Shown here: one piece after another, positions 1-64,000 of the stretch
Layout: every line of letters starts with the position of its first letter
Numbering within the stretch: the stretch's first letter is position 1
Assembly: GCF_000255295.1 (NCBI RefSeq)
Contig: NC_017030.1
Span: 1,612,001-1,676,000, forward strand
Source: Corallococcus coralloides DSM 2259
GTDB taxonomy: Bacteria > Myxococcota > Myxococcia > Myxococcales > Myxococcaceae
Reading direction: 5' to 3'
Length of the DNA: 64,000 nucleotides
The notes under the pieces: generated by a model
What the model was told of the DNA's origin: nothing
Seen by the model: only the letters and a program-made list of their open reading frames with translations
Databases searched by the model: none
Position numbers and translations under genes: made by a program

Positions 1-2494
1 CCAGGCCGCGCAGCCCGCCGAAGCACTGCTCCAGGCGGAAGCCCGCGTGGAGCAACTGACGCAGGCCCTGAATCAGGCCCTGGCCCGCGAAGAGCAGCTC
101 AACGCCGAAGCGAAGAAGACCGCCGAGCAGCTGGAGCAGGCTCGGGCAGAGGCGGCGGCGCGAGCGGAGCAACTCCAGCAGCTCCAGTCCAACTCGGGGA
201 ACCGCGAGGACCAGTTCACGCAGGTCCAGGCCGAAGCCCAGGCCCGCATCGAGCAGCTCACGCAGGCGCTCACCGAAGCGGAAGCCCGAGCGGAGCAGCT
301 CACGCAGGAGCGCGCCGAAGCCGAATCGCGCATCGAAGAACTTGTCCGCGCGCGTGCCGAAGCCGAAGCCCGCGCGGATCAGCTCACGCAGGCACATACC
401 GAAGCCGAATCGCGCATCGAGCAGCTCACGCAGGAGCACGCCGAAGCGAATGCCCGCGCGGATCAGCTTGAGCAGTCGCGCACTGAAGCCGAAGCCCGCA
501 TCGAAGAACTCGTCCGCGAGCGCACCGAAGCGGAATCCCGCGCGGATCAGCTTGCGCAGGCAGGCACCGAAGCCGAATCGCGCATCGAGGAACTCGTCCG
601 CGCGCGCACCGAAGCGGAAGCCCGTGCAGCTCAGTCCCAACAGGCGCGCACCGAAGCCGAGGCCCGCGCGGATCAGCTTGCGCAAGCGCGCACCGAGGCC
701 GAAGCCCGCATCGAACAGCTCACGCAGGCGCGCACGGAGACCGAAGCGCGCGCGGAGGAGTCCACCCGCGTTGGCACCGAGGCCCAGGCCCGCATCGAGC
801 AGCTCACGCAGGCGCTGACCCAGGCCCAGGCCCGCCTGGAGCAACTCACGCAGGCCCTCGCCCAGGCGGAGTCCCGCGCCGAGCAGTCCTCGCACGCCCG
901 GACCGACGCGGACGAACTCGCACGGACCCGCCTGGCCCAGGTTGAACAGGCCCGCGCCGAAGCGGAAGCCACCGCCGACCAACAGCTCCAGGCCCGCACC
1001 GCCGCGGAAGCCCGCGCCCTCCAGGCCGAGCAGAAGGCCGCCGAAGCCACCGCCAAGGCCACCTCCGAAGGACGGCTGCGCACCGTGCTGGAAGTCCGCC
1101 TCGACTCCGAAGGACGGGCACGCCAGGACCTCGAAGCCCGCCTCGAAACCGAGTCCCAGGCCCGTACCGCCGCGGAGTCCCGCCTCGCCGCCGAGACCCA
1201 GGCGCGCACCGAAGCCGAAGCCCGCGCCCGCTCCGAATCCACGGACCTCACGCAGGCCAGAGACACCCTGCAAGCGCAGCTCGACCAGCTCCGCGAGGAG
1301 CTCACCCGCGAGCGCGAAACCCGCGTGAGGCTCGAAGCCGAAGCCGTCGAACAGCGCCTCCAGGCTGAACGCGAGCGTGCAGAGCTCGAAGCCCGAGCGC
1401 AGCGGGACGCGGAGGAAGCCGCGGCCCAGGCCCGCGCCACCATCATCCCCCTCGAATCGCCCGGCCGTCCGGAGATGGCGGTGGCCCGCAGTGGCAGCCT
1501 CACGCAAGAGGGCCTCGCGCGCCTCATCCTGCGCCTCTGCGACGCGCGCATGGAGGTGCGCCTGGAGCTCAAGGTGATGAACGCCTTGCGCGTCCTCTGG
1601 CTGCGCGACGGAGCCCTGGTGGGCGCCGCGTCCTCCGCGCAGGGGGAATCCCTCGTCGACCGCGCCCGCGCGGACGGCCTCATCGACGCGCGCCAGGAAG
1701 CCGAGCTGCGGCTCGTGCGCAGCGCCACCACCGGCACGCTGCTGGAAGCCCTGCGAGGGCGCGGCTACGTGCGCGAAGCCGAATCCGTCCCGCTGGTCCA
1801 GCGCTACACCGAACAGGTCTTCCTGGACGCGCTCTCGGAACCCTCCACGCTCTACCGCCTGGTGCCGGAGCCCGCGCCGCACGAAGTGGCGCTCGCCGCC
1901 GCCACGCGCCCGCCGCTGCACCTGCTCGCGGAAGGGCTGCGCAACACGCTCACCGCCGAGTCGCTCCTGGACGCGGCGGGCTCGCTGCGCGCCCAGGTCG
2001 CCCGAGGCGACGCGCACATGCCCCCCGCGGACTTCGGCCTCTCCGCCCGTGAGCTCCAGCTCCTGCAGGCCGTGGACGGCGAACGCACGCTGGAGTCGCT
2101 GCTCCTGGGCGCGGGCCTGCCGCAGGACGGCGCGCTCAAGACGCTCGCGGTGGCGAGGACGCTGGGCCTCATCGCGCTGCATCCGCCGTCGGAGGACGCC
2201 CAGGGCGACCTGCCGCCGGAGCTGGACGTGCACCGCCTGGAGGCCAAGTTCGAGGAGATCCAGGACGCGGACTACTTCACCGTGTTGGGGCTCGCCCGCT
2301 CGGCTGGCAGCGAGGAGGTCAAGCGGGCCTACGCACTGCTCGCCGCCGAGTTCCACCCGCTGCGCTTCGCCGGCCATCCGGACCCCGCGCTCCAGCACCG
2401 GGCGCAGCAGATCCGCGCGGTGTTGACGGAGGCCGCCCGGGCGTTGGGAGACGACCGCCTGCGGGGCGAGTACGCCCGTAATCTGCTCGACTGA
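1..2494 (+). CDS. Coiled-coil / DUF4388-like / J-like domain protein (5' end outside window)
   Basis: The frame is open from position 2, so the true start lies upstream; a GTG at 47 is only an internal candidate. The first ~480 residues are a charged coiled coil of 14-residue units of the type EAEAR(A/I)(D/E)QL. A globular part follows (about nt 1490-2200) resembling DUF4388-type domains of myxobacterial regulators, beginning near [15 protein letters not shown]. The last ~70 residues fit a J domain ([21 protein letters not shown]), but the HPD tripeptide that stimulates Hsp70 reads HPL. The architecture suggests a cytoplasmic scaffold or signalling protein, possibly linked to motility or polarity; that role is inference. 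The downstream deformylase start lies 53 nt after the stop. Confidence 0.75.
240..900 (+). repeat. In-gene 42-bp tandem repeats encoding 14-residue coiled-coil units
   Basis: Imperfect direct repeats with a 42-nt period lie inside the first gene. Each encodes about two heptads of the form AEAR-x-(D/E)QL-T-QAR-TE. The units differ at synonymous and conservative positions (for example GCGGATCAGCTT alternating with GAAGAACTCGTC), so this is an old, selected protein repeat rather than a fresh DNA expansion. Arrays like this are prone to copy-number change and short-read misassembly. Confidence 0.75.
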
Positions 2495-2547
2495 TGCCCG
2501 GTGGAACGGTTGCCCGTCGCGGTCCGGAGGGGTTAAGAGTCCCCTCC

Positions 2548-3075
2548 ATGGTTCGCGAGATTCTCATCTGGCCCGACCCCATCCTGAAGCAGAAGGCCAA
2601 GCCGGTGGCGAAGGTGGACGACAAGGTCCGCGCGCTCATCAAGGACATGTTCGAGACCATGTACGCTGCCGAGGGCGTCGGTCTCGCCGCGCCGCAGGTG
2701 GGCATCCTCCAGCGCATCATCGTCCTGGACACCCGGCCGCAGCAGCCGGACTCCAAGCCCCTGGCGATGATCAACCCGGAGTTCGTCTCGCTCGAAGGGG
2801 AGACGACCTACACGGAGGGCTGCCTCTCCATCCCCGGTGAAGCCGAGGACGTGGACCGCGCCGCCTTCGCCACGGTGCGCTACCTGGACGAAGAGGGCCA
2901 GGAGCAGACGCTGCGCTGTGACGGCCTGCTGGCCATCGCCGTGCAGCACGAGACGGACCACCTGGACGGCACCGTCTTCGTGGACCACGTCTCCACGCTC
3001 AAGCGCGAGTTCATCCGCAAGCGCATGAAGAAGCTCAAGGCCTCGCGCGAGCAGGGCGCTCCGGCGTCCGCTTAA
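2548..3075 (+). CDS. def: Peptide deformylase
   Basis: Removes the N-formyl group from nascent proteins at the ribosomal exit, using a bound Fe2+ or similar metal. All three family motifs are present: GVGLAAPQ (residues 43-50), EGCLS with metal ligand Cys92, and QHETDH with ligands His134 and His138 and catalytic Glu135. The open frame begins upstream at 2494, overlapping the preceding stop, but the ATG at 2548 gives the usual N-terminus (MVREILIWPDP) and a normal 175-residue length, so I chose it. Its TAA stop lies in a TTAA that also supplies the stop of the convergent endonuclease III gene. Confidence 0.96.
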   Translation: MVREILIWPDPILKQKAKPVAKVDDKVRALIKDMFETMYAAEGVGLAAPQVGILQRIIVLDTRPQQPDSKPLAMINPEFVSLEGETTYTEGCLSIPGEAEDVDRAAFATVRYLDEEGQEQTLRCDGLLAIAVQHETDHLDGTVFVDHVSTLKREFIRKRMKKLKASREQGAPASA

Positions 3076-3782
3076 GCCTTCGCGGTGGCGCGCACGCCCT
3101 TCTTCGGGCACCGGTCCGCCACCACGCAGGAGCCGCAATCGGGTGAGCGCGCGAAGCACGTGCGCCGCCCGTGCCACACCAGCAGCTGATGCCCCAGCGT
3201 CCACCGCTCGCGAGGCAGCAGCGCCTGCAGGTCCTTCTCCACCTTGTCCGGGTCTTCGTGCGGGGTGAAGCCCAGCCGGTACGCCAGCCGCTTCACGTGC
3301 GTGTCCACGGGGAAGGCCGCGTCGCCGCCCAGGTGGATGCACACCACGCCCGCGGTCTTCAGCCCCACGCCCGGCAGCTGCGCCAGCGTGTCGCGCGTGA
3401 GCGGCACCTGTCCGCCATGCTCCGCCACGAGCGCGCGCGCAGTGGCGACGATGTTCTTCGCCTTCGCGCGGTACAGCCCGCAGGTGCGGATGAAGGGCTC
3501 CACGTCCGTGGGCTCGACGCGCGCGTAGGCCTGCGCATCCGGGAAGCGGGCGAACAGGGCAGGGGTCACCAGGTTGACGCGCTTGTCGGTGCACTGCGCG
3601 GACAGGATGACGGCGACCAGCAGCTCCAGCGGCGTGCGGTAGTCCAGCTCGATGCGGGCGTCCGGCATGGCTGCTTCCAGACCGTCCAGGACCGACACCG
3701 CACGCTGCCGCTTCTCACCCACTGTCTCTCGTCGGGCCACGCGGGCGTTGTATGTCACGGGGCGGCCCCGCCCAAGCGCCAT
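3072..3782 (-). CDS. nth: Endonuclease III, DNA glycosylase/AP lyase
   Basis: Base-excision repair enzyme that removes oxidised pyrimidines and cleaves the abasic site. The helix-hairpin-helix LPGVGLKTA carries catalytic Lys142, and catalytic Asp160 sits in FPVDTHVKRL. The C-terminus holds a 4Fe-4S loop with Cys209, 216, 219 and 225 (C-x6-C-x2-C-x5-C). At 236 residues it is about 25 longer than E. coli Nth because of an N-terminal extension; the ATG at 3782 is the longest choice and a GTG nine codons in is possible. It ends tail to tail with def, the two stops sharing one TTAA, and starts 35 nt from the divergent threonine aldolase gene. Confidence 0.95.
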   Translation of the reverse strand: MALGRGRPVTYNARVARRETVGEKRQRAVSVLDGLEAAMPDARIELDYRTPLELLVAVILSAQCTDKRVNLVTPALFARFPDAQAYARVEPTDVEPFIRTCGLYRAKAKNIVATARALVAEHGGQVPLTRDTLAQLPGVGLKTAGVVCIHLGGDAAFPVDTHVKRLAYRLGFTPHEDPDKVEKDLQALLPRERWTLGHQLLVWHGRRTCFARSPDCGSCVVADRCPKKGVRATAKA

Positions 3783-3817
3783 GGCGGGGCATCCCTTTTC
3801 ACGCAGCGAGGAGAACC

Positions 3818-4843
3818 ATGAAGCCCATCGACTTCCGCTCCGACACCGTGACGAAGCCCACGCCCGCCATGCGCAGGCTCATCGCCGACGCGGAGGTGGG
3901 CGACGACGTCTACGGCGAGGACCCCACCGTGCGCCGCCTGGAGGAGCGCGTGGCCGAGCGGCTCGGCCTGGAGGCCGCCGTCTTCGTCCCCTCCGGCACG
4001 CAGGCGAATCAGATCGCCATCGGCGCGTACTGCCGTCCCGGCGACGAGGTGCTCACGGAGGAGGGCAGCCACATCCTCCAGTACGAAGGCGGCGCGGTGC
4101 CGGCGCTGTGGGGCGTGCAGCCGGGGCCCCTGCCGGGCGAGCGCGGCCTGCTGAAGCCGGAGACCGTCACGGCGGCGGTGCGCGAGGACAACATCCACAA
4201 CCCGCGCACGCGCCTGCTGTCGCTGGAGAACACGCACAACCGCGGCGGCGGCACGGTGTGGCCGGTGGAGCGCTTCAAGGCGGTGGTGGAGGCGGGGCGC
4301 AAGGCCGGGCTCGCGGTGCACCTGGACGGCGCGCGGCTGTTCAACGCGGAGGTGGCGGCGGGCCAGCCCGCGTCCGCGTGGGCGTCGCTGACGGACTCGA
4401 CGTCGGTGTGCTTCTCGAAGGGGCTGGGCGCGCCGGTGGGCTCGGCGCTCGCGGGCAAGAAGGACGTCATCCGCGAGGCGCGGCGGCTGCGCAAGCGGCT
4501 GGGCGGAGGCATGCGGCAGGCGGGCATCCTCGCGGCGGCGGCGCTGTACGCGCTGGAGCACCACGTGGAGCGCCTGGCCGAGGACCACGCCAACGCGCGC
4601 CGGCTGGCGGAAGGCCTGGCCCAGGTGCCGGGCGTGAAGGTGGACCTGGCGCGGGTGGAGACGAACATGGTGTTCGCGGACCTGGTGCGTCCGGCGGCGG
4701 AGGCCTCCGCGCTGCTGCTGAAGCAGGGCGTGCTCGCCAACCCCACCGGCCCGCACTCCATCCGCCTCGTGTGCCACCTGGACGTGTCCACCGCGGACAT
4801 CGACGACGCCTTGGCGCGCATCCGCAAGGCCTTCGCCGGCTGA
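3818..4843 (+). CDS. ltaE: Low-specificity L-threonine aldolase
   Basis: PLP enzyme cleaving L-threonine or L-allo-threonine to glycine and acetaldehyde. The N-terminus IDFRSDTVTKPTPAMR and the VGDDVYGEDPTV segment are family hallmarks. The PLP-binding lysine is Lys201 in CFSKGLGAPVGS, and the Asp of VHLDGAR (residue 170) would contact the pyridine nitrogen. I chose ATG 3818, preceded by GCGAGGAGAACC, over the upstream in-frame start at 3752 because it gives the conserved N-terminus and a typical 341 residues. It is a single gene, divergent from nth. A 27-bp palindrome follows 39 nt after the stop. Confidence 0.93.
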   Translation: MKPIDFRSDTVTKPTPAMRRLIADAEVGDDVYGEDPTVRRLEERVAERLGLEAAVFVPSGTQANQIAIGAYCRPGDEVLTEEGSHILQYEGGAVPALWGVQPGPLPGERGLLKPETVTAAVREDNIHNPRTRLLSLENTHNRGGGTVWPVERFKAVVEAGRKAGLAVHLDGARLFNAEVAAGQPASAWASLTDSTSVCFSKGLGAPVGSALAGKKDVIREARRLRKRLGGGMRQAGILAAAALYALEHHVERLAEDHANARRLAEGLAQVPGVKVDLARVETNMVFADLVRPAAEASALLLKQGVLANPTGPHSIRLVCHLDVSTADIDDALARIRKAFAG

Positions 4844-4882
4844 CCCAGGCGGCACTGTCCGCGCGCCCGCCGCGGCCTTCCA

Positions 4883-4909
4883 GAACCTGTCCGACAGTCG
4901 GACAGGTTC
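4883..4909. repeat. 27-bp near-perfect palindrome downstream of ltaE
   Basis: Arms GAACCTGTCCGAC (4883-4895) and GTCGGACAGGTTC (4897-4909) are perfect 13-bp inverted repeats around a single A. It sits 39 nt after the ltaE stop and 148 nt before the next gene. In RNA it would fold into a strong hairpin, so it may end or stabilise the ltaE transcript, although there is no following T run. It could instead be a dyad protein-binding site. I saw no second copy in this window. Confidence 0.6.
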
Positions 4910-5057
4910 GCGGGCGGCGACGCTGACGGGCAGCCCCGAGAGGCGAGCCCCCTCCACGCCACCAGGTGCGAACCGCACGCACCTGTGCGCTAGGGGAAAT
5001 GATCCACGCCCCCAGGGCGGGTGGACGGCCCGGCGCGCGTGGTAGGCTCGCCGCGCC

Positions 5058-6077
5058 GTGCGCCGACCCGCCGTCCTTGCCCTGTTGGCCCTCTCCGCCT
5101 GCGCGACGCCGCAGCCGGGGAAGATGAGCTTTGAAGAGCTGTACGCCACCTCGGGCGACAGCGGCTTCGCCAGCACCAGCACGCCCTTCCTCCCCCGCGA
5201 ACCGGACCGCGCCCGCGGCCCGCTGGCGCCGGAACGCTCCCCGGAGCTCGAAGCCGCCCTCGCCGCGTTCACGCAGCAGGCCCAGGCCTACCGCGCGAAG
5301 GTCCAGCGCGGCAGCGCCATGCCCGTCGAGCAGGTGCGCAACTGGGAGGCGATGAACGCGGCCCTGGACGCCTTCCTGGCCCGGCCGGTGGAGCACACCG
5401 ACACCCGCGACCTGACGCGCGCCCGGGGCGTGATGGAGGCGGAGCTGGAGCAGGACGCGCGCCTGTACGGCGACATACCGGGCTCGCTCGCGGAGTCCGT
5501 GGTGGTGCGCGTGGGCCGGCTCATCGTGCGCGCGTCCACGCTGCGCCGCTGGGCGCAGCCGCCGGAGCCCTCCGGTCCGCCGCGCCTCGCCTGGCCCGTG
5601 GAGCCGGTCACCATCACCAGCCTCTACGGCGACCGCTGGCACCCCATCACCGGCCAGCTGCGCCGCCACTCGGGCGTGGACCTGGCGGCGCGGCGGGGCC
5701 AGCCCGTGGGCGTCGCGGACCGGGGCGTCGTCCTGCGCGCCGGCTGGAACGGCGACCACGGCAAGATGGTGGAGGTCCAGCACGACGGCCAGTGGGTGAC
5801 GCGCTACAGCCACCTGTCCGAGGTCCTGGTGACGACCGGCGAGGTGCTGGCGAGGGGCGAGGTGGTGGGGCTCGCGGGGGACACGGGCCTGGCGACCGGC
5901 GTCCACGTCCACTTCGAGCTCTGGCACGACGGCAGTTCACTGGATCCGCTGGAGGCGCTCGTCGCCCCCGAGGCGGCCCCGGACACGTCCGAAGAGCGTC
6001 CCGTGGCCCGCATGCCGGCGGAGTCCCCCGTCCTCACGTCCCAGGGGCGCCACCCGGCCGCGGGTTCGCGCCCCTGA
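5058..6077 (+). CDS. M23-family metallopeptidase lipoprotein
   Basis: Probable envelope-anchored LytM-type protein acting on peptidoglycan cross-bridges, or activating an amidase. The GTG start gives a lipoprotein signal with lipobox LSAC, the acylated residue being Cys15. A helical region of about 150 residues precedes the M23 domain (residues ~175-300). Zinc-site residues are visible: His204 and Asp208 in HSGVDLAA, and His283-x-His285 in HVHFEL. These match the H-x3-D and H-x-H ligands of active enzymes, so it need not be a degenerate activator. The C-terminal tail is Pro/Glu-rich. It stands alone between ltaE and the convergent HU gene. Confidence 0.9.
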   Translation: MRRPAVLALLALSACATPQPGKMSFEELYATSGDSGFASTSTPFLPREPDRARGPLAPERSPELEAALAAFTQQAQAYRAKVQRGSAMPVEQVRNWEAMNAALDAFLARPVEHTDTRDLTRARGVMEAELEQDARLYGDIPGSLAESVVVRVGRLIVRASTLRRWAQPPEPSGPPRLAWPVEPVTITSLYGDRWHPITGQLRRHSGVDLAARRGQPVGVADRGVVLRAGWNGDHGKMVEVQHDGQWVTRYSHLSEVLVTTGEVLARGEVVGLAGDTGLATGVHVHFELWHDGSSLDPLEALVAPEAAPDTSEERPVARMPAESPVLTSQGRHPAAGSRP

Positions 6078-6107
6078 GGGGGACGGGCCTTCACGACGGC
6101 CCTGCGA

Positions 6108-6377
6108 CTACAGCGAGTTCTTCAGCTCCTTGGCCGGACGGAAACCGACCGTCTTCGACGCCTTCAGCTTCATCATCTCGTTGGTCTGCGGGTTGCGGAT
6201 CTTCCGCGCCTTGCGCGAACGCAGCGACCACGTGCCGAACCCGGGGTAGCTGAAGCGGGTGTCCTTCTTCACCGCCTTGCCGATGTTGGTGAAGACGCTG
6301 TCGAGGATCTGGGCGGCCTGCTTCTTCGTGAGCTTCGACTGCGCAGCCACCACTTCCACGAGCTCTGCCTTGGTCAT
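6108..6377 (-). CDS. HU/IHF-family DNA-binding protein
   Basis: A small nucleoid protein of 89 residues that bends and compacts DNA as a dimer. It shows the family layout: two N-terminal helices (TKAELVEVVAAQSKLTKKQA), then FSYPGFGTWSLRSRKARKIRNP forming the beta-arm base and DNA-contacting arm, and a C-terminal GFRPAKELKNSL. A much longer open frame starts at 6518, but ATG 6377 with AGGGAGGGG just upstream gives the family N-terminus. A TTGACA box about 70 nt upstream suggests its own promoter. Several HU paralogues are common in myxobacteria; which one this is cannot be told. Confidence 0.93.
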   Translation of the reverse strand: MTKAELVEVVAAQSKLTKKQAAQILDSVFTNIGKAVKKDTRFSYPGFGTWSLRSRKARKIRNPQTNEMMKLKASKTVGFRPAKELKNSL

Positions 6378-6425
6378 GACACCCCTCCCTCTTGCGTTGT
6401 CTGGCGTTGATCGAGCGGATGGCGG

Positions 6426-6454
6426 AGGTAACAAATCGAGGTTTCGACTGTCAA
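6426..6454 (-). promoter_or_regulatory. Putative sigma70-type promoter of the HU gene
   Basis: On the reverse strand a perfect -35 box TTGACA (6454-6449) is followed after 17 nt by TTACCT (6431-6426), a weak -10 match. The position leaves a leader of roughly 40 nt before the HU start at 6377, with a good ribosome-binding site. The -35 is convincing; the -10 is not. Confidence 0.42.
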
Positions 6455-6585
6455 TGCGCCACCTGCTCCCAGGCCGGAAAATCGGCCTCCGGATGAAAAC
6501 TGGCCTCTGAAAATACACCCTGTAGAGAGACGGGAGGATCGCATCTTTTGATACATCCTCACACTCCCGCTTTTCACATCAGGGA

Positions 6586-6640
6586 AAGTGATCGCCTGAT
6601 GATCGGTTTCGCATGAAAGGCATTGGAAAATCGATCACTT
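6586..6640. repeat. 9-bp inverted repeat in the HU/beta-helix intergenic region
   Basis: AAGTGATCG (6586-6594) and CGATCACTT (6632-6640) are exact inverted repeats 37 nt apart, about 50 nt upstream of the GTG at 6690. A third related half-site, TGATGATCGG, lies between them (6597-6606). The arrangement could be a pair of operator half-sites controlling the beta-helix gene. No regulator is identifiable. Confidence 0.4.
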
Positions 6641-6689
6641 AGCAGTCGCCGCTGATCCAGCTCCAGCAGGGTGCCATCAGGGGGCTAGA

Positions 6690-8159
6690 GTGCCTGCCCG
6701 CGTGCCCGCCCGACTGCTTCCATGGATTCTCGTCCTGTTGTGCACCTGCTCGCGGCCGTCCCCACGGCCCCAGGCGACGGGCGAGCTCTGGGTGGACGCA
6801 AGGGCCTCGGGCGGCGACGGCACCCGGGAGCGGCCCCTGCGTTCGCTGGCAGACGCCCTGGCCCGCCCCGGTCCGAAGCGCGTGCGCCTGGCCTCCGGAC
6901 GCTACGAAGGCCCCTTCCGGCTGCCGGAGGGCACGCAGCTCGTGGGGTCGGGCTCCTCCACGATCCTGATCGCAGCGGACCTCGACACCTCCGTGGTGGA
7001 GGCGCCAGGGGACACCGCCCTGGAGTCCCTGACGGTCGAGGGCGGCGGCTGGGGGCTGGAGGCCCGGGGCCCCGTGCGGGTCCAGACCGTGACCTTCCGG
7101 AACCAGGCCCGGGGCGCCATCCGGCTGGGCGCGGGTCCGCTGGAGGGCAGGGGGCTTCGCTTCGAGGCAGGGGCGGTCAGCCAGGCGCCGGTCGCGGTGG
7201 GTGTGCTCGTGGAGGCCGGAACCGCGGGGGGCTCCGCGCCGTCCCTGATCCTCCGGGACAGCGCGTTCACAGGGGCCTACGACCGCGCGGTTCGGGTCCG
7301 GGGTGGGGCCTCGGTGCGCCTGGAGGGGGTGGACTTCCAGGGCCCCCGGATGGCGCTGAGCCAGGACGGCGGCGTGGCGGAGGTCGAACGGGCGCGAGCC
7401 TCGGGGGGCTCGGGCACGGCGTTCTCCACGGTGGGGGGCGCGCTGACGCTGGTGGACGTCCGGGTCCAGGGCCACGAGTACGCCGTGACGGCCAACCAGG
7501 CCCGGCTGTCGGTGCGGGGCTTCAGCTCGGAGCACGCCACGCGCGCGGGCATGGGGCTCACCGCGACGACCGGCCTGCTGGAGGACGTGGCCGTGAAGGA
7601 CGCGGGCAGCTACGGAGCGCTTCAGCTCACCGCCTCGGACCTGGAGGTGCGGCGCTTCCGCCTGGAGGGCTCACGGGAATACGGCGTGGTGGCGCTGCAG
7701 GGCCGCGTGCGCCTTCGGGACGGCATCATCAAGGGCGTGAGCACCGCGGATGGCCTCGCGGGAGACGGGCTCCACCTGCGCCGGGTGGAAGCGGACGTCG
7801 ACACCGTGACCGTCGAGGGCGCGAAGGGCACCTGCGTGCTGGCGACGCAGCGGGCCCGCGCGACGCTCCGCAACGCCCGGCTCTCGGGCTGCGGGCTCGC
7901 CGCGCTGGCGGTGGATTCGAAGGCCACCCTGGAGTCCCGGAACGTCGACGTGCGCGACACCCCGGGCTCCATCCTGCTGGCCATCGAAGACGGCCAGTTG
8001 CAGGTGGAGGACCTCACCGCGAAGGACGCGCGGGGCGAACTGGTCTCCACCGACTGCCAGGGCCAGACGCGCGTCCGACTCCGCCACGTCGAAGCGGGCA
8101 CCAGGCGAGGACTGGACTCCCCCTGCGTCCAGCTCGACGCCCGCCCGCCTCAGCCCTGA
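6690..8159 (+). CDS. Secreted right-handed beta-helix protein
   Basis: The protein has 489 residues. An N-terminal hydrophobic segment (WILVLLCTC) looks like a secretion signal; the two cysteines do not make a clean lipobox, so lipidation is uncertain. Residues ~33-80 resemble the start of DUF1565/pectate-lyase-like proteins (ELWVDARASGGDGTRERPLRSLADAL). The rest is repeated short beta-strand units with Gly, Val, Leu and Arg in register, as in parallel beta-helices. No catalytic cluster was recognised, so a surface-binding or structural role is as likely as a glycan lyase. The start is GTG. The convergent hydrolase gene overlaps its end by 10 nt. Confidence 0.75.
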   Translation: MPARVPARLLPWILVLLCTCSRPSPRPQATGELWVDARASGGDGTRERPLRSLADALARPGPKRVRLASGRYEGPFRLPEGTQLVGSGSSTILIAADLDTSVVEAPGDTALESLTVEGGGWGLEARGPVRVQTVTFRNQARGAIRLGAGPLEGRGLRFEAGAVSQAPVAVGVLVEAGTAGGSAPSLILRDSAFTGAYDRAVRVRGGASVRLEGVDFQGPRMALSQDGGVAEVERARASGGSGTAFSTVGGALTLVDVRVQGHEYAVTANQARLSVRGFSSEHATRAGMGLTATTGLLEDVAVKDAGSYGALQLTASDLEVRRFRLEGSREYGVVALQGRVRLRDGIIKGVSTADGLAGDGLHLRRVEADVDTVTVEGAKGTCVLATQRARATLRNARLSGCGLAALAVDSKATLESRNVDVRDTPGSILLAIEDGQLQVEDLTAKDARGELVSTDCQGQTRVRLRHVEAGTRRGLDSPCVQLDARPPQP

Positions 8160-9262
8160 GCGGACGTGGGAGGCAGGGGCGTGGCGCGCTGTTCGAGCCA
8201 CTCGCGAATGACGGGGTAGACCTCCATGGGCGCGCCGGTGCCGAAGATGAGGTCGCCGTGGCCGTAGTCCATCTTGTCCCCGCGGTCCCGGCCAAAGACA
8301 TGCAGTGTGCGATCCGGTGACGTGAGCAGCGCGTACTGCGCTTCCACGTTGGCCGCGGTGGCCAGTCGGTCCGCGCTGCCGCCCATCACCAGCACGGGCA
8401 ACTGGAGCTTCGCGATGCCCGCGCGCCAGTCCGTCTTGCGGTCGTAGGAACGGAACGCGTCGTGGGAGATCCAGTCCTGGAACTGGAGCAGCACCTTGCG
8501 GCTCATCGCCGCCATCATGTTGACGGACAGCTGCCGCAGGACGCGTGGCGGAACATGCCGGGGGTTCACGACGATGTCCGACAGGGGCAGCGCGAGGTAG
8601 CCCAGGAAGGGCGCCATGCTGGCGCTCACCCACGACTGCCGGATGCTCCCGGGCCACGCCGCGCGCACGCCCAGCGAGATGAGCGTCCGCAGGAACGGCT
8701 CCGACTTGAGATACACCGGCGCCCCCAGCTCGAGCAGGCCCGCCAGCTTCCCGCCATCAGGCCCCTGCGCCACGCCGTACCCCACCAGGCCCCCCAGCGA
8801 GTGGCCCAGCCAGAAGGCCTGCTTCGCGCCGGTCTCCTTCAGCGCCAGCTCCAGCAGCGCCGGCCCGTCGTGGTTGATGTGGTCGTCCACGGTGAAGTCC
8901 GTGGGCCGCCGTCCCCTGGGCGGACGCTGCGAGTGCCCGGTGCCGCGCCACTCCACGCTGAAGCAGTCGAAGCCGGCCTCGGTGAGGTAGTGGGCCACGG
9001 AGTAGGGCGGCTCGAAGTCGAAGGTGAAGCGGTTGGCCGCCAGCCCGTGGCACAGCAGGACGGGCTCCGCGAAGCGGCGCACCGGGGCCCGCCGGGCGTG
9101 CACGGTCAGTTCCCACCCATCCGCGCACTGCACGCGCAGCATGTCGGGAAGGGGCCCCTTGAGGCGGTACCAGCGCCTCACGAGCAGGACCCACGCCACG
9201 TTCACCAGCAGCAGGACGGCCGCCGCGGCCAATCCCCACAGGGCCCACTGCCCGTACGGCAT
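8150..9262 (-). CDS. Membrane-anchored alpha/beta hydrolase
   Basis: An alpha/beta-hydrolase of about 370 residues with one N-terminal transmembrane helix (residues ~7-28). The oxyanion region is LLCHGLAANRFTFD. The nucleophile elbow GHSLGG places Ser155. The likely acid is the Asp in GGSADRLA and the base the His in DYGHGDLIFG. The sequence resembles lipase/esterase-like proteins and the PhaC-type fold, but the substrate is unknown. I chose ATG 9262 because GGGAGGAGAA lies directly before it; ATG 9274 and a longer frame to 9358 are alternatives. It is divergent from the phosphatidylserine synthase gene, about 115 nt away. Confidence 0.85.
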   Translation of the reverse strand: MPYGQWALWGLAAAAVLLLVNVAWVLLVRRWYRLKGPLPDMLRVQCADGWELTVHARRAPVRRFAEPVLLCHGLAANRFTFDFEPPYSVAHYLTEAGFDCFSVEWRGTGHSQRPPRGRRPTDFTVDDHINHDGPALLELALKETGAKQAFWLGHSLGGLVGYGVAQGPDGGKLAGLLELGAPVYLKSEPFLRTLISLGVRAAWPGSIRQSWVSASMAPFLGYLALPLSDIVVNPRHVPPRVLRQLSVNMMAAMSRKVLLQFQDWISHDAFRSYDRKTDWRAGIAKLQLPVLVMGGSADRLATAANVEAQYALLTSPDRTLHVFGRDRGDKMDYGHGDLIFGTGAPMEVYPVIREWLEQRATPLPPTSAQG

Positions 9263-9378
9263 TTCTCCTCCCATAGGACCGGGGACTGACTCCGGCGCGA
9301 ATAAAACCCTGCTAAGGTCCGTTCCCTCGCCGTTTCTGCCACATGGGCAGCCGACCACCTGGGGAAGTCGAGGGAACG

Positions 9379-10233
9379 ATGAAGCTGCGGAAACTGATGT
9401 TCGTGCTCCCGAACCTCTTCACCGTCACCTCCATCTTCTGTGGCTTCTACGCCATCACCCTGTGTTCGGGTGAGGCTGAACCGGTGCAGCTGTACCAGGC
9501 GGCCCTGGCCATCCTCTTCGCCATGTTCTTCGACGGGTTCGACGGACGGGTGGCCCGCCTGACGAAGACGCAGAGCGACTTCGGCATGCAACTCGACAGC
9601 CTCGCGGACGTCATGTCCTTTGGCGCGGCGCCGGCGCTCCTCGTCTACAAGTGGGCGTTGGCCCCCATGGGCTTCTGGGGCCTGTTCATCTCCTTCGCGT
9701 TCATGGCCTGCGGCGCCATGCGGCTGGCGCGCTTCAACGTGCTCGCCATGCGCAACCCGCACGGCGGTGGCGGGGGCTTCTTCGTGGGGCTCCCCATCCC
9801 GCTGGCGGCCGGCGTGCTCGTCTCCCTCATCATCTCCCACCACGTGGCCAGCCAGGGCGAGGCGCTCGGTGACGGCGCACGCGTGCCGGTGGCGGTGGCG
9901 GTGGGCGCCCTGTCGCTGCTGATGGTGTCCACGGTGCGCTACCGCACCTTCAAGGACGCGCGTCCCAGCCGCAAGACGGCGCTCGTCTTCATGGCCATGG
10001 CGCTCACGGGCGCGTTCATCGCCCAGCAGTTCCACCCGGCCTGGGTGCTGGTGACGTACTTCGCCGCGTACCTGGTCATGGGGCTGGTGGAGTCCGCGGT
10101 CTCCGTGCGCAGCCGGCTGGCGTCGCGCAAGGTCGGTGCCGTCGCGGCGGTGGCGGTGGCGGCCGGGCTGGACGAGGACGACGACGAGGACTCCGAGCCC
10201 AACGCCACGGACGACGGCCCCGCGTTCCTCTGA
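9379..10233 (+). CDS. pssA: CDP-diacylglycerol-serine O-phosphatidyltransferase
   Basis: Membrane enzyme making phosphatidylserine from CDP-diacylglycerol and serine, the first step to phosphatidylethanolamine. The CDP-alcohol phosphotransferase motif is complete: D55-G-x2-A-R-x8-G69-x3-D73-x3-D77. Six or more hydrophobic helices follow. The N-terminus KLRKLMFVLPNLFTVTSIFCGF is typical of the short type II PssA family. The acidic tail (DEDDDEDSEPN) is an add-on. ATG 9379 is chosen, with AGGGA at 9371; the in-frame start at 9343 has no support. Length is 284 residues. Confidence 0.94.
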   Translation: MKLRKLMFVLPNLFTVTSIFCGFYAITLCSGEAEPVQLYQAALAILFAMFFDGFDGRVARLTKTQSDFGMQLDSLADVMSFGAAPALLVYKWALAPMGFWGLFISFAFMACGAMRLARFNVLAMRNPHGGGGGFFVGLPIPLAAGVLVSLIISHHVASQGEALGDGARVPVAVAVGALSLLMVSTVRYRTFKDARPSRKTALVFMAMALTGAFIAQQFHPAWVLVTYFAAYLVMGLVESAVSVRSRLASRKVGAVAAVAVAAGLDEDDDEDSEPNATDDGPAFL

Positions 10234-10290
10234 GCAGTCAGGCGCGGGAGCCGGGACGCGGACCCTGCCGGCCGCTAGGATGCCCGGCCC

Positions 10291-11556
10291 ATGCGCGTCG
10301 AGCTGCTGTGCACCGGTGACGAACTCGTCACCGGCCTCATCACGGACACCAACAGCACCTACCTGGAAGCCCGCCTCTTCGACCTGGGCGTGAAGGTCGC
10401 ACGGGTGACGCTGGTGGGCGACGTGCGTCCGGACATCACGGGCGCGCTGCTGGAGGCCTCGGCGCGCGCGGACGTGGTCATCGTCTCGGGAGGCCTGGGC
10501 CCCACCGCGGACGACTTCACGCTGGAGTGCGCCGCCGCCGCCGCGGGCGTGTCCATGGAAGAGGACGCGCGGGTGCTCGGCTGGCTGAAGGAGCGCTACG
10601 CCGCGCGGGGCATGGCCCTGAATCCGGGCGCCCTGCGAATGGCGCGCATCCCCGCGGGCACCGAACCGGTGCGCAATCCCCAGGGCTCGGCGCCGCTGGT
10701 CATCCAGCAATTGGGCCGCGCCCACCTGTTCTTCCTCCCCGGTGTCCCGCGCGAATACCGCGCCCTGGTGGACGGAGAGGTGCTGCCCCGCGTGCGGACC
10801 TGGCTCGCTGCGGAACCCGGCCGCACGTTCCGGGCCTTCCGCCTGCTGCGAACCGTGCGCCTGCCCGAGTCCGTGCTGAACGAGCGGGTGATGCCCCTGG
10901 CCCCCAGCCACCCCAGGGTGGTGTTCGGCTTCCGGACGCACGCACCGGAGAACCACCTGAAGCTGATGGCGGAAGCCCCCACGCAGGCGGAGGCAGACGC
11001 CGCGCTCGCGGCCGCGGAGGCCGCATGCCGGCTGGCGCTGGGCACCCACGTCTATGGCGCCGATTCCAGCGAATACGCCCCCGTCCTCCTCGAGCTGCTG
11101 GCGCGTCGCGGTCACTCGCTGGCGGTGGCGGAGAGCTGCACGGGCGGCCTCGTCGCGCAGGAGCTCACGGCCGTCCCGGGCTCCAGCCAGGTCTTCATCG
11201 GAGGGGCGGTCGCCTATTCGGAGAAGATGAAGTCCGCCTGGGTGGGCGTGCCCCCGGACATCCTCGAGAAGCACAGCGCCGTATCGTCCCAGACAGCGCT
11301 CGCCATGGCGGAGGGAGTCCGCGCCGCCTGCGGCGCCACGTTTGGCCTGTCCGTCACGGGCTATGCGGGCCCCGGTGGAGGTACGCCCGAGGACCCCGTG
11401 GGCACCGTGTACTGCGGGCTGGCCGGTCTCGGAATGGAGCCCCGCTGCGAGCGGATCTCGCTCTCGGGTGACCGGGACCGGGTCCGCCTGTTCGCCGCGT
11501 CCCACGTGCTGGAAATGTTGAGGTTGCACCTGCTCGCCGCCCCCGTGTCGCCATGA
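10291..11556 (+). CDS. cinA: CinA-family protein (competence/damage-inducible; NMN amidohydrolase type)
   Basis: A two-domain protein of 421 residues. Residues 1-170 are the MoaB/MogA-like domain (ELLCTGDELVTGLITDTN, SGGLGPTADDFT). The C-terminal ~150 residues are the CinA/PncC domain (LAVAESCTGGLVAQELTAVPG, GLSVTGYAGPGGGTPEDPVGTV), which in characterised members deamidates nicotinamide mononucleotide for NAD recycling. Both halves look intact. Its TGA overlaps the next ATG by 4 nt (ATGA), so the membrane protein downstream is translationally coupled. Upstream, 57 nt separate it from pssA. Confidence 0.94.
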   Translation: MRVELLCTGDELVTGLITDTNSTYLEARLFDLGVKVARVTLVGDVRPDITGALLEASARADVVIVSGGLGPTADDFTLECAAAAAGVSMEEDARVLGWLKERYAARGMALNPGALRMARIPAGTEPVRNPQGSAPLVIQQLGRAHLFFLPGVPREYRALVDGEVLPRVRTWLAAEPGRTFRAFRLLRTVRLPESVLNERVMPLAPSHPRVVFGFRTHAPENHLKLMAEAPTQAEADAALAAAEAACRLALGTHVYGADSSEYAPVLLELLARRGHSLAVAESCTGGLVAQELTAVPGSSQVFIGGAVAYSEKMKSAWVGVPPDILEKHSAVSSQTALAMAEGVRAACGATFGLSVTGYAGPGGGTPEDPVGTVYCGLAGLGMEPRCERISLSGDRDRVRLFAASHVLEMLRLHLLAAPVSP

Positions 11557-13052
11557 GTCGCTCCAAATCAAAGCGTCCCCGTCCTTCCGCCCTGGACGCG
11601 CCGTCCACGGTGCTCCCGGCCTCCGCCACCGCGGGCGAACCCGTTCCGGCCACGCCCGAGTCCTCCGCCCCACTCGCCAGCCCCACGACGGGGACGGAGT
11701 CCACCAGCCCTCCCACGTCGCCGCCCGGAGCAGGAGCGCATCCGGTGCGAAGCGCGGTTCGCCTGTGGCTGTCCGCCTACCGGGTGGAGGTGGTGCTGTT
11801 CCTCATCGCGTTCGCGGTGCTGTCCAGCTTCAGCTCGCAGCGCTTCCTCCGGCAGAGCGCCGCGCCGCACTTCATCTACCAGGCGCAGTCCTGGCTGGAG
11901 GGGCGGCTCGACGTGGATCCCAAGGTGCTGCCCAACCTGGAGGACTGGGCCTGTGTGCGGCTGGTGGACGGCCACAAGGTGCGGTGCGAGGGACGCCCGC
12001 TCCGCGATGACCGCTGGTTCGTCAGCTTCCCGTCCTTCCCCGCGGTCGCGATGCTCCCCTTCGTCGCGCTGCACGGCTACCAGTTCAACGACACCTCCTT
12101 CGGCGTCTTCGTGGGCGCGCTCGCGGTGGCGCTCTTCTATTCGCTGCTGCGCTTCCTCGCGCAGGAGGGGGAGACGGAGCGCAACCGCGACGACAACGTG
12201 GTGCTGTCGCTGGTGCTCGCCTTCGGCACGCTGTTCTTCTACTGCGCCATCCGGGGCGAGGTCTGGTTTGGCGCGCAGGTGATGGGCGTGGCGCTCACGT
12301 GTCTGTACGTGCGCAACGCCGTCAAGGCGCGGCGCCCCGTGCTCGCGGGGCTCTTCTTCTCCATGGCCGTGCTCACCCGCACGCCGCTGGTGTTCGCGGG
12401 CCTCTTCTTCGTCCTGGAGGCGCTCTGCCCCGGGCCGGACCGGCTGGCCCAGCTGAAGGCGCTGCCGACCGCGTGGAAGCCCGCTCTCCGCAAGCTCGTC
12501 CTCTTCGGCGCGGGGGCCGCGCCCCTCGCGGTGCTCGCGGCCGCGTACAACGTCTACCGCTTCGGCAAGCCCGGCGAGTTCGGCCACTCGTACCTCTTCA
12601 ACAACCGGGTGAACGTCGACATCGACCGCTTCGGGCTCTTCAACATCGAGTACCTGTCGCGCAACCTCCAGGCCGCGTTCCTCAAGCTGCCCCAGGTGTC
12701 GCTGTCTCCGCTGAAGCTGTCGTACGACCCGCATGGGCTGACACTGCTGCTCACGCTGCCCCTGCTGGTGTTCCTGCTGGTCCCCCGCACGCGTCCCCGT
12801 CTGCACTGGCCCCTGTGGCTGACCGTGGCGGTGTGCGCGCTGCCGGGGCTCTTCTACCAGAACACCGGTTACATGCAGTTCGGCTTCCGGTTCAGCCTGG
12901 ACTACACGCCCTACCTGTTGTTGCTCTTCGCCATTGGCGGATGGTCGCTGCGCAACCGCGCGGTGATTGCCGTGCTGGCGCTTGGCGTGCTGGTGAACTT
13001 CTGGGGCGCCGTGGCCTTCCGTGGCTACACGGAGTTCGTGCGGAACTGGTAG
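11553..13052 (+). CDS. Polytopic membrane protein, possibly GT-C-type glycosyltransferase
   Basis: A protein of 499 residues. The first ~65 are Pro/Ser/Thr-rich and probably cytoplasmic. After that come about ten hydrophobic segments, the first at ~78-95. A hydrophilic loop after helix 1 (about residues 100-150) with aromatic and acidic residues is reminiscent of GT-C glycosyltransferases, but I see no decisive DD motif, so the function is open. The ATG overlaps the cinA stop by 4 nt, indicating a two-gene operon. A hairpin lies 11 nt after the stop. Confidence 0.65.
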   Translation: MSRSKSKRPRPSALDAPSTVLPASATAGEPVPATPESSAPLASPTTGTESTSPPTSPPGAGAHPVRSAVRLWLSAYRVEVVLFLIAFAVLSSFSSQRFLRQSAAPHFIYQAQSWLEGRLDVDPKVLPNLEDWACVRLVDGHKVRCEGRPLRDDRWFVSFPSFPAVAMLPFVALHGYQFNDTSFGVFVGALAVALFYSLLRFLAQEGETERNRDDNVVLSLVLAFGTLFFYCAIRGEVWFGAQVMGVALTCLYVRNAVKARRPVLAGLFFSMAVLTRTPLVFAGLFFVLEALCPGPDRLAQLKALPTAWKPALRKLVLFGAGAAPLAVLAAAYNVYRFGKPGEFGHSYLFNNRVNVDIDRFGLFNIEYLSRNLQAAFLKLPQVSLSPLKLSYDPHGLTLLLTLPLLVFLLVPRTRPRLHWPLWLTVAVCALPGLFYQNTGYMQFGFRFSLDYTPYLLLLFAIGGWSLRNRAVIAVLALGVLVNFWGAVAFRGYTEFVRNW

Positions 13053-13063
13053 GCATCGAGGCT

Positions 13064-13084
13064 CCGGCGGCTTGAATCCGCCGG
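13064..13084. terminator. Hairpin after the membrane-protein gene
   Basis: CCGGCGG (13064-13070) and CCGCCGG (13078-13084) form a 7-bp perfect stem with a 7-nt loop, 11 nt after the stop at 13052 and 25 nt before the next ATG. There is no T run, so it may be an RNA 3'-end stabiliser or part of a Rho-dependent terminator. Confidence 0.35.
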
Positions 13085-13109
13085 CCCTCACCCGCACATC
13101 AAGGGCGAC

Positions 13110-13619
13110 ATGCAACCTCCCACTGGCCAGCCCCCTCCAGGCAAGCGTTGGCACACCCGTGAGGACAGCGGCATCCGTCTGGATGCGGCGTTGCGCTGGT
13201 GGCACGACGATGAGCCCATCGAGCACCCGAAAATCATCGAGCTCTTCAATGCCTCGCTGGTCCTGGATGACGACGGGCGCTACCAGCTCCGCATCGCCCC
13301 GGACTGGTGCTACGTCCAGGTGGAGGACGCGGCCTACGAGGTCCGCACCGTGGACGTCACCTCGGACGAGCGTGTGTCCCTGCGTCTGAGCGACCGGACG
13401 GCCGAAGCCCTGGACCTGGGGTCGCTCCAGCTCTCGCCGGACGGAGTCCTCACCTGCCGCGTGAAGCAGGGCAGGGCGAAGGCCCGCTTCTCTCGCGATG
13501 CGCAGTACCAGTTCGGCGAGCTGCTGGAGGAGAGCCCCGAAGGGCACCTGGTGCTGCGCGCGGGCCAACGCCACTGGGAGGTTCCCCTCTCGCTGGAGGC
13601 ACTCCAGGCCGCGACCTAG
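13110..13619 (+). CDS. DUF1285-like protein
   Basis: A soluble protein of 169 residues without a signal peptide. The segment [20 protein letters not shown] followed by [21 protein letters not shown] fits the DUF1285 pattern, in which a short helix precedes a beta-rich domain with a VEDAPF-like stretch. No biochemical function is established for the family as far as I know. It lies alone, with its stop overlapping the convergent recA end by 4 nt. The assignment rests on remembered family features. Confidence 0.6.
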
Positions 13620-14641
13620 GCCGCCGCGGCGTCCCCGGCCGGCACGGCGGGCGCGGTGGCTCCCACCAGGTCGCGAGCGAGGGCCTCCAGGACGTCCGGG
13701 TGCTCCCGCAGCCACTCGCACGCCCGCTCACGGCCCTGGCCGATGCGCTCACCCCGCAGGCTGAAGTGGCTGCCCGACTTCTCCACCACGCCCGCGCTCA
13801 CGGCCAGGTCCAGCACCTCGGCGGCACGGTGGATGCCCGTGCCGTAGAGCACGTCGAACTCCGCCTCCTGGAACGGGGGCGCCAGCTTGTTCTTCACCAC
13901 CTTCACGCGGGCCCGTGAGCCCACCACCGCGTCGCCCTCCTTGAGGTTGCCCGTGCGGCGGATCTCCATGCGCACCGACGAATAGAACTTCAGCGCGTTG
14001 CCACCCGTCGTCGTCTCCGGGTTGCCGAACATCACGCCAATCTTCATGCGGACCTGGTTGATGAAGATGATGCAGGTGCCGGAGCGGCTCACCGCGCCCG
14101 TGAGCTTCCGCAGCGCCTGGCTCATCAGCCGCGCCTGGACGCCCATGTGCGCGTCACCCATCTCCCCTTCGATTTCCGCCCGGGGAACCAGCGCCGCCAC
14201 CGAATCCACCACGATGAGGTCCACGGCGCCCGAGCGCACGAGCTGCTCGGTGATTTCGAGCGCCTGCTCCCCGGTGTCCGGCTGCGCCACGAGCAGTTCC
14301 TCCGTACGCACGCCCAGCTTGCGCGCGTAGGACAAGTCCAGCGCGTGCTCCGCGTCGATGAAGGCCGCGACGCCTCCCACGGCCTGCACCTGCGCGATGG
14401 CATGCAGGGTGAGTGTCGTCTTGCCGGAGGACTCGTTGCCGAACAGCTCCACCACGCGACCTCGCGGATAGCCTCCCACGCCCAGCGCGCGGTCCAATCC
14501 CACCGACCCCGTGGGAATGACCGCCACCTTCTGCTCCGGTGCGTCCGCGCCGAGCGTCATCACCGCGCCCCGTCCGAACTGTTTCTCGATGGACGCCACC
14601 GCCGCCGCCACTGCCTTCAACTTCTCCGTCAGCCTGCTCAT
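13616..14641 (-). CDS. recA: RecA recombinase
   Basis: ATP-dependent strand-exchange protein for homologous recombination. Recognised by the P-loop [28 protein letters not shown], the Walker [11 protein letters not shown], loop 1 [42 protein letters not shown] and [14 protein letters not shown] 14641 with GGGAGG 8 nt upstream gives 341 residues; the open frame to 14833 lacks support. Most RecAs have GPESSGKT, and the Asn here is unusual. Myxococcus xanthus is known to have two recA genes, recA1 and recA2; from length and P-loop this may be the recA1 type, which is inference. The C-terminal tail is Ala-rich, not acidic as in E. coli. Confidence 0.95.
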
Positions 14642-14922
14642 CTCGTCTGCCTCCCTCGCCGCCCTGCGGGCTGGATGCCTCGGCGGTGGGCAGAGCAACG
14701 CGCATGCCGCGCGGGCTTCCAGGCGGAAGGACCTGCAAGGGCGTCCAGGTTCGCCGGAGCCGTCCGAAATGGCGGAGCGGCGTGGCTGTCTCCCGTGTGC
14801 TGAGAAGGCGCAAAGGTAGGGGCGCCTCCGCATAAGCAGACACGAGGGAAGGTGACAGTCCGACTTGAGGGGATGGAAGGCTTTGCGTTGAAACCCTGGC
14901 GCGTCGCCGTGACATTTCTCAC

Positions 14923-16302
14923 GTGAATACGACCCGTGAGAACCTTCCCCATGTGGTCATCCTGGGAGGCGGCTTCGGCGGCCTCTACGCGGCCCGGTAC
15001 CTGCGAAAGGCAGGGGTTCGCGTCACGATGGTGGACCGTCACAACCACCACCTCTTCCAGCCGCTGCTGTACCAGGTGGCCACGGCGACGCTCAGCCCCA
15101 GCGACATCGCCGCGCCACTGCGGGCGATGCTCGGACGCGATCATGTCCAGGTGCTGCTCGCGGAAGTCACTGGCGTGGACACCGCGCGCAAGCGCGTCCT
15201 GCTGGCGGACGGCGAGCTGGCGTATGACTTCCTCATCGTCGCCACCGGGGCGACGCACTCGTACTTCGGCAATGATGCCTGGTCGCGACACTCGATGGGA
15301 TTGAAGACCGTCGAGGACGCGCTGGAGATCCGCCGCCGGGTGCTGCTTGCCTTCGAGCAGGCCGAGCGCGAACCGGACCCCGAGCGCCGCCGCGCGCTGC
15401 TCACCTTCGCCATCATTGGCGCGGGTCCCACGGGCGTGGAGCTGGCGGGAGCGCTGGCGGAGATCAGCCGCAATTCATTGTCGGGTGACTTCCAGAACAT
15501 CGACCCACGGGATGCACGCGTCATCCTCATCGAGGGAATGGACCGCGTGCTCCCCACCTATCCCGAGAATCTCTCGGTGGAGGCCCGCCAGGTGCTGGTG
15601 GGGCTCGGCGTCGAGGTCCGTACGGGCACCCGGGTCACGAACATCGACGCCGCGGGCGTGGACATGGGCCCTGAACATCTGGCGGCCCGCACGGTGCTCT
15701 GGGCCGCGGGGGTGGAGGCCTCGCCCGTGGCCCGCTCGCTCGGCGTGACGCTGGACAGGGCAGGGCGCGTCCCGGTGACGCCCGAGCTCACCGTGCCCGG
15801 GCATCCCGACATCTTCGTCGTGGGGGACCTGGCGCTCGTGAAGCAGGAGGACGGAAGCGCGGTCCCGGGAGTGGCGCCCGCGGCGATGCAGGAGGGCAAG
15901 CACGCGGTGCTCAACCTCCGCCGTCAGCTCGCGGGTCAGCCCATGCAGCCCTTCCGCTACTGGGACCGGGGAACCTACGCGGTCATCGGCAGGGGCCATG
16001 CCGTGGGCGTGGCCTTCCGCCGGGTGAAGCAATCCGGCTTCGTCGCGTGGTTGGCCTGGCTCTTCATCCACATCACCTTCCTCATCGGTTTCCGGAGCAA
16101 GCTGGCCGTGCTGCTCAACTGGGCGTACGCGTACCTGACCTTCGGCAGGTCCGCGCGCATCATCACCGGCCCCGCTCCCCGTCTGGAGGAGCGGACCGTG
16201 CAGCCCCTACTCCCGAGTGCAAAGTCAGCCCTTGTCGGCGGGGAACCCCCGGCTCCCTCCGTTCTCGGCAGCCTGGAGCCTGACAGTAGAGGCACGGGGT
16301 AA
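14923..16302 (+). CDS. Type II NADH:quinone oxidoreductase-like flavoprotein
   Basis: Membrane-associated FAD enzyme passing electrons from NADH to quinone without proton pumping. The FAD-binding [17 protein letters not shown] is at the N-terminus, and the NAD-binding [16 protein letters not shown] lies mid-protein. [13 protein letters not shown] contacts FAD, and the C-terminal hydrophobic segment ([25 protein letters not shown]) is the membrane anchor typical of NDH-2. The start is GTG at 14923; no good ribosome-binding site is visible. The last 78 nt overlap the convergent comM gene, unusually long for this window. Confidence 0.9.
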
Positions 16303-17862
16303 CGCATTCACTGCGCCCCGGGTATTGGCGTGGAGCCAGCCCCGGCGGTCCAGCATCCGGCAATCGACGGCGAGCTGCATGTCCACGGCCTCGATACGCC
16401 CGTGTCCCTCCAGGTCCGAGCGCGTCAGCGCGAGCTTGAGGATGCGGTCATGCGCCCGAGCGGACAAACCAAAGTGAGTGACCGCGGTCTCCAGCGCCTT
16501 TTCCGCGCGCGGGGACAACACGCAGTAGCGGCGCAGCAGATGCGAGGGCATCTGGGCATTGCAGTACACCCCTGGCATGTCGTGGAAGCGGGCGCGCTGC
16601 CGTTCACGCGCGGCCTCCACACGCTGCCGGTAGTAGTGGCTGGGCAGTTCCTGGTTCTTCTCGGCGAGGTGGTGGTACTCCACCGGCCGCGTCTGCACGG
16701 TGATGTCGATACGGTCCAAGAGGGGACCGCTGATGCGCTCGTGGTAGGCGAAGACGCGGTGTTCTGGGCATTCGCACTTGCCCCCCGGCACGTTGAAGTA
16801 GCCACACGGGCAGGGGTTCATCGCCGCCACCAGCATGACCCGGCAGGGATACGTGATGTGCTGGGTGGCGCGTGCCAGGTGGATGGCGCCTTCCTCCAGG
16901 GGCTGGCGCAGCACCTCCAGCACGTTCTTGCGGAACTCCGGCAGCTCGTCGAGGAACAGCACGCCGTGGTGCGCCAGGGACAGCTCGCCTGGGCGGGCCG
17001 TGGGGCCTCCTCCCACGAGCCCCGCATCGGACAGTGTGTGGTGGGGCGCGCGAAACGGACGCTCGCGGATCAGCGCCTGCTCGTCTCCCAAGAGCCCCTG
17101 GATGGAGTAGACCTTCGTGACCTCCAGCGCCTCGTCGAAGGTCATCTCGGGCAAAATGCCTGGCAGCCGTCGCGCCAGCATCGTCTTGCCCGAGCCTGGC
17201 GGTCCGGCCATCAGGATGTTGTGGCCGCCCGCCGCCGCGAGCTCCAATGCCAGCTTGAGCTCCGGCTGCCCCCGCACGTCGGCCATGTCCGCGGCCACCG
17301 TGCGAGGACCGCTCAGCGCGCTCCCCGTGCGCGTCAGCGGCGTCAGCGGGGCCTTGCCGGTGAGGTGTCCCACGGCCTCTTTCAGGTGGGCCACGGACAG
17401 CACCTGGAGGCCTTCCACCAGCGCCGCCTCCGCCGCGTTGGCTGCCGGCACCATGACCCCCTGGAAGCCGCCATTCCGGGCCGCCACGGCCAGCGGAAGC
17501 ACGCCCTTGATGGCCTTGATGGAGCCATCCAGCGACAGCTCTCCGCCAAAGAGGTAGCGCTCCAGCGGTTCCTCCTCCATCAACCGCGCCGCCGCCAGGA
17601 CGCCCAACGCGATGGGCAGCTCGAAGGCCGCCCCTTCCTTGCGGATCTCCGCGGGCGCCAGGTTGACCGTGATCCGCTTCTGCGGAAGGTCGAAGCCCGC
17701 GTTCTTCAGCGCGGAGACCACCCGGACCTTCGACTCCCGGGCTGCTCCCTCTGGCAGCCCCACGACGTTGAAGTAGGGCAGCCCGAGGGCCATGTCGACC
17801 TCGCACTCCACCACCACCGCGTCGATGCCCATCAATGCCCCCGACCGCACCCTCGCCAGCAT
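16225..17862 (-). CDS. comM: YifB/ComM-family Mg-chelatase-like AAA+ ATPase
   Basis: Homologues form hexameric helicases promoting branch migration of incoming DNA in natural transformation (ComM). The N-terminal Lon-substrate-like half has LPYFNVVGLPEGAARESKVRV. The AAA+ P-loop AGPPGSGKTMLARR has its Lys at about residue 226, followed by FRAPHHTLSDAGLVGG and LFLDELPEF (Walker B). AMNPCPCGYFN and CPEHRVFAYHERISGPLLDRID complete the pattern. ATG 17862 is preceded by GGGGGAG and gives 545 residues. The 3' end overlaps the NDH-2 gene tail to tail by 78 nt, so the two transcripts are complementary there. Confidence 0.93.
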   Translation of the reverse strand: MLARVRSGALMGIDAVVVECEVDMALGLPYFNVVGLPEGAARESKVRVVSALKNAGFDLPQKRITVNLAPAEIRKEGAAFELPIALGVLAAARLMEEEPLERYLFGGELSLDGSIKAIKGVLPLAVAARNGGFQGVMVPAANAAEAALVEGLQVLSVAHLKEAVGHLTGKAPLTPLTRTGSALSGPRTVAADMADVRGQPELKLALELAAAGGHNILMAGPPGSGKTMLARRLPGILPEMTFDEALEVTKVYSIQGLLGDEQALIRERPFRAPHHTLSDAGLVGGGPTARPGELSLAHHGVLFLDELPEFRKNVLEVLRQPLEEGAIHLARATQHITYPCRVMLVAAMNPCPCGYFNVPGGKCECPEHRVFAYHERISGPLLDRIDITVQTRPVEYHHLAEKNQELPSHYYRQRVEAARERQRARFHDMPGVYCNAQMPSHLLRRYCVLSPRAEKALETAVTHFGLSARAHDRILKLALTRSDLEGHGRIEAVDMQLAVDCRMLDRRGWLHANTRGAVNALPRASTVRLQAAENGGSRGFPADKG

Positions 17863-17992
17863 CGTCTCCCCCTTCCAAACCCGTACGGAGAAGGGGAGAG
17901 CAATGCCCATACCGGCGCGCTGCCCTCACAGGCAGCCATCCGCGGCCATCCCACGCGGCAGACGTCGGGTCCCGAGCGGGGACATGGGGCCT

Positions 17993-18034
17993 GAAAAAGA
18001 AGAAGCCCGCTGGCGTCGGAACGCCAGCAGGCTT
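17993..18034 (-). terminator. Rho-independent terminator of the tonB-exbBDD operon
   Basis: On the reverse strand the RNA would form AAGCC-T-GCTGGCGT paired with ACGCCAGC-G-GGCTT (18034-18003), with a TCCG loop and one mismatch. It is followed immediately by TTCTTCTTTTTC. It begins 54 nt after the stop of the last gene (18089), and is the best intrinsic terminator in the window. Confidence 0.82.
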
Positions 18035-18088
18035 CGGATGGAATCGGTGACGGCGTGTCCGCGCGTCAGTCCTGAGTGAAGGAGTCGC

Positions 18089-18604
18089 TCAGGGCGTCGG
18101 CGGGGCAGGGGGGGCGGGCGGCGCGCCGTCCGGCGTGGCCTGCGTGCCCTGGATGACCGCGTTCTGGGGAAGCTCGGTGGCCATGCCCAGGATCTTCGCT
18201 CCCGCAGCACGGGCGCCATCCAGCGCCACCACGAGCTTGCCGTAGTTCGCCGCGTCATCCGCCATGAAGAAGACGACCTTCTCGTCCGGCTTCTTGGCGT
18301 TCAGCATCCGCTTGAGGCGGGCGACGTAGTCCGAAGCGGGGATCTGCTCCGTGTTGATGGAGTAGGCGCCGCTCTTGTCCACCTGCACGACGATCTGCTG
18401 ATCATCGGGCTCCGGCGGCGGCTGGTTCTCCTCCACCTCCGTCTCCGGGACGCGGACGAGGATGTCCTTCTCCAGGAGGGGGGTCACCACCATGAAGATG
18501 ATGAGGAGCACCAGCACCACGTCCACCAGGGGCGTGACGTTGATCTCCGAGTTCGGCGCGGACGCGGGCTTGACCCACTGACGCTGCTTGTGTCCTCGGG
18601 ACAT
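18089..18604 (-). CDS. exbD: ExbD/TolR-family proton-channel protein (second copy)
   Basis: Inner-membrane component that, with ExbB, couples the proton motive force to TonB. One N-terminal transmembrane helix contains NVTPLVDVVLVLLIIFMVV, whose Asp is the conserved proton-relay residue. The periplasmic domain has the TolR/ExbD fold (QIVVQVDKSGAYSINTEQI, VVFFMADDAANYGKLV). A Pro/Ala-rich tail (APPAPPAPPTP) distinguishes it from its upstream paralogue. Its ATG overlaps the preceding stop (TAATG), so the two ExbDs are translationally coupled, presumably made in equal amounts. It is the last gene of the operon, followed by a clear terminator. Confidence 0.93.
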   Translation of the reverse strand: MSRGHKQRQWVKPASAPNSEINVTPLVDVVLVLLIIFMVVTPLLEKDILVRVPETEVEENQPPPEPDDQQIVVQVDKSGAYSINTEQIPASDYVARLKRMLNAKKPDEKVVFFMADDAANYGKLVVALDGARAAGAKILGMATELPQNAVIQGTQATPDGAPPAPPAPPTP

Positions 18605-19017
18605 TACTTCTTCTCCTCCACACCCAGGGCGATCTGCTTCGCCTTCGCCTTGCGGGCCGTGTCCAGCACCTTGCGCACGTCGCCCACGTTCAGGGCATTG
18701 TCGCCCTTCAGGAGGATCTTCTTGCCCGGATCCTTCACCAGCTCCGCGGCGATCTTCTCCTGGAGCCCCTTCTCGTCGACCTCATCATTCTCCACGAACA
18801 TCTTCTTGTCCGGGGTGATGGAGAGGATCAGCGGATCGGCGTCCGTCTTGCCTTCCTTCTCAATCTCCGTGGCCTTGGGCAGCTCCACGGACTTGCCGCG
18901 CTGGAGCATGGGCGTCACGACCATGAAGATGATGAGGAGCACCAGCACCACGTCCACCAGAGGCGTGACGTTGATCTCGCTCTTGATGCCCCCTTTGGGG
19001 CCTGCTGACATTCCCAT
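18604..19017 (-). CDS. exbD: ExbD/TolR-family proton-channel protein (first copy)
   Basis: A paralogue of the following gene, 137 residues. It carries the same membrane motif EINVTPLVDVVLVLLIIFM with the essential Asp, and then a shorter Lys/Glu-rich periplasmic domain (VGDVRKVLDTARKAKAKQIAL). Start candidates are ATG 19017 and ATG 19011, two codons later. It lies 101 nt downstream of exbB and overlaps the second exbD by 1 nt. Two different ExbDs in one operon suggest a heteromeric ExbD dimer in the ExbB pentamer; that is inference. Confidence 0.93.
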   Translation of the reverse strand: MGMSAGPKGGIKSEINVTPLVDVVLVLLIIFMVVTPMLQRGKSVELPKATEIEKEGKTDADPLILSITPDKKMFVENDEVDEKGLQEKIAAELVKDPGKKILLKGDNALNVGDVRKVLDTARKAKAKQIALGVEEKK

Positions 19018-19118
19018 GCGTGCACCTGTATCCGGGAAGGAACGCCCACCCCGGGGCAGCGCGGCTTCTCAGCCGGACCGCCCGCATGGGTGGGGACGTC
19101 CCAGGGTGGGGCTTAAGA

Positions 19119-19796
19119 CTAGGCCGTGTGCGACGAACCGCCGCCCACGTGCCGAGCCACCACGTCCAGGAACTCGTTGGAGGACTCGGAGATGTCCACG
19201 GAGCGGGCATCCACCCAGCCCTGCAGGAAGTTGTAGGCCATCACCGCGGGGATCGCCACGAGCAGACCGAACGCCGTGGTGATGAGCGCCTCGGAGATAC
19301 CGGCGGAGATCGTCGCCAGACCGCCGGAGCCCGCCGCCGCCATGAGCTGGAAGGCGTTCACGATACCCATCGTGGTGCCCAGCAGACCGACGAACGGCGC
19401 CGTCGAACCGACCGTGGCCAGCAGGCCCAGGCCGCGCTTGAGGCTCTGCACCTCGCGCTGCGCCTGGCGCTCCAGCGCGCGGGCCACGGACTCCACCGCC
19501 AGGTCCTTGTTGCCGGGGGTGATCCGGTACGCCGTCAGGCCGGAGTTGATCACGCGGCCCAGGTGGCCCACGTCCTTGCCCAGGTTGGTGTTCGCCGCGG
19601 TGGTCAGGTCGCCCTTCGCGAGGATGGCGCCCATCTTGGCGGCGAAGTTGCGGCTGTCCGAGCGGGTCTTGCGGAAGACGATCATCCGCTCCGCCATGAC
19701 GACCAGCGACGCCACCGACATGATGGCGAGGGTGAAGATGATCATGCGGGCGAAGAGGCCCGTGTGGTGCCAGATATCGAGCAGGGTAAATTGCAT
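19119..19796 (-). CDS. exbB: ExbB/TolQ-family proton-channel protein
   Basis: A protein of 225 residues with three transmembrane helices: residues ~15-37, and a conserved pair in the second half. The family core is clear: GLGLLATVGSTAPFVGLLGT, then GISEALITTAFGLLVAIPAV, containing the Thr and small residues lining the channel. It assembles as the pentameric stator that energises TonB. It lies 75 nt downstream of tonB and 101 nt upstream of exbD on the same strand, in the order tonB-exbB-exbD-exbD. Confidence 0.94.
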   Translation of the reverse strand: MQFTLLDIWHHTGLFARMIIFTLAIMSVASLVVMAERMIVFRKTRSDSRNFAAKMGAILAKGDLTTAANTNLGKDVGHLGRVINSGLTAYRITPGNKDLAVESVARALERQAQREVQSLKRGLGLLATVGSTAPFVGLLGTTMGIVNAFQLMAAAGSGGLATISAGISEALITTAFGLLVAIPAVMAYNFLQGWVDARSVDISESSNEFLDVVARHVGGGSSHTA

Positions 19797-19871
19797 GGCT
19801 GTGGAGCGCTCCTCCTCACGAGCGCGAGGTGATGTTCGGCGGACTTCTCAAGCGGGGCTGCCTGCTTTGGA

Positions 19872-20618
19872 TCAGCGCGGCAGCTTCAGGTTGAAGTTGA
19901 ACGTGTACTGCACTTCGACCGGCCTGCCCTGGAACGTGACCGGCTTGTAACGTGAGGCGGTGAGCACGTCCATCACGGCCTGCTCCATGTGAGGGAGCGG
20001 CTTGATCGTGCGGCAGCGCTCGACCTTTCCCTCGGTCGTGATCACGCACTTCACGATCATCAGGCCCTGCACGCGCGCTTCAATGGCTTCACGCGTATAG
20101 GACACTTCCGGACCCGCGATCTTCTCAGGACGCGTCATGCCCTGGCCGAACGCCAGCACGTCCGTGCCCGTTCCACCCAGCTGGCCGCCCACCACTCCGC
20201 CGATCACGCCACCCACCACGCCACCCACCACACCGCCCGCGACGCCACCTTCCACGCCACCCTCGACCTCGGACTCGCTCGCCTCCTCTTCCTCGGGCTC
20301 GGGCGCGGTCTCCGTCTCCACGGGCTTCTGCTGCGGGATCTCCTTCGGCTGCACGATCACGTCCTTGGGCTTCTTGGGCGTGACCTTCTTCTCCGTCTTC
20401 GGCTTCGACGCCGGCGGAGGCGGCGGAGGCGGCGGAGGCGGAGGCGCCATCGTGGCCTTCAGCGTGACCTCGACCTCCTTCTCCTCCACGGGAGGCGGAC
20501 GCGTGGAGAGATAGGCCACAAGACCCAGCAGGCCAACGTGGAGCAGCGTGGAGACGCCAGCACCCACGCCGAAGCGCGACCTGGGTCCTTGCCCGCGGTC
20601 AAGGACTGAATCGAACAT
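19872..20618 (-). CDS. tonB: TonB-family energy transducer
   Basis: Spans the periplasm and transmits energy to TonB-dependent outer-membrane proteins. One N-terminal transmembrane helix (GVSTLLHVGLLGLVAYL) precedes a polyproline run of eleven residues, a Pro/Lys then Glu-rich linker, and an unusual Gly-Gly-Val repeat (about residues 118-146). The C-terminal TonB domain (residues ~170-248) includes VSYTREAIEARVQGLMIVKC and SRYKPVTFQGRPVEVQYTFNF. The start is ATG 20618 with GAGGAG 8 nt upstream. It is the first gene of an operon facing away from oar, making Oar the likely client. Confidence 0.94.
   Translation of the reverse strand: MFDSVLDRGQGPRSRFGVGAGVSTLLHVGLLGLVAYLSTRPPPVEEKEVEVTLKATMAPPPPPPPPPPPASKPKTEKKVTPKKPKDVIVQPKEIPQQKPVETETAPEPEEEEASESEVEGGVEGGVAGGVVGGVVGGVIGGVVGGQLGGTGTDVLAFGQGMTRPEKIAGPEVSYTREAIEARVQGLMIVKCVITTEGKVERCRTIKPLPHMEQAVMDVLTASRYKPVTFQGRPVEVQYTFNFNLKLPR
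20158..20275 (-). repeat. Gly-Gly-Val repeat within TonB
   Basis: The encoded linker runs through units of GGV, GGVV, GGVI and GGVE between the acidic linker and the C-terminal domain of TonB. The DNA is a run of related 12-nt units (CC(C/A)ACCACGCCA on the plus strand). Such glycine-rich spacers are flexible, unlike the rigid Pro-rich spacer before it. Confidence 0.7.
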
Positions 20619-20681
20619 GCAAGTAACTCCTCTTCACCAGTGGACTACCCGTCCCCGCCATGCCCGGATTGAAGGGCGGCC

Positions 20682-20709
20682 ACCATACAGAAAAGGGTTC
20701 CGGGTTCAA
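20682..20709 (-). promoter_or_regulatory. Putative tonB operon promoter
   Basis: Reverse strand: TTGAAC (20709-20704), a 16-nt spacer, then TATGGT (20687-20682); four of six -10 positions match. The predicted start leaves a leader of ~55 nt before tonB ATG 20618. It lies back to back with the oar promoter about 70 bp away, so the two divergent units could share control. Confidence 0.5.
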
Positions 20710-20777
20710 GCAACCGTGTCTGGCGCCGCTGCGTGATCGCGCCAATGCCCCACTGGTCACCAAAAAGCAACGGTCTA

Positions 20778-20805
20778 TTGACAACTGCTTGACCTCGGAT
20801 ATTTT
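20778..20805 (+). promoter_or_regulatory. Putative sigma70-type promoter of oar
   Basis: A perfect TTGACA (20778-20783), a 16-nt spacer and TATTTT (20800-20805, four of six). The leader is ~37 nt to ATG 20849. A short dyad CTCGG-N8-CCGAG overlaps the -10 region (20794-20811) and could be an operator. This is the best promoter match in the window and fits a strongly expressed outer-membrane protein. Confidence 0.62.
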
Positions 20806-20848
20806 CCCGAGTCATTTTCGGTTGCAGCCCACCTTGGAGGGGTTTGGT

Positions 20849-23800
20849 ATGCAAGTGAAACAAGTACTTCGGGAAACCGGAGTCGTCCTTGCTGCGGGTC
20901 TGTTGTACGGATCCGCGGCTTTCGCGCAGTCCAGCGTCATCATCGGCACTGTCATCAATACTGAGGACAAGAAGCCGGCAGCAGATGTCGTTGTGACCGC
21001 CACCTCGCCCAACCTGCAGGGCGAGCAGACCGTGGTTACCGACGCACAGGGTAACTACCGTATTCCCCAGCTCCCGCCGGGCACGTATACGTTGCGGTTC
21101 GAGAAGGAGACGTTCAAGCCTTACGCCCGCCCCGAAATCCAGCTGCTCCTGAACCGCACCATCCGTGTGAACGTGGAGCTCCTGCCGGACTCCTTCACGC
21201 AGACGGTTGACGTTATTGGTACGCCGCCGACGATCGACGTCGGTTCGACGAACCAGGGCGTCAACGTTGATCAGGAGTTCATCAAGCGCATCGCGGTGGC
21301 CCGTCCGGTCGGCAAGGGCGGCGCGACGCGCTCGTTCGAGTCCCTGGCCGAGCTCGCCCCGGGCGCCCAGTCCGACCAGTACGGCGTGTCCATCAACGGC
21401 ACGACCTCGCCTGAGAACGGCTACGTGGTGGACGGTCTGTCCACGAACGACCCGGCCTTCGGCGTGAACGCCAGCCCGCTGAGCATCGAGTTCGTGCAGG
21501 ACGTGAACATCATCACCGGCGGTTACATGCCGGAGTTCGGTCGCTCCACGGGCGGTGTGATCAACGCGGTGACCCGGTCCGGTTCCAACGAGTTCCACGG
21601 CTCCGTGTTCGCCAACTGGACGCCGGGCGCCCTGGAAGGCAACCGCAAGCTGGTCATCGAGGACGGCACCACGATCACCGGCCTGAACGCCCTGAGCAAC
21701 CTGGGCGACTTCGGCGCCACCCTCGGTGGTCCCATCCTCAAGGACAAGCTCTGGTTCTTCGCCGGCTTCGCGCCGTCGTTCCAGCGCTACGAGCACACCC
21801 GCGCCCTCAACGCCTTCACGCTGGATGACGATGGCGCGGTGGCGAAGGATGCGAACGGCTTCAGCGTCGTCCAGGAGATCCCGGGTTCCCAGCGGACGTA
21901 CTTCGCTGACTCCCGCACGATCCAGTTCATGGGCAAGCTGACCTACCTCATCAACCAGGACCACAACGTGTCGTTCGCCCTGAACGGCACCCCGACCGTG
22001 TCGGGTGGTCTGGGCAAGCTGCGGATCGACCCCCGTTCGGGCGGTCTGCCGGCGGCGCAGAACTCGCGCCCTGAGGACATCGGCCAGACTGAGACGCGCG
22101 CCAACACCACGGCGCTCGCCCTCAAGTACGCCGGCGCCTTCATGGACAAGAAGATCCTGGTCGACGCCAACCTCGGTTGGTTCCACCAGACCGCGGGTAC
22201 GCCTCCTGCGGACGGCAGCGCCATCGGCTCGACGGAGGGCCTGGCGGGCTACTCGCTGGCCATGTACACGCGCCGTCGCGCGATCACCACGTTCGAGAAC
22301 GTCCCCAACGCCGAGCAGTACTGCGGCACGACGGCGGCGGAGCAGGCCGTGCGTTGCCCGACGACGAACTACTACGTGGGCGGCCCCGGCTTCATGTCCG
22401 AGGCGACGCTGGACCGCTACCAGATCAACGCCAAGGCCACCTACCTGCTGAACGCCCTGGGCACGCACGTGTTCAAGGCGGGCGTGGACACGGAGTTCCT
22501 GACCTTCGATCAGAAGAAGGCCTACTCCGGTAGCGTGTTCCTGCAGGAGGCCGGTGCGGCCAGCGACGTGCAGCTCAACGGCGTGACCCGGCGCATCTGG
22601 TCGGACAACCGCCGCTACGGCTACCAGACGGCCCCGGACACCCCGGTGTTCGAGACCCTGCAGGCGTCCTCCACGAGCGGCACCACCATCGGTGGCTTCC
22701 TCCAGGACAGCTGGTCCATCGCCAACCGCGTCACGCTGAACCTCGGCGTGCGCTACGACGTGCAGTCCATGTACGGCGGCAACGACCAACTGGCGCTGAA
22801 GCTGGCCAACCAGTGGTCGCCCCGCATCGGCGCCGTGGTGGATCCGTTCGCCAACGGCCGCGCGAAGCTGTTCGTGAACTTCGCCCGTTACTACGAGCAG
22901 GTTCCGCTCAACATGATGGACCGCGCCTTCCCGGGTGAGCGCCGCTTCAGCGCGCGTCGCTACCTGACGGAGCCGGGGTCGGATGTTCCTGGCTGCGATC
23001 CGTCCACGCTGGAAGGCCAGCGCGGCAACTGCTCGGACCGCCAGTACATCGTGCCGCGCGCCGAGTCGACGCTGAACTCCAACCAGTACTTCAGCGGCGG
23101 TCTGGTGCAGAGCGAGCCGGTCGATCCGGACATCGAGCCCCAGTCCTCCGACGAAATCGTGGTCGGCGGCGAGTACGAGCTCCTGGCGAACACCCGCCTG
23201 GGCGCGACGTACACGCACCGCGACATGAACAAGGTCATCGAGGACATGAGCCGCGATGACGGCAACACGTACTTCCTCGGTAACCCTGGCAGCGGCTTCG
23301 CCAAGGAGTTCCCGACGCCGGTGCGTGACTACGACGCGGTCACCGTCTACCTGAACCGCACGTTCACGGACGGCTGGCTGGCGCAGGCGAGCTACACGTG
23401 GTCCCGCCTGTACGGCAACTACCCCGGTCTGTTCCGTCCGGAGAACAACCAGCTCGACCCGAACATCCTCGCGGACTTCGACCTGGTGGCCCTCCTGAAC
23501 AACCGCTCGGGTCTGCTGCCCTTCGACCGTACGCACGCCATCAAGGTGTTCGGCGCCAAGGAGTTCAACATCTCCAACGCGCTGTCGGCGAGCATCGGTC
23601 TGTCCTACCGCGGCAACTCCGGTACGCCCATCAGCTACCTCGGCGCGTACCCGGGCTACGGCCAGGATGAGACGTTCATCCTGCCGCGCGGCAGCGGCGG
23701 TCGCACCCCGTGGATCAACAGCGTTGACTCCAACGTGGGCGTGAACTACCGCGTGAGCAAGGACAGCGTGGTGTCCTTCACCCTGGACGTGTTCAACCTC

Positions 23801-24046
23801 TTCAACTTCCAGGGCGTGGACAGCGTCGACGAGTCCTACACCTTCGAGCAGGTGCTCCCGGTGTACGACGCGAAGACGAACACCCCGGGCAATGTGTCGG
23901 ACCTGCCCACGGCGGACAGCGCGGGTAACGTCCCGGCGGCGGCGGGTGGCAAGCTGGCCTACGAAGACGTGAACCAGAACTACAAGAACCCGGACCGTTA
24001 CCAGGCCCCGCGGCAGATCCGCTTCGGTGTCCGGTACACGTTCTAA
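20849..24046 (+). CDS. oar: Oar-like TonB-dependent outer-membrane protein
   Basis: A 1065-residue outer-membrane beta-barrel with a signal peptide (cleavage near SAAFAQ-SSV). An N-terminal carboxypeptidase-regulatory-like domain (GTVINTEDKKPAADVVVTAT to GTYTLRFEKETFKP) is followed by a plug (GYVVDGLSTNDPAFG, GRSTGGVINAVTRSGSNEFH) and a barrel ending in aromatic Phe (IRFGVRYTF). This is the Oar architecture; Oar in Myxococcus xanthus is a ~115-kDa membrane protein needed for development, later tied to secretion of the protease PopC. Start ATG 20849 with GGAGG 8 nt upstream. Codon use favours GGT and CGT, suggesting high expression. The lipoprotein gene follows after 30 nt. Confidence 0.9.
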   Translation: MQVKQVLRETGVVLAAGLLYGSAAFAQSSVIIGTVINTEDKKPAADVVVTATSPNLQGEQTVVTDAQGNYRIPQLPPGTYTLRFEKETFKPYARPEIQLLLNRTIRVNVELLPDSFTQTVDVIGTPPTIDVGSTNQGVNVDQEFIKRIAVARPVGKGGATRSFESLAELAPGAQSDQYGVSINGTTSPENGYVVDGLSTNDPAFGVNASPLSIEFVQDVNIITGGYMPEFGRSTGGVINAVTRSGSNEFHGSVFANWTPGALEGNRKLVIEDGTTITGLNALSNLGDFGATLGGPILKDKLWFFAGFAPSFQRYEHTRALNAFTLDDDGAVAKDANGFSVVQEIPGSQRTYFADSRTIQFMGKLTYLINQDHNVSFALNGTPTVSGGLGKLRIDPRSGGLPAAQNSRPEDIGQTETRANTTALALKYAGAFMDKKILVDANLGWFHQTAGTPPADGSAIGSTEGLAGYSLAMYTRRRAITTFENVPNAEQYCGTTAAEQAVRCPTTNYYVGGPGFMSEATLDRYQINAKATYLLNALGTHVFKAGVDTEFLTFDQKKAYSGSVFLQEAGAASDVQLNGVTRRIWSDNRRYGYQTAPDTPVFETLQASSTSGTTIGGFLQDSWSIANRVTLNLGVRYDVQSMYGGNDQLALKLANQWSPRIGAVVDPFANGRAKLFVNFARYYEQVPLNMMDRAFPGERRFSARRYLTEPGSDVPGCDPSTLEGQRGNCSDRQYIVPRAESTLNSNQYFSGGLVQSEPVDPDIEPQSSDEIVVGGEYELLANTRLGATYTHRDMNKVIEDMSRDDGNTYFLGNPGSGFAKEFPTPVRDYDAVTVYLNRTFTDGWLAQASYTWSRLYGNYPGLFRPENNQLDPNILADFDLVALLNNRSGLLPFDRTHAIKVFGAKEFNISNALSASIGLSYRGNSGTPISYLGAYPGYGQDETFILPRGSGGRTPWINSVDSNVGVNYRVSKDSVVSFTLDVFNLFNFQGVDSVDESYTFEQVLPVYDAKTNTPGNVSDLPTADSAGNVPAAAGGKLAYEDVNQNYKNPDRYQAPRQIRFGVRYTF

Positions 24047-24076
24047 TCACCTGACCAAGTGAGGAAGATCAGCATC

Positions 24077-24889
24077 ATGCGCAAGAGCATTCTTTCATCG
24101 CTGGTGATGGTGGCGGCCGCGGGCAGCCTGACTGCTTGCGATGTCGAGCAGCCGGATCCGGGTTGCATCGTCCAGGACGCGAGCTTCGCGAACTGGTGGG
24201 CGAAGTACGACGTCGTGAGCCCGCCGACCGGTACCAAGACGGACGGCACTGCCTGCGGCGCGACCGAGGCGCTCGAGGTGGGTGACAACCTGGGCGTGTG
24301 GAAGTTCGCGGACCCGAAGACGGGGAGCAACATCCTCGTGGTTCGGCCGCAGTACATGGCCCGGTTGGGCTCGGCGGATGCGAACAATGCGTTCGACAGC
24401 CTCCAGGTCACCGGTGACCTGAGCGCTGGCACCACGGACGACTTCTGCCTGGCTCCGTCGTTCAACACGGCGACCGTGAACCCCACGGTGACCGGGGTGA
24501 CCTCGTCGGTCGCCTACACGCTGGCGAACGTGAAGGTGTACTCGTCGCCCAGCTCTCCGGGCACCCAGATGACGGGTGAGGTCACGTTCACGCGGGATGG
24601 CTGCACCTCCACGTACGTCATGCGTGCGGTGTGGCCGGCGACTGTCTGCGATCCCCGCGAGGACCAGACGGATCCGGATCTGGGCTACGCCAACTGCGGC
24701 ACGGGCTCGGGCATCAACCCGGACTTCGCCGTGGAGTGCGAGGCGGTCCCGAAGCGCTTCTGGTCCTGCGCCTTCTGCACGGAAGAGGAGTACGCCTTCT
24801 ACGAGGAGAGCGGCTTCCGGACGTTCCCGGACAGCTACACCACCGAAGGCAAGTGCATCGCGTCGAACAAGATCCCGTCGTTCAAGTAG
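24077..24889 (+). CDS. Cysteine-rich lipoprotein co-transcribed with oar
   Basis: A 270-residue secreted protein with lipobox LTAC, lipidated at Cys21. The mature part has about a dozen cysteines, mostly in the C-terminal third, implying disulfides outside the cytoplasm. No known domain was recognised. I use ATG 24077, with GAGGAAG 9 nt upstream, rather than GTG 24059. It starts 30 nt after oar with no promoter or terminator between, and a strong hairpin follows, so oar and this gene form an operon. A role as accessory subunit or partner of Oar is plausible but unproven. Confidence 0.82.
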   Translation: MRKSILSSLVMVAAAGSLTACDVEQPDPGCIVQDASFANWWAKYDVVSPPTGTKTDGTACGATEALEVGDNLGVWKFADPKTGSNILVVRPQYMARLGSADANNAFDSLQVTGDLSAGTTDDFCLAPSFNTATVNPTVTGVTSSVAYTLANVKVYSSPSSPGTQMTGEVTFTRDGCTSTYVMRAVWPATVCDPREDQTDPDLGYANCGTGSGINPDFAVECEAVPKRFWSCAFCTEEEYAFYEESGFRTFPDSYTTEGKCIASNKIPSFK

Positions 24890-24916
24890 TCGGCACTGAC
24901 CGACCTTGAAGGCCAA

Positions 24917-24975
24917 CGCGGCCCCGGCAGCCCCTCCCCCACGTGGGAGTGGCGGTCCGGGGCCGCGCTGTTGTT
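24917..24975 (+). terminator. Strong hairpin after the oar operon
   Basis: CGCGGCCCCGG (24917-24927) and CCGGGGCCGCG (24957-24967) are perfect 11-bp arms enclosing a smaller hairpin (CTCCC/GGGAG). The outer stem is followed by CTGTTGTT. It begins 28 nt after the stop at 24889. The weak T tract makes it a fair intrinsic terminator. Confidence 0.6.
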
Positions 24976-25004
24976 AGGTGGCTGGAATCCACGTCGGGAG
25001 GACC

Positions 25005-26549
25005 ATGGAGGGCCGTTACGAACTCATTGAGCACGTCTGCTCACTGCTGGCGGACGAAGCAGGGACGCTCCGCAAGGAGGCGCCCTACCGGGTCGCGCTC
25101 TGCTACCCGAGCCCCTACCACGTGGGCATGAGCTCGCTGGGTTACCAGGCCATCTACCGGGAGGTGCATGCGCACGCGGGCGCGACCGCCGAGCGTGTCT
25201 TCCTTCCCGATGATGTCGAGACATACAAGAGAACACGGACGCCATTGTTTACCTGGGAATCCCAGGCACCCGTGTCTAGCTTTGAAATGCTTGCCTTTTC
25301 AGTTGCCTATGAATTGGAGCTTTCAGGCTTGTTCACGATGTTGGAGTTGTCTGGTTTGCCGGTTCTTTCATCGGAACGGGATGCCAGACATCCGCTGGTG
25401 GTGGCGGGCGGCCCGCTGACGTTCTCCAACCCGGATCCGCTGGAGCCCTTCGTGGACGTGCTCGTCCAGGGGGAGGCGGAGGATCTGATCCACGTGCTGC
25501 TGGAGGCCGCGGCCTCGATGGAGCGCGAGGCGCTGCTGGACCACCTGGCGAAGGTCCCCGGCTTCCGGGTGCCCGGGCGGGGTGGGGCGCGCTACCACGT
25601 GGCGAAGGCGACGGACGCCCGGCTGCCGGCGCGCACGCAGATCATCACGCCCCACACGGAGCTCCGGTCGATGTTCCTCATCGAGCCGGAGCGGGGCTGC
25701 TCCCGTGGCTGCCACTACTGCGTCATGCGCCGCACCACGAACGGCGGCATGCGCACGGTGCCGCCGGAGCGCGTCCTGTCGCTCATCCCGGAACATGCGA
25801 AGCGCGTGGGCCTGGTGGGCGCGGCGGTGACGGACCACCCGCGCATCGTGGAGCTCCTGCGCACCATCGTGGACTCCGGGCGCGAGGTGGGCGTGTCCTC
25901 GCTGCGGGCGGACCGGCTCACGCAGGAGCTGGTGGATCAGCTCCGGCGGGGCGGGGCGACGAACCTCACGGTGGCCGCGGACGGGGCGTCCCAGAAGATG
26001 CGGGACCTGGTGGACCGCAAGCACTCCGAGGAGCAGATCGTCCGCGCGGCCCGGTTCGCTCGCACGGCGGGCATGAAGCAGCTCAAGGTCTACAACGTGG
26101 TGGGCCTGCCCCATGAGGAGGACGCGGACATCGACGAGCTGATCCGCTTCACCACGGAGCTGTCGCGCATCCTGCCGGTGGCGCTGGGGGTCGCGCCCTT
26201 CGTGGCCAAGCGCAACACGCCGCTGGACGGGGCGCCCTTCGCGGGCCTGCGGGAAGTGGAGAACAAGCTGGAGCGGCTGCGCAAGGGGCTGCGGGGGAGG
26301 GCGGAGGTGCGGCCCACGTCCGCGCGCTGGGCCTGGGTGGAGTACATGCTGGCCCAGTGCGGTCCGGAGGCGGGGCTCGCGGCCATGGACGCCTGGCGCG
26401 CGGGGGGCAGCTTCGCCGCGTGGAAGCGGGCCTTCCAGGAGCGCGGGTGCGAGCCGTACATGGCCCGCCGGGTGGAGGACGGGCGGCGCCAGCCCACGGT
26501 GTGGCCCATCGTGCCGGGCCGCCCGCCGCCCCAGCCGTCCGCCGCCTGA
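25005..26549 (+). CDS. Radical SAM protein with N-terminal B12-binding-like domain
   Basis: A protein of 514 residues. The 4Fe-4S cluster motif is C-x3-C-x2-C in ERGCSRGCHYCVMRRTT. Residues ~20-170 resemble the cobalamin-binding-like domain found before the radical SAM core in B12-dependent family members (RVALCYPSPYHVGMSSLGYQ), though no clear D-x-H-x2-G motif is present. The substrate is unknown. ATG 25005 follows GGGAGGACC; GTG 24978 is an alternative adding nine residues. About 180 bp inside the gene (25201-25380) have only 49% G+C. It lies between the oar terminator and an unrelated hypothetical gene. Confidence 0.85.
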   Translation: MEGRYELIEHVCSLLADEAGTLRKEAPYRVALCYPSPYHVGMSSLGYQAIYREVHAHAGATAERVFLPDDVETYKRTRTPLFTWESQAPVSSFEMLAFSVAYELELSGLFTMLELSGLPVLSSERDARHPLVVAGGPLTFSNPDPLEPFVDVLVQGEAEDLIHVLLEAAASMEREALLDHLAKVPGFRVPGRGGARYHVAKATDARLPARTQIITPHTELRSMFLIEPERGCSRGCHYCVMRRTTNGGMRTVPPERVLSLIPEHAKRVGLVGAAVTDHPRIVELLRTIVDSGREVGVSSLRADRLTQELVDQLRRGGATNLTVAADGASQKMRDLVDRKHSEEQIVRAARFARTAGMKQLKVYNVVGLPHEEDADIDELIRFTTELSRILPVALGVAPFVAKRNTPLDGAPFAGLREVENKLERLRKGLRGRAEVRPTSARWAWVEYMLAQCGPEAGLAAMDAWRAGGSFAAWKRAFQERGCEPYMARRVEDGRRQPTVWPIVPGRPPPQPSAA

Positions 26550-26648
26550 CGGGGCCCGCAAAGGCCGTATTCGCCGGGCTCCGCTTTCGCTAGAAGACGG
26601 CAAAGCGGGGCCGATGGCCGGCACTCGCATGGCCTCGGAGAGCATCTG

Positions 26649-27587
26649 GTGAGCACGCAGCGCGTGGAAAAGTCGTGGCAGAAGACGGGCCTCAAGGACT
26701 ACTCGACGGAGGCCCTGCTGGGCACGCTGAGGCACTACGGCATCCCGGTGGGTGAAGAGGACTACCGCAAGCTGGCGGAGTCCGCCTATCCGCTCGGCAT
26801 CGCCCAGCAGTGGGCGGCGAAGTGGAAGGGCACCGGCCCCTTCAAGGACTACGTCGTGGCCGCGGCCGTGGAGCTGTGGCGCCGGTGGATGCCGGACCGC
26901 GTGTCCCCGCAGGAGTTCACCACGGCCCTGGCGACGCTGATGCAGGTGCTCGTGCACAAGCTCAACGGCGCGAAGGAGGCCCCGGTGGCCTCCTCGTTCG
27001 AGCACGTGAAGGCGCTGCGCTCGAAGCTGGCGGTGGATGACAAGGGCGCGCTGCCCCAGCCGTTCCTCCAGGAGGCGCTGGCGCCCTTCTCGGAGAAGGA
27101 CGCGGAGCTGTTCGACAGCCTGGCGGAGTCGCTGGCCGCCCAGGGGCACCTGGACGACGCCACGGCGTTCGCCGAGGTGGAGGAGTTCCTGCTGCCCGAC
27201 CGGCGCGGCATCTCCCTGGCGGTGGTGCGCGCCGCGAAGGGCGAGCGCGAGCCCGCCATCCAGGACCTCAAGAACCTCATCCACGACGTGGCGCGCGCGC
27301 CCATCTCGCGCCTGCTGGCGGTGGACGGCCTCATCCACCTGCAGGCCTGGATCGACGCGTCCGTCGAGGGCCGTGGCCTGCTGGCGGAGGCGGAGAAGTC
27401 CAACGACATCCACCTGGCGCTGGACCTGGTGCCCCGCCTGGAGCACGTCTTCAAGCAGCAGAACGACCGGTCCGCGCTCCTGGAGCTCATGGGCACGCAG
27501 GAGCGGCTGGAGGCCCTGCACGACAAGATGCACCCGGGCCACCGGGCGCACCGGCACCAGCACGCGCAGCCGCAGCGCCGCCGCTAG
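26649..27587 (+). CDS. Uncharacterised mostly helical protein
   Basis: A soluble protein of 312 residues with no signal peptide or membrane segment. Not recognised. It is rich in predicted helices with Ala, Leu and Glu spacing suggestive of an alpha-solenoid (for example AELFDSLAESLAAQGHLDDATAFAEVEEF, here spanning nt ~27106-27190, resembling a TPR-like pair). It ends in a His/Arg-rich tail (GHRAHRHQHAQPQRRR). The start is GTG 26649 with GGAGAGC 7 nt upstream. G+C and codon use are normal for the window. It converges on the PD-(D/E)XK-like gene, with 11 nt between the stops. Confidence 0.7.
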   Translation: MSTQRVEKSWQKTGLKDYSTEALLGTLRHYGIPVGEEDYRKLAESAYPLGIAQQWAAKWKGTGPFKDYVVAAAVELWRRWMPDRVSPQEFTTALATLMQVLVHKLNGAKEAPVASSFEHVKALRSKLAVDDKGALPQPFLQEALAPFSEKDAELFDSLAESLAAQGHLDDATAFAEVEEFLLPDRRGISLAVVRAAKGEREPAIQDLKNLIHDVARAPISRLLAVDGLIHLQAWIDASVEGRGLLAEAEKSNDIHLALDLVPRLEHVFKQQNDRSALLELMGTQERLEALHDKMHPGHRAHRHQHAQPQRRR

Positions 27588-27598
27588 TCGGCCGGGCT

Positions 27599-28234
27599 TC
27601 AGGTCCCCGTGCGCCGGGGGCTCCGGGCTTCCGGGGCCTCGGGCGCTTGGGGTTCGCTGGCCGCGGCGGGCGGTGCGCCTTCCGCGTCCGGCGTGCCGGG
27701 CTTCACGCCGGGCTGCTCTGGCGCCGCGCGCTTGAGCTTCACGGTGATGACGCCGGGCACGCCTTCCGCCACGTCCCGCACGGGGACGACGGCGCCCACG
27801 GTGGTGTAGCGGATGGCGCCCGTCTGGGTGAAGGCGTGCTTGAGGGCGTACTCCTTCGCGCGGGGGAGGAACCACTCGCGCACCCGGGGCAGGGGCAGGG
27901 CGTGCAGCTCCCCCTGCGTGAGGAACACGTACAGCATCAGGTCCGCGCCGCTGTAGAGGAAGCAGCCCGGCGTGTCCTTCTCCAGGTTGGAGATGAGCTC
28001 GAAGAAGTAGCGGCGGCGGGTGGCCTGACGGTCGCCCTTCACTTCGATGCCGCGCACCTCTCCGGAGGGCAGCTCCCAGAGCAGGTCCACGCCCCGGTGC
28101 TGAAAGCGCGGGTCCAGCTGCACGTCGTGCACGCGCGACCCGGGCTCTGTCTCCAGGAGCCATGCGCGGGCGTGCTGCACGGCCCGGTCGGCCGCGCCCT
28201 GCACACCCCGCATGCTGAAACTGCGGCCTCCCAT
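27599..28234 (-). CDS. Uncharacterised protein with PD-(D/E)XK nuclease-like signature
   Basis: A protein of 211 residues. Residues ~45-75 read RGVDLLWELPSGEVRGIEVK, matching the D...(D/E)-x-K core of restriction-endonuclease-like folds: Asp in GVDLL, then Glu-Val-Lys after a beta-turn. Next come a helix (RRRYFFELISNLEKD) and a strand. The C-terminal ~45 residues are Pro/Ala-rich and probably disordered. The fold assignment is a motif-level inference. The gene starts 5 nt after the stop of the DUF4920-like gene, so the two are probably co-translated. ATG 28234 is the longest start; ATG 28213 is possible. Confidence 0.55.
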   Translation of the reverse strand: MGGRSFSMRGVQGAADRAVQHARAWLLETEPGSRVHDVQLDPRFQHRGVDLLWELPSGEVRGIEVKGDRQATRRRYFFELISNLEKDTPGCFLYSGADLMLYVFLTQGELHALPLPRVREWFLPRAKEYALKHAFTQTGAIRYTTVGAVVPVRDVAEGVPGVITVKLKRAAPEQPGVKPGTPDAEGAPPAAASEPQAPEAPEARSPRRTGT

Positions 28235-28239
28235 CGCGG

Positions 28240-28815
28240 CTAGCGGCGCAGCTCGACGCCGGAGGCCACCAGCTGCACCTCGCGGGGCTTGCCGTCGGTG
28301 CCGCGCGGGACGATGGCGCCCTCGGCCTCGTAGTGCTTCGCGTGGGCGTCGCTCAGCTCCGCGACCTTCACCACGCCCTCCACGCGCGCCTGCGAGCCCG
28401 CGGAGTCCAGCGGGACGAAGAAGCCGTAGTCCTTGAACGTCACGCGCACGCCGGGGCTCTTGGCGTCCTGGGCCAGCTCCATCCAGCAGCCCTTCTTCTC
28501 ACACGCCTTGCGCACCTGGCCCTCCACGCGCACGACCTTGCCGTCGTGGGCCTGGGGCTTCGCGAGCAGCTCCGACAGCTTCACCGTCTTCTCGCCCTTG
28601 AGGGGCTCGCCGCGGGTGAGCGTCCAGTCGCCAGGGTTCGCGGCCTTGGCGGCCTCGGGCGTCTTCGCGTCGGCGGGGTGGTGGCAGTCGCTCGCCGCGG
28701 CTTCGGCCTTGGACGCTTCCGCGGCCTTGGCGGCGGGCTTGGGCGTCTTGTCCGCCGCGAGGGCCACGAGGGGCGCGGCGACCAGCATCACGAGGGCGGT
28801 GCGGAGCATGTGCAT
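28240..28815 (-). CDS. Secreted DUF4920-like protein
   Basis: A protein of 191 residues with a signal peptide (TALVMLVAAPLVALAA). After an Ala/Lys-rich linker comes a domain with VKLSELLAKPQAHDGKVVRV and VRKACEKKGCWMEL, then VRVTFKDYGFFVPLDSAGS. The C-x4-GCWM pattern is characteristic of DUF4920, an OB-fold-like family in which the two cysteines may bind a metal. No function is established. ATG 28815 or 28809 gives the signal peptide at the very N-terminus; the frame open to 28866 does not. It probably forms a two-gene unit with the PD-(D/E)XK-like gene. Confidence 0.72.
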   Translation of the reverse strand: MHMLRTALVMLVAAPLVALAADKTPKPAAKAAEASKAEAAASDCHHPADAKTPEAAKAANPGDWTLTRGEPLKGEKTVKLSELLAKPQAHDGKVVRVEGQVRKACEKKGCWMELAQDAKSPGVRVTFKDYGFFVPLDSAGSQARVEGVVKVAELSDAHAKHYEAEGAIVPRGTDGKPREVQLVASGVELRR

Positions 28816-28904
28816 GCCCGTTCGCTTAGCCCAGGTTTCCGGGGCCCGGCAAGGCACCCCTTCCATCCTCGCGACTTGTCCCGCACACTCGGCGCGAGGT
28901 GCGC

Positions 28905-29336
28905 ATGAAGGTCACCATCCCCGCTCCCAACCGCCGGTTGGGCACATTCGAATGGCTCGGGCTCGTCGGGCTCGGGGGGCTGCTCCTGGGGCGCTACGTC
29001 CCCGTGGCCCGCATCATCCCGTTCTGGGGCTGTGTGCTGCGCGAGCACACGGGCTGGCCCTGCCTGGGCTGTGGGCTCACCCGCGTGGCGGACCGCGTCG
29101 CGCACTTCAACATCCCGGGGGCGTGGGAGGCCAACCCCCTGGGCACCGTGTGCGCGCTCTTGTTCGCGCTGGCCGCGGTGGCGACGGTGCTGCACTTCCT
29201 CTTCGCGATGCCCATCCCGGAGGTGGAGCTGGAGGAGCGCGAGTGGCGGTGGATCCGCATCGCGTTCCCGCTGGTGTTGCTGGTCAATTACGCCTACGTC
29301 GTGGTGCACACCCGTTTCCCGCATCTGCTGTCCTGA
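28905..29336 (+). CDS. DUF2752 family membrane protein
   Basis: A membrane protein of 143 residues with about three hydrophobic segments (residues ~17-36, ~80-105, ~120-138). HTGWPCLGCGLTRVADRVAHFN followed by AWEANPLGTVCA matches the DUF2752 pattern (TG-x-PCPGCGLTR ... NPL). The two cysteines and Thr-Arg are invariant in that family; function unknown. ATG 28905 has GAGG just upstream (GTG 28899 is in frame). The stop lies 23 nt before the plsY start, so the pair is likely co-transcribed. Confidence 0.75.
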   Translation: MKVTIPAPNRRLGTFEWLGLVGLGGLLLGRYVPVARIIPFWGCVLREHTGWPCLGCGLTRVADRVAHFNIPGAWEANPLGTVCALLFALAAVATVLHFLFAMPIPEVELEEREWRWIRIAFPLVLLVNYAYVVVHTRFPHLLS

Positions 29337-29359
29337 AGGGCGGGACCCTGTCCTCTTCC

Positions 29360-29938
<579 letters not shown>

Positions 29939-31135
29939 GCCGGGAGGCAGCGGCGGCGCGCGGTAGCCCAGGAGCGTGCAGGGGATGGGGCCGTTCCACA
30001 CGTCGCGCCGGGCCATGGGGCGCGCGTGGAAGGCGCTCTCGAAGGCGGGGTTGCCGGACAGCACCCAGACGCGCCAGCCCGGCAGCGCGCGCAAGCTGTC
30101 ACCCAGCTTGAAGTAGAAGGTCTTCATGCCCTTCTGGCCGCCGGAGCCGAGCCGGTCGCCATAGGGCGGGTTGGTGAGGACGAGCCCGCCGCCTTCGGGC
30201 AGGGGCGGGAGCTTCGTCGCGTCGCCTTCCGCGAGCTGGATTTCCTCGCCCAGGCGCGCTGCCTTCACGTTGCGGTCCGCGGCCTCCAGGGCCTCGTCGC
30301 TCTTGTCGAAGCCGAGGATGGGGACCTCCACCTTGCGCTCGTTGCGCCGCGCGTCCGCGCGCAGGTCCGCGAGCAGCTCCTTCGCACGCACGCCCAGGTG
30401 CGGCCAGCGCTCCACCGCGAAGCTCCGGTTGATGCCCGGGGCCCGCTTGCGCGCGATGAGGCCGCCCTCGATGACGATGGTGCCCGAGCCGCACATGGGG
30501 TCCACCAGCGCCTCCGTGCCGGTGTAGCCCGCCGCGCGCAGCAGGGCCGCGGCCAGGTTCTCCTTCAGGGGTGCGGGGGTGGGGCGCACGCGGTAGCCGC
30601 GCCGGTGCAGCGGTTCGCCGCACAGGTCCAGGGAGAGGGACAGCTTCTCCTTCACCAGGTGCGCCACCACGGACACGTCCGGGTTTCGCGTGTCCACGTC
30701 CGGCCGCGAGCCCAGCTTCTCGCGCAGGCGGTCCACGATGGCGTCCTTCACCTTCAGCGCCACGAAGCCGGAGTGCGCGTGCTCGGTGTCCTTCAGGTTC
30801 GCGTCCACCGCGAACGTCACGTTCGTCGTGAGGTGCTCCTCCCACGGTACGCTGGCCACCGCGTCGTAGAGCCCCTGGGCCCCCTTCGCGTCGAACTCGC
30901 CCAGCGGGTAGAGCACGCGCATGGCGATGCGGGACCAGAGGCAGACGTTGAGCGCCTCGTCGAGTGCGGCCATGAAGCGCACGCCGCCGCGGTCCTGGCG
31001 GATGCGCTTGGCGCCGAGCTCCTTCAGCTCCTCGGCGAGCAGGTCCTCGGTGCCGCGCGCGGCGGTGGCGAATAGGGCAAGACGTTCAGCCATGGTGCAC
31101 CGCCCTTAGACGACCCGGGGGCGATTGGGAACTGC

Positions 31136-31420
31136 TCAGGTGGCCACGACCTCGTACATCGTGAAGGTGGCGTCCTCCTGGGACGCGCTGGCCCCCTTCG
31201 CCCGCTGGAAGTCCTCCGACTGGAAGTAGGCCCGCATGGCGTCCCGGTCCTTCCAGCGCGTGACGAGCAGGATTTCAGGCGAGCGCTCGAACGAGCGCAG
31301 CACCTCCAGGCCCAGGAAGCCCGGATGGCCGTCCACGCGCCGGGAGCGCTCCTGGAGCCGGTGGACCCAGCCATCGGCCTCTTCGGGGGACGCGCGGAAG
31401 CGGGAGATGGCGACGATCAT
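31136..31420 (-). CDS. ABM-fold (antibiotic biosynthesis monooxygenase-like) protein
   Basis: A single-domain protein of 94 residues. MIVAISRFRASPEEADGWVH, PGFLGLEVLRSF and ILLVTRWKDRDAMRAYFQSEDF follow the dimeric alpha-beta barrel (ABM/IsdG-like) layout. Members include cofactor-free monooxygenases and haem-degrading enzymes; no haem-ligand His is evident here, so activity is open. The gene is upstream of the RNA methyltransferase, same strand, 42 nt apart, and downstream of the ftsK terminator. Confidence 0.8.
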   Translation of the reverse strand: MIVAISRFRASPEEADGWVHRLQERSRRVDGHPGFLGLEVLRSFERSPEILLVTRWKDRDAMRAYFQSEDFQRAKGASASQEDATFTMYEVVAT

Positions 31421-31482
31421 TCGGCCGTCCGGAGGAAAAGAGAGCGGGGGCGCCCGGAAGCCTGTTCCGTGACGCCCACGAG

Positions 31483-31516
31483 GGGAAAACCGACAGGGGA
31501 CGGAGGTCCGTTCCCC
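31483..31516 (-). terminator. Intrinsic terminator of ftsK
   Basis: Reverse strand: GGGGAACGGA, a 2-nt loop and TCCGT-CCCC (31516-31496, one bulged T), followed by TGTCGGTTTTCCCC. The stem starts 4 nt after the ftsK stop at 31520. A short T run is present on the reverse strand. Confidence 0.6.
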
Positions 31517-31519
31517 GGG

Positions 31520-34500
31520 CTACATCGCCCCGGCGCCGGGCATGTCGCCCAGGCCGCGCAGCAGCACCTCACGGGGCTTGGCGCCGTCCGCGGGGCCCAC
31601 CACGCCGTCGCGCTCCATGCGCTCAATCATGCGCGCCGCGCGGTTGTATCCGATGCGCATCTTGCGCTGGAGCATGGAGATGGAGACGGAGCGCATCTCG
31701 CTGACCGCCGCGAGCGCCTGGTCGTAGAGCTCGTCGGACAGCTCGTCCTCCTCGCCACCGCCGCCCTCGCCCTCCTCGTCGCGCGGCTTGAGGATGGACT
31801 CGTCGAAGACGGGCTTGCCCTGGGCCTTGAGGTGGTCCACCGCCTTCTTGATTTCGTGCTCGGAGACGTAGGCGCCGTGCACGCGCTGCAGGTGGGCGCT
31901 CGTGGGCGGCATGATGAGCATGTCGCCCATGCCCAGCAGGGCCTCCGCGCCCACCGTGCCCAGGATCGTCATCGAGTCCGGCTTCGAGCGCAGCATGAAG
32001 CTGATGCGCGTGGGGAAGTTGGCCTTGATGATGCCCGTGACGACGTCCGTGGACGGACGCTGGGTCGCGACCATCAGGTGGATGCCGGCCGCGCGCGCCA
32101 TCTGCGCGAGGCGCGCCACGTAGGTCTCCACCTCGCGGCTGGCGACCATCATCAGGTCCGCGAGCTCGTCGATGATGACCACGATGTAGGGCAGCTTCTT
32201 GAGCTCCTTCTTCTCCGTGGAGGCGGCCTCCGCCGGCGTGGACTCCTCGCCATCCTCCTCGAACTCCGCGTCCTCCTCGCCGTCGGCCTCCAGGGCAGGG
32301 GAGGCCGTGGGCTCGGAGACGATGGCCTCACGCAGGTCCTCGTCGTCCTCGCGCGGCATGGCCACGCCCAACCCGTCGCTGGCGGAAGCGGGGGCCACCG
32401 TCTCGGCGCTGCCCTCCACGACCAGCACCTTCTTGGGCTTCTTCTTCTTCGCGGCGGGCGCGGGAGCGGCGGGCTTCTCCTCGGAGGCCTGCGTCTCCAC
32501 CAGCTTGTTGAAGCCGGCGATGTTGCGCACGCCCGCCTCGGACAGCATCTGGTAGCGGCGCTCCATCTCCTCCACCGCCCAGCGCAGCGCGAGCGCGGCC
32601 TTCTTCGGGTCGGTGACGACGGGGAGCAAGAGGTGCGGGATGCCCTCGTAGACGGAGAGCTCCAGCATCTTCGGGTCCACCATGATGAAGCGGACCTCCT
32701 CGGGCGTGGCCTTGAGGAGGATGCTCATGATCATCGAGTTCACCGCCACGGACTTGCCGGAGCCGGTGGTGCCCGCGATGAGCAGGTGGGGGGCCTTCAC
32801 CAGGTCGAAGACGTACGGCATGCCTTCGATGTCCTTGCCCACGCACATGGTGAGCTTGCTGCCGCTCTTCTGGAACGTGTCCTGCTCGGCAATCTCCTTG
32901 AGGAACACCGTCTCGCGGTCGCGGTTGGGGACCTCGATGCCGACCACGCCCTTGCCGGGGATGGGGGCCACGATGCGCACGCGCATGGCCTCCATGGCCA
33001 TGGCCAGGTCGTCCTGGAGCGCGGCGATCTTGCTGACCTTGATGCCGGGCCCGGGCAGGAACTCGTACATGGTGACGACGGGGCCGGGGCGGATCTCCAC
33101 CACCTCGCCCACGATGCCGAAGTCCGCCAGCTTCGCGCGCAGCTTCTCCGCCGTGACGAGGAACGCGTCCTTGTCCAGCGCGGAGCGCTCCTTCTTGTCC
33201 GCCTCCAGCACGTCCAGCGGCGGCAGGGAGAAGCTCTTGCGGTCACCCACGAACTCGAACTGGTCCTGCGGCCGCTTCATGGCGGTGGGCTTGGGCGGCG
33301 CCTTGGGCTCCACGATGAGCGGCATGCGCGCCAGCGCGGAGGGCGGCGCGGGGATGAGGGCGTTGCCCGGCGCGGCGGCGGCCGGCTTCTCCGCGGCCAT
33401 GGGCTTCGCGGCGGGCTCGGCGGGAGGCGTGAGCGACGCGGCGGGCACCGGCGGCGTGGACGGAGCGGACGGAGGGGTGACGATCTGCGGCGTCTTGCGC
33501 GCGCGGCGGGGCGGCTCGTCCGCGTTGGCGGGCAGCTGCGGCTGGGGCGCGAGGAAGGACGCGGCCCAGGCGGGGTCGGCGCCCGGGGAACGGCGCTCGG
33601 CGCGCTCGGGCGGCAGCGAGGGCTGCTCGTCGGAGGCGTCGTCGTTCTCCTCGTCCTCGGACGGCTCCTCGCGGGCGAGCTTCTTCTCCAGCTTCTCGCG
33701 CTCCTTCTGCTCCTTGAGCGCCTTCTTCGCGTTGGCGAGCTGCTCCTTCTCGTTCTGCCGGGCCAGGCGCACGGCCTCCTCGGCCAGGGCTTCGGCCTCG
33801 GCGGCCTCGGCCTCGGCGGCCAGGCGCTCGGCCTCGGACAGTTCCTCCTCCTCGGCCTCCAGCTCCGCGAGGAACGCGGCCTCCTCTTCCTTCTCCTGCG
33901 CGAGCCGCTCCTGGCGGGCCGCGTAGTTGACCTTCTGCTGCTCCCAGAAGACGTGCGCGTTCTCGGAGATGCGGCGGCCCAGGACGGTGAGGCCGGCCCA
34001 CACCAGCGAGCACAGCTTGAAGAACGTGTACTGGGTGCCCACGATGAGCGCCGCCGCGCTGATGGCGGTGACGAGGATGATGGTGCCGACGGTGGAGAAC
34101 ATCCCCTCCATCAGGCCGCCCAGGCTCGCGCCCAGCGCGCCGCCGGGCGGGTGGGCCCAGCCCTTGTCCTTGGCGAACATGAGCTGCGCGAGCACGGACA
34201 CGCTGCAGGTGAGCAGCGCCAGGGAGATGATCTGCGGCATGCGGCGCCGGTCGCGGTTGCCCACGAAGAGCACCACGGCGGTGTAGATGCCACCCGCGGG
34301 GATGAGGTAGGCGCACACGCCCAGCGCGCCGCGCAGGGTCTCCGCGATGAGGTGGCCCATGGGGCCGACCGCGTTGTGGAAGCCGGGCCCCACCCGGTCA
34401 TGCGCGTCGAACGTGGCGACCGCCAGCAAGGCCAGCAACGAGGCGGCCAGGATGAAGACGCCCACGAGCGCCCGCTTGGCGGGACTGGCCGCGCCCGGGG

Positions 34501-34600
34501 CCTTCATCTTCTTGTTGTTGAGCGCCTTGCGGCGCGTCGCGATCTCCTGCCGGGAGAGCACCGCCTTCTCCCCCCGGCCACCCTTCTTTGCCGCTGTCAT
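31520..34600 (-). CDS. ftsK: FtsK/SpoIIIE-type DNA translocase
   Basis: Septal DNA pump that clears chromosome ends during division, 1026 residues. Four N-terminal transmembrane helices (within residues ~42-200) precede a long Glu/Ala-rich coiled coil and Pro-rich linker (~220-440). The motor follows: beta domain, Walker A IAGTTGSGKSVAVN (Lys ~616) and Walker B YIVVIIDELADLMM (~803-816). A ~97-residue acidic/Lys-rich insertion (32200-32490) lies just before Walker B. The gamma winged helix is at residues ~953-1017 (VSISMLQRKMRIGYNRAARMIE). ATG 34600 is chosen over the open frame to 34837, since it starts the cytoplasmic segment before helix 1. It is a single gene with its own terminator. Confidence 0.93.
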   Translation of the reverse strand: MTAAKKGGRGEKAVLSRQEIATRRKALNNKKMKAPGAASPAKRALVGVFILAASLLALLAVATFDAHDRVGPGFHNAVGPMGHLIAETLRGALGVCAYLIPAGGIYTAVVLFVGNRDRRRMPQIISLALLTCSVSVLAQLMFAKDKGWAHPPGGALGASLGGLMEGMFSTVGTIILVTAISAAALIVGTQYTFFKLCSLVWAGLTVLGRRISENAHVFWEQQKVNYAARQERLAQEKEEEAAFLAELEAEEEELSEAERLAAEAEAAEAEALAEEAVRLARQNEKEQLANAKKALKEQKEREKLEKKLAREEPSEDEENDDASDEQPSLPPERAERRSPGADPAWAASFLAPQPQLPANADEPPRRARKTPQIVTPPSAPSTPPVPAASLTPPAEPAAKPMAAEKPAAAAPGNALIPAPPSALARMPLIVEPKAPPKPTAMKRPQDQFEFVGDRKSFSLPPLDVLEADKKERSALDKDAFLVTAEKLRAKLADFGIVGEVVEIRPGPVVTMYEFLPGPGIKVSKIAALQDDLAMAMEAMRVRIVAPIPGKGVVGIEVPNRDRETVFLKEIAEQDTFQKSGSKLTMCVGKDIEGMPYVFDLVKAPHLLIAGTTGSGKSVAVNSMIMSILLKATPEEVRFIMVDPKMLELSVYEGIPHLLLPVVTDPKKAALALRWAVEEMERRYQMLSEAGVRNIAGFNKLVETQASEEKPAAPAPAAKKKKPKKVLVVEGSAETVAPASASDGLGVAMPREDDEDLREAIVSEPTASPALEADGEEDAEFEEDGEESTPAEAASTEKKELKKLPYIVVIIDELADLMMVASREVETYVARLAQMARAAGIHLMVATQRPSTDVVTGIIKANFPTRISFMLRSKPDSMTILGTVGAEALLGMGDMLIMPPTSAHLQRVHGAYVSEHEIKKAVDHLKAQGKPVFDESILKPRDEEGEGGGGEEDELSDELYDQALAAVSEMRSVSISMLQRKMRIGYNRAARMIERMERDGVVGPADGAKPREVLLRGLGDMPGAGAM

Positions 34601-34802
34601 GGACCCCTGTTCCCTCTGCCCGATTCCAGCCGCGTAGCGAGCTGTAGCAATCCGCCCGGCGAGAATAGGGAGGGAGGGGGCGGGGTCAATTTTCCGGCAG
34701 GCGTCCAGGGGGGCCCCGAGGAGGCGGAAGCAGGGCCTACATTTCGGGCGCGTCCCCGTGGCGAGAGGGTATGGTGCCTGCCGCCAAGGAGAACCCAAGA
34801 CC

Positions 34803-35150
34803 ATGTCCGACCTGAGCCCCGACAAGCCCTCCCACAACGAAGACGACTACTTCGCGCGCGAGGAGATTGAAGCCAAGCGCAAGCTGGCCCTCCAGCAGTC
34901 CCAGGAGATGGCCGTCCAGCAGCGCGAGTCGCTCAAGCAGCTGCACTTCATGAAGTGTCCCAAGTGCGGCATGGACCTGCAGACGCTGAAGCAGGGCAAC
35001 GTGGAGCTGGAGAGCTGCTTCAACTGCCACGGCGTCTGGCTGGACGCGGGCGAGCTGGAGCAGGTCATCAAGCAGCACGGCCACGAGGGCAGCGGCAAGG
35101 TGATGAGCGCCGTCCTCAACCTGTTCAAGCGCACGCCGTCGTCCCCGTAG
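34803..35150 (+). CDS. Small TFIIB-type zinc-ribbon protein
   Basis: A protein of 115 residues. MKCPKCGMDLQTLKQGNVEL, then SCFNCHGVWLDAGELEQV, is the zf-TFIIB pattern of bacterial zinc ribbons (C-x2-C ... C-x2-C-x-G-x-W-x-D-x-G-E). The N-terminal 50 residues are a charged helix. Function unknown; homologues are thought to bind nucleic acid or act as redox or metal adapters. Start ATG 34803 follows AAGGAGA. It sits 29 nt upstream of gatC on the same strand and may be the first gene of that operon. Confidence 0.8.
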   Translation: MSDLSPDKPSHNEDDYFAREEIEAKRKLALQQSQEMAVQQRESLKQLHFMKCPKCGMDLQTLKQGNVELESCFNCHGVWLDAGELEQVIKQHGHEGSGKVMSAVLNLFKRTPSSP

Positions 35151-35179
35151 CACTGGAGTTCGGAGGAGGAGGCTTCCCC

Positions 35180-35467
35180 ATGGCCCTCACGCTCGAGCAG
35201 GTCCGGCACGTGGCCACCCTGGCGCGGCTGTCGCTGACGCCGCAGGAGGAGGAGCGCTACGCCACCCAGCTGTCCGCGGTCCTGGACGCGGTGGCGGAGC
35301 TGGAAGCGCTCGACGTAAGCCAGGTGGAGCCCACCTCCCACGCGACGCTCGCGTCCTCGCTGTTGCGCGAGGACGTGCTGCGTCCGTCACTGCCCCCGGA
35401 AGCAGGGCTCGCCAACGCGCCGGCGAAGGTGGGCAGTGCCTTCGCGGTCCCGAAGATCCTGGAGTAG
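35180..35467 (+). CDS. gatC: Aspartyl/glutamyl-tRNA amidotransferase subunit C
   Basis: A 95-residue clamp subunit of the GatCAB complex, which converts Glu-tRNA(Gln) and/or Asp-tRNA(Asn) to the amide forms. The pattern VRHVATLARLSLTPQEEERY near the N-terminus and LREDVLRPSLPPEAGLANAP near the C-terminus are standard. The start ATG 35180 follows GGAGGAGGAGGC. It is 6 nt upstream of gatA. Confidence 0.95.
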   Translation: MALTLEQVRHVATLARLSLTPQEEERYATQLSAVLDAVAELEALDVSQVEPTSHATLASSLLREDVLRPSLPPEAGLANAPAKVGSAFAVPKILE

Positions 35468-35473
35468 CCCGCC

Positions 35474-36937
35474 ATGTCGTCGCTGACCGACCTGTCGATG
35501 CTGGAGCTGGCGGCGAAGCTGGCTTCGCGCGAGGTGTCCTCCGTGGACGCCACACGCGCGAGCCTCCAGCGCATCGCCCAGGTGGACCCGAAGGTGCGCG
35601 CCTTCCTGCGCGTGGACGAGGCCGGGGCGCTGAAGTCCGCCGAGGCCAGTGACGCGCGCCGCAAGGCGGGCAGCCCGCTGAGCGCGCTGGACGGCGTGCC
35701 CGTGGGCCTCAAGGACATCTTCCTCACGCAAGGGGTGGAGACCACCTGCGCCTCGCGCGTCCTGGAGGGCTTCGTCCCCCCCTATGACGCCACCGTGGTG
35801 CGCCTGCTGAAGGAAGCGGGCCTGCCGCTGTTGGGCAAGCTGAACATGGACGAGTTCGCCATGGGCTCGTCCAACGAGTCGAGCGCGTACTTCCCCACCC
35901 ACAACCCGTGGGACCTGACGCGCACGCCGGGCGGCTCGTCCGGTGGCTCGGCGGCGGCGGTGGCCGCGCGCGAGGTGTTCGGCGCGCTGGGCACGGACAC
36001 GGGCGGCTCCATCCGCCAGCCCGCGGCGCTCACCAACACCGTGGGGCTCAAGCCCACGTACGGGCGGGTGTCGCGCTACGGCGTCATCGCCTTCGCCTCA
36101 TCGTTGGATCAGCCGGGCCCCATGGCGCGCACGGTGGGGGACACCGCGGCGCTCTTCCAGCTCATCGCGCGGCATGATCCGCTCGACTCCACCTCCGCGG
36201 ACGTGGAGACGCCGGACTGCCTCACGGGGCTGGAGGACGGCGTGCGGGGCCTCAAACTGGGCGTGCCTCGCGAGTACTTCGCGGAAGGGATGGACCCGGA
36301 GGTGGCGGGCACGCTGCGCGCGTCGCTGGAGGAGCTGGAGAAGCTGGGCGCGACGCTGGTGGACGTGTCGCTGCCGCACACGAAGTACGCGCTGGCGACG
36401 TACTACCTGCTGGCCTCGTCCGAGGCGTCCAGCAACCTGGCCCGCTACGACGGCATCCGCTACGGGCAGCGGGCGAAGGACGCGCGCGGGCTCAAGGAGC
36501 TGTACACGCAGACGCGTGGGCAGGGCTTCGGCGCGGAGGTGAAGCGCCGCATCATGCTGGGCACCTACGCGCTGTCCGCCGGCTACTACGACGCGTACTA
36601 CCTGCGCGCGCAGAAGGTCCGCACGCTCATCCGCGAGGACTTCACGAAGGTGTTCCAGCAGGTGGACGCCATCGTGTCGCCCACGTCGCCGGTGCCGGCG
36701 TTCAAGCTGGGCGCGAAGGTGGACGACCCGCTGTCCATGTACCTGATGGACGTCTACACGCTGCCGTGCAACCTGGCGGGCCTGCCCGGCCTGTCCGTGC
36801 CGTGTGGCTTCACTCAAGGCGGGCTGCCCATTGGCATGCAGCTGTTGGGGCGCCCCTTCGACGAGGCCCGCCTGCTCCGCATCGCCCGCGCGTTCGAGCG
36901 CGAGCACGACTTCTTCCGCCGCGCCGCCCCCGTCTAG
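35474..36937 (+). CDS. gatA: Aspartyl/glutamyl-tRNA amidotransferase subunit A
   Basis: The 487-residue glutaminase subunit, which releases ammonia from glutamine or asparagine and channels it to GatB. The amidase-signature triad is complete: Lys80 in GVPVGLKD, cis-Ser155 in [10 protein letters not shown] and nucleophile Ser179 in [10 protein letters not shown]. The C-terminal [14 protein letters not shown] is typical. The ribosome-binding GGAG overlaps the end of gatC. gatB follows after 27 nt. The presence of GatCAB implies that this organism makes at least one of Gln-tRNA or Asn-tRNA indirectly. Confidence 0.97.
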
Positions 36938-36964
36938 CGGGCGCGACACAAGGGTGACACCGCC

Positions 36965-38410
<1,446 letters not shown>

Positions 38411-38419
38411 GGCGCTCGC

Positions 38420-38755
38420 GTGGGTCGGCTCCTGACGGTGGATGGCGTCTCGTACCGCTGGAGCCTCCAGGGGCAGCGGGACGCTCCGGAAGGAACGGCT
38501 TGGCGGCTGCTCACGGTCGTGTGGGCCGAGGCCACTCGTCAGGCGCTGCACATCCGCGTCCGCCACGATGACCCGTGGCTCCACGTGGGCGACCGCGACA
38601 AGTCCGGACTCGTGATGCGCAGCGTGGGGCCCGGCCTGGTGGCACGGGTCATCGCGATGGCGCGGGCCTTGGGGTGGACGCCGGAGGAGCGTGGCCCCAC
38701 TCTCGAGTTCGTCCTGGAGGACGACGCGCGGCTCGTGCCCCTGAAGGAAGGCTAG
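38420..38755 (+). CDS. Small uncharacterised protein downstream of gatB
   Basis: A protein of 111 residues, GTG start, 9 nt after the gatB stop. Not recognised. It begins RLLTVDGVSYRWSLQGQRD and is beta-rich in its first half, with a helical GPGLVARVIAMARALGW near the end. There is no signal peptide, membrane span or cysteine. Its position suggests co-transcription with gatCAB. The stop overlaps the convergent nitrilase-type gene by 4 nt, so at least the 3' boundary is set by a real neighbour. Confidence 0.6.
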   Translation: MGRLLTVDGVSYRWSLQGQRDAPEGTAWRLLTVVWAEATRQALHIRVRHDDPWLHVGDRDKSGLVMRSVGPGLVARVIAMARALGWTPEERGPTLEFVLEDDARLVPLKEG

Positions 38756-39789
38756 CGGGGCACGGTGACGTGGAGCACGTCCTCGCCGCGCGGATCCGCG
38801 GACTGGGCGAGCACGTGCACGTCGTCCGGCCCCCGGCGCTCCAGGATGAGCGAGGGCGCTTCGAACGTGTTGTCGAAGAAGCCGCCGGTGAGCTGCGGGT
38901 TCACCGCGTAGCGCACGCGCTTCAGGGTGCGCAGCTGCGTGAAGAGGCCCTCGTTGAACCACTGCTCGCTGCGCAGCTGCGTCTCGCCGGGCGCGTTGAA
39001 GGCCCAGGGCGCGTCCCAGCTCCAGGCGTTGGCGGAGGGCTGCGCGAGCACCTCCACGCCCAGCGCGTCCAGGTACTGCGCGCAGGGCACGAAGTAGGGC
39101 TCGCCGGACGTGTGGGGTTCGCGGAAACCGTCGTAGCAGATGAGCGTCCCCAGCTTCCCGAAAGGCGTGTCCAGCACGGGCAGGTCCTCCGGACGGCCCG
39201 GGCTCAGGTGCAGCACGTCCTCCTGCGTGGGCACCAGGTTCACCTTGCGCGTGACGGCCACGCAGTGCCCGTCCGGTGAGAACGTGTAGCTGGTGTTGAA
39301 GGTGCGCGCGCCCGCGGGCTCGTACTCGGGGGTGTCCGGGCCCAGGCGGTTCGTGGGCAAGAGCGCGCTGCCGGCCACCACCCACAGGCCGAAGTCGCGC
39401 GCGATGCCGGAGAAGGTCTCGTACATGGCGCGGTGAACGCGCGGCGCCACCGTGGCGTAGAGGCACTCCTCCAGCGTCGGTGGATGGAAGGCGCTCCACG
39501 TGCGGAGCATGCCCCGCCACTCCGCGAGCGCCACGCGCGTCAGGGCACCGTTCGTCGTCTTGCGGCGGCGCACGCGCGACAGGTGCCCCATCAGTCCCAG
39601 CGCCGCGCCCACCATCTCCGGCCAGACGGCGAGCGCCGGGTTCAACGGCCGGCCCGAAGCATCCCGGGGGCGCAGTGCGTCCACGCGGGCCGCGAGCGCC
39701 CGGTGGTGCGAGGCGAACGTCTCCTGGGAGGCATGGTCATCGAGCGTGACACGCGGCTGGATGGCGAACAGGTCGAGGGAGGGGGTCAC
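38752..39789 (-). CDS. Carbon-nitrogen hydrolase (nitrilase superfamily)
   Basis: Hydrolyses a non-peptide C-N bond (amide or nitrile) of unknown substrate. The Glu-Lys-Cys triad is visible: Glu in LAVWPEMVGAA, Lys in AVTRKVNLVPTQED and nucleophile Cys in GTLICYDGFREP. The spacing between the first two is longer than in simple amidases because of a helical insert (residues ~70-130). GTG 39789 (protein start TPSLDLFAIQP) gives the usual first beta-strand. The frame is open to a GTG at 39834, so the start is uncertain. It is divergent from the next gene, about 100 nt apart. Confidence 0.85.
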   Translation of the reverse strand: MTPSLDLFAIQPRVTLDDHASQETFASHHRALAARVDALRPRDASGRPLNPALAVWPEMVGAALGLMGHLSRVRRRKTTNGALTRVALAEWRGMLRTWSAFHPPTLEECLYATVAPRVHRAMYETFSGIARDFGLWVVAGSALLPTNRLGPDTPEYEPAGARTFNTSYTFSPDGHCVAVTRKVNLVPTQEDVLHLSPGRPEDLPVLDTPFGKLGTLICYDGFREPHTSGEPYFVPCAQYLDALGVEVLAQPSANAWSWDAPWAFNAPGETQLRSEQWFNEGLFTQLRTLKRVRYAVNPQLTGGFFDNTFEAPSLILERRGPDDVHVLAQSADPRGEDVLHVTVPR

Positions 39790-39892
39790 GGTGCCGCGAG
39801 GATGGCAGCCACCCCCATGCCGCGCGAGCCTCACGGCGATGGACCGTCAGGTTCCGGGAGTACCACCGTCGAGGCCGTGCCCGGAGGCAGTG

Positions 39893-40846
39893 ATGCGCAT
39901 GAAGAGGACACTCCACGTCGAAGTGCACCCGTTCGTCGACGCGGCGGAGGCGCTCGCGGGACGGAAGGCGAAGGCCCTGGGCGTGGCACCCGACAACACC
40001 GTGTGGTGGCTCGCGGACGCGGGAGGCGAGGGTGACGAGGTCCTCCACTTCGCGGACGCCTGGGACACCTGGGAGCGGTTCATGCTGCCTCGCGGTGCAC
40101 CGGACTTCGACTTCGTCCAGCCGCTTCCTGATGGCGAGGTGCTGCTGGTGAACGGGCGTAGCCGTTACCGCTCGGAGACGGGATACGAGCGCAACGCCCA
40201 CGTCTACTCGCCCGAAGGCACGTTGCTGCGGGAGCTGACCCTGGGGGACGGCATCGAGGACGTGCAGGCGACGTCCGATGGCCAGGTCTGGGTCAGCTAC
40301 TTCGACCAAGGCGTCATCGGCGCCCTGGGCAGAGGGGGCGACACTTCAGGGCCTTCAGGGCGGGCCCTGGGCTCCGAGGGCCTGGAGCGCTTCGATGCGC
40401 TGGGGCAGCGGCAGGAGAGCGGTGTGTCGATGGCGCTCGGCCTGGGGCAGTACATCCTGGACTGCTACGCGCTCAACGTCGCTTCGGAGCGGGAGACCTG
40501 GTTCTACAGCTACTCGGACTTCCCGCTCGTGCGCATGCGGCCCGGGCAGCCCTCCACGGTCTGGTCCTCCCCGGTGCATGGCGCGCGCGCCATCGCCGTC
40601 AATGACACGCACGTGTTGTTCGGGGGCAGCTACGACGACAAGCCCCTGCTCCAGCTCTACCGGCTGGACTCCCGGGGCGAGCAGCGCCTGGCTCCGCTGA
40701 CCCGTGTCGTCCTCACGGACGAGACGGGCCGAGCGTGGCAGCCCTCGTGGCTCAAGGGCCGGGGACCCTGGCTCCACGGCGCGGAAGGGACTCGCCACTT
40801 CCGCGTGCACCTGGAGGAGTTGCTCGCCCGCGCGGGGGCTACTTGA
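39893..40846 (+). CDS. Uncharacterised beta-propeller-like protein
   Basis: A soluble protein of 317 residues. Several repeats of a strand-rich unit such as VQPLPDGEVLLVNGRSRY, VQATSDGQVWVSYFDQG and AIAVNDTHVLFGGSYDD resemble blades of a beta-propeller, each with a xxDGxVWV-like inner strand. No catalytic residues were recognised. ATG 39893 has GGAGG 6 nt upstream; the open frame to 39500 is the complement of the nitrilase gene and is not coding. The last 8 nt overlap the convergent oxygenase gene. Confidence 0.7.
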   Translation: MRMKRTLHVEVHPFVDAAEALAGRKAKALGVAPDNTVWWLADAGGEGDEVLHFADAWDTWERFMLPRGAPDFDFVQPLPDGEVLLVNGRSRYRSETGYERNAHVYSPEGTLLRELTLGDGIEDVQATSDGQVWVSYFDQGVIGALGRGGDTSGPSGRALGSEGLERFDALGQRQESGVSMALGLGQYILDCYALNVASERETWFYSYSDFPLVRMRPGQPSTVWSSPVHGARAIAVNDTHVLFGGSYDDKPLLQLYRLDSRGEQRLAPLTRVVLTDETGRAWQPSWLKGRGPWLHGAEGTRHFRVHLEELLARAGAT

Positions 40847-41801
40847 GGAAGCCCAGCTCGCGCAGGCGCTGCTTGAGGAACGCGTCCGCGGTGATGGGCG
40901 GGTGGCGCGCGGGGTTGTCCGGCGTCTCCGTCTGCGGCAGCGGCTTCAGGATGCAGTCGGAGAACGGGTGCACGAAGAAGGGCATCGAGTAGCGCACGGT
41001 GTCCTGCTCCGTGCTGGGCGGGTTCACCACCCGGTGCGTCGTGGACGGGATGACGCCGTTCATCACCCGGCTGAGCATGTCGCCCGAGTCCACGACAATC
41101 TGGCCGCGCAGCGTGTCCACCGGGATCCATTCGCCGTCGCGCGTGAGCAGCTCCAGGCCGCCGGCCGTGCCCTCGCACAGGAGCGTGATGAAGTTGATGT
41201 CCTCATGCTCCGCGGCGCGCACCGCGCCCGGGATGAAGCGGTCCTTCAGCGGCGGGTAGTGGATGAGCCGCAGCACGGAGTTGCCGTCCACCGTCATGTC
41301 GCTGAACGTGTTGCGCGCGATGCCCAGGTAGTCCGCCAGCGCCTGGAGCATCACCGTCGCCGCGTCGTCCAGCTCCCGGTAGAGCGTCAGCGTGTGCTCA
41401 CGGAAGGTGGGCACCTCCTCCGGCCAGACGTTGGGGCCGTAGTCGTCGCGGTACGGGTGGCCCTCGGGCAATTCGCGGCCCACGTGCCAGAACTCCTTCA
41501 GGTCCCCCACCTTGCGGTTCTTCGCGTGCTCCTGGCCAAACGCCATGAAGCCCCGCTGCCCCGGACGCTCCGGCACCGCGTAGCGCGTCTTGGTGGACTC
41601 CGGCAGCTGGAAGAAGCGCTCCACGTCCGCGTACGTGCGGCGGATGAGCGCGTCCTCGACGCCGTGGCCCTCCACGGTCACGAAGCCGAACTCCTTGAGC
41701 GCGTCGCCAAACACCTGGACGAAGCGGGCCCGCTCCTCGGGAGTGCCGGAGCGGTAGTGGGACAGGTTCACGGTGGGGATGCGTCGGGCCGAGCGGGACA
41801 T
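40839..41801 (-). CDS. 2-oxoglutarate/Fe(II) oxygenase, isopenicillin N synthase-like
   Basis: A non-haem iron oxygenase of 320 residues. The DIOX_N part starts RRIPTVNLSHYRSG with EFGFVTVEGHGV. Iron ligands are His and Asp in AAEHEDINFITLL and the distal His in STTHRVVNP. The 2-oxoglutarate Arg is in RYSMPFFVHP (R-x-S). The set is complete, so it should be active; the substrate is unknown. In bacteria such proteins act in amino-acid, hormone-like or secondary metabolism. It is a single gene, divergent from the kinase. Confidence 0.88.
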   Translation of the reverse strand: MSRSARRIPTVNLSHYRSGTPEERARFVQVFGDALKEFGFVTVEGHGVEDALIRRTYADVERFFQLPESTKTRYAVPERPGQRGFMAFGQEHAKNRKVGDLKEFWHVGRELPEGHPYRDDYGPNVWPEEVPTFREHTLTLYRELDDAATVMLQALADYLGIARNTFSDMTVDGNSVLRLIHYPPLKDRFIPGAVRAAEHEDINFITLLCEGTAGGLELLTRDGEWIPVDTLRGQIVVDSGDMLSRVMNGVIPSTTHRVVNPPSTEQDTVRYSMPFFVHPFSDCILKPLPQTETPDNPARHPPITADAFLKQRLRELGFLK

Positions 41802-41977
41802 GCGCGCATCCTATCCGCGTGACACCTTCCTGACACGCCGCAGTCCTCCGCCCAACCGTCACCCCGGCCCGTGGGCGGGGTGCCCTCCTCACTTTGCGAC
41901 ACCCACCCTTGGCGGCAGTGGATGCCGGGCTTCCGGGATGTGCAGATTGGGCAGGGAATAGGCCAGGGGGGCGCGGT

Positions 41978-44017
41978 ATGGCCGAAGTCGCGAGGAACGA
42001 GCGCACGTGCACAGCGTGCGGGCGGGGACATGGCGAGGGGACGTCGTGCGACACGCTCGTCCGGGAGGCGGGGGGCGGCCGGGGCAAGGCCGTGGAGCCG
42101 CCGGCCGCCGTGGCCGTGGCGGACGAGGTGGACCCGCTGGTGGGGACCCAGATGGGCAGCTTCCGGCTGGTGCGCCGCGTGGGCCGGGGCGGGATGGGGT
42201 CCGTCTACCTGGCCGAGCACGTGTCCATTGGCAGCCGCGTGGCGGTGAAGGTGCTCCACGAACACCTGACGCGCTACCCGGAGCTGGTGCAGCGCTTCCA
42301 CGCCGAGGCCCGGGCGGTGAACCTCATCGGGCACGAGAACATCGTCAGCATCTTCGACCTCAACGCCACGGCGCCCCGGCCGTACCTCATCATGGAGTTC
42401 CTGGAGGGGGCGCCCCTGTCGGCGTGGGTGGGGACGCCCATGTCCGCCGGGGCGGTGGTGCCCATGCTGATGCAGGTGTGTGACGCGCTGCATGCGGCGC
42501 ACGCGCGGGGCATCGTCCACCGCGACCTGAAGCCGGACAACATCTTCCTGGTGAAGCGCGGGCGGGGGATGCCGTTCGTGAAGGTGCTCGACTTCGGCAT
42601 CGCGAAGCTGGTGGACGCGAGCATGCCGGAGACGGTGGCGGGCATCATCGTGGGCACGCCGGAGTACATGGCCCCGGAGCAGTCCCTGAGCCGGCGCCTG
42701 GATGGCCGCGCGGACCTGTACGCGGTGGGCGTCATCGCCTACCAGCTGCTCACCGGACGGCTGCCCTTTCCCGACGAGGGGCTCACCGCCCAGCTCGTGG
42801 CGCACCAGACGCGCACGCCTCCGGCCCCGCGCTCCATCTGCCCTTCGGTGCCGGCCGCGCTGGAGGCGGTGGTGCTGCGCGCGCTGGCGAAGACGCCGGA
42901 GGAACGCTTCCCCCACGCGCTCGCCCTCAGGGCCGCGCTGGAGCAGGCCCTCGCCACGCGGCCCCCGTCGCCGCGCGCGGCCGTGGGCGGTCCCCGTCCC
43001 GTTCAGGGAGGGGCCTCCCCAGGGACTCCCGTCACCGGGCCCCGGCGCACCCCGCCGCTGGCCCCGCCGGGCGCGTCCGGGGGGAAGACGCTCCCGTTGC
43101 CCGTGCAGGTGGTGCTGCAGCCGGGAGCCCAGCCCCGGGCCTTCACGGGGTCGGACCTGTCGCGCGGGGGCGTGTTCCTGCACGCGACGGGGGAGCTGCC
43201 TCCGCTGTTCGCCCAGGTCCAGGTGGTGCTGCCGCTGTCCACGGGGCCGCTGTCCGTCACGTGCGAGGTGGTGCGCCACGTCTCGCCCGAGCAGGCCCAG
43301 GCCTGGAGCATGCGCCCGGGCTTCGGCGTGCAGTTCGTCGCGCCGTCCGCCGCGCTGAAGGCCCGCGTGGAGCAGCACCTCGCGAGCGCCACGGCCTCTC
43401 CGCTCCCCGCGCCCCGGGAGCTCCCGGACGACGCCGAGGCCGAGCGCGTCCTGGCGATGTGGCGCGGACAGCTGGCGGGGGAGGGCACGCACTATGCGGT
43501 GCTGGGGCTTTCACCGGACGTGGAGCTGGAGTCCGCACGGGAGCGGGCGCGCGAGCTGTGGGGAGCCCTGTCCGCGCTGCGGCAGCGGCCCCTGTCGCGC
43601 GGGCAGCGCTCGCGCCTGGAGTCCATGCTGATCCGCGTGAGGGACGCGGGCGACACCCTGGGGGTGCCGCTGCGCCGGGCCCGCTACGACGCCCGGCTGG
43701 GCAATGCCCGGGGCGTGGCGCGGTGCCTGGAGGCGGGCCTCACCGCGGTCCAGGCGGACGCCCTTCGCCGTGAGTACCTGGCGGAGCAGCCCCGGGCGGT
43801 GGGCACCGCGCGGGTGCACTTCCTCACCGGCAACGCGCTGGAGCGCGACGGCCAGCTGCAGCGGGCCCTGGAGTCCTACGAGCGGGGCCTGGAGCTGGAC
43901 CCCCTGGAATGGGAGTACCACCAGCGCCGCCGGGTGGTGGACCGGGCGCTGGGCGCGCGCCTGTCGGGGGTCCGAAATGAAAGAGCCCGATTCCCTGGGG
44001 AGGGAACCGGGCCCTGA
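41978..44017 (+). CDS. Ser/Thr protein kinase with PilZ-like, J-like and TPR regions
   Basis: A protein of 679 residues. A short N-terminal C-x2-C ... C segment (TCTACGRGHGEGTSC) precedes the Hanks-type kinase: Gly loop GRGGMGSVYLA (~68-78), Lys ~90 in VAVKVL, HRDLKPDN with catalytic Asp183, and DFG at ~205. Residues ~368-470 are PilZ-like (GSDLSRGGVFLHATGELP); the RxxxR half of the c-di-GMP motif is not evident. Residues ~506-588 are J-like without HPD (YAVLGLSPDVELESAR). A TPR unit (ALESYERGLELDPL) ends the protein. No membrane span was found, so it is cytoplasmic. ATG 41978 follows AGGGGGG. Confidence 0.88.
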   Translation: MAEVARNERTCTACGRGHGEGTSCDTLVREAGGGRGKAVEPPAAVAVADEVDPLVGTQMGSFRLVRRVGRGGMGSVYLAEHVSIGSRVAVKVLHEHLTRYPELVQRFHAEARAVNLIGHENIVSIFDLNATAPRPYLIMEFLEGAPLSAWVGTPMSAGAVVPMLMQVCDALHAAHARGIVHRDLKPDNIFLVKRGRGMPFVKVLDFGIAKLVDASMPETVAGIIVGTPEYMAPEQSLSRRLDGRADLYAVGVIAYQLLTGRLPFPDEGLTAQLVAHQTRTPPAPRSICPSVPAALEAVVLRALAKTPEERFPHALALRAALEQALATRPPSPRAAVGGPRPVQGGASPGTPVTGPRRTPPLAPPGASGGKTLPLPVQVVLQPGAQPRAFTGSDLSRGGVFLHATGELPPLFAQVQVVLPLSTGPLSVTCEVVRHVSPEQAQAWSMRPGFGVQFVAPSAALKARVEQHLASATASPLPAPRELPDDAEAERVLAMWRGQLAGEGTHYAVLGLSPDVELESARERARELWGALSALRQRPLSRGQRSRLESMLIRVRDAGDTLGVPLRRARYDARLGNARGVARCLEAGLTAVQADALRREYLAEQPRAVGTARVHFLTGNALERDGQLQRALESYERGLELDPLEWEYHQRRRVVDRALGARLSGVRNERARFPGEGTGP

Positions 44018-44022
44018 CCGTG

Positions 44023-44044
44023 CTTCCGGCGATTCAGCCGGAAG
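44023..44044. terminator. Bidirectional hairpin between convergent genes
   Basis: CTTCCGGC (44023-44030) and GCCGGAAG (44037-44044) form a perfect 8-bp stem with loop GATTCA. It sits 5 nt after the kinase stop and 6 nt beyond the stop of the opposing lipoprotein gene (44051). There is no T run on either strand. Confidence 0.45.
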
Positions 44045-44050
44045 AGGTGA

Positions 44051-44410
44051 CTACTCGCCGATGCAGGCCGCGCTCACGCCATCGAGCTTGGCGTCGCACT
44101 TCGAGAGACGCTCCGCGAACGCCAGCTGCTCGGTCTGGGTCTTGTCGTTGCAGCCCTTGACGTCGTTCATGCAGTCCACGAACGCGTCCAGCTTGTCCTT
44201 GTCCGAGTCGCTGCAGGCGTCGAGCGACTCCTTGCAGGACTCGATGTCCTCGTCCGTCGGCTGCTGGAAGCCGGTCGTGGGCAGACCACACTCCTCGGCC
44301 TTGTCGATCAGGTTCTCAAACGCGTCCGCGGTGTCGTCGCAAACGTTGCCGCCGCAAGCGGTGAGCGTGAGCGAAGCCATGGCGGCCAGACCGAACAGGA
44401 TCTTCTTCAT
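44051..44410 (-). CDS. Small cysteine-rich lipoprotein
   Basis: A protein of 119 residues. Signal MKKILFGLAAMASLTLTAC gives a clear lipobox LTAC, lipid-modified at Cys19. The mature domain has eight further cysteines regularly spaced through acidic helices (CDD, ECG, SCK, ACS, DCM, GCN, KCD, ACI), enough for four disulfides. It is probably an exported helical bundle of unknown function; similar short lipoproteins are frequent in myxobacteria. ATG 44410 has GGGGGAG 8 nt upstream; the frame open to 44467 would put charged residues before the signal. Confidence 0.8.
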   Translation of the reverse strand: MKKILFGLAAMASLTLTACGGNVCDDTADAFENLIDKAEECGLPTTGFQQPTDEDIESCKESLDACSDSDKDKLDAFVDCMNDVKGCNDKTQTEQLAFAERLSKCDAKLDGVSAACIGE

Positions 44411-44567
44411 GATGGTTCTCCCCCTCAGGGATGAGGTACAGGTACAGGTGGAAAGCAAGCGGCGCACATCCTAGCGAGCGCCCGGTTGCGGTCCAGTCGA
44501 CTTTATTCCGGGAATTCTATTCAAAAGCAAATAGGGTGGCTAGGGGCGGGCTGATCCGCCAACTGCC

Positions 44568-44596
44568 TTGACTCCCCCCCGGGATTCTCGTAAGTC
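44568..44596 (+). promoter_or_regulatory. Putative rplU-rpmA promoter
   Basis: TTGACT (44568-44573), 17 nt that include a run of seven C, then TAAGTC (44591-44596). The -35 is good and the -10 poor, as is common in high-G+C genomes. It would give a leader of about 85 nt before rplU. Confidence 0.42.
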
Positions 44597-44653
44597 CCGC
44601 CGTCTTTTAGCGCGCCGGCCGGTCCTCCGTCCGAAATGCGCGTTGGATTCCAT

Positions 44654-44668
44654 GGGTTGAACCAACCC
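44654..44668 (+). promoter_or_regulatory. Hairpin in the rplU leader
   Basis: GGGTTG (44654-44659), AAC and CAACCC (44663-44668) make a perfect 6-bp hairpin 21 nt upstream of the rplU ATG. Ribosomal-protein leaders often hold autoregulatory structures, and a hairpin in front of L21 genes is known in Firmicutes. Whether this one is regulatory is speculation. Confidence 0.35.
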
Positions 44669-44689
44669 GAAGCTGACAGGGGTTCGACG

Positions 44690-44998
44690 ATGTACGCAGT
44701 CATTCGCACGGGCGGAAAGCAGTACCGCGTCGCCGAGGGCGACGTTGTCCGGATCGAGAAGATCGCCGGTGACATCGGCGCTGAGGTCTCGTTCACCGAG
44801 GTCCTCCTGCTGGGCGGCTCTGAGAGCCCGAAGGTGGGCCAGCCGACGGTGGCGGGCGCGAAGGTCGTGGGCAAGGTGCTGGCGCAGGACAAGCACCGCC
44901 GCGTCCTGCACTTCCGGAAGGAGAAGGAAGGCTGGACCCGTCGCCGTGGCCACCGCCAGCCGTACACCGAGGTGAAGGTCACCTCGATCTCCGGCTAG
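44690..44998 (+). CDS. rplU: 50S ribosomal protein L21
   Basis: A 102-residue large-subunit protein binding 23S rRNA near L20. It has the standard sequence: [18 protein letters not shown] at the start, [19 protein letters not shown], and the basic C-terminal [20 protein letters not shown]. The ATG at 44690 follows AGGGG; the open frame from 44636 is not used. First gene of rplU-rpmA-obgE, an order conserved across many bacteria. Confidence 0.98.
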
Positions 44999-45044
44999 TC
45001 GCTTTTCCGGGCATTCCCCACACGAACTTCAAGGAGCAGGTGTC

Positions 45045-45320
45045 ATGGCCCATAAAAAAGGTCAGGGTTCTTCGCGCAACGGGCGTGATTCCAACCCGCA
45101 GTACCGTGGCGTGAAGGTGTACGGCGGTGAGACCATCACGGCGGGCAGCATCCTCGTCCGTCAGGTCGGCACGGTCATCCACCCGGGCACGAACGTGAAG
45201 CTCGGTCGCGACTTCACCCTCTTCTCGACCGTGGACGGCGTGGTGAAGTACGAGCGCCTCGGCCGCGACAAGAAGAAGGTGTCCGTGTACCCGGCCGCCG
45301 CCGAGCAGGCGAGCGCCTAG
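45045..45320 (+). CDS. rpmA: 50S ribosomal protein L27
   Basis: A 91-residue large-subunit protein whose N-terminus reaches the peptidyl-transferase centre. [20 protein letters not shown] is typical; no N-terminal cleavage extension of the Firmicute type is present. It continues with [18 protein letters not shown]. It starts 46 nt after rplU behind AAGGAG. Short hairpins (45330-45343 and 45382-45394) lie in the 128 nt before obgE. Confidence 0.98.
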
Positions 45321-45448
45321 TCAGTGGCTCCGGGGCAACCCGGGGCACGGCTTACCGAGCGGGTCGTTCCCGGTCCTTCCGTTCCCGTTGGGAATGGGCG
45401 GATGCGAGGACGGCCCGCTTTGTGTTTTTCCAGGAGGGCGTTCGCCCC

Positions 45449-46771
45449 ATGAAGTTCGTCGACGAAGTACGCATCTACGTGAAGGCGGGAGACGGCGGGA
45501 ACGGCGCCGTGGCCTTCCGGCGTGAGAAGTTCATCGAGCGCGGCGGCCCCAACGGCGGGGACGGCGGCAATGGCGGCTCCGTGGTGTTCGTGGCGAACCC
45601 GCAGCTGACCACGCTCCTGGACTACCGCTACCAGCAGCACCACCGGGCCAAGAGCGGCGAGCACGGCATGGGCAGCGACTGCAACGGCCATGGCGCCGAG
45701 GACCTGGTCCTCCAGGTGCCGGTGGGCACGCTGATCCGCAACGAGCAGACGGGCGAGCTGCTGGTGGACCTGAGCGACCCGGGCCAGCAGTTCGTGGCGG
45801 CCAAGGGCGGCCGGGGCGGCCTGGGCAACATGAACTTCGCCACCTCCACGCGCCAGACGCCGCGCTTCGCGCAGGACGGCGGAAAGGGTGAGGAGATCAC
45901 CCTGCGGCTGGAGCTGAAGCTGCTGGCGGACGTGGGCCTGCTGGGCTTCCCCAACGCGGGCAAGAGCACGTTCATCTCGCGGGTGAGCCGGGCGCGGCCG
46001 AAGGTGGCGGACTACCCGTTCACCACGCTGGTGCCGAACCTGGGCATGGTCCAGTACAAGGACAACCTGTCCTTCGTGATGGCGGATATCCCCGGCATCA
46101 TCGAGGGCGCCAGCGAGGGCGTGGGCCTGGGCCACCAGTTCCTGCGCCACGTGGAGCGCTGCAAGGTGCTGGTGCACCTCATCGACATGGGCGCCGAGGG
46201 CGAGGGCCGCAAGCCGCTGGACGACTTCAACATCCTCAACACGGAGTTGAAGAAGTACAGCGCGGAACTGGCCAGCAAGCCGCAGGTGGTGGCCGCCAAC
46301 AAGCAGGACCTCACGGAGGGCCGTGAGCGGCTGGGGCCCTTCACGGAGGCGCTGCGCCGCCGGGGCATCCGTGTGTACCCGGTGTCCTGCGCCACGGGCG
46401 AGGGCATGCAGGCCCTGATGGACGCGGTGGCGGAGGTGCTCTTTACCGGCAGCACCGACAAGCTCCACGTCGAGATGCCGACGAAGCGGTCCGCCTCCAA
46501 GGCTCCGGCGAAGAAGGCTCCGGCGAAGAAGGCAGGTGCCAGGGCCCCCGTGAAGAAGGCTCCGGCGAAGCAGGCGGCGCGCAAGGCTCCGGCGAAGAAG
46601 GCCGCCGCGAAGAAGGCTCCTGCGAAGAAGGCTCCTGCGAAGAAGGCCGCCGCGAAGAAGACCTCGCGCAAGCCGGTGGCGAAGAAGGCTGTCCGCAAGG
46701 CGCCGGTGAAGAAGGCCGCCGCGAAGAAGGTGGTGCGCAAGCCCGTGAAGAAGTCCGGCGGGAGGCGCTGA
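45449..46771 (+). CDS. obgE: Obg/CgtA GTPase with a long basic Lys/Ala-rich tail
   Basis: Ribosome-assembly and stress GTPase. The N-terminal Obg fold (residues 1-158) has the Gly-rich GGPNGGDGGNGGSVVF. The G domain has P-loop GFPNAGKSTF, G3 DIPGIIEGAS and G4 NKQD. After residue 342 there is no acidic tail or TGS-type domain; instead 98 residues (343-440) consist of repeats such as KKAPAKKA, resembling histone H1 or AlgP. ATG 45449 is chosen over GTG 45422, because the ribosome-binding site CAGGAGG lies between them. It is 128 nt after rpmA and 4 nt before the methyltransferase gene. Confidence 0.95.
   Translation: MKFVDEVRIYVKAGDGGNGAVAFRREKFIERGGPNGGDGGNGGSVVFVANPQLTTLLDYRYQQHHRAKSGEHGMGSDCNGHGAEDLVLQVPVGTLIRNEQTGELLVDLSDPGQQFVAAKGGRGGLGNMNFATSTRQTPRFAQDGGKGEEITLRLELKLLADVGLLGFPNAGKSTFISRVSRARPKVADYPFTTLVPNLGMVQYKDNLSFVMADIPGIIEGASEGVGLGHQFLRHVERCKVLVHLIDMGAEGEGRKPLDDFNILNTELKKYSAELASKPQVVAANKQDLTEGRERLGPFTEALRRRGIRVYPVSCATGEGMQALMDAVAEVLFTGSTDKLHVEMPTKRSASKAPAKKAPAKKAGARAPVKKAPAKQAARKAPAKKAAAKKAPAKKAPAKKAAAKKTSRKPVAKKAVRKAPVKKAAAKKVVRKPVKKSGGRR
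46475..46768 (+). repeat. AAGAAGGCTCCGGCG-type repeats encoding the Obg basic tail
   Basis: A low-complexity tract of 15-nt and related units (GCGAAGAAGGCTCCG, GCGAAGAAGGCCGCC) encodes PAKKA/AAKKA pentapeptides. Seven to eight near-identical units occur together with more diverged VRKPV and SRKPV units at the end. It is in frame with obgE throughout. Confidence 0.85.
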
Positions 46772-46775
46772 GCCG

Positions 46776-47459
46776 ATGGCTGGTGGAGGCCCCCGCTACG
46801 AGAAGTTCGAGCGCGAAGGCGTCGAGCCGGAGCAGTTCCTGCTCGACGTGCGGAAGGAGAAGATCGACCGCGTCGTCAGCCAGCGCACGCGCAACTTCGT
46901 GGTGGTGCTCGACCGGCTGGAGGACAACTTCAACATGGCCGCGGTGCTGCGCACCTGCGAGTCCATGGGCGTGCAGGAGGTGCACGTCGTCATCAACCCG
47001 GAAGCGCCCTTCATCCCCAACCTGCGGGTGGCCCAGGGCTGCGACAAGTGGTTGGACGTGCACCTCTACAAGACCTTCGGCGAGTGCCGTGAGCACCTGA
47101 AGGGCCGGGGCTTCAGCCTCTACGCGTCGGCGCTGCGCGAGGGGGCCACCAACCTCTACAGCCTGCGCTTCGACACGAAGTTCGCCATGGTGTTCGGCAA
47201 CGAGCGTTACGGCGTCAGCGACGATGTGCTCAACGGCGTGGATGGCACCTTCTGGGTGCCCATGAAGGGCTTCAGCCAGAGCCTGAACATCTCCGCGGCG
47301 GCGTCCGCCAGCATCACCCGGGCGGTCGCCTGGCGGGACGAGCACCTGGCGGGGGGCTCCGGGGACCTGACGCCCACGGAGGCCCAGGAGCTGCGGGAGC
47401 GCTTCTACCTGCTGGGCGTGAAGCAGCGGAAGCGTCTGGTCAAAGCCACACAGCGGTGA
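46776..47459 (+). CDS. trmH: SpoU/TrmH-family RNA 2'-O-methyltransferase
   Basis: A SPOUT-fold enzyme of 227 residues that methylates a ribose 2'-OH using SAM. The three SpoU motifs are intact: VVLDRLEDNFNMAAVLRTCE (Asn and catalytic Arg), MVFGNERYGVS and VPMKGFSQSLNISAAASASI. Size and the C-terminal helix (TEAQELRERFYLLGVKQRKR) resemble TrmH (tRNA Gm18) more than RlmB. The symbol is therefore a best guess. It starts 4 nt after obgE, so it is translationally linked to it. Confidence 0.82.
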   Translation: MAGGGPRYEKFEREGVEPEQFLLDVRKEKIDRVVSQRTRNFVVVLDRLEDNFNMAAVLRTCESMGVQEVHVVINPEAPFIPNLRVAQGCDKWLDVHLYKTFGECREHLKGRGFSLYASALREGATNLYSLRFDTKFAMVFGNERYGVSDDVLNGVDGTFWVPMKGFSQSLNISAAASASITRAVAWRDEHLAGGSGDLTPTEAQELRERFYLLGVKQRKRLVKATQR

Positions 47460-47540
47460 ATGCCAGGCCCCCGGGGGCCGTCCGGATGCGGTAGATGGAC
47501 CCTGCGGGCGCCCTGGGTGCCCGCTCCGGAGGCGCACGCC

Positions 47541-48329
47541 ATGTTGCTGGAATCCCTGCTCTTCACGCTCCTCACGCAGGCCCCCACCACCGCGACCGCG
47601 CCGAAGCCCGCGGCCGCCGCCAAGGCCCCCGCCGCCGCTCCCAGGGATGCCGGCACGGCCGCCATGCCCCCCTCCGCGAAGCAGGGCGACGCGAGCGTGG
47701 CCGCCAATGCCCCCAAGCCCGCTCCGAAGCCGATGGCGCCCGAGGTGAAGACGCTCGTGGACCGGATGCAGGCCTTCTACGAGAAGACGGGCGACTTCAA
47801 GGCGGGCTTCAAGCAGGACTACAAGTACAAGGCCTTCCGCCGCACGCAGACGTCCACGGGCACGGTGACCTACAAGAAGCCGGGCCTGATGCGCTGGGAG
47901 TACGAGAACCCGTCCAAGCGGACGTTCGTGCTCGCGGGCAACAAGGTCTACATGCACGACCCGGAGGCGCAGACGCTGTCCGTGGCGGCCATGGACACCA
48001 GCCAGCTGTCCGCGTCGGTGACGTTCCTCTTCGGCCAGGGGAAGCTGGCGGACGAGTTCGCCATCACCAAGGGCGACTGCAAGGACTGCAAGGGCACGCT
48101 GCTGGTGCTGGATCCGCTGAAGAACGAGCCCCGCTTCCGCCAGGTGCGCCTGGAGGTGGACCCCTCGACGGCGCAGGTGCTCAAGAGCACGGTGGTGGAT
48201 CCGGATGGCAGTGAGAACACCATCGCGTTCCTGGACCTGAAGACGAACGTGGGCATCTCCGCGGACAGCTTCAAGCTGAACCCGCCCGAGGGCACCCGCG
48301 TGGACGACTTCACCAAGAAGGCGCAGTAG
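47541..48329 (+). CDS. LolA-like outer-membrane lipoprotein carrier
   Basis: A protein of 262 residues. A short hydrophobic N-terminus (LLESLLFTLLTQAP) should export it. A Pro/Ala linker follows, then a LolA-type half-barrel: VKTLVDRMQAFYEKTGDFKAGFKQ, STGTVTYKKPGLMRWEYENP (a strong LolA signature) and TFVLAGNKVYMHDPEAQTLSV, ending FKLNPPEGTRVDDF. It likely shuttles lipoproteins or lipid-like molecules across the periplasm. Two cysteines (GDCKDCKG) are unusual. The start is ATG 47541 with GGAGG 10 nt upstream. The next lipoprotein gene follows after 15 nt. Confidence 0.87.
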   Translation: MLLESLLFTLLTQAPTTATAPKPAAAAKAPAAAPRDAGTAAMPPSAKQGDASVAANAPKPAPKPMAPEVKTLVDRMQAFYEKTGDFKAGFKQDYKYKAFRRTQTSTGTVTYKKPGLMRWEYENPSKRTFVLAGNKVYMHDPEAQTLSVAAMDTSQLSASVTFLFGQGKLADEFAITKGDCKDCKGTLLVLDPLKNEPRFRQVRLEVDPSTAQVLKSTVVDPDGSENTIAFLDLKTNVGISADSFKLNPPEGTRVDDFTKKAQ

Positions 48330-48344
48330 GACGGGCCGCCCTTC

Positions 48345-49763
48345 ATGCGTGGCGTGCTGCTGGCGGGATGCGTGCTGCTGGGCGCGGGGTGTCACTCCGC
48401 CGCGCCCGCGGGCCCTTCACGTCCCACGAGCCTCGCGGGGCAGACGCTGCCCCTCCTGTCGTCGCCCTCGCTGCGGCTGACGGTGGCGGGCCGGTTGGGG
48501 AACCGGGTCGTGCCGGTGGTGCTGGACGTCACGCGGCCGCTGTCGCTCGTGTCCTCCAGCTGCTTCGACGGTGAGCCGCCCGTGGCCGCGGGGACCGCGC
48601 GCGTGCCGGAGTCCTCCGGAGGCCATCGCTCCTGGCCGGAGGTGCCGGCCCCGCCGGTGACGGTGGGCCCGGTGGCGCCGCCCCTGCGCACGCTGCTGCT
48701 CTCCGGTGAGACGGGCTGCTCGGTGACGCTGGGGCAGGACGTGCTGTTCCCGTATGCCCTCACGGTGGATCCGCTGCGCCGCGAGGTGACCTTCACCGCT
48801 TCACGTCCCCGCGAGGCCTACGACGCGGAGCTGCGCGCGACGGACTCGGTGCGCGAGTCCCACGTGGTGGAACTGAGCCGCGAGCCGCTGGGCGACTGGC
48901 CGCTCCTGGCCGTGCAGGTGACGCAGGGCGGGGCGAGCATCACCGGCCCCTTCGTGCTGGGCACGCGCGAGCCCTTCTCCCGCCTGGCGGTGGACCCCGC
49001 GCTGGGGCTGGGGCTTCAGCCGCTGGAGACGGCCGCGGGCCTCCCGCCGCGCACCTTCGTGGTGGACGCGGTGGAGGTGGCCGACGGCCTGGGCGTGAAG
49101 CCGCTGGTGATGGAGGCCGCGGGGCGCTGGCCGTCGCAGAGCAGCCTGGGCCGGCTGGGGCCGGACGTGTGGGGCCGCTTCACCGCCACCGTGGACGCGC
49201 AGGGAGGGGCGCTGGTGCTGCGCAGGCCCCACGTGCGCACGCCCGAAGGCGGAGGCCGCCAGCAGTGCGCGGGCGAGGGTGGCGCGTTCAGCGAGGAGGC
49301 CTGCTACGGCATCTTCGTGCGCGCGGAGCCCGACGGCGCGGTGGCCCTCTCCGGCGAGGTGTTCCGGGACGTGCCGGAGGGCGTGCGCCTGTACGTGGAG
49401 CCCAGGGGCGTGGACGGTCAGCGATTGGAGACCGGTTGCCAGGTGGGCCTGAGCTTCCAGACCACCACGCGCGGAGCCAACACGCAGCACCGGCTGCCGT
49501 GGGCCTCGCTGGCGAAGACCCTGCCCGCGTGCCACGCCGCGCTCCAGGGCGCGAAGAGCTACGCGGTGTCGCTGGTGGAAGAAGGGCGTCAGCCCGAGTG
49601 CCCCACGACGTGCGCCTTCGTCACCGAGTCCGCGTCGCGGCGGACGGTGTGCGAGTGCCAGCCCACGCCGCTGGGCGAGGGCGTGGCGGTGCCGACGAAG
49701 GGCTCGGGCCCGCAGCCGCCGCCCGTCGAGGAGCGCGAGCTGGAGCCCGAGGATCCGAAGTAG
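48345..49763 (+). CDS. Lipoprotein with degenerate aspartic-protease-like region
   Basis: A protein of 472 residues. Lipobox LGAGC places the lipidated Cys at residue 16. The first half looks like a retropepsin-type beta barrel: VPVVLDVTRPLSLVSSSCF sits where active enzymes have the D-T-G loop, and LGQDVLFPYALTVDPLRREVTF resembles the strand pair following the second half of such domains. The catalytic DTG is absent (DVT), so it is probably a non-catalytic binder. The C-terminal half has about nine cysteines and a Pro/Glu tail. Start 15 nt after the LolA-like gene; probable operon. Confidence 0.65.
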   Translation: MRGVLLAGCVLLGAGCHSAAPAGPSRPTSLAGQTLPLLSSPSLRLTVAGRLGNRVVPVVLDVTRPLSLVSSSCFDGEPPVAAGTARVPESSGGHRSWPEVPAPPVTVGPVAPPLRTLLLSGETGCSVTLGQDVLFPYALTVDPLRREVTFTASRPREAYDAELRATDSVRESHVVELSREPLGDWPLLAVQVTQGGASITGPFVLGTREPFSRLAVDPALGLGLQPLETAAGLPPRTFVVDAVEVADGLGVKPLVMEAAGRWPSQSSLGRLGPDVWGRFTATVDAQGGALVLRRPHVRTPEGGGRQQCAGEGGAFSEEACYGIFVRAEPDGAVALSGEVFRDVPEGVRLYVEPRGVDGQRLETGCQVGLSFQTTTRGANTQHRLPWASLAKTLPACHAALQGAKSYAVSLVEEGRQPECPTTCAFVTESASRRTVCECQPTPLGEGVAVPTKGSGPQPPPVEERELEPEDPK

Positions 49764-49778
49764 GGCCCACGAACGGCT

Positions 49779-49821
49779 CGGGCCCGCGACCGCCTCCGGA
49801 TGGGAGGACGGGGCGGGCCCG
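49779..49821. terminator. Hairpin between the lipoprotein and rimO genes
   Basis: CGGGCCCGC (49779-49787) and GCGGGCCCG (49813-49821) are exact 9-bp inverted repeats enclosing a second stem, CCTCC/GGAGG (49793-49797 with 49803-49807). It lies between two convergent stops (49763 and 49847), so it may block transcription both ways. No T run. Confidence 0.5.
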
Positions 49822-49846
49822 GGGCACGGCCTTCGTTCGTGACGGA

Positions 49847-51274
49847 CTACTCCGGCCGCGGCTCCGGCGGACGCGCCAGCGCCTTCAGCGGCACGGGCGC
49901 GGGATGGGCCTCGCGCGGGGTGTGCTCGCGCTGCTTCGGATCCGGACGCTCCACCACGCGGGCGATGAGGTCGTAGTCGTGCGCTTCCGTCACCTCCACG
50001 GTGACGAACTCGCCCGGGTACGCCAGGCCGTCGTTGATGTAGACCTGCCCGTCGATTTCCGGCGCCTGGCCCTCGTGGCGGCCCACCAGCAGGTGCTCGG
50101 ACTCCTCGCTGGGGCCCTCCACCAGCACGGTGAGCTTCTGGCCCACGAGCTTCTTGTTCTGCTCGCGGTTGATGCGCTTCTGGATGGCCATCACCTCGCG
50201 CCAGCGGCGCTCGATGGTCTTCGCCGGGACCTTGTTCGGCAGGTCGAACGCGGCGGTGTTCTCCTCGTCCGAGTACTGGAACACGCCCAGGCGCTGGAAG
50301 CGCTGCTCCTTCACGAACTCCTTCAGGAGCTCGAAGTCCTCCTCCGTCTCACCCGGCAGGCCGACGATGAGCGAGGTGCGCATCACCAGGTTCGGCACGC
50401 GCTCGCGCAGCTTGCCCAGCAGCTTCTTGAGGAACTCCGAGTTGCGGCCGCGCTTCATGGACAGCAGCAGCTTGTCGCTGGCGTGCTGCACCGGCATGTC
50501 CAGGTACTTGGCGATCTTCGGCTCGGTGGCGATGACGTCGATGAGCTCGTCCGGGAACACGCGCGGGTAGGCGTAGTGCAGGCGGATCCACTTCACGTCC
50601 ACCTTCACCAGCTCCTTGAGCAGCTCGTGGAGCTTCGGCTTGCCGGGCAGGTCATGCCCGTACGCCGTCAGGTCCTGCGCGACGAGGTTCAGCTCCTGCA
50701 CGCCGCTGTCCGCCAGGTTCCGCGCCTCCGCCACGATGTCCTGCACCGTGCGCGAGCGCTGGCCGCCGCGCAGCGTGGGGATGATGCAGAACGCGCAGGC
50801 GTTGTCGCAGCCCTCTGAAATCTTCAGATACGCCGTGTACTTCGGCATCGAGTTGATGCGCGGCGTCTCCGCGTTGTGGATGTAGTCCGGATCCGGAATC
50901 ACCTGGCGCGGCGTGGCCTCGGCCGCCAGCAGGTCACCAATCTGGGCGTACGCGCTGGTGCCCAGGAAGTGGTCCACCTCCGGCATCTCCTGCGACAGCT
51001 CCTGGCCGTAGCGCTGGGACAGGCAGCCGGTGACGACGAGCGTCTTGCACGAGCCCGACTTCTTCAGCTCCGCCATCTCCAGGATGGAGTCCACGGACTC
51101 CTGCTTCGCAGGGCCGATGAAGGCGCACGTGTTGACCACGATGACCTCCGCCTCCGAGGCCTCCTGCACGAGCGAATAGCCACGCGTGCGCAGCGTGCCC
51201 AGCATCACCTCGGAGTCCACCCGGTTCTTCGGGCAGCCGAGGGTCATCATGTACAGGCTCTTGGTCTCTTCCAC
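49847..51274 (-). CDS. rimO: Ribosomal protein S12 methylthiotransferase RimO
   Basis: Radical SAM enzyme adding a methylthio group to Asp of ribosomal protein S12, 475 residues. The N-terminal MTTase domain has [17 protein letters not shown] and [15 protein letters not shown] plus a third Cys in [10 protein letters not shown] for the auxiliary cluster. The radical SAM cluster is C-x3-C-x2-C in [18 protein letters not shown] domain lies near the C-terminus ([12 protein letters not shown] to [20 protein letters not shown]). The last ~35 residues are a Pro/Arg extension. GCPKNRVD favours RimO over MiaB. It starts 6 nt after the preceding gene's stop. Confidence 0.95.
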
Positions 51275-51280
51275 GCGCGT

Positions 51281-52396
51281 CTACCGCTTTCCCAGTTGCG
51301 TCCGCTCGAAGTGGTCCGCACTCCAAACGAAGTTGATGATGGCGCCGTTCGAGTAACCGATGTTCAGCGCCCCGTCTTCTTCCAGCTCCACCGAGGTGGC
51401 GCGACCCAGCGCACAGGTGGCGGCCGGCCAGTCGAGCACCCGCTGGGCTGTCTTCCCCGACACCACATAGAGCCCCATGCGGAGCTCGTCATCGGAGTCG
51501 CATTGACCCTCGACGGCATAGGGATTCTTCCCAGTGAGCACGGTAACGACCGGTCGTCCGTCCGGCAGGCTTAACGTCTCCGGCAGGTTCACGCCCATCT
51601 TGGAGGCGTCCACCGCGTTGGGCGCCACCAGCTCGCGCAGCGAGCCGGGGGTGAGGGGCGCGTCGCCCTGGGCCCAGTTGGGGTAGCTGAGCACGCCCCA
51701 GCCCAGCCAGCCGGTGGGGGCCGCCTCCAGGGCGGTGACGTTCTCCGGGGGCTTGAGTTTGAGGTTCTTGCGCGCCTCGTCCGGCAGGCGCAGCGCCTCT
51801 CCCTCCGGCATCGTGCCGCCCTTGCAGTTGGACACCGGCACCACCTTGGCGCCCACCTGGTCCTGGTCCTCGTAGGTGATGCAGAGGTCCATGACGAGCG
51901 GATCCACCGCGGGGAAGCGGGGCAGGGCGCGCACGGGAATCATCGCCACCACGGACAGCGTGTCGCCCTGGCGGTGCACGGCGGCGTTCACCAGGCCCTG
52001 CGCGAACTTGGGCGTGCCGCTGTCCGCCCCGGAGGTGCGCTGGCCGTCGAAGGCGAAGCGGTAGGTGTAGCCCGTGGCGGTGGGCCCCGAGTCCGGGAAG
52101 TAGAGCGTGAGGGTGATGACGTCACCCGCGAGCAGCTGGTTGTCCGTGGCCTCCACGCCCACGAAGAGCGTGTCCTTGCGCCAGCCCACCCGGGCGGAGA
52201 AGTTCGCGGTGGCACCTTCCGTGGACAGCGGCTTGAGGACCAGCGGCGAGCCGAAGTCCTTGAGCCCCTTCTCCGGCCGGGGTGCCTTCTTGAGCACGGG
52301 CACCGGCTTGCTGGGCCGGGGCGCCGCATCCTGCGCGAACGCGCCGGTGGCGAGGAGCAGACAGAGGGGCAGGGGGGCCAGACGGGCGGCGTGCAT
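51281..52396 (-). CDS. Secreted CBM9-like domain protein
   Basis: A protein of 371 residues with a signal peptide (PLPLCLLLATGAFA before QDA). Residues ~50-190 (ATANFSARVGWRKDTLFVGVEATDNQLLAGDVITLTLYF, here nt ~52030-52215) resemble the beta-sandwich of family 9 carbohydrate-binding-like modules, which begin with a tested-strand pattern W-x-D-x-L-x-V-x-V. The C-terminal half is a second beta-rich region with four cysteines. No enzyme motif. It is transcribed with rimO (6 nt) and follows yajQ (15 nt); co-transcription looks positional, not functional. Confidence 0.6.
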   Translation of the reverse strand: MHAARLAPLPLCLLLATGAFAQDAAPRPSKPVPVLKKAPRPEKGLKDFGSPLVLKPLSTEGATANFSARVGWRKDTLFVGVEATDNQLLAGDVITLTLYFPDSGPTATGYTYRFAFDGQRTSGADSGTPKFAQGLVNAAVHRQGDTLSVVAMIPVRALPRFPAVDPLVMDLCITYEDQDQVGAKVVPVSNCKGGTMPEGEALRLPDEARKNLKLKPPENVTALEAAPTGWLGWGVLSYPNWAQGDAPLTPGSLRELVAPNAVDASKMGVNLPETLSLPDGRPVVTVLTGKNPYAVEGQCDSDDELRMGLYVVSGKTAQRVLDWPAATCALGRATSVELEEDGALNIGYSNGAIINFVWSADHFERTQLGKR

Positions 52397-52411
52397 GGCG
52401 AAGGGGCGCCT

Positions 52412-52909
52412 CTAGTCGCGGAAGTTGGTGAACTGCATGTCCAGGCTGAGGCGGTCCTGCTCCTTGCGGAACAGCGCCATGGCCTCCTGCAGGTCGTCCC
52501 GGTTCTTGCCCGTGACGCGGAGCTGATCCGCCTGGATGGAGCCCTGCACCTTGAGCTTCGACTCCTTGAGGACCTTGATCAGCTCCTTGGACTTCTCCAC
52601 CGGGATGCCCTGCTGGAGCTTGATGGGCTGCTTGACGTTGGACAGGCCCGTCTTTTCGATGTCGCCGAACTCCAGGACGCGCAGGCTGATGCCGCGCTTG
52701 GCCAGCTTGCCGAGCAGGACCTCCTTGGCGGCCTGGAGCTTCTCCTCGCTGTTGGTCTTCAGCGTGAGCGCGGAATGATCCGGGGCGATGTCGATTTCAG
52801 CCTTTACGCCCTGGAAGTCGTAGCGGGTGCTGAGCTCCTTGCGGGTCTGATTGACCGCGTTGTCGAGCTCAGCCAGATCGATTTTGGAGATGACGTCGAA
52901 GGAGGGCAT
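52412..52909 (-). CDS. yajQ: YajQ family nucleotide-binding protein
   Basis: A protein of 165 residues with two ferredoxin-like domains, the family called YajQ/DUF520. MPSFDVISKIDLAELDNAVNQ and YDFQGVKAEIDIAPDH at the start, and QLRVTGKNRDDLQEAMALFR near the end, are diagnostic. Some homologues bind cyclic di-GMP and act as regulators with transcription factors; others were described as nucleic-acid or nucleotide binders. Which applies here is unknown. It lies between RNase J and the secreted CBM9-like gene on the same strand. Confidence 0.95.
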   Translation of the reverse strand: MPSFDVISKIDLAELDNAVNQTRKELSTRYDFQGVKAEIDIAPDHSALTLKTNSEEKLQAAKEVLLGKLAKRGISLRVLEFGDIEKTGLSNVKQPIKLQQGIPVEKSKELIKVLKESKLKVQGSIQADQLRVTGKNRDDLQEAMALFRKEQDRLSLDMQFTNFRD

Positions 52910-52939
52910 GGGGGGAACCTTTTCGCGCCCTTACCATAC

Positions 52940-54580
52940 CTACACCCGGACGACCAAGGGCACCACCAGGGTGCGCCGCGAGGTGTGCTGCTTGAAGGCC
53001 CGCTTCACCGCCTTCGTGAGCTCCTCCCGGACCAGGGCGTCGTCCCCCCGGAGCAGGGGGTTGAGCTCCTCGAAGAAGGCCCGCGCGTCCTGGGCCACCC
53101 GGGCCAGCACGCCCTGCTCGTCCGGGCTGAGGCCCTGGCCGGACAGCTGGGGCCCCGCCACCAGCGCCTGGGTGTCGCGCCTCAGCACCACCGCAGCGGC
53201 CACCACACCCGTTTCCGCCAGCCGGTTGCGCTCCACCAGCGTCTCCGGCGTCACCACCCCGTCCCCGGAGCGCTCCATCATGAGGCGCCCTGAAGGCACG
53301 CTGCCAGTGAAGCGGCCCCGTCCCTCCTCGAACGTCACCACGTCCCCGTCGTGGGCCAGCAGCAGGCCCTCCGCCGCCATGCCGGCCTCGCGCGCGGTGG
53401 TCAGGTGTCGGTGCAGGTGCCGGACTTCCCCATGCACGGGGATGAAGTTCCTGGGGCGGATCAGTTCGAGCACCCGGCGCTGCTGGGGGCGGCTGGCATG
53501 TCCGGAGACGTGCACGCCGGGCTCCACCTGCGCGTAGACGATGCGGGCGCCGCGCCAGTGGAGCTGGTCGAGCAGCGCGCCCACGGAGCGCTCGTTGCCG
53601 GGGATGGGCCGGGCGCTGACGATGACGGTGTCGCCGGGCTCCAGGCGCACGGGCCCATCCCCATTCGCCAGCTGGGTGAGGCCCGCGCGCGGTTCGCCTT
53701 GCGCGCCCGTGGTGAGCACCGCCACGCGGTGGGGCGCGAGCTTGGGCACGTTGTCCAGGTGCACGAAGAGCGAGTCGGGCACGTCCAGGTAGCCCATCTC
53801 CCGCGCCAGCTCCACGTTGCGCACCATGCTGCGGCCCTGGAGCGCGACGAGCCGGCCAGTGCGCTCGCACAGGTCCAGGAGGTGCCGGATGCGGTGGAGG
53901 TTGGAGGAGAACTGGGCCACGACGATGCGGCCCTTCGTCTCGTGGAAGAGGCGCTCGAAGGTGGTCTGCACCACGCGCTCGCTGCCGGTCTCGTCCACGT
54001 GCTCGGAGTTGGTGGAGTCCGACAGCAGGCACAGCACGCCTTCGTCGCCCGCCTCGCCCCAGCGCTCCAGGTCCGTCTTGAGGCCGTCGATGGGGTCGGG
54101 GTCCAGCTTGAAGTCGCCGGTGTGGATGACGGTGCCTTCGGGCGAGCGCACGATGAAGCCCACCGCGTCCGGCACGGTGTGCGTCACGCGCGTGGCCTCC
54201 ACGCTGAAGACGCTGCCCACGGGGAAGGGCGTGCGCGGCTCGACTTCGCGCAGGTCCGCCTTCACGCCCAGTTCCTCCAGGCGCTGACGCGCGAGCGCGA
54301 GCGTGAAGCGCGTGCCGTAGATGGGGACGGGCACGTCGCCCAGCAGGTAGGGGAGCGCGCCGATGTGGTCCTCGTGCCCGTGCGTGAGGAGCACGCCCTT
54401 GAGCTGGGCCGCGTTGCGCTGCAGGTGCGTGAAGTCCGGGACGATGATGTCCACGCCGGGCATTCCCGACGAGGGGAACATCAGGCCGGCGTCGATGAGC
54501 AGCATCTCCCCACGACAGGCGAGCACCATGGCGTTGAGGCCGATTTCGCCAAGGCCGCCCAGAGGGATGACGTGGAGCAT
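52940..54580 (-). CDS. rnj: Ribonuclease J
   Basis: Metallo-beta-lactamase/beta-CASP ribonuclease for mRNA decay and rRNA maturation, 546 residues. The zinc motif is THGHEDHIG (His67, His69, Asp71, His72), with further ligands in THTVPDAVGF and HTGDFKLDPDPIDG. The beta-CASP part has SDSTNSEHV and SGHASRPQQ, and NFIPVHGEVRHLHRH gives the last His motif. The C-terminal domain (residues ~450-546) matches RNase J. No ribosome-binding site is obvious before ATG 54580. yajQ follows after 30 nt. Its start lies 92 nt from the BlaI-type operators. Confidence 0.95.
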   Translation of the reverse strand: MLHVIPLGGLGEIGLNAMVLACRGEMLLIDAGLMFPSSGMPGVDIIVPDFTHLQRNAAQLKGVLLTHGHEDHIGALPYLLGDVPVPIYGTRFTLALARQRLEELGVKADLREVEPRTPFPVGSVFSVEATRVTHTVPDAVGFIVRSPEGTVIHTGDFKLDPDPIDGLKTDLERWGEAGDEGVLCLLSDSTNSEHVDETGSERVVQTTFERLFHETKGRIVVAQFSSNLHRIRHLLDLCERTGRLVALQGRSMVRNVELAREMGYLDVPDSLFVHLDNVPKLAPHRVAVLTTGAQGEPRAGLTQLANGDGPVRLEPGDTVIVSARPIPGNERSVGALLDQLHWRGARIVYAQVEPGVHVSGHASRPQQRRVLELIRPRNFIPVHGEVRHLHRHLTTAREAGMAAEGLLLAHDGDVVTFEEGRGRFTGSVPSGRLMMERSGDGVVTPETLVERNRLAETGVVAAAVVLRRDTQALVAGPQLSGQGLSPDEQGVLARVAQDARAFFEELNPLLRGDDALVREELTKAVKRAFKQHTSRRTLVVPLVVRV

Positions 54581-54673
54581 GTGCCCGGAAGTCTAAGGGC
54601 CCGGCCCCTCCCGTGCGTGGGAATCCGCACACCCCACCACCACGAGCCACCGCCCGCCTGCTTGACGGATTCA

Positions 54674-54713
54674 AACTAAAGGCTTAGTTGTATTTGAACT
54701 AAGAGTTTAGTTC
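54674..54713. promoter_or_regulatory. Two tandem dyad operators for the BlaI-type repressor
   Basis: Two near-identical palindromes lie in the only AT-rich stretch between rnj and the repressor gene. The first is AACTAA-AGGC-TTAGTT (54674-54689) and the second GAACTAA-GAGT-TTAGTTC (54696-54713). Centres are 23 bp apart, about two helical turns. A TTGACG at 54662 could be a -35 box, which would put the first operator over the promoter. BlaI/MecI repressors bind such paired dyads as dimers, so autoregulation is likely. rnj on the other side could also be affected. Confidence 0.72.
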
Positions 54714-54727
54714 GAAGCCGGGAGGCC

Positions 54728-55132
54728 ATGCCCGTGACGAAGCCGCCGTCCGTCGAGGAGTCCAAGCCGCTCACGCCCGTGGAGCTGGAGCTGATGCAGC
54801 TCGTGTGGAGGCTGGGGGAGGTGAGCGTGGCGGACGTGCTCGCGGCGCTGCCGCCGGAGCGCAAGCTGGCCTACACGTCGGTGTCCACGGTGCTGCGCAT
54901 CCTGGAGCAGAAGGGCGTGGTGCAGAGCCGCAAGGAGGGGCGGGGGCACCTGTACTCGGCGCGGCTGTCTCGCGAGGCCTACGAGGCCCAGAGCGTGCGC
55001 CACCTGGTGGCGACGGTGTTCGACGGGACGCCGTCGTCGCTCGTGGCTCGGCTGGTGGAGGCGGTGCCGCTGTCCGCGGAGGAGGTGGAGCAGATCCGCA
55101 AGCTGCTGGGCCGCAAGGGAGGCCGGGGATGA
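54728..55132 (+). CDS. BlaI/MecI/CopY-family transcriptional repressor
   Basis: A winged-helix repressor of 134 residues. LTPVELELMQLVWRLGEVSV and VADVLAALPPERKLAYTSVSTVLRIL (nt ~54820-54900) are the wing-helix core with the TSVSTVL recognition helix, followed by EQKGVVQSRKEGRGHLYSA. The C-terminal helices dimerise and contain the linker that a partner protease cuts in BlaI. ATG 54728 is only 2 nt from GGAGG; GTG 54734 has better spacing and may be the real start. Its stop overlaps the M56 fusion gene by 4 nt (ATGA), the classic repressor-antirepressor pairing. Confidence 0.92.
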   Translation: MPVTKPPSVEESKPLTPVELELMQLVWRLGEVSVADVLAALPPERKLAYTSVSTVLRILEQKGVVQSRKEGRGHLYSARLSREAYEAQSVRHLVATVFDGTPSSLVARLVEAVPLSAEEVEQIRKLLGRKGGRG

Positions 55133-56721
55133 GCGCCTTTGTCCGGGACGTGCTGGCCGCGTACCTCACGGCGGCGGTGCTGGTGGCGGTGGGCTTCGGG
55201 CTCTTGCGCGCGGCGCTGGCGTTGGGGATGGAGCGGAGGCTGGACGCGCGGCAGACGCTGCGCGTGGGGCGGGTGACGCTGGGGCTGGCGGTGCTCCTGC
55301 CGTTCGTGGCGCTCGCGGCGCGGGAGTGGATGCCGTCGGCGCCGCTCTTCAAGTTCGAGCGTTCCCTGGTGGGCTACTCCGCGCCGCTGGTGCTTGTCGA
55401 AGCGCGGCCCGTGCTTGGCGCCGTGCCGGAGACGCGGTCCCCGGGCGCGGACCTGCCGTGGGCGAGGGTCGGAGTGGGGTTGGTAGGCGTGGGGGCGTTG
55501 GCGTTCCTGGCGTGGGAGCTGCGGCGGTATGCGCGCTTGCGGCGGAAGCTGGAGACGCTGCCGGTGCTTCGCCGCGTGGGTCGGGTGCGCGTGGTGCTGG
55601 GGGACGCGGCGGACGGCGCGTTCTCCGTGTGGTTTCCCGGCGGCGGCGCGTGGGCGGTGGTTCCCGCTGAGGTGTTGGAGGACTCGGAGGCGCTCCGGCT
55701 CACGGTGCGGCACGAGCTGCAACACCACCGGCAGCGGGACACGGTGTTTGCCTATGCGCGGCTGGGGTTCGACAGCGCCTTCTTCTGGAATCCGTTCGCT
55801 CGGGCGTTCTCGCGGTGGTTGGCGGAGCGTCAGGAGTTCGCCTGTGACGAGGCGCTCGTCACGGTGAAGCACGTGTCCGCGGATGCGTATGCGCGGTGCC
55901 TGTTGCAGGCGTCGCTGCGTGTCCCGGTAGCCCTTTCTCTTCCCGCCGGTGTCACCGGCATGTCCCACCCCACCGTCAGGAGGATCCACATGCTGTTCCA
56001 GCCTCGTCCCCGTAGCTCCGTGCGCACCCTGGGTCTGTCGTTGTCGCTCGCGTTGGTGCTCACGCCGCTGGCGTTGTGGGCGCAGGGCACGGTGCGGGGA
56101 CGCGCGGTGTCGCTGACGGAGGCGCGTGCGCTGGCGGAGGCGGGGCAGAAGGTGGGGGACCTGCCGGTGGTGGTGGATGCCGCCGTAGTCGAACAGCTCA
56201 ACAAGTTCGTCACCACGCGGAAGGGCCGCGACTTCATGCGCAAGGCGCTGGCGAACCTCCAGGAGCACCGAGAGGCGATGACGGGCACGCTGCGCTCGCG
56301 CTCCCTGCCGGAGGGGCTGCTCGCGGTGGCGATGGTGGAGTCGGCGGTGAGCAACCTGCCGGAGACGTCTCGCGAGCCGTCGATGGCGCCGGGGCCGAGG
56401 GGTGCGGGCGTGTGGATGTTCATTCCGGAGACGGCGCGTCGCTACGGCTTGAAGGTGGAGGCGGGACGCGATGAGCGGCTGGACGTGGCGCGGGAGACGG
56501 AGGCCGCCGCGGCCCTCTTCCAGGCGCTGTATGAGCGCTACGGCGACTGGCGGCTCGCGCTCGCGGCCTACAACCAGGGTGAGGGCGTGGTGGACCGCGT
56601 CCTCGCGGAGAGCGGTGTACGCGACGTGAGCGAGCTGGTACGCACCGGCAAGCTCAATGGCTACACCGCCACCGTGCAGGCTGGAGTGCTGCTGCTGCGC
56701 AACCCGCACCTGCTCGACTGA
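55129..56721 (+). CDS. M56 (BlaR1-like) membrane peptidase fused to a lytic transglycosylase domain
   Basis: A protein of 530 residues. The N-terminal half has BlaR1/MecR1-type membrane helices and a zinc protease site: HELQHH (His195, Glu196, His199) and a downstream E-x3-D in EFACDEALV (Glu236, Asp240). A further transmembrane segment lies at ~300-318. Instead of a penicillin-binding sensor the C-terminus is an SLT/MltD-like lytic transglycosylase: catalytic-type Glu404 in LLAVAMVESAVSNLPE, then GVWMFIPETARRYGLKV and LALAAYNQGEGVVDRVL. Predicted: membrane protease inactivating the co-encoded BlaI repressor, with a wall-binding or wall-cutting external domain. It is translationally coupled to the repressor. 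Confidence 0.85.
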   Translation: MSAFVRDVLAAYLTAAVLVAVGFGLLRAALALGMERRLDARQTLRVGRVTLGLAVLLPFVALAAREWMPSAPLFKFERSLVGYSAPLVLVEARPVLGAVPETRSPGADLPWARVGVGLVGVGALAFLAWELRRYARLRRKLETLPVLRRVGRVRVVLGDAADGAFSVWFPGGGAWAVVPAEVLEDSEALRLTVRHELQHHRQRDTVFAYARLGFDSAFFWNPFARAFSRWLAERQEFACDEALVTVKHVSADAYARCLLQASLRVPVALSLPAGVTGMSHPTVRRIHMLFQPRPRSSVRTLGLSLSLALVLTPLALWAQGTVRGRAVSLTEARALAEAGQKVGDLPVVVDAAVVEQLNKFVTTRKGRDFMRKALANLQEHREAMTGTLRSRSLPEGLLAVAMVESAVSNLPETSREPSMAPGPRGAGVWMFIPETARRYGLKVEAGRDERLDVARETEAAAALFQALYERYGDWRLALAAYNQGEGVVDRVLAESGVRDVSELVRTGKLNGYTATVQAGVLLLRNPHLLD

Positions 56722-56900
56722 GCGGTGGATCGCGGTGCCGGTGCGTCGCGCTGGCGCCGCGTCCTGCTGCTGTAGCCCGCCACCGTGCAGGCCGGAGTGC
56801 TGCTGCTGTGCAACCCGCACCTGCTCGACTGAGCGGTGGAGCGCGGTGCCGGTGCGTGTCGCGCGGGTGCCGCGTCCTGCTGCAGTAGCCCTCCACCGTG
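56667..56900. repeat. Tandem duplication of the 3' end of the M56/transglycosylase gene
   Basis: The last ~55 coding nt plus ~56 nt of downstream sequence (copy 1, 56667-56777) are repeated at 56778-56890 with about 90% identity, and a third copy begins at 56891 but breaks off after about 10 nt. Periods are 111 and 113 bp. Copy 2 still encodes the terminal VLLL-(C)-NPHLLD with its stop, so it is a detached, non-translated gene end. No other ORF is supported in 56722-57056; a 14-bp palindrome GTCCGGGCCCGGAC lies at 56931-56944. Confidence 0.85.
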
Positions 56901-57056
56901 CTTTTCCCGCGCGGTGATGACCTGTGCAGCGTCCGGGCCCGGACGCCGCATCTGTCAGGCTGCCGGGGAATGTCCCTGCGGCGCCCGGGTTCAGATGCGC
57001 GCCACCCTGCTTTCGCGCGAGGATGGCGGCGCTCAGCGCCAGGGGTGGGAAACGCC

Positions 57057-57857
57057 ATGAAGATCGTCGCGCTCGTTCGTCCCGCGGGTGAGGTTCCAGA
57101 AGCCGCGCAGGTGCTCGCCGCCGCGGCGGGCATGGCCCCGGCGGAGGCCCGCATGCGGCTGGCTCCCGAGCCTCCCGCCCTGATTGCACGCCTGGCTCCC
57201 GAGGCGGCGGATGCCCTGGTGAAGACCCTCCGGGACGCGGGGCTCGCGGCGCTCGCCATCGACGAATCAGAGGTCGCGGAGCGCGTCACGGCTCGCACCG
57301 TGACGTTCGGCGCGGCGCAGGCGACGTTCACGCCCCGCGCGGGTGCTCCGCTCAGCATGGCCTGGGAGGACGTGACGGTCATCCTCCGGGGCGCGTCGTC
57401 CCTGCGCACGCAGAGCGAGCACACGGAGAAGACGACGAAGGTGGCGCTGGGCACGGCCCTCATCACGGGCGGCCTGAAGATGACGAAGACGGCGGAGAAG
57501 AGCGTGCGCGGCTCGCAGGAGGAGACGTCGCAGGTCGTCTTCATCTTCGACCGCGACGGCAGGGGCGCCGTGCTGCCGGAGATGGGCTTCGACTTCTCGT
57601 GCCTGGGGCCCGCGATGCAGCCGTCGCGCACCGCGAACATGGTGACCCTGGCGCGCCTGGTGCGCGAGCGCGCCCCGGCCGCGTTCTACGACGAGCGGCT
57701 GATGCGGCTGGGGCGCCGGCCCGTGCCCTTCGTGCTGGGCGGGGCCGTGCAGGTGGTCAGTGGCGCGACGTCCCACTCCCGCATCAACACCGCGCAGGGC
57801 CTGGACGTGCTCGCGGAGGCCATACGCCTGGGCGTGGCCCAGGGCGACCTGCCTTGA
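57057..57857 (+). CDS. Uncharacterised protein
   Basis: A soluble protein of 266 residues, not recognised. It opens with a short alpha-beta segment (KIVALVRPAGEVPEAAQVLA) of about 75 residues resembling a ferredoxin-like domain, then a beta-rich region including PLSMAWEDVTVILRG. A central low-hydrophobicity stretch has many Thr and Lys (SEHTEKTTKVALG), and RTANMVTLARLVRERAPAAFYDERL is helical. There is no signal peptide. ATG 57057 is near AGGGG; the frame is open upstream to 56898. It could be a cytoplasmic sensor or chaperone-like protein, but there is no real evidence. Confidence 0.6.
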   Translation: MKIVALVRPAGEVPEAAQVLAAAAGMAPAEARMRLAPEPPALIARLAPEAADALVKTLRDAGLAALAIDESEVAERVTARTVTFGAAQATFTPRAGAPLSMAWEDVTVILRGASSLRTQSEHTEKTTKVALGTALITGGLKMTKTAEKSVRGSQEETSQVVFIFDRDGRGAVLPEMGFDFSCLGPAMQPSRTANMVTLARLVRERAPAAFYDERLMRLGRRPVPFVLGGAVQVVSGATSHSRINTAQGLDVLAEAIRLGVAQGDLP

Positions 57858-58088
57858 CCGTGCATGCGCGGTGCGGATGAGCCCGGCGGGTCCGGGGCGT
57901 CCGCCTCGCGCGGAAGCCGCAACGCGTTTCGTGCCGCAGGGCTTTGCGCGGGGGGGAACTCTGCCTGCTCTGCTCAGACGCGAGAACGAGCCCGGTTGGG
58001 CCGGGAGCCTTCCGCATCTCGGTGATGCCGTGACGCGCTGCGTGCGATGCGACCTCGCTCGGGAGGAGCGCTGCCCGGCTCTGGTCTC

Positions 58089-60911
58089 TCAGGACATCGG
58101 CGTGGAGCCTTCCGGCGGCGCACGGGAGATCCACGCGGCGATGAACACATCCAATTCGCCTCGCATCACGTCCTTCACGCGAGGCGTCCCCGCGCCCGTG
58201 CGTGGATCCTCCACGCGTGCTCCACGGCCCAGGAAGTAGCGGCGGGCCTCGTCGGTGCTGGCGCCCTGGCCGGCGACGACGCGCGCGGCGATGCCCTTGA
58301 GCTCGTCCAGCTCCCCGGCGCCAATGAGCGTGAGCACGCGGCCCGTGGCCTCGTCCTTCGCGGTGACCTCGTTGCGCACGCGTTGGAGGTACTCGCCCTC
58401 GCGGCTCTTCACCGGCCGGCCCTCCAGCACCAGCAGCTCCCGCTCCACCTCCTCCAGCGGTCCGCCCCGGTGCACGCGCACGTACGCGCGCTGGCGCTTC
58501 TCGTCCTCCAGGCGGCGGTGCAGCCCCGCCTCTCCCGCGAGGAACCCATACGCGCCTGGCCCTGCGATGCGCACCACCACGCGCGCGGGAGCGTCCGCCT
58601 CCGCGACGGCGGTGGCCTCGTAGCCCCGGCGCTGCGCCCAGCCCAGGTACATGGTGGCCAGCTCCTGCACCCACACGTCCTGCAGCTCCGACGCGTCGCT
58701 GGCGCAGATGTCCACCAGCGCCTCGTTGTCCAACGTCGTGGCCCCGGCGGCCCGCAGTGCCTCCGCCATCTGGACCTCGCGCGCGACCTCCTCCACCTGC
58801 TTCGCGGCGGAGCCCAGCTGCACCTCGTTCTTCGCCTCGCGCACCAGCCGGCGCCCGAACTGGCACGCGGCCTCCAGGCGGTCCAGCTCTCCCAGCTGCG
58901 CCTCCACCGTGCGGAAGGCGCGGAGGACGTCCGCCGCGCGCAGCGAGTCGTCCCAGAGGTTGGGCGCCTGAGTCTCCGCGAGCAGCGCCGCGCGGCGTGC
59001 CTCCAGCTCCGACCGTCCCGTGGACTCCGCGAGCGCGCGCGCACGGCCCACCAGCCGGTCCATTTCAATCAGCAGCGACTTGCGGTCCAGCCGGCGCTTC
59101 ACCGCCGCGGCCTTTGGCGTGGGCAACAGCAGCTGCGCCGTCACCTCGCGGGGCGGTGGCACGGGCTCCGCGACCGCGACCACGCGGCCTCCCGGACGGG
59201 CCTCCACGCGCACGGGCGTGCCCGGCGGCAGCGGCCTGCGCGCGATCTCCACCGCGAGCGCCGCGGTGAGCGTCTTCTCGATTTCACGCTGCAGGTAGCG
59301 CGCGCCGAACTGCGGCGAATAGCCGCGCTCCACCAGCCGGTCCACCACCTCCGGTGTCACCTCCACGTCCAGGGCGCGGGCGCGGATGCCCTCGCGCTCC
59401 AGCACGCGGCCCACCTCGCGCTGGGCAATCTTGCGGATGTCCACGCGCGACAGCGGACGGAAGTGGCAGATGGCGTCGAAGCGGTTGAGGAACTCCGGGC
59501 GGAAGGCCTCCGCGATGCGGCGGTCCACCTCCGACACCTGCTCCTCGGCGCGCTTGTGCGCGGCGAAGCCCAGGCCCGCCTCGCGGTACACCTCCGAGCC
59601 CACGTTGGACGTGGCCACGATGAGCGTGTTGTTGCACGACACCGCTTCACCCGCGCCGTTGACGAAGGTGCCCTCGTCGAAGAGCTGGAGGAAGCGGTCG
59701 TGCACGCTGCGCGCGGCCTTCTCGAACTCGTCCAGCAGCAGCACGGTGAACACCTTGCCGTCGAGCAGCGCGGACAGCTCTCCACGCCGCGTCTCCAGCG
59801 CGGGCGCCCACGACGCGCCGAAGGGGACGCTCTCGTCGCCGTCGTTGGGGTAGTCCGCCATGTTCAGGCGCACCAGCCTGTCGGCGGAGCCGAAGAGGTA
59901 CTCCGCCAGCAGCTTCGCCAGCTGCGTCTTGCCCACGCCCGTGGGCCCGGCGAAGAGGAACACGCCCAGCGGGCGGCGCGGGTCGTTGAGCCCCGCCTTG
60001 AGCAGCGCCACCGAGCGCAGCACCGCGGCCACCGCGTCCGTCTGGCCGAGCAGCCGCTCCCCGAAGAAGCGCTCCGTCTCCTCCAGGTCCAGCGGCATCG
60101 CGTCGTCCACGACGAAGCGGGGCAGGCGCGTGGCGGCGCAGAAGCGGGTGAGCACGTCCTCCGGCCCCACGTGGTCGCGCGCCACGCCCGCGGCCTCCGC
60201 CGCCGTCTCCTTGAGCAGCTCGATGGCCTTGCGCGGCATGTGCTGCGCCAGGAGGAACTTCGCGGACAGCCGCAGCGCCAGGTCGCACGCGGCCGGGTCG
60301 ATGGGCAGCCGCAGCTCGCGCTCCAGCTCCTCCGCCACGCGGCCGACAATCCAGCGCGCCTTCTCCAGCGGCGGCTCGTTCAGCGGCAGCAGGTGGAGCC
60401 GCTCGGCCAGGGCCTCGTCGGCGCGCAGCAGCTCCTGCACGCGCTTGGGTTCGGTCTCGAAGATGAAGCGCAGGCCGCCGGTGCGCAGCGCGCGCACGGC
60501 CACCGGCGCCAGGGGGCCGCCCAGGGCCACCGGCAGGTCGCGGATGTAGACGATGGGGCAGGGGTGGCGGCCCAGGTGGGTGAGCAGCTCCTCGAAGGAC
60601 TCGGCCGCCTGGCGCTGGGTGCTGCGCGCCAGGATGTTCGCGACGGACACCTCCACGAGCCGCGCCTGGGCCAGGTCGCCGTCCACGCGTCCTTCCGCGA
60701 TGCGGCGAGCCACCTCCTGCACGAGCGCGCTCTTGCCCACGCCGGGCTCGCCCGCCAGCAGCGGGTGCTTGCCTCCGCGCGCCAGGAGCCCCAGCACCTC
60801 CGTCACGGAGGTGTCCATGCCGTGGGCGGCCGGCAGCTTCCCCTCGCGCGCCATCGCGGTGAGGTCGCGGTCGATGAGCCGCTCCTGGTCTTCGTTCTTC
60901 CTCGTCGCCAT
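58089..60911 (-). CDS. Clp-type AAA+ ATPase fused to a release-factor-2-like domain lacking GGQ
   Basis: A protein of 940 residues. There is no Clp N-domain. AAA1 has Walker A GEPGVGKS (54-61) but a degraded Walker B (IVYIRDLP). AAA2 is intact: Walker A GPTGVGKT (322-329), Walker B VLLLDEFEKA, sensor 1 IVATSNVGSE and sensor 2 FGARYLQREIE. From ~605 to 930 the sequence follows bacterial RF2 (PrfB): APNLWDDSLRAADVL, MYLGWAQRRGYEAT, GAYGFLAGEAGLHR and the RF2 C-terminal EDPRTGAGTPRVKDVMRGELDVF. The catalytic GGQ and the SPF stop-codon tripeptide are both missing. The protein is probably an unfoldase recruited to ribosomes or the ribosomal A site. It stands alone. Confidence 0.85.
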   Translation of the reverse strand: MATRKNEDQERLIDRDLTAMAREGKLPAAHGMDTSVTEVLGLLARGGKHPLLAGEPGVGKSALVQEVARRIAEGRVDGDLAQARLVEVSVANILARSTQRQAAESFEELLTHLGRHPCPIVYIRDLPVALGGPLAPVAVRALRTGGLRFIFETEPKRVQELLRADEALAERLHLLPLNEPPLEKARWIVGRVAEELERELRLPIDPAACDLALRLSAKFLLAQHMPRKAIELLKETAAEAAGVARDHVGPEDVLTRFCAATRLPRFVVDDAMPLDLEETERFFGERLLGQTDAVAAVLRSVALLKAGLNDPRRPLGVFLFAGPTGVGKTQLAKLLAEYLFGSADRLVRLNMADYPNDGDESVPFGASWAPALETRRGELSALLDGKVFTVLLLDEFEKAARSVHDRFLQLFDEGTFVNGAGEAVSCNNTLIVATSNVGSEVYREAGLGFAAHKRAEEQVSEVDRRIAEAFRPEFLNRFDAICHFRPLSRVDIRKIAQREVGRVLEREGIRARALDVEVTPEVVDRLVERGYSPQFGARYLQREIEKTLTAALAVEIARRPLPPGTPVRVEARPGGRVVAVAEPVPPPREVTAQLLLPTPKAAAVKRRLDRKSLLIEMDRLVGRARALAESTGRSELEARRAALLAETQAPNLWDDSLRAADVLRAFRTVEAQLGELDRLEAACQFGRRLVREAKNEVQLGSAAKQVEEVAREVQMAEALRAAGATTLDNEALVDICASDASELQDVWVQELATMYLGWAQRRGYEATAVAEADAPARVVVRIAGPGAYGFLAGEAGLHRRLEDEKRQRAYVRVHRGGPLEEVERELLVLEGRPVKSREGEYLQRVRNEVTAKDEATGRVLTLIGAGELDELKGIAARVVAGQGASTDEARRYFLGRGARVEDPRTGAGTPRVKDVMRGELDVFIAAWISRAPPEGSTPMS

Positions 60912-61001
60912 GGTGTGGTCCGGAACGCCCCCTCGACGTGCGGCACTCTAACCGTTGCGGCGCGGAAGCGAAGTCCCGGCCCATCCGCGTGGGCCAGGAC
61001 C

Positions 61002-61544
61002 TTACGCTTCCAGCTCCGTGTGCCAGTAGGCCACGTCCCTCAGGAACTTGCGCCAGGACAGGGGCAGGCCCTTCTCCATGAGGAACGACACGACCAGTGC
61101 GTCCGGCAGCCGCTTCGGCTTCGCGGGCACGGTGCGCAGCGTCATCCGCGCCTGCGCCGGGGTGCGGTTGCCCTTCTTCTGGTTGCAGGGCACGCAGGCG
61201 ATGACGATGTTGTCCCAGCTCGTGCGGCCACCCTGCGCGCGCGGCAGCACGTGGTCGTACGTGGCCTCCGGGCGGGTCACCTTGCGGCCGCAGTACTGGC
61301 AGCGGCACTGGTCGCGCTGGTAGACGTTCTCGCGGCTGAAGCGCACGCCGCGCGGGCCCTTCCACAGGGCGCGCACGAAGCGGATGACGGACGGCATGCG
61401 CAGCTCCACCGTCACCGAGCGGATGACGCGGTCTTCGTACTCCTCGACGACCTCCACCTTGCCCTGGACGAGCAGCATGACGGCGCGTTGCCACGGGATG
61501 CGTGCGACGGGTTCGTAGGACTGGCTCAGCACCAGCGTTTCCAT
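61002..61544 (-). CDS. HNH endonuclease family protein
   Basis: A protein of 180 residues with an HNH/zinc-finger core: CRCQYCGRKV, ATYDHVLPRAQGG (catalytic-type His), SWDNIVIACVPCNQKKGNRTP (Asn and second Cys pair). The N-terminal METLVLSQSYEPVARIPWQRA is shared by a widespread stand-alone HNH family of unknown role. ATG 61544 has AAAGG 10 nt upstream; the frame open to 61679 runs through the tRNA-like sequence and is not used. The coding sequence starts 24 nt downstream of a tRNA-Trp-like gene on the same strand. Confidence 0.85.
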   Translation of the reverse strand: METLVLSQSYEPVARIPWQRAVMLLVQGKVEVVEEYEDRVIRSVTVELRMPSVIRFVRALWKGPRGVRFSRENVYQRDQCRCQYCGRKVTRPEATYDHVLPRAQGGRTSWDNIVIACVPCNQKKGNRTPAQARMTLRTVPAKPKRLPDALVVSFLMEKGLPLSWRKFLRDVAYWHTELEA

Positions 61545-61568
61545 GACACAGGGGCCTTTCGGGCGGGA

Positions 61569-61636
61569 CAGGCCGCCAGGGAGTCGAACCCTGCTCGCCC
61601 GGATTTGGAGTCCAGACGGCACCCGGTGCGCGGCCT
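61569..61636 (-). tRNA. tRNA-Trp(CCA)-like gene with truncated D arm
   Basis: The reverse strand folds as a tRNA. The acceptor AGGCCGC (61636-61630) pairs perfectly with GCGGCCT (61576-61570), discriminator G at 61569. The anticodon stem is CTGGA/TCCGG (one T-G pair) around loop CTCCAAA (61610-61604), anticodon CCA. A 5-nt variable loop is followed by a perfect T arm, CAGGG-TTCGACT-CCCTG. Only 14 nt, GC-ACCGGGTGCC-GT, stand between acceptor and anticodon stems, where about 19 are normal, so the D arm is reduced to a 4-bp mini-hairpin. A1-U72, G73 and CCA match tRNA-Trp identity. No CCA end is encoded. Confidence 0.55.
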
Positions 61637-61679
61637 TTGTGTGGGACTGGGAAGCGGAAGGTGAGCGGCGCCCGGACAT

Positions 61680-61716
61680 GAAGAAGGCCGGGTCCCCGCT
61701 GTCGGGAGCCCGGCCT
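61680..61716 (-). terminator. Terminator-like hairpin between the small ORF and the tRNA-like gene
   Basis: Reverse strand: AGGCCGGG (61716-61709) pairs with CCCGGCCT (61692-61685), with an inner stem CCCG/CGGG, and TTCTTC follows. It lies 39 nt after the stop of the small ORF (61755) and 44 nt before the tRNA-like gene. Confidence 0.55.
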
Positions 61717-61754
61717 CCAGGGACATGCCGCGTCAGGGACGGGGCGTGACGCCT

Positions 61755-61913
61755 TCAGGAGCCGGGCGAGGCGAGGCGAAAGGACGCGAAGTCCCGCCAG
61801 CGGCACGTGGAAGGAGCGGTCACCGGGCTGGGACGCGAGGCCGCGTCGATGCCGTGACCGGAAGGGTTCAGGTGCTTGAGGTTCATCGGGGCCTGCTTCA
61901 TCGCCTGGCGCAT
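61755..61913 (-). CDS. Possible 52-residue small protein
   Basis: ATG 61913 is preceded by a perfect AAAGGAG with an 8-nt spacer, the clearest Shine-Dalgarno in this stretch. The frame runs 52 codons to TGA (61755). The product starts MRQAMKQAPMNLKHLNPSGHG and is basic, with one Cys and no membrane segment. A terminator-like hairpin follows. It is not recognised as any family. Supporting features are the ribosome-binding site and the terminator; against it, the C-terminal half looks unstructured and no homologues could be checked. Confidence 0.45.
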   Translation of the reverse strand: MRQAMKQAPMNLKHLNPSGHGIDAASRPSPVTAPSTCRWRDFASFRLASPGS

Positions 61914-61996
61914 CGGGACCGCTCCTTTCGCTCCCAGCGACGGACGCGGAAATTCAGTCCTGACAGGCAGGCAGGGCGGACGTTAGGACTCCGCGC

Positions 61997-62968
61997 ATGA
62001 AAGCCATCCGCTACCACCAGGTGGGAGGGCCGGAGGTCCTCCGTTGGGAGGACGCGCCGGAGCCCGTGCCCGGTCCGGGACAGGTCCTCGTGCGAGTCCA
62101 TGCCGCGGGCGTGAACTTCGCGGACACCGAGCGCCGCCGGGGGTTGTACGACGCCCAGGCGCCCCTGCCGCGCATCCTGGGCAGCGAGGCCGCGGGCGTG
62201 GTGCGAGAGGTGGGGCCGGGTGTGGACGCCTCCTGGGTGGGCCGCCGCGTGGTCGCCCTGACGAAGCAGGCCTACGCGGAGGCCGCGCTCGCGCCGGTGG
62301 GCGAGCTGCTGGTGCTACCGCCGGAGGTGTCCTTCGAAGAGGCCGCGGCGCTGCTGGTGCAGGGGCTGACGGCGTACCACGTGGTGCACACCGTGGGGCG
62401 CGTGGAGGCGGGGCAGACGGTGCTCATCCACGCGGCGGCCGGAGGCGTGGGGCTGCTCGCGGTGCAGCTGGCGAAGGCGGCGGGCGCGCGGGTCATTGGC
62501 ACGGTGTCGGGCGAGGCGAAGGCGAAGCTCGCGCGGGACGTGGGCGCGGACGCCATCATCCGCTACGACCAGGAGGACGTCGCGGCGAGCGTGCGTGAGC
62601 TGACGCAGGGGCGCGGCGTGGAGCGCGTGCTGGACTCGGTGGGCGCGAGCACCTGGCAGGCCAGCCTGGACGCGCTGGCGCCCTTCGGCCACCTGGTGAG
62701 CTACGGCAACGCCAGCGGCCATCCGCCGCACGTGGAGGTGGAGTTGCTCTACGCGAAGTCGCTCACCGTGGGCGCCTACTGGCTGCACACGCCCACGCCC
62801 CCGGAGGTGCAGCGCAAGGCGCGTGAGGCGCTCTTGGCGGAGGTCGTGGCGAAGCGCCTGCGCATCGTGGTGGGCCTGACGCTGCCGCTGTCCCGCGCGG
62901 AGGAGGCCCACCGCCAGCTGGAGGGACGGAACACGGTGGGCAAGGTCGTGCTGCTGGGCGCGGACTGA
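61997..62968 (+). CDS. Quinone oxidoreductase-like NADPH-dependent MDR protein
   Basis: A protein of 323 residues. The medium-chain reductase pattern of zinc-free quinone oxidoreductases is clear: GGPEVLRWEDAPEPVPGPGQ, VHAAGVNFADTERRRGLY, ILGSEAAGVVREVGPGVD and the nucleotide-binding VLIHAAAGGVGLLAVQLAKA. There are no Cys/His zinc ligands. It probably reduces quinones or enals with NADPH. ATG 61997. A 16-bp palindrome, ACTGAAGGCCTTCAGT (62964-62979), contains its stop and the stop of the convergent MFS gene. Confidence 0.9.
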   Translation: MKAIRYHQVGGPEVLRWEDAPEPVPGPGQVLVRVHAAGVNFADTERRRGLYDAQAPLPRILGSEAAGVVREVGPGVDASWVGRRVVALTKQAYAEAALAPVGELLVLPPEVSFEEAAALLVQGLTAYHVVHTVGRVEAGQTVLIHAAAGGVGLLAVQLAKAAGARVIGTVSGEAKAKLARDVGADAIIRYDQEDVAASVRELTQGRGVERVLDSVGASTWQASLDALAPFGHLVSYGNASGHPPHVEVELLYAKSLTVGAYWLHTPTPPEVQRKAREALLAEVVAKRLRIVVGLTLPLSRAEEAHRQLEGRNTVGKVVLLGAD

Positions 62969-62979
62969 AGGCCTTCAGT
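62964..62979. repeat. 16-bp perfect palindrome over two convergent stop codons
   Basis: ACTGAAGGCCTTCAGT is fully self-complementary. It holds the TGA of the oxidoreductase (62966-62968) and, on the other strand, the TGA of the MFS gene (62977-62975). It could be a very short bidirectional hairpin, but at this size chance placement is possible. Confidence 0.5.
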
Positions 62980-64000
62980 GCGTCGCGGGCGCGCCCACCA
63001 CCGGCGGTGACGAAGCGGTGCCGCGCCCGATGCGCAGCACCACCAGCGCCGCCGCGAGGCAGATGACGCCCGCGACGACCCAGGCGGGCGTGTACGTCTC
63101 CAGCGACGTGCGGATGACGCCCGCGCCCAGCGCTCCCAGGCCCGCGCCCACCTGGTGCGCGGCCACCACCCAGCCGAAGGCGATAGGCCCGTCCTCCGCG
63201 CCCACCGTCTGCGTCGTCAGGCGCACCGTCGGCGGCACCGTGGCGATCCAATCCAGGCCGTAGAACACCGCGAACAGCGGCAGGCCAAAGAGGGACATCT
63301 CGAAGGCGCTCGGCAGGTAGAGCAACGCCAGTCCGCGCAGGCCGTAGTACCAGAACAACAGCCAGCGGTTGTCGAAGCGGTCCGACATCCAGCCGCTCGC
63401 CGTCGTGCCCACCAGGTCGAAGATGCCCATCAGCGCGAGCAGCCCCGCCGCGCGTACCTCCGGGATGCCGTGGTCCATGCACGCCGGAATCAGGTGCGTG
63501 CCCACCAGCCCGTTCGTCGTCGCGCCGCAGATGAAGAAGCTCCCCGCGAGCAGCCAGAAGTCCCGCTTGCGCGAGGCCCGTCCCAGCGCCCCCAGCGCGT
63601 TGGCCAGGGGATTGACGCTGGAGGGCTTCACCTCCTCGTCTTCCGGCGCGGCCCCGTAGGGCTTCAGCCCCACGTCCGACGGCCGGTCGCGCACGAGCCA
63701 TGCGACCAGCGGAATCACGCCCGCCACCACGCCCGCCACGGTGAAGGACACGACGCGCCAGCCGTGGTGCTCCACCAGCATCGCGAGCAGCGGCAGGAAC
63801 ACCAGCTGCCCCGTGGCCGTGCTCGCGGTCAGCACACCCATCACCAGCCCTCGCCGCGCGACGAACCAGCGCTGCACCACCGTGGCGCCCAGCACCATCG
63901 CCGTCGTCCCCGTGCCCAGCCCCACCAGCACGCCCCAGAAGAGCAGCAGCTGCCAGGGCGCGCGGATGAAGTTCGTCAGCGCCACGCCCACCGCGATGAT
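62975..64000 (-). CDS. MFS transporter (5' end outside window)
   Basis: At least 340 residues of a major facilitator; the frame stays open to the window edge, so the first one or two helices and the start are missing. At least ten hydrophobic segments remain. The loop after the helix ending in TTAMVLGATVVQRWFVARRGLVMG matches the A-like motif region of monocarboxylate/oxalate-formate-type MFS proteins. A hydrophilic central loop (YGAAPEDEEVKPSSVNP) separates two six-helix halves. GWMSDRFDNR is the second-half motif. The substrate cannot be told. It converges on the quinone oxidoreductase, 6 nt apart. Confidence 0.87.
   Translation of the reverse strand: MIAVGVALTNFIRAPWQLLLFWGVLVGLGTGTTAMVLGATVVQRWFVARRGLVMGVLTASTATGQLVFLPLLAMLVEHHGWRVVSFTVAGVVAGVIPLVAWLVRDRPSDVGLKPYGAAPEDEEVKPSSVNPLANALGALGRASRKRDFWLLAGSFFICGATTNGLVGTHLIPACMDHGIPEVRAAGLLALMGIFDLVGTTASGWMSDRFDNRWLLFWYYGLRGLALLYLPSAFEMSLFGLPLFAVFYGLDWIATVPPTVRLTTQTVGAEDGPIAFGWVVAAHQVGAGLGALGAGVIRTSLETYTPAWVVAGVICLAAALVVLRIGRGTASSPPVVGAPATH

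Follow-up and report, generated by a model that had tools for sequence, protein, structure and literature searches.

A Clp-type ATPase fused to an RF2-derived domain in Corallococcus coralloides and its relatives

What is a protein that joins a Clp-type ATPase to a release factor in one chain, and on what would it act? The question is raised by a gene of Corallococcus coralloides DSM 2259, whose genome is a single contig of 10.08 Mb. The gene lies in the 64,000-nucleotide stretch analysed here (the window), where it takes up exactly positions 58089-60911 of the minus strand (all features below lie on this strand) and encodes 940 residues. The initial annotation, made from the letters and translations only, proposed that a Clp-type ATPase runs directly into a C-terminal region collinear with PrfB. 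Pfam, NCBIfam, PDB searches and structure prediction all agree: one chain holds a ClpA/ClpC-like two-ring AAA+ ATPase without N-domain, followed by about 330 residues that match RF2. This C-terminal part derives from RF2 but is not an RF2.

A two-ring Clp-type ATPase with altered rings

The ATPase part consists of two tandem AAA+ modules, as do the Hsp100/Clp double-ring proteins. Ring 1 (D1) spans about residues 12-245 (60177..60878), as delimited by the ClpA profile and by comparison with ClpC. The NCBIfam ClpA match covers residues 14-569 and its start at residue 14 corresponds to profile position 172, showing that the N-terminal substrate/adaptor domain is absent. The M-domain is absent as well, residues 240 to 248 bridging ClpC positions 402 to 471. 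Ring 2 (D2) spans about residues 270-572 (59196..60104) and contains Pfam matches to AAA_2 (residues 313-481, E 7.5e-34) and ClpB_D2-small (residues 487-569, E 4.1e-14). Judged from its sequence, the fusion is an Hsp100 ATPase by its rings, yet neither ClpA (275 bits against a curated cut-off of 993) nor ClpB (288 bits against 1232) by curated scores.

Motor motifs were tabulated in 34 full or near-full sequences, and six fusions were aligned with E. coli ClpA and ClpB and with the other Clp ATPases of the genome (two of nine D2-small loci of this genome gave no match, and L136 and L137 align poorly). The D1 Walker A motif (GEPGVGKS, residues 54-61, 60729..60752) is intact and kept in all 32 rows covering the site, the other two rows being truncated. 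The Walker B motif of this ring is degraded, as initially proposed: IVYIRD (residues 120-125, 60537..60554) stands in place of the FIDE of ClpA and ClpB, DE being replaced by RD in 31 and by PD in 1 of the 32 covering rows. D1 has also lost its KYRG-type pore loop, and the first arginine of its RRF pair is replaced in the rows shown. D2 was initially described as intact, which holds for its ATP site: Walker A (GPTGVGKT, residues 322-329, 59925..59948), Walker B (VLLLDE, residues 390-395, 59727..59744, with LLLDE as the retained core), the FLNRF arginine-finger region and the GAR sensor 2 are all retained. It does not hold for the GYVG pore loop, lost from the corresponding region (FGASWA, residues 364-369, 59805..59822) in both the motif table and the alignment; close to it, Trp368 is present in all 33 covering rows. 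Because both rings lack canonical aromatic pore loops, threading of clients is not assured, and this is the main doubt about such an activity.

D2 also carries a tripeptide, LGF (residues 447-449, 59565..59573), that aligns with the IGL of E. coli ClpA and fits the [LIV]G[FL] docking loop of ClpP-partner unfoldases. This loop is described as stabilising binding to the ClpP peptidase and as a sequence feature by which the ClpP partner ClpC can be told from ClpB (PMC10149685). An [LIMV]GF loop was found in 93/93 ORFs holding the D2 Walker A motif (92 by pattern and L035 by eye; the same genome can recur). In the Clp alignment, it lines up with MGF/VGF in two other Clp ATPases of C. coralloides; E. 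coli ClpB lacks it, as do two further C. coralloides Clp ATPases. The LGF-like tripeptide is short, so that ClpP binding is predicted from a motif and not proven; moreover, an arm attached C-terminally to D2 might obstruct the side of the ring that meets ClpP. Neither the loop nor a possible proteolytic output had been remarked on in the initial annotation. The genome contains two ClpP-family genes.

An RF2 fold stripped of its catalytic and decoding elements

The RF2-derived domain extends over about residues 605-932 (58116..59099), as delimited by the PCRF match, the prfB profile, the PDB search and fold comparison. Pfam PCRF matches residues 637-799 (58515..59003) with 50.4 bits (cut-off 24), and the prfB profile matches the fusion at E 1.1e-21. 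The prfB TIGR model scores 77 bits, against 22 bits for prfA, and remains below its curated cut-off of 370. RF2 chains of the PDB match the domain at E about 3e-14 in sequence searches. A second stretch collinear with the RF2 C-terminus scores 8.3 bits (i-Evalue 14) and is not significant alone. No match to the RF-1 domain (PF00472) reached its cut-off, and the RF part alone matches PCRF and one chance family. The proposal that some 325 C-terminal residues are collinear with PrfB is thus upheld by PCRF, the prfB profile and the predicted fold.

The functional motifs were examined in an alignment of 22 RF2s and 36 fusion RF parts. The SPF loop, read as absent from the outset, is deleted in every member: S205, P206 and F207 fall in a gap in 36/36 rows, at the site that follows HRR (residues 801-806, 58494..58511). 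At the position equivalent to GGQ, the window protein has the triplet E-G-E (residues 838-840, 58392..58400) and the family has x-G-x. The GGQ loop, also read as absent, has lost its first glycine (G250) and its glutamine (Q252) in 36/36 rows, while the second glycine (G251) is kept in 36/36. Q252 is replaced by R (16 rows), T (6), E, S and A (4 each), L or N (1 each). The GGQ domain itself is shortened. The aromatic W/F319 of the switch loop is also lost in 36/36 rows (a gap in 34, Thr in 2), and R213 is kept in 36/36. A GGQ string occurs in seven of 105 ORFs (8 places; some genomes are present twice in this set), but always within the linker or immediately ahead of the RRY motif and never in the catalytic column, which rules out that some members keep the GGQ. 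An RF2-derived module devoid of the catalytic Gln and fused to a Clp ATPase, as the initial annotation read it in this single gene, is conserved across the family.

These losses are concentrated in the functional blocks. We counted positions conserved in at least 90% of the 22 RF2s, and considered them kept when at least 75% of 35 fusion rows had the same residue, with block limits set by ourselves. On this basis, 1/26 positions are kept in the GGQ domain, 1/7 in the SPF loop and 0/4 in the switch loop. The catalysis, decoding and switching blocks together keep 2/37 positions, as compared to 22/67 in the rest of the domain (domain 1, 5/14; domain 2a, 11/32; domain 2b, 0/5; C-terminus, 6/16). 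Domain 2b holds none of the named motifs, yet it keeps no position; a GxGG block keeps 0/2. The initial annotation had the RF part dock on the ribosome, at the A site or a mimic of it, without hydrolysing peptidyl-tRNA. Release factor-like docking in the A site is weakened because the contact motifs for it, the catalytic, decoding and switch parts, have been selectively erased.

Conservation in the RF part peaks over its last 40 residues, within the stretch RRY...EDPRTGxxTPRxKDVxRGExDxFIAAWxxR of the family alignment (residues 890-932, 58116..58244).

An AlphaFold2 model of the RF part, built with 36 family sequences (mean pLDDT 79.9, pTM 0.62), predicts a release factor fold. Its match to free E. 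coli RF2 (1gqe) has a Foldseek E-value of 8.6e-16, and the 50 Foldseek rows shown are all RF2 and RF1 chains. VIA-align superposes 315 residues on 1gqe with a Z of 21.8 and an rmsd of 4.2. By model length, the TM-score falls from 0.67 for 1gqe to 0.46-0.49 for free T. thermophilus RF2 and for two pre-accommodated RF2s; most other ribosome-bound RF2s reach 0.38-0.40. The 1gqe form is the compact one, and in RF2 the switch loop (Trp319) touches A1492 and bridges the domains (PMC5378476). With this loop gone, the RF part may be locked in the compact conformation of free RF2. Full-length ribosome-bound chains come out at rmsd about 9-10; support for the compact conformation is weak, because one of them, the pre-accommodated RF2 5mdw, also fits, at rmsd 10.2. 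The lowest model confidence falls on the C-terminal stretch that is most conserved. For the full-length fusion the pTM is 0.49, so that the arrangement of the domains is not reliably predicted.

A fusion maintained across a myxobacterial family

We surveyed 195 Myxococcota genomes, 96 of the family of C. coralloides (f1), one of a sister family (f7) and 98 others. A family-level match to the RF part was found in 86/96 genomes of the family and in the single sister-family genome; G060, G102, G109, G140-G145 and G152 (n=10) lack it. Among the matches listed, the 98 other genomes have only prfB/prfA-level matches or none. With the family profile, no family-level score lies below 142 bits (143.2 for a fragment in G111), and prfB-level scores reach 93 bits at most; among the matches listed no score falls between these two values, and no form is intermediate between the fusion and prfB. 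These searches scored part of the first-look candidates of each genome, 4 for the continuous fusion and up to 11 for the RF part.

In 79 of the 87 positive genomes (79/195 overall), a single match extends through the ATPase to the RF part, starting in ring 1 (in G067 from the end of ring 1 only), which rules out an assembly artefact. Of the remaining eight, G068 and G106 have a contig end within the ATPase, G072, G111, G133 and G139 are fragments or splits, G127 is in two frames and G104 is a remnant. None of the breaks in the linker argues for two separate genes: the one in G127 is a 2-base difference in a GC-repeat relative to three relatives, and those in G133 and L071 are contig ends.

Two C-terminal patterns, which more distant relatives could escape, were run against 84,980 species genomes and returned 122 stretches and 49 confirmed loci. 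All loci but one carry labels of myxobacterial genera, Myxococcaceae, Archangiaceae or Myxococcales; the exception, labelled Comamonas, has a Myxococcus-like sequence. The alignments took 33/49 (A2) and 35/49 (A3) of these loci, leaving out fragments and close relatives of kept rows.

A normal prfB and a normal prfA are present elsewhere in the C. coralloides genome. A search for the RF-1 domain returned three other genes in this genome, the third encoding a 158-aa protein that is ArfB-like by size; tmRNA is also present elsewhere. The gene neighbourhood of 28 loci gave no functional hint in what is a weak test, made on simple codon-position-GC gene calls with several loci cut by contig ends, and with profile tests on the window neighbours: the cluster to which the upstream HNH gene belongs is found in 7 loci and the next largest cluster in 5.

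In a tree that used 12 of the 36 RF parts, the sampled fusions cluster together (100/100) at the end of a very long branch (2.67), outside the prfB of the family. This speaks against an origin from the family's own prfB, with the reservation that long-branch effects make the exact placement unsafe. Given this single group and a prfB match far above that to prfA, a single fusion event involving an RF2-type copy is probable. An intact dead RF2 standing by itself was not found. The RF part of G104 (L034 = L099) was considered as a free ancestor and rejected, since upstream, other-frame stretches resemble the N-terminus and linker of the fusion; it is probably a fusion minus its ATPase, now decaying. 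From a reading of the ORFs only, it lies near a tyrosine-recombinase-like ORF and an HslU-like ORF.

Possible functions and relation to known systems

Sequence and prediction establish the fold, which motifs are lost or retained, how far the fusion is conserved and that it is under purifying selection. The reading that we prefer, at a probability of about one half, is that of a lineage-specific Hsp100/Clp unfoldase that partners ClpP and uses its RF2-derived domain as an arm for recruiting clients or adaptors. An RF2 copy would have been fused behind ring 2 and made into this arm. The subunits would assemble into a ring, in which D1 would bind nucleotide with little or no hydrolysis and serve as a scaffold, and D2 would be the motor. 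The conserved [LIMV]GF loops would dock on ClpP, and the arm, perhaps compact, would choose what enters the motor, ribosome-bound complexes being one candidate client. The D2 ATP-site motifs, the docking loop, the two ClpP-family genes, the RF fold predicted to be intact while its functional positions are erased, and the low dN/dS of the RF part speak for this reading. So does the absence of the N-domain, which in ClpB and ClpC is a substrate site (PMC10149685).

A special case of this reading, for which the odds are clearly lower, is ribosome quality control. The arm would dock in an empty A site or use its domain 1 to bind the L11 stalk; the motor would extract or degrade the target; a nascent chain, a factor or a ribosomal protein have been proposed as targets. 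The RF2 fold is predicted to be kept over its full length, and the kept positions of domain 1 include R33, P44, W47, A53 and E114; in RF2 it is domain 1 that binds the L11 stalk (PMC5378476). The RF parts are also less acidic than RF2 (net charge -7 to +5 in 35 rows, -2 for the window protein, against -27 to -3 in 22 RF2 rows, some of which include non-coding 5' translation), a mild point that suits RNA contact. However, all members have lost SPF, the GGQ glutamine and the switch-loop aromatic, the GxGG block is not kept, domain 1 keeps little more than a third of its RF2-conserved positions, and the genome already has tmRNA and an ArfB-like gene.

Somewhat less probable still is a ClpP-independent remodeller, a non- or partly threading chaperone ring that the RF2-derived arm would organise or regulate. 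The loss of both canonical pore loops and of the D1 Walker B would be explained in this way, but the strict conservation of the [LIMV]GF loop would have no obvious use without ClpP. Finally, it is very improbable that the RF part is no more than an inactive remnant of an ancient fusion: it does drift faster than D2 (dN/dS 0.07-0.17 against 0.01-0.10, with 0.06-0.15 for D1, in five pairs of seven sequences) and is missing from 10/96 family genomes, but its dN/dS is far below 1, as under purifying selection, 44 of its columns are invariant over 36 sequences, and it is kept in the great majority of the family.

How does the proposed ClpP-partner unfoldase compare with known systems? With ClpA/ClpC it shares two AAA+ rings, a D1 that passes straight into D2 (as in ClpA), the position of the docking tripeptide and the D2 ATP site; it differs in lacking the N-domain, the D1 Walker B, the D1 pore loop and the D2 GYVG, and in adding an RF2-derived C-terminal domain. 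Unlike ClpB, it has no long M-domain and has the docking tripeptide. It shares with RF2 (PrfB) the PCRF domain and a predicted full, collinear RF2 fold, but it lacks SPF, the GGQ Gln and the switch-loop aromatic, its GGQ domain is shortened, and it is joined to a motor. ClpI of Actinomycetota likewise stands beside the usual Clp classes as an additional, lineage-specific one, and one of its subtypes has an LGF-type loop; however, both an N-domain and an M-domain are present in ClpI, its ATPase modules are intact, and the term 'release factor' does not occur in the main text of that paper (PMC10149685).

The nearest functional idea, unrelated in sequence, is Vms1/ANKZF1 with Cdc48, where ribosome quality control couples a release factor-like protein to an AAA+ unfoldase; these are however eukaryotic, separate partners, and the factor belongs to a structurally unrelated RF superfamily (aeRF-1) (PMC6514570). 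PrfH and ArfB belong to the same bacterial RF superfamily as the arm and also act outside normal termination, but they keep the catalytic Gln, and section 2.4 of the same survey of bacterial RF families, by Burroughs and Aravind, describes no fused ATPase for them; the strings 'myxo', 'clpa' and 'clpb' do not appear in the main text of that survey (PMC6514570). Clp genes of M. xanthus are named in PMC11423568 and PMC6617876. Among the papers listed in the literature searches, from which subscription papers were mostly outside scope, none describes a system with this architecture, in agreement with the initial annotation.

All together, the results describe an RF fold stripped of its known catalytic and decoding parts and kept under selection, family-wide, as an arm of an unfolding motor. 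Myxococcus is genetically tractable. We tentatively suggest that the fusion may be the first bacterial case of an RF-derived targeting arm and a ClpP-coupled AAA+ motor in a single chain, a ribosome- or translation-factor-directed protease in which the RF2 shape would recognise a target without codon reading or peptide release. If the arm targets ribosomes, bacteria would possess an equivalent of the coupling of ribosome rescue to Cdc48 in eukaryotes; if it does not, the fusion would clearly exemplify how a translation factor can be turned into an adaptor for a protease.

Genes flanking the fusion in the window

Directly upstream of the fusion gene, which joins a Clp-type two-ring AAA+ ATPase to an RF2-derived C-terminal domain, lies an HNH endonuclease gene (61002-61679, minus strand). 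Its cluster of similar neighbour genes is also found upstream of the fusion in some close genera, at 7 of the 28 loci compared. An RNase J gene (52940-54580, minus strand) lies downstream, and its cluster was found in 4 of the 28.

The window also encodes, on the plus strand, a single chain in which a BlaR1-type peptidase of family M56 is combined with an SLT transglycosylase domain (55132-56718), directly behind a gene for a BlaI-type repressor (54728-55132). Near-identical short repeated units are visible in the translations of 56654-56950, and thus the DNA of this segment seems to contain a direct repeat.

Fusion copies in relatives

In two relatives the copy as sequenced is altered. L034 (8100-9284, genome G104) has a remnant of the fusion that has lost its ATPase by deletion and shows changes of frame. 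At L138 (genome G127), the fusion falls into two frames where a GC-repeat in the linker between the ATPase and the RF2-derived part differs by 2 bases from that of three relatives, a split that may be either real or a sequencing error.

The fusion gene was also present in a sequence filed under the name Comamonas sp. KCTC 72670 (BNCN01000002.1, L072). Together with about 8 kb of surroundings it is 87% identical to the Myxococcus loci L068 and L070, and GC at this locus is 70%; judged from sequence, the record is probably Myxococcus under a wrong label.

Clp ATPase genes of M. xanthus

A published study reports that in M. xanthus several genes for Clp ATPases, which might include the counterpart of the fusion gene, rise under chloramphenicol: MXAN_4823-4825 and MXAN_4832 (PMC6617876).
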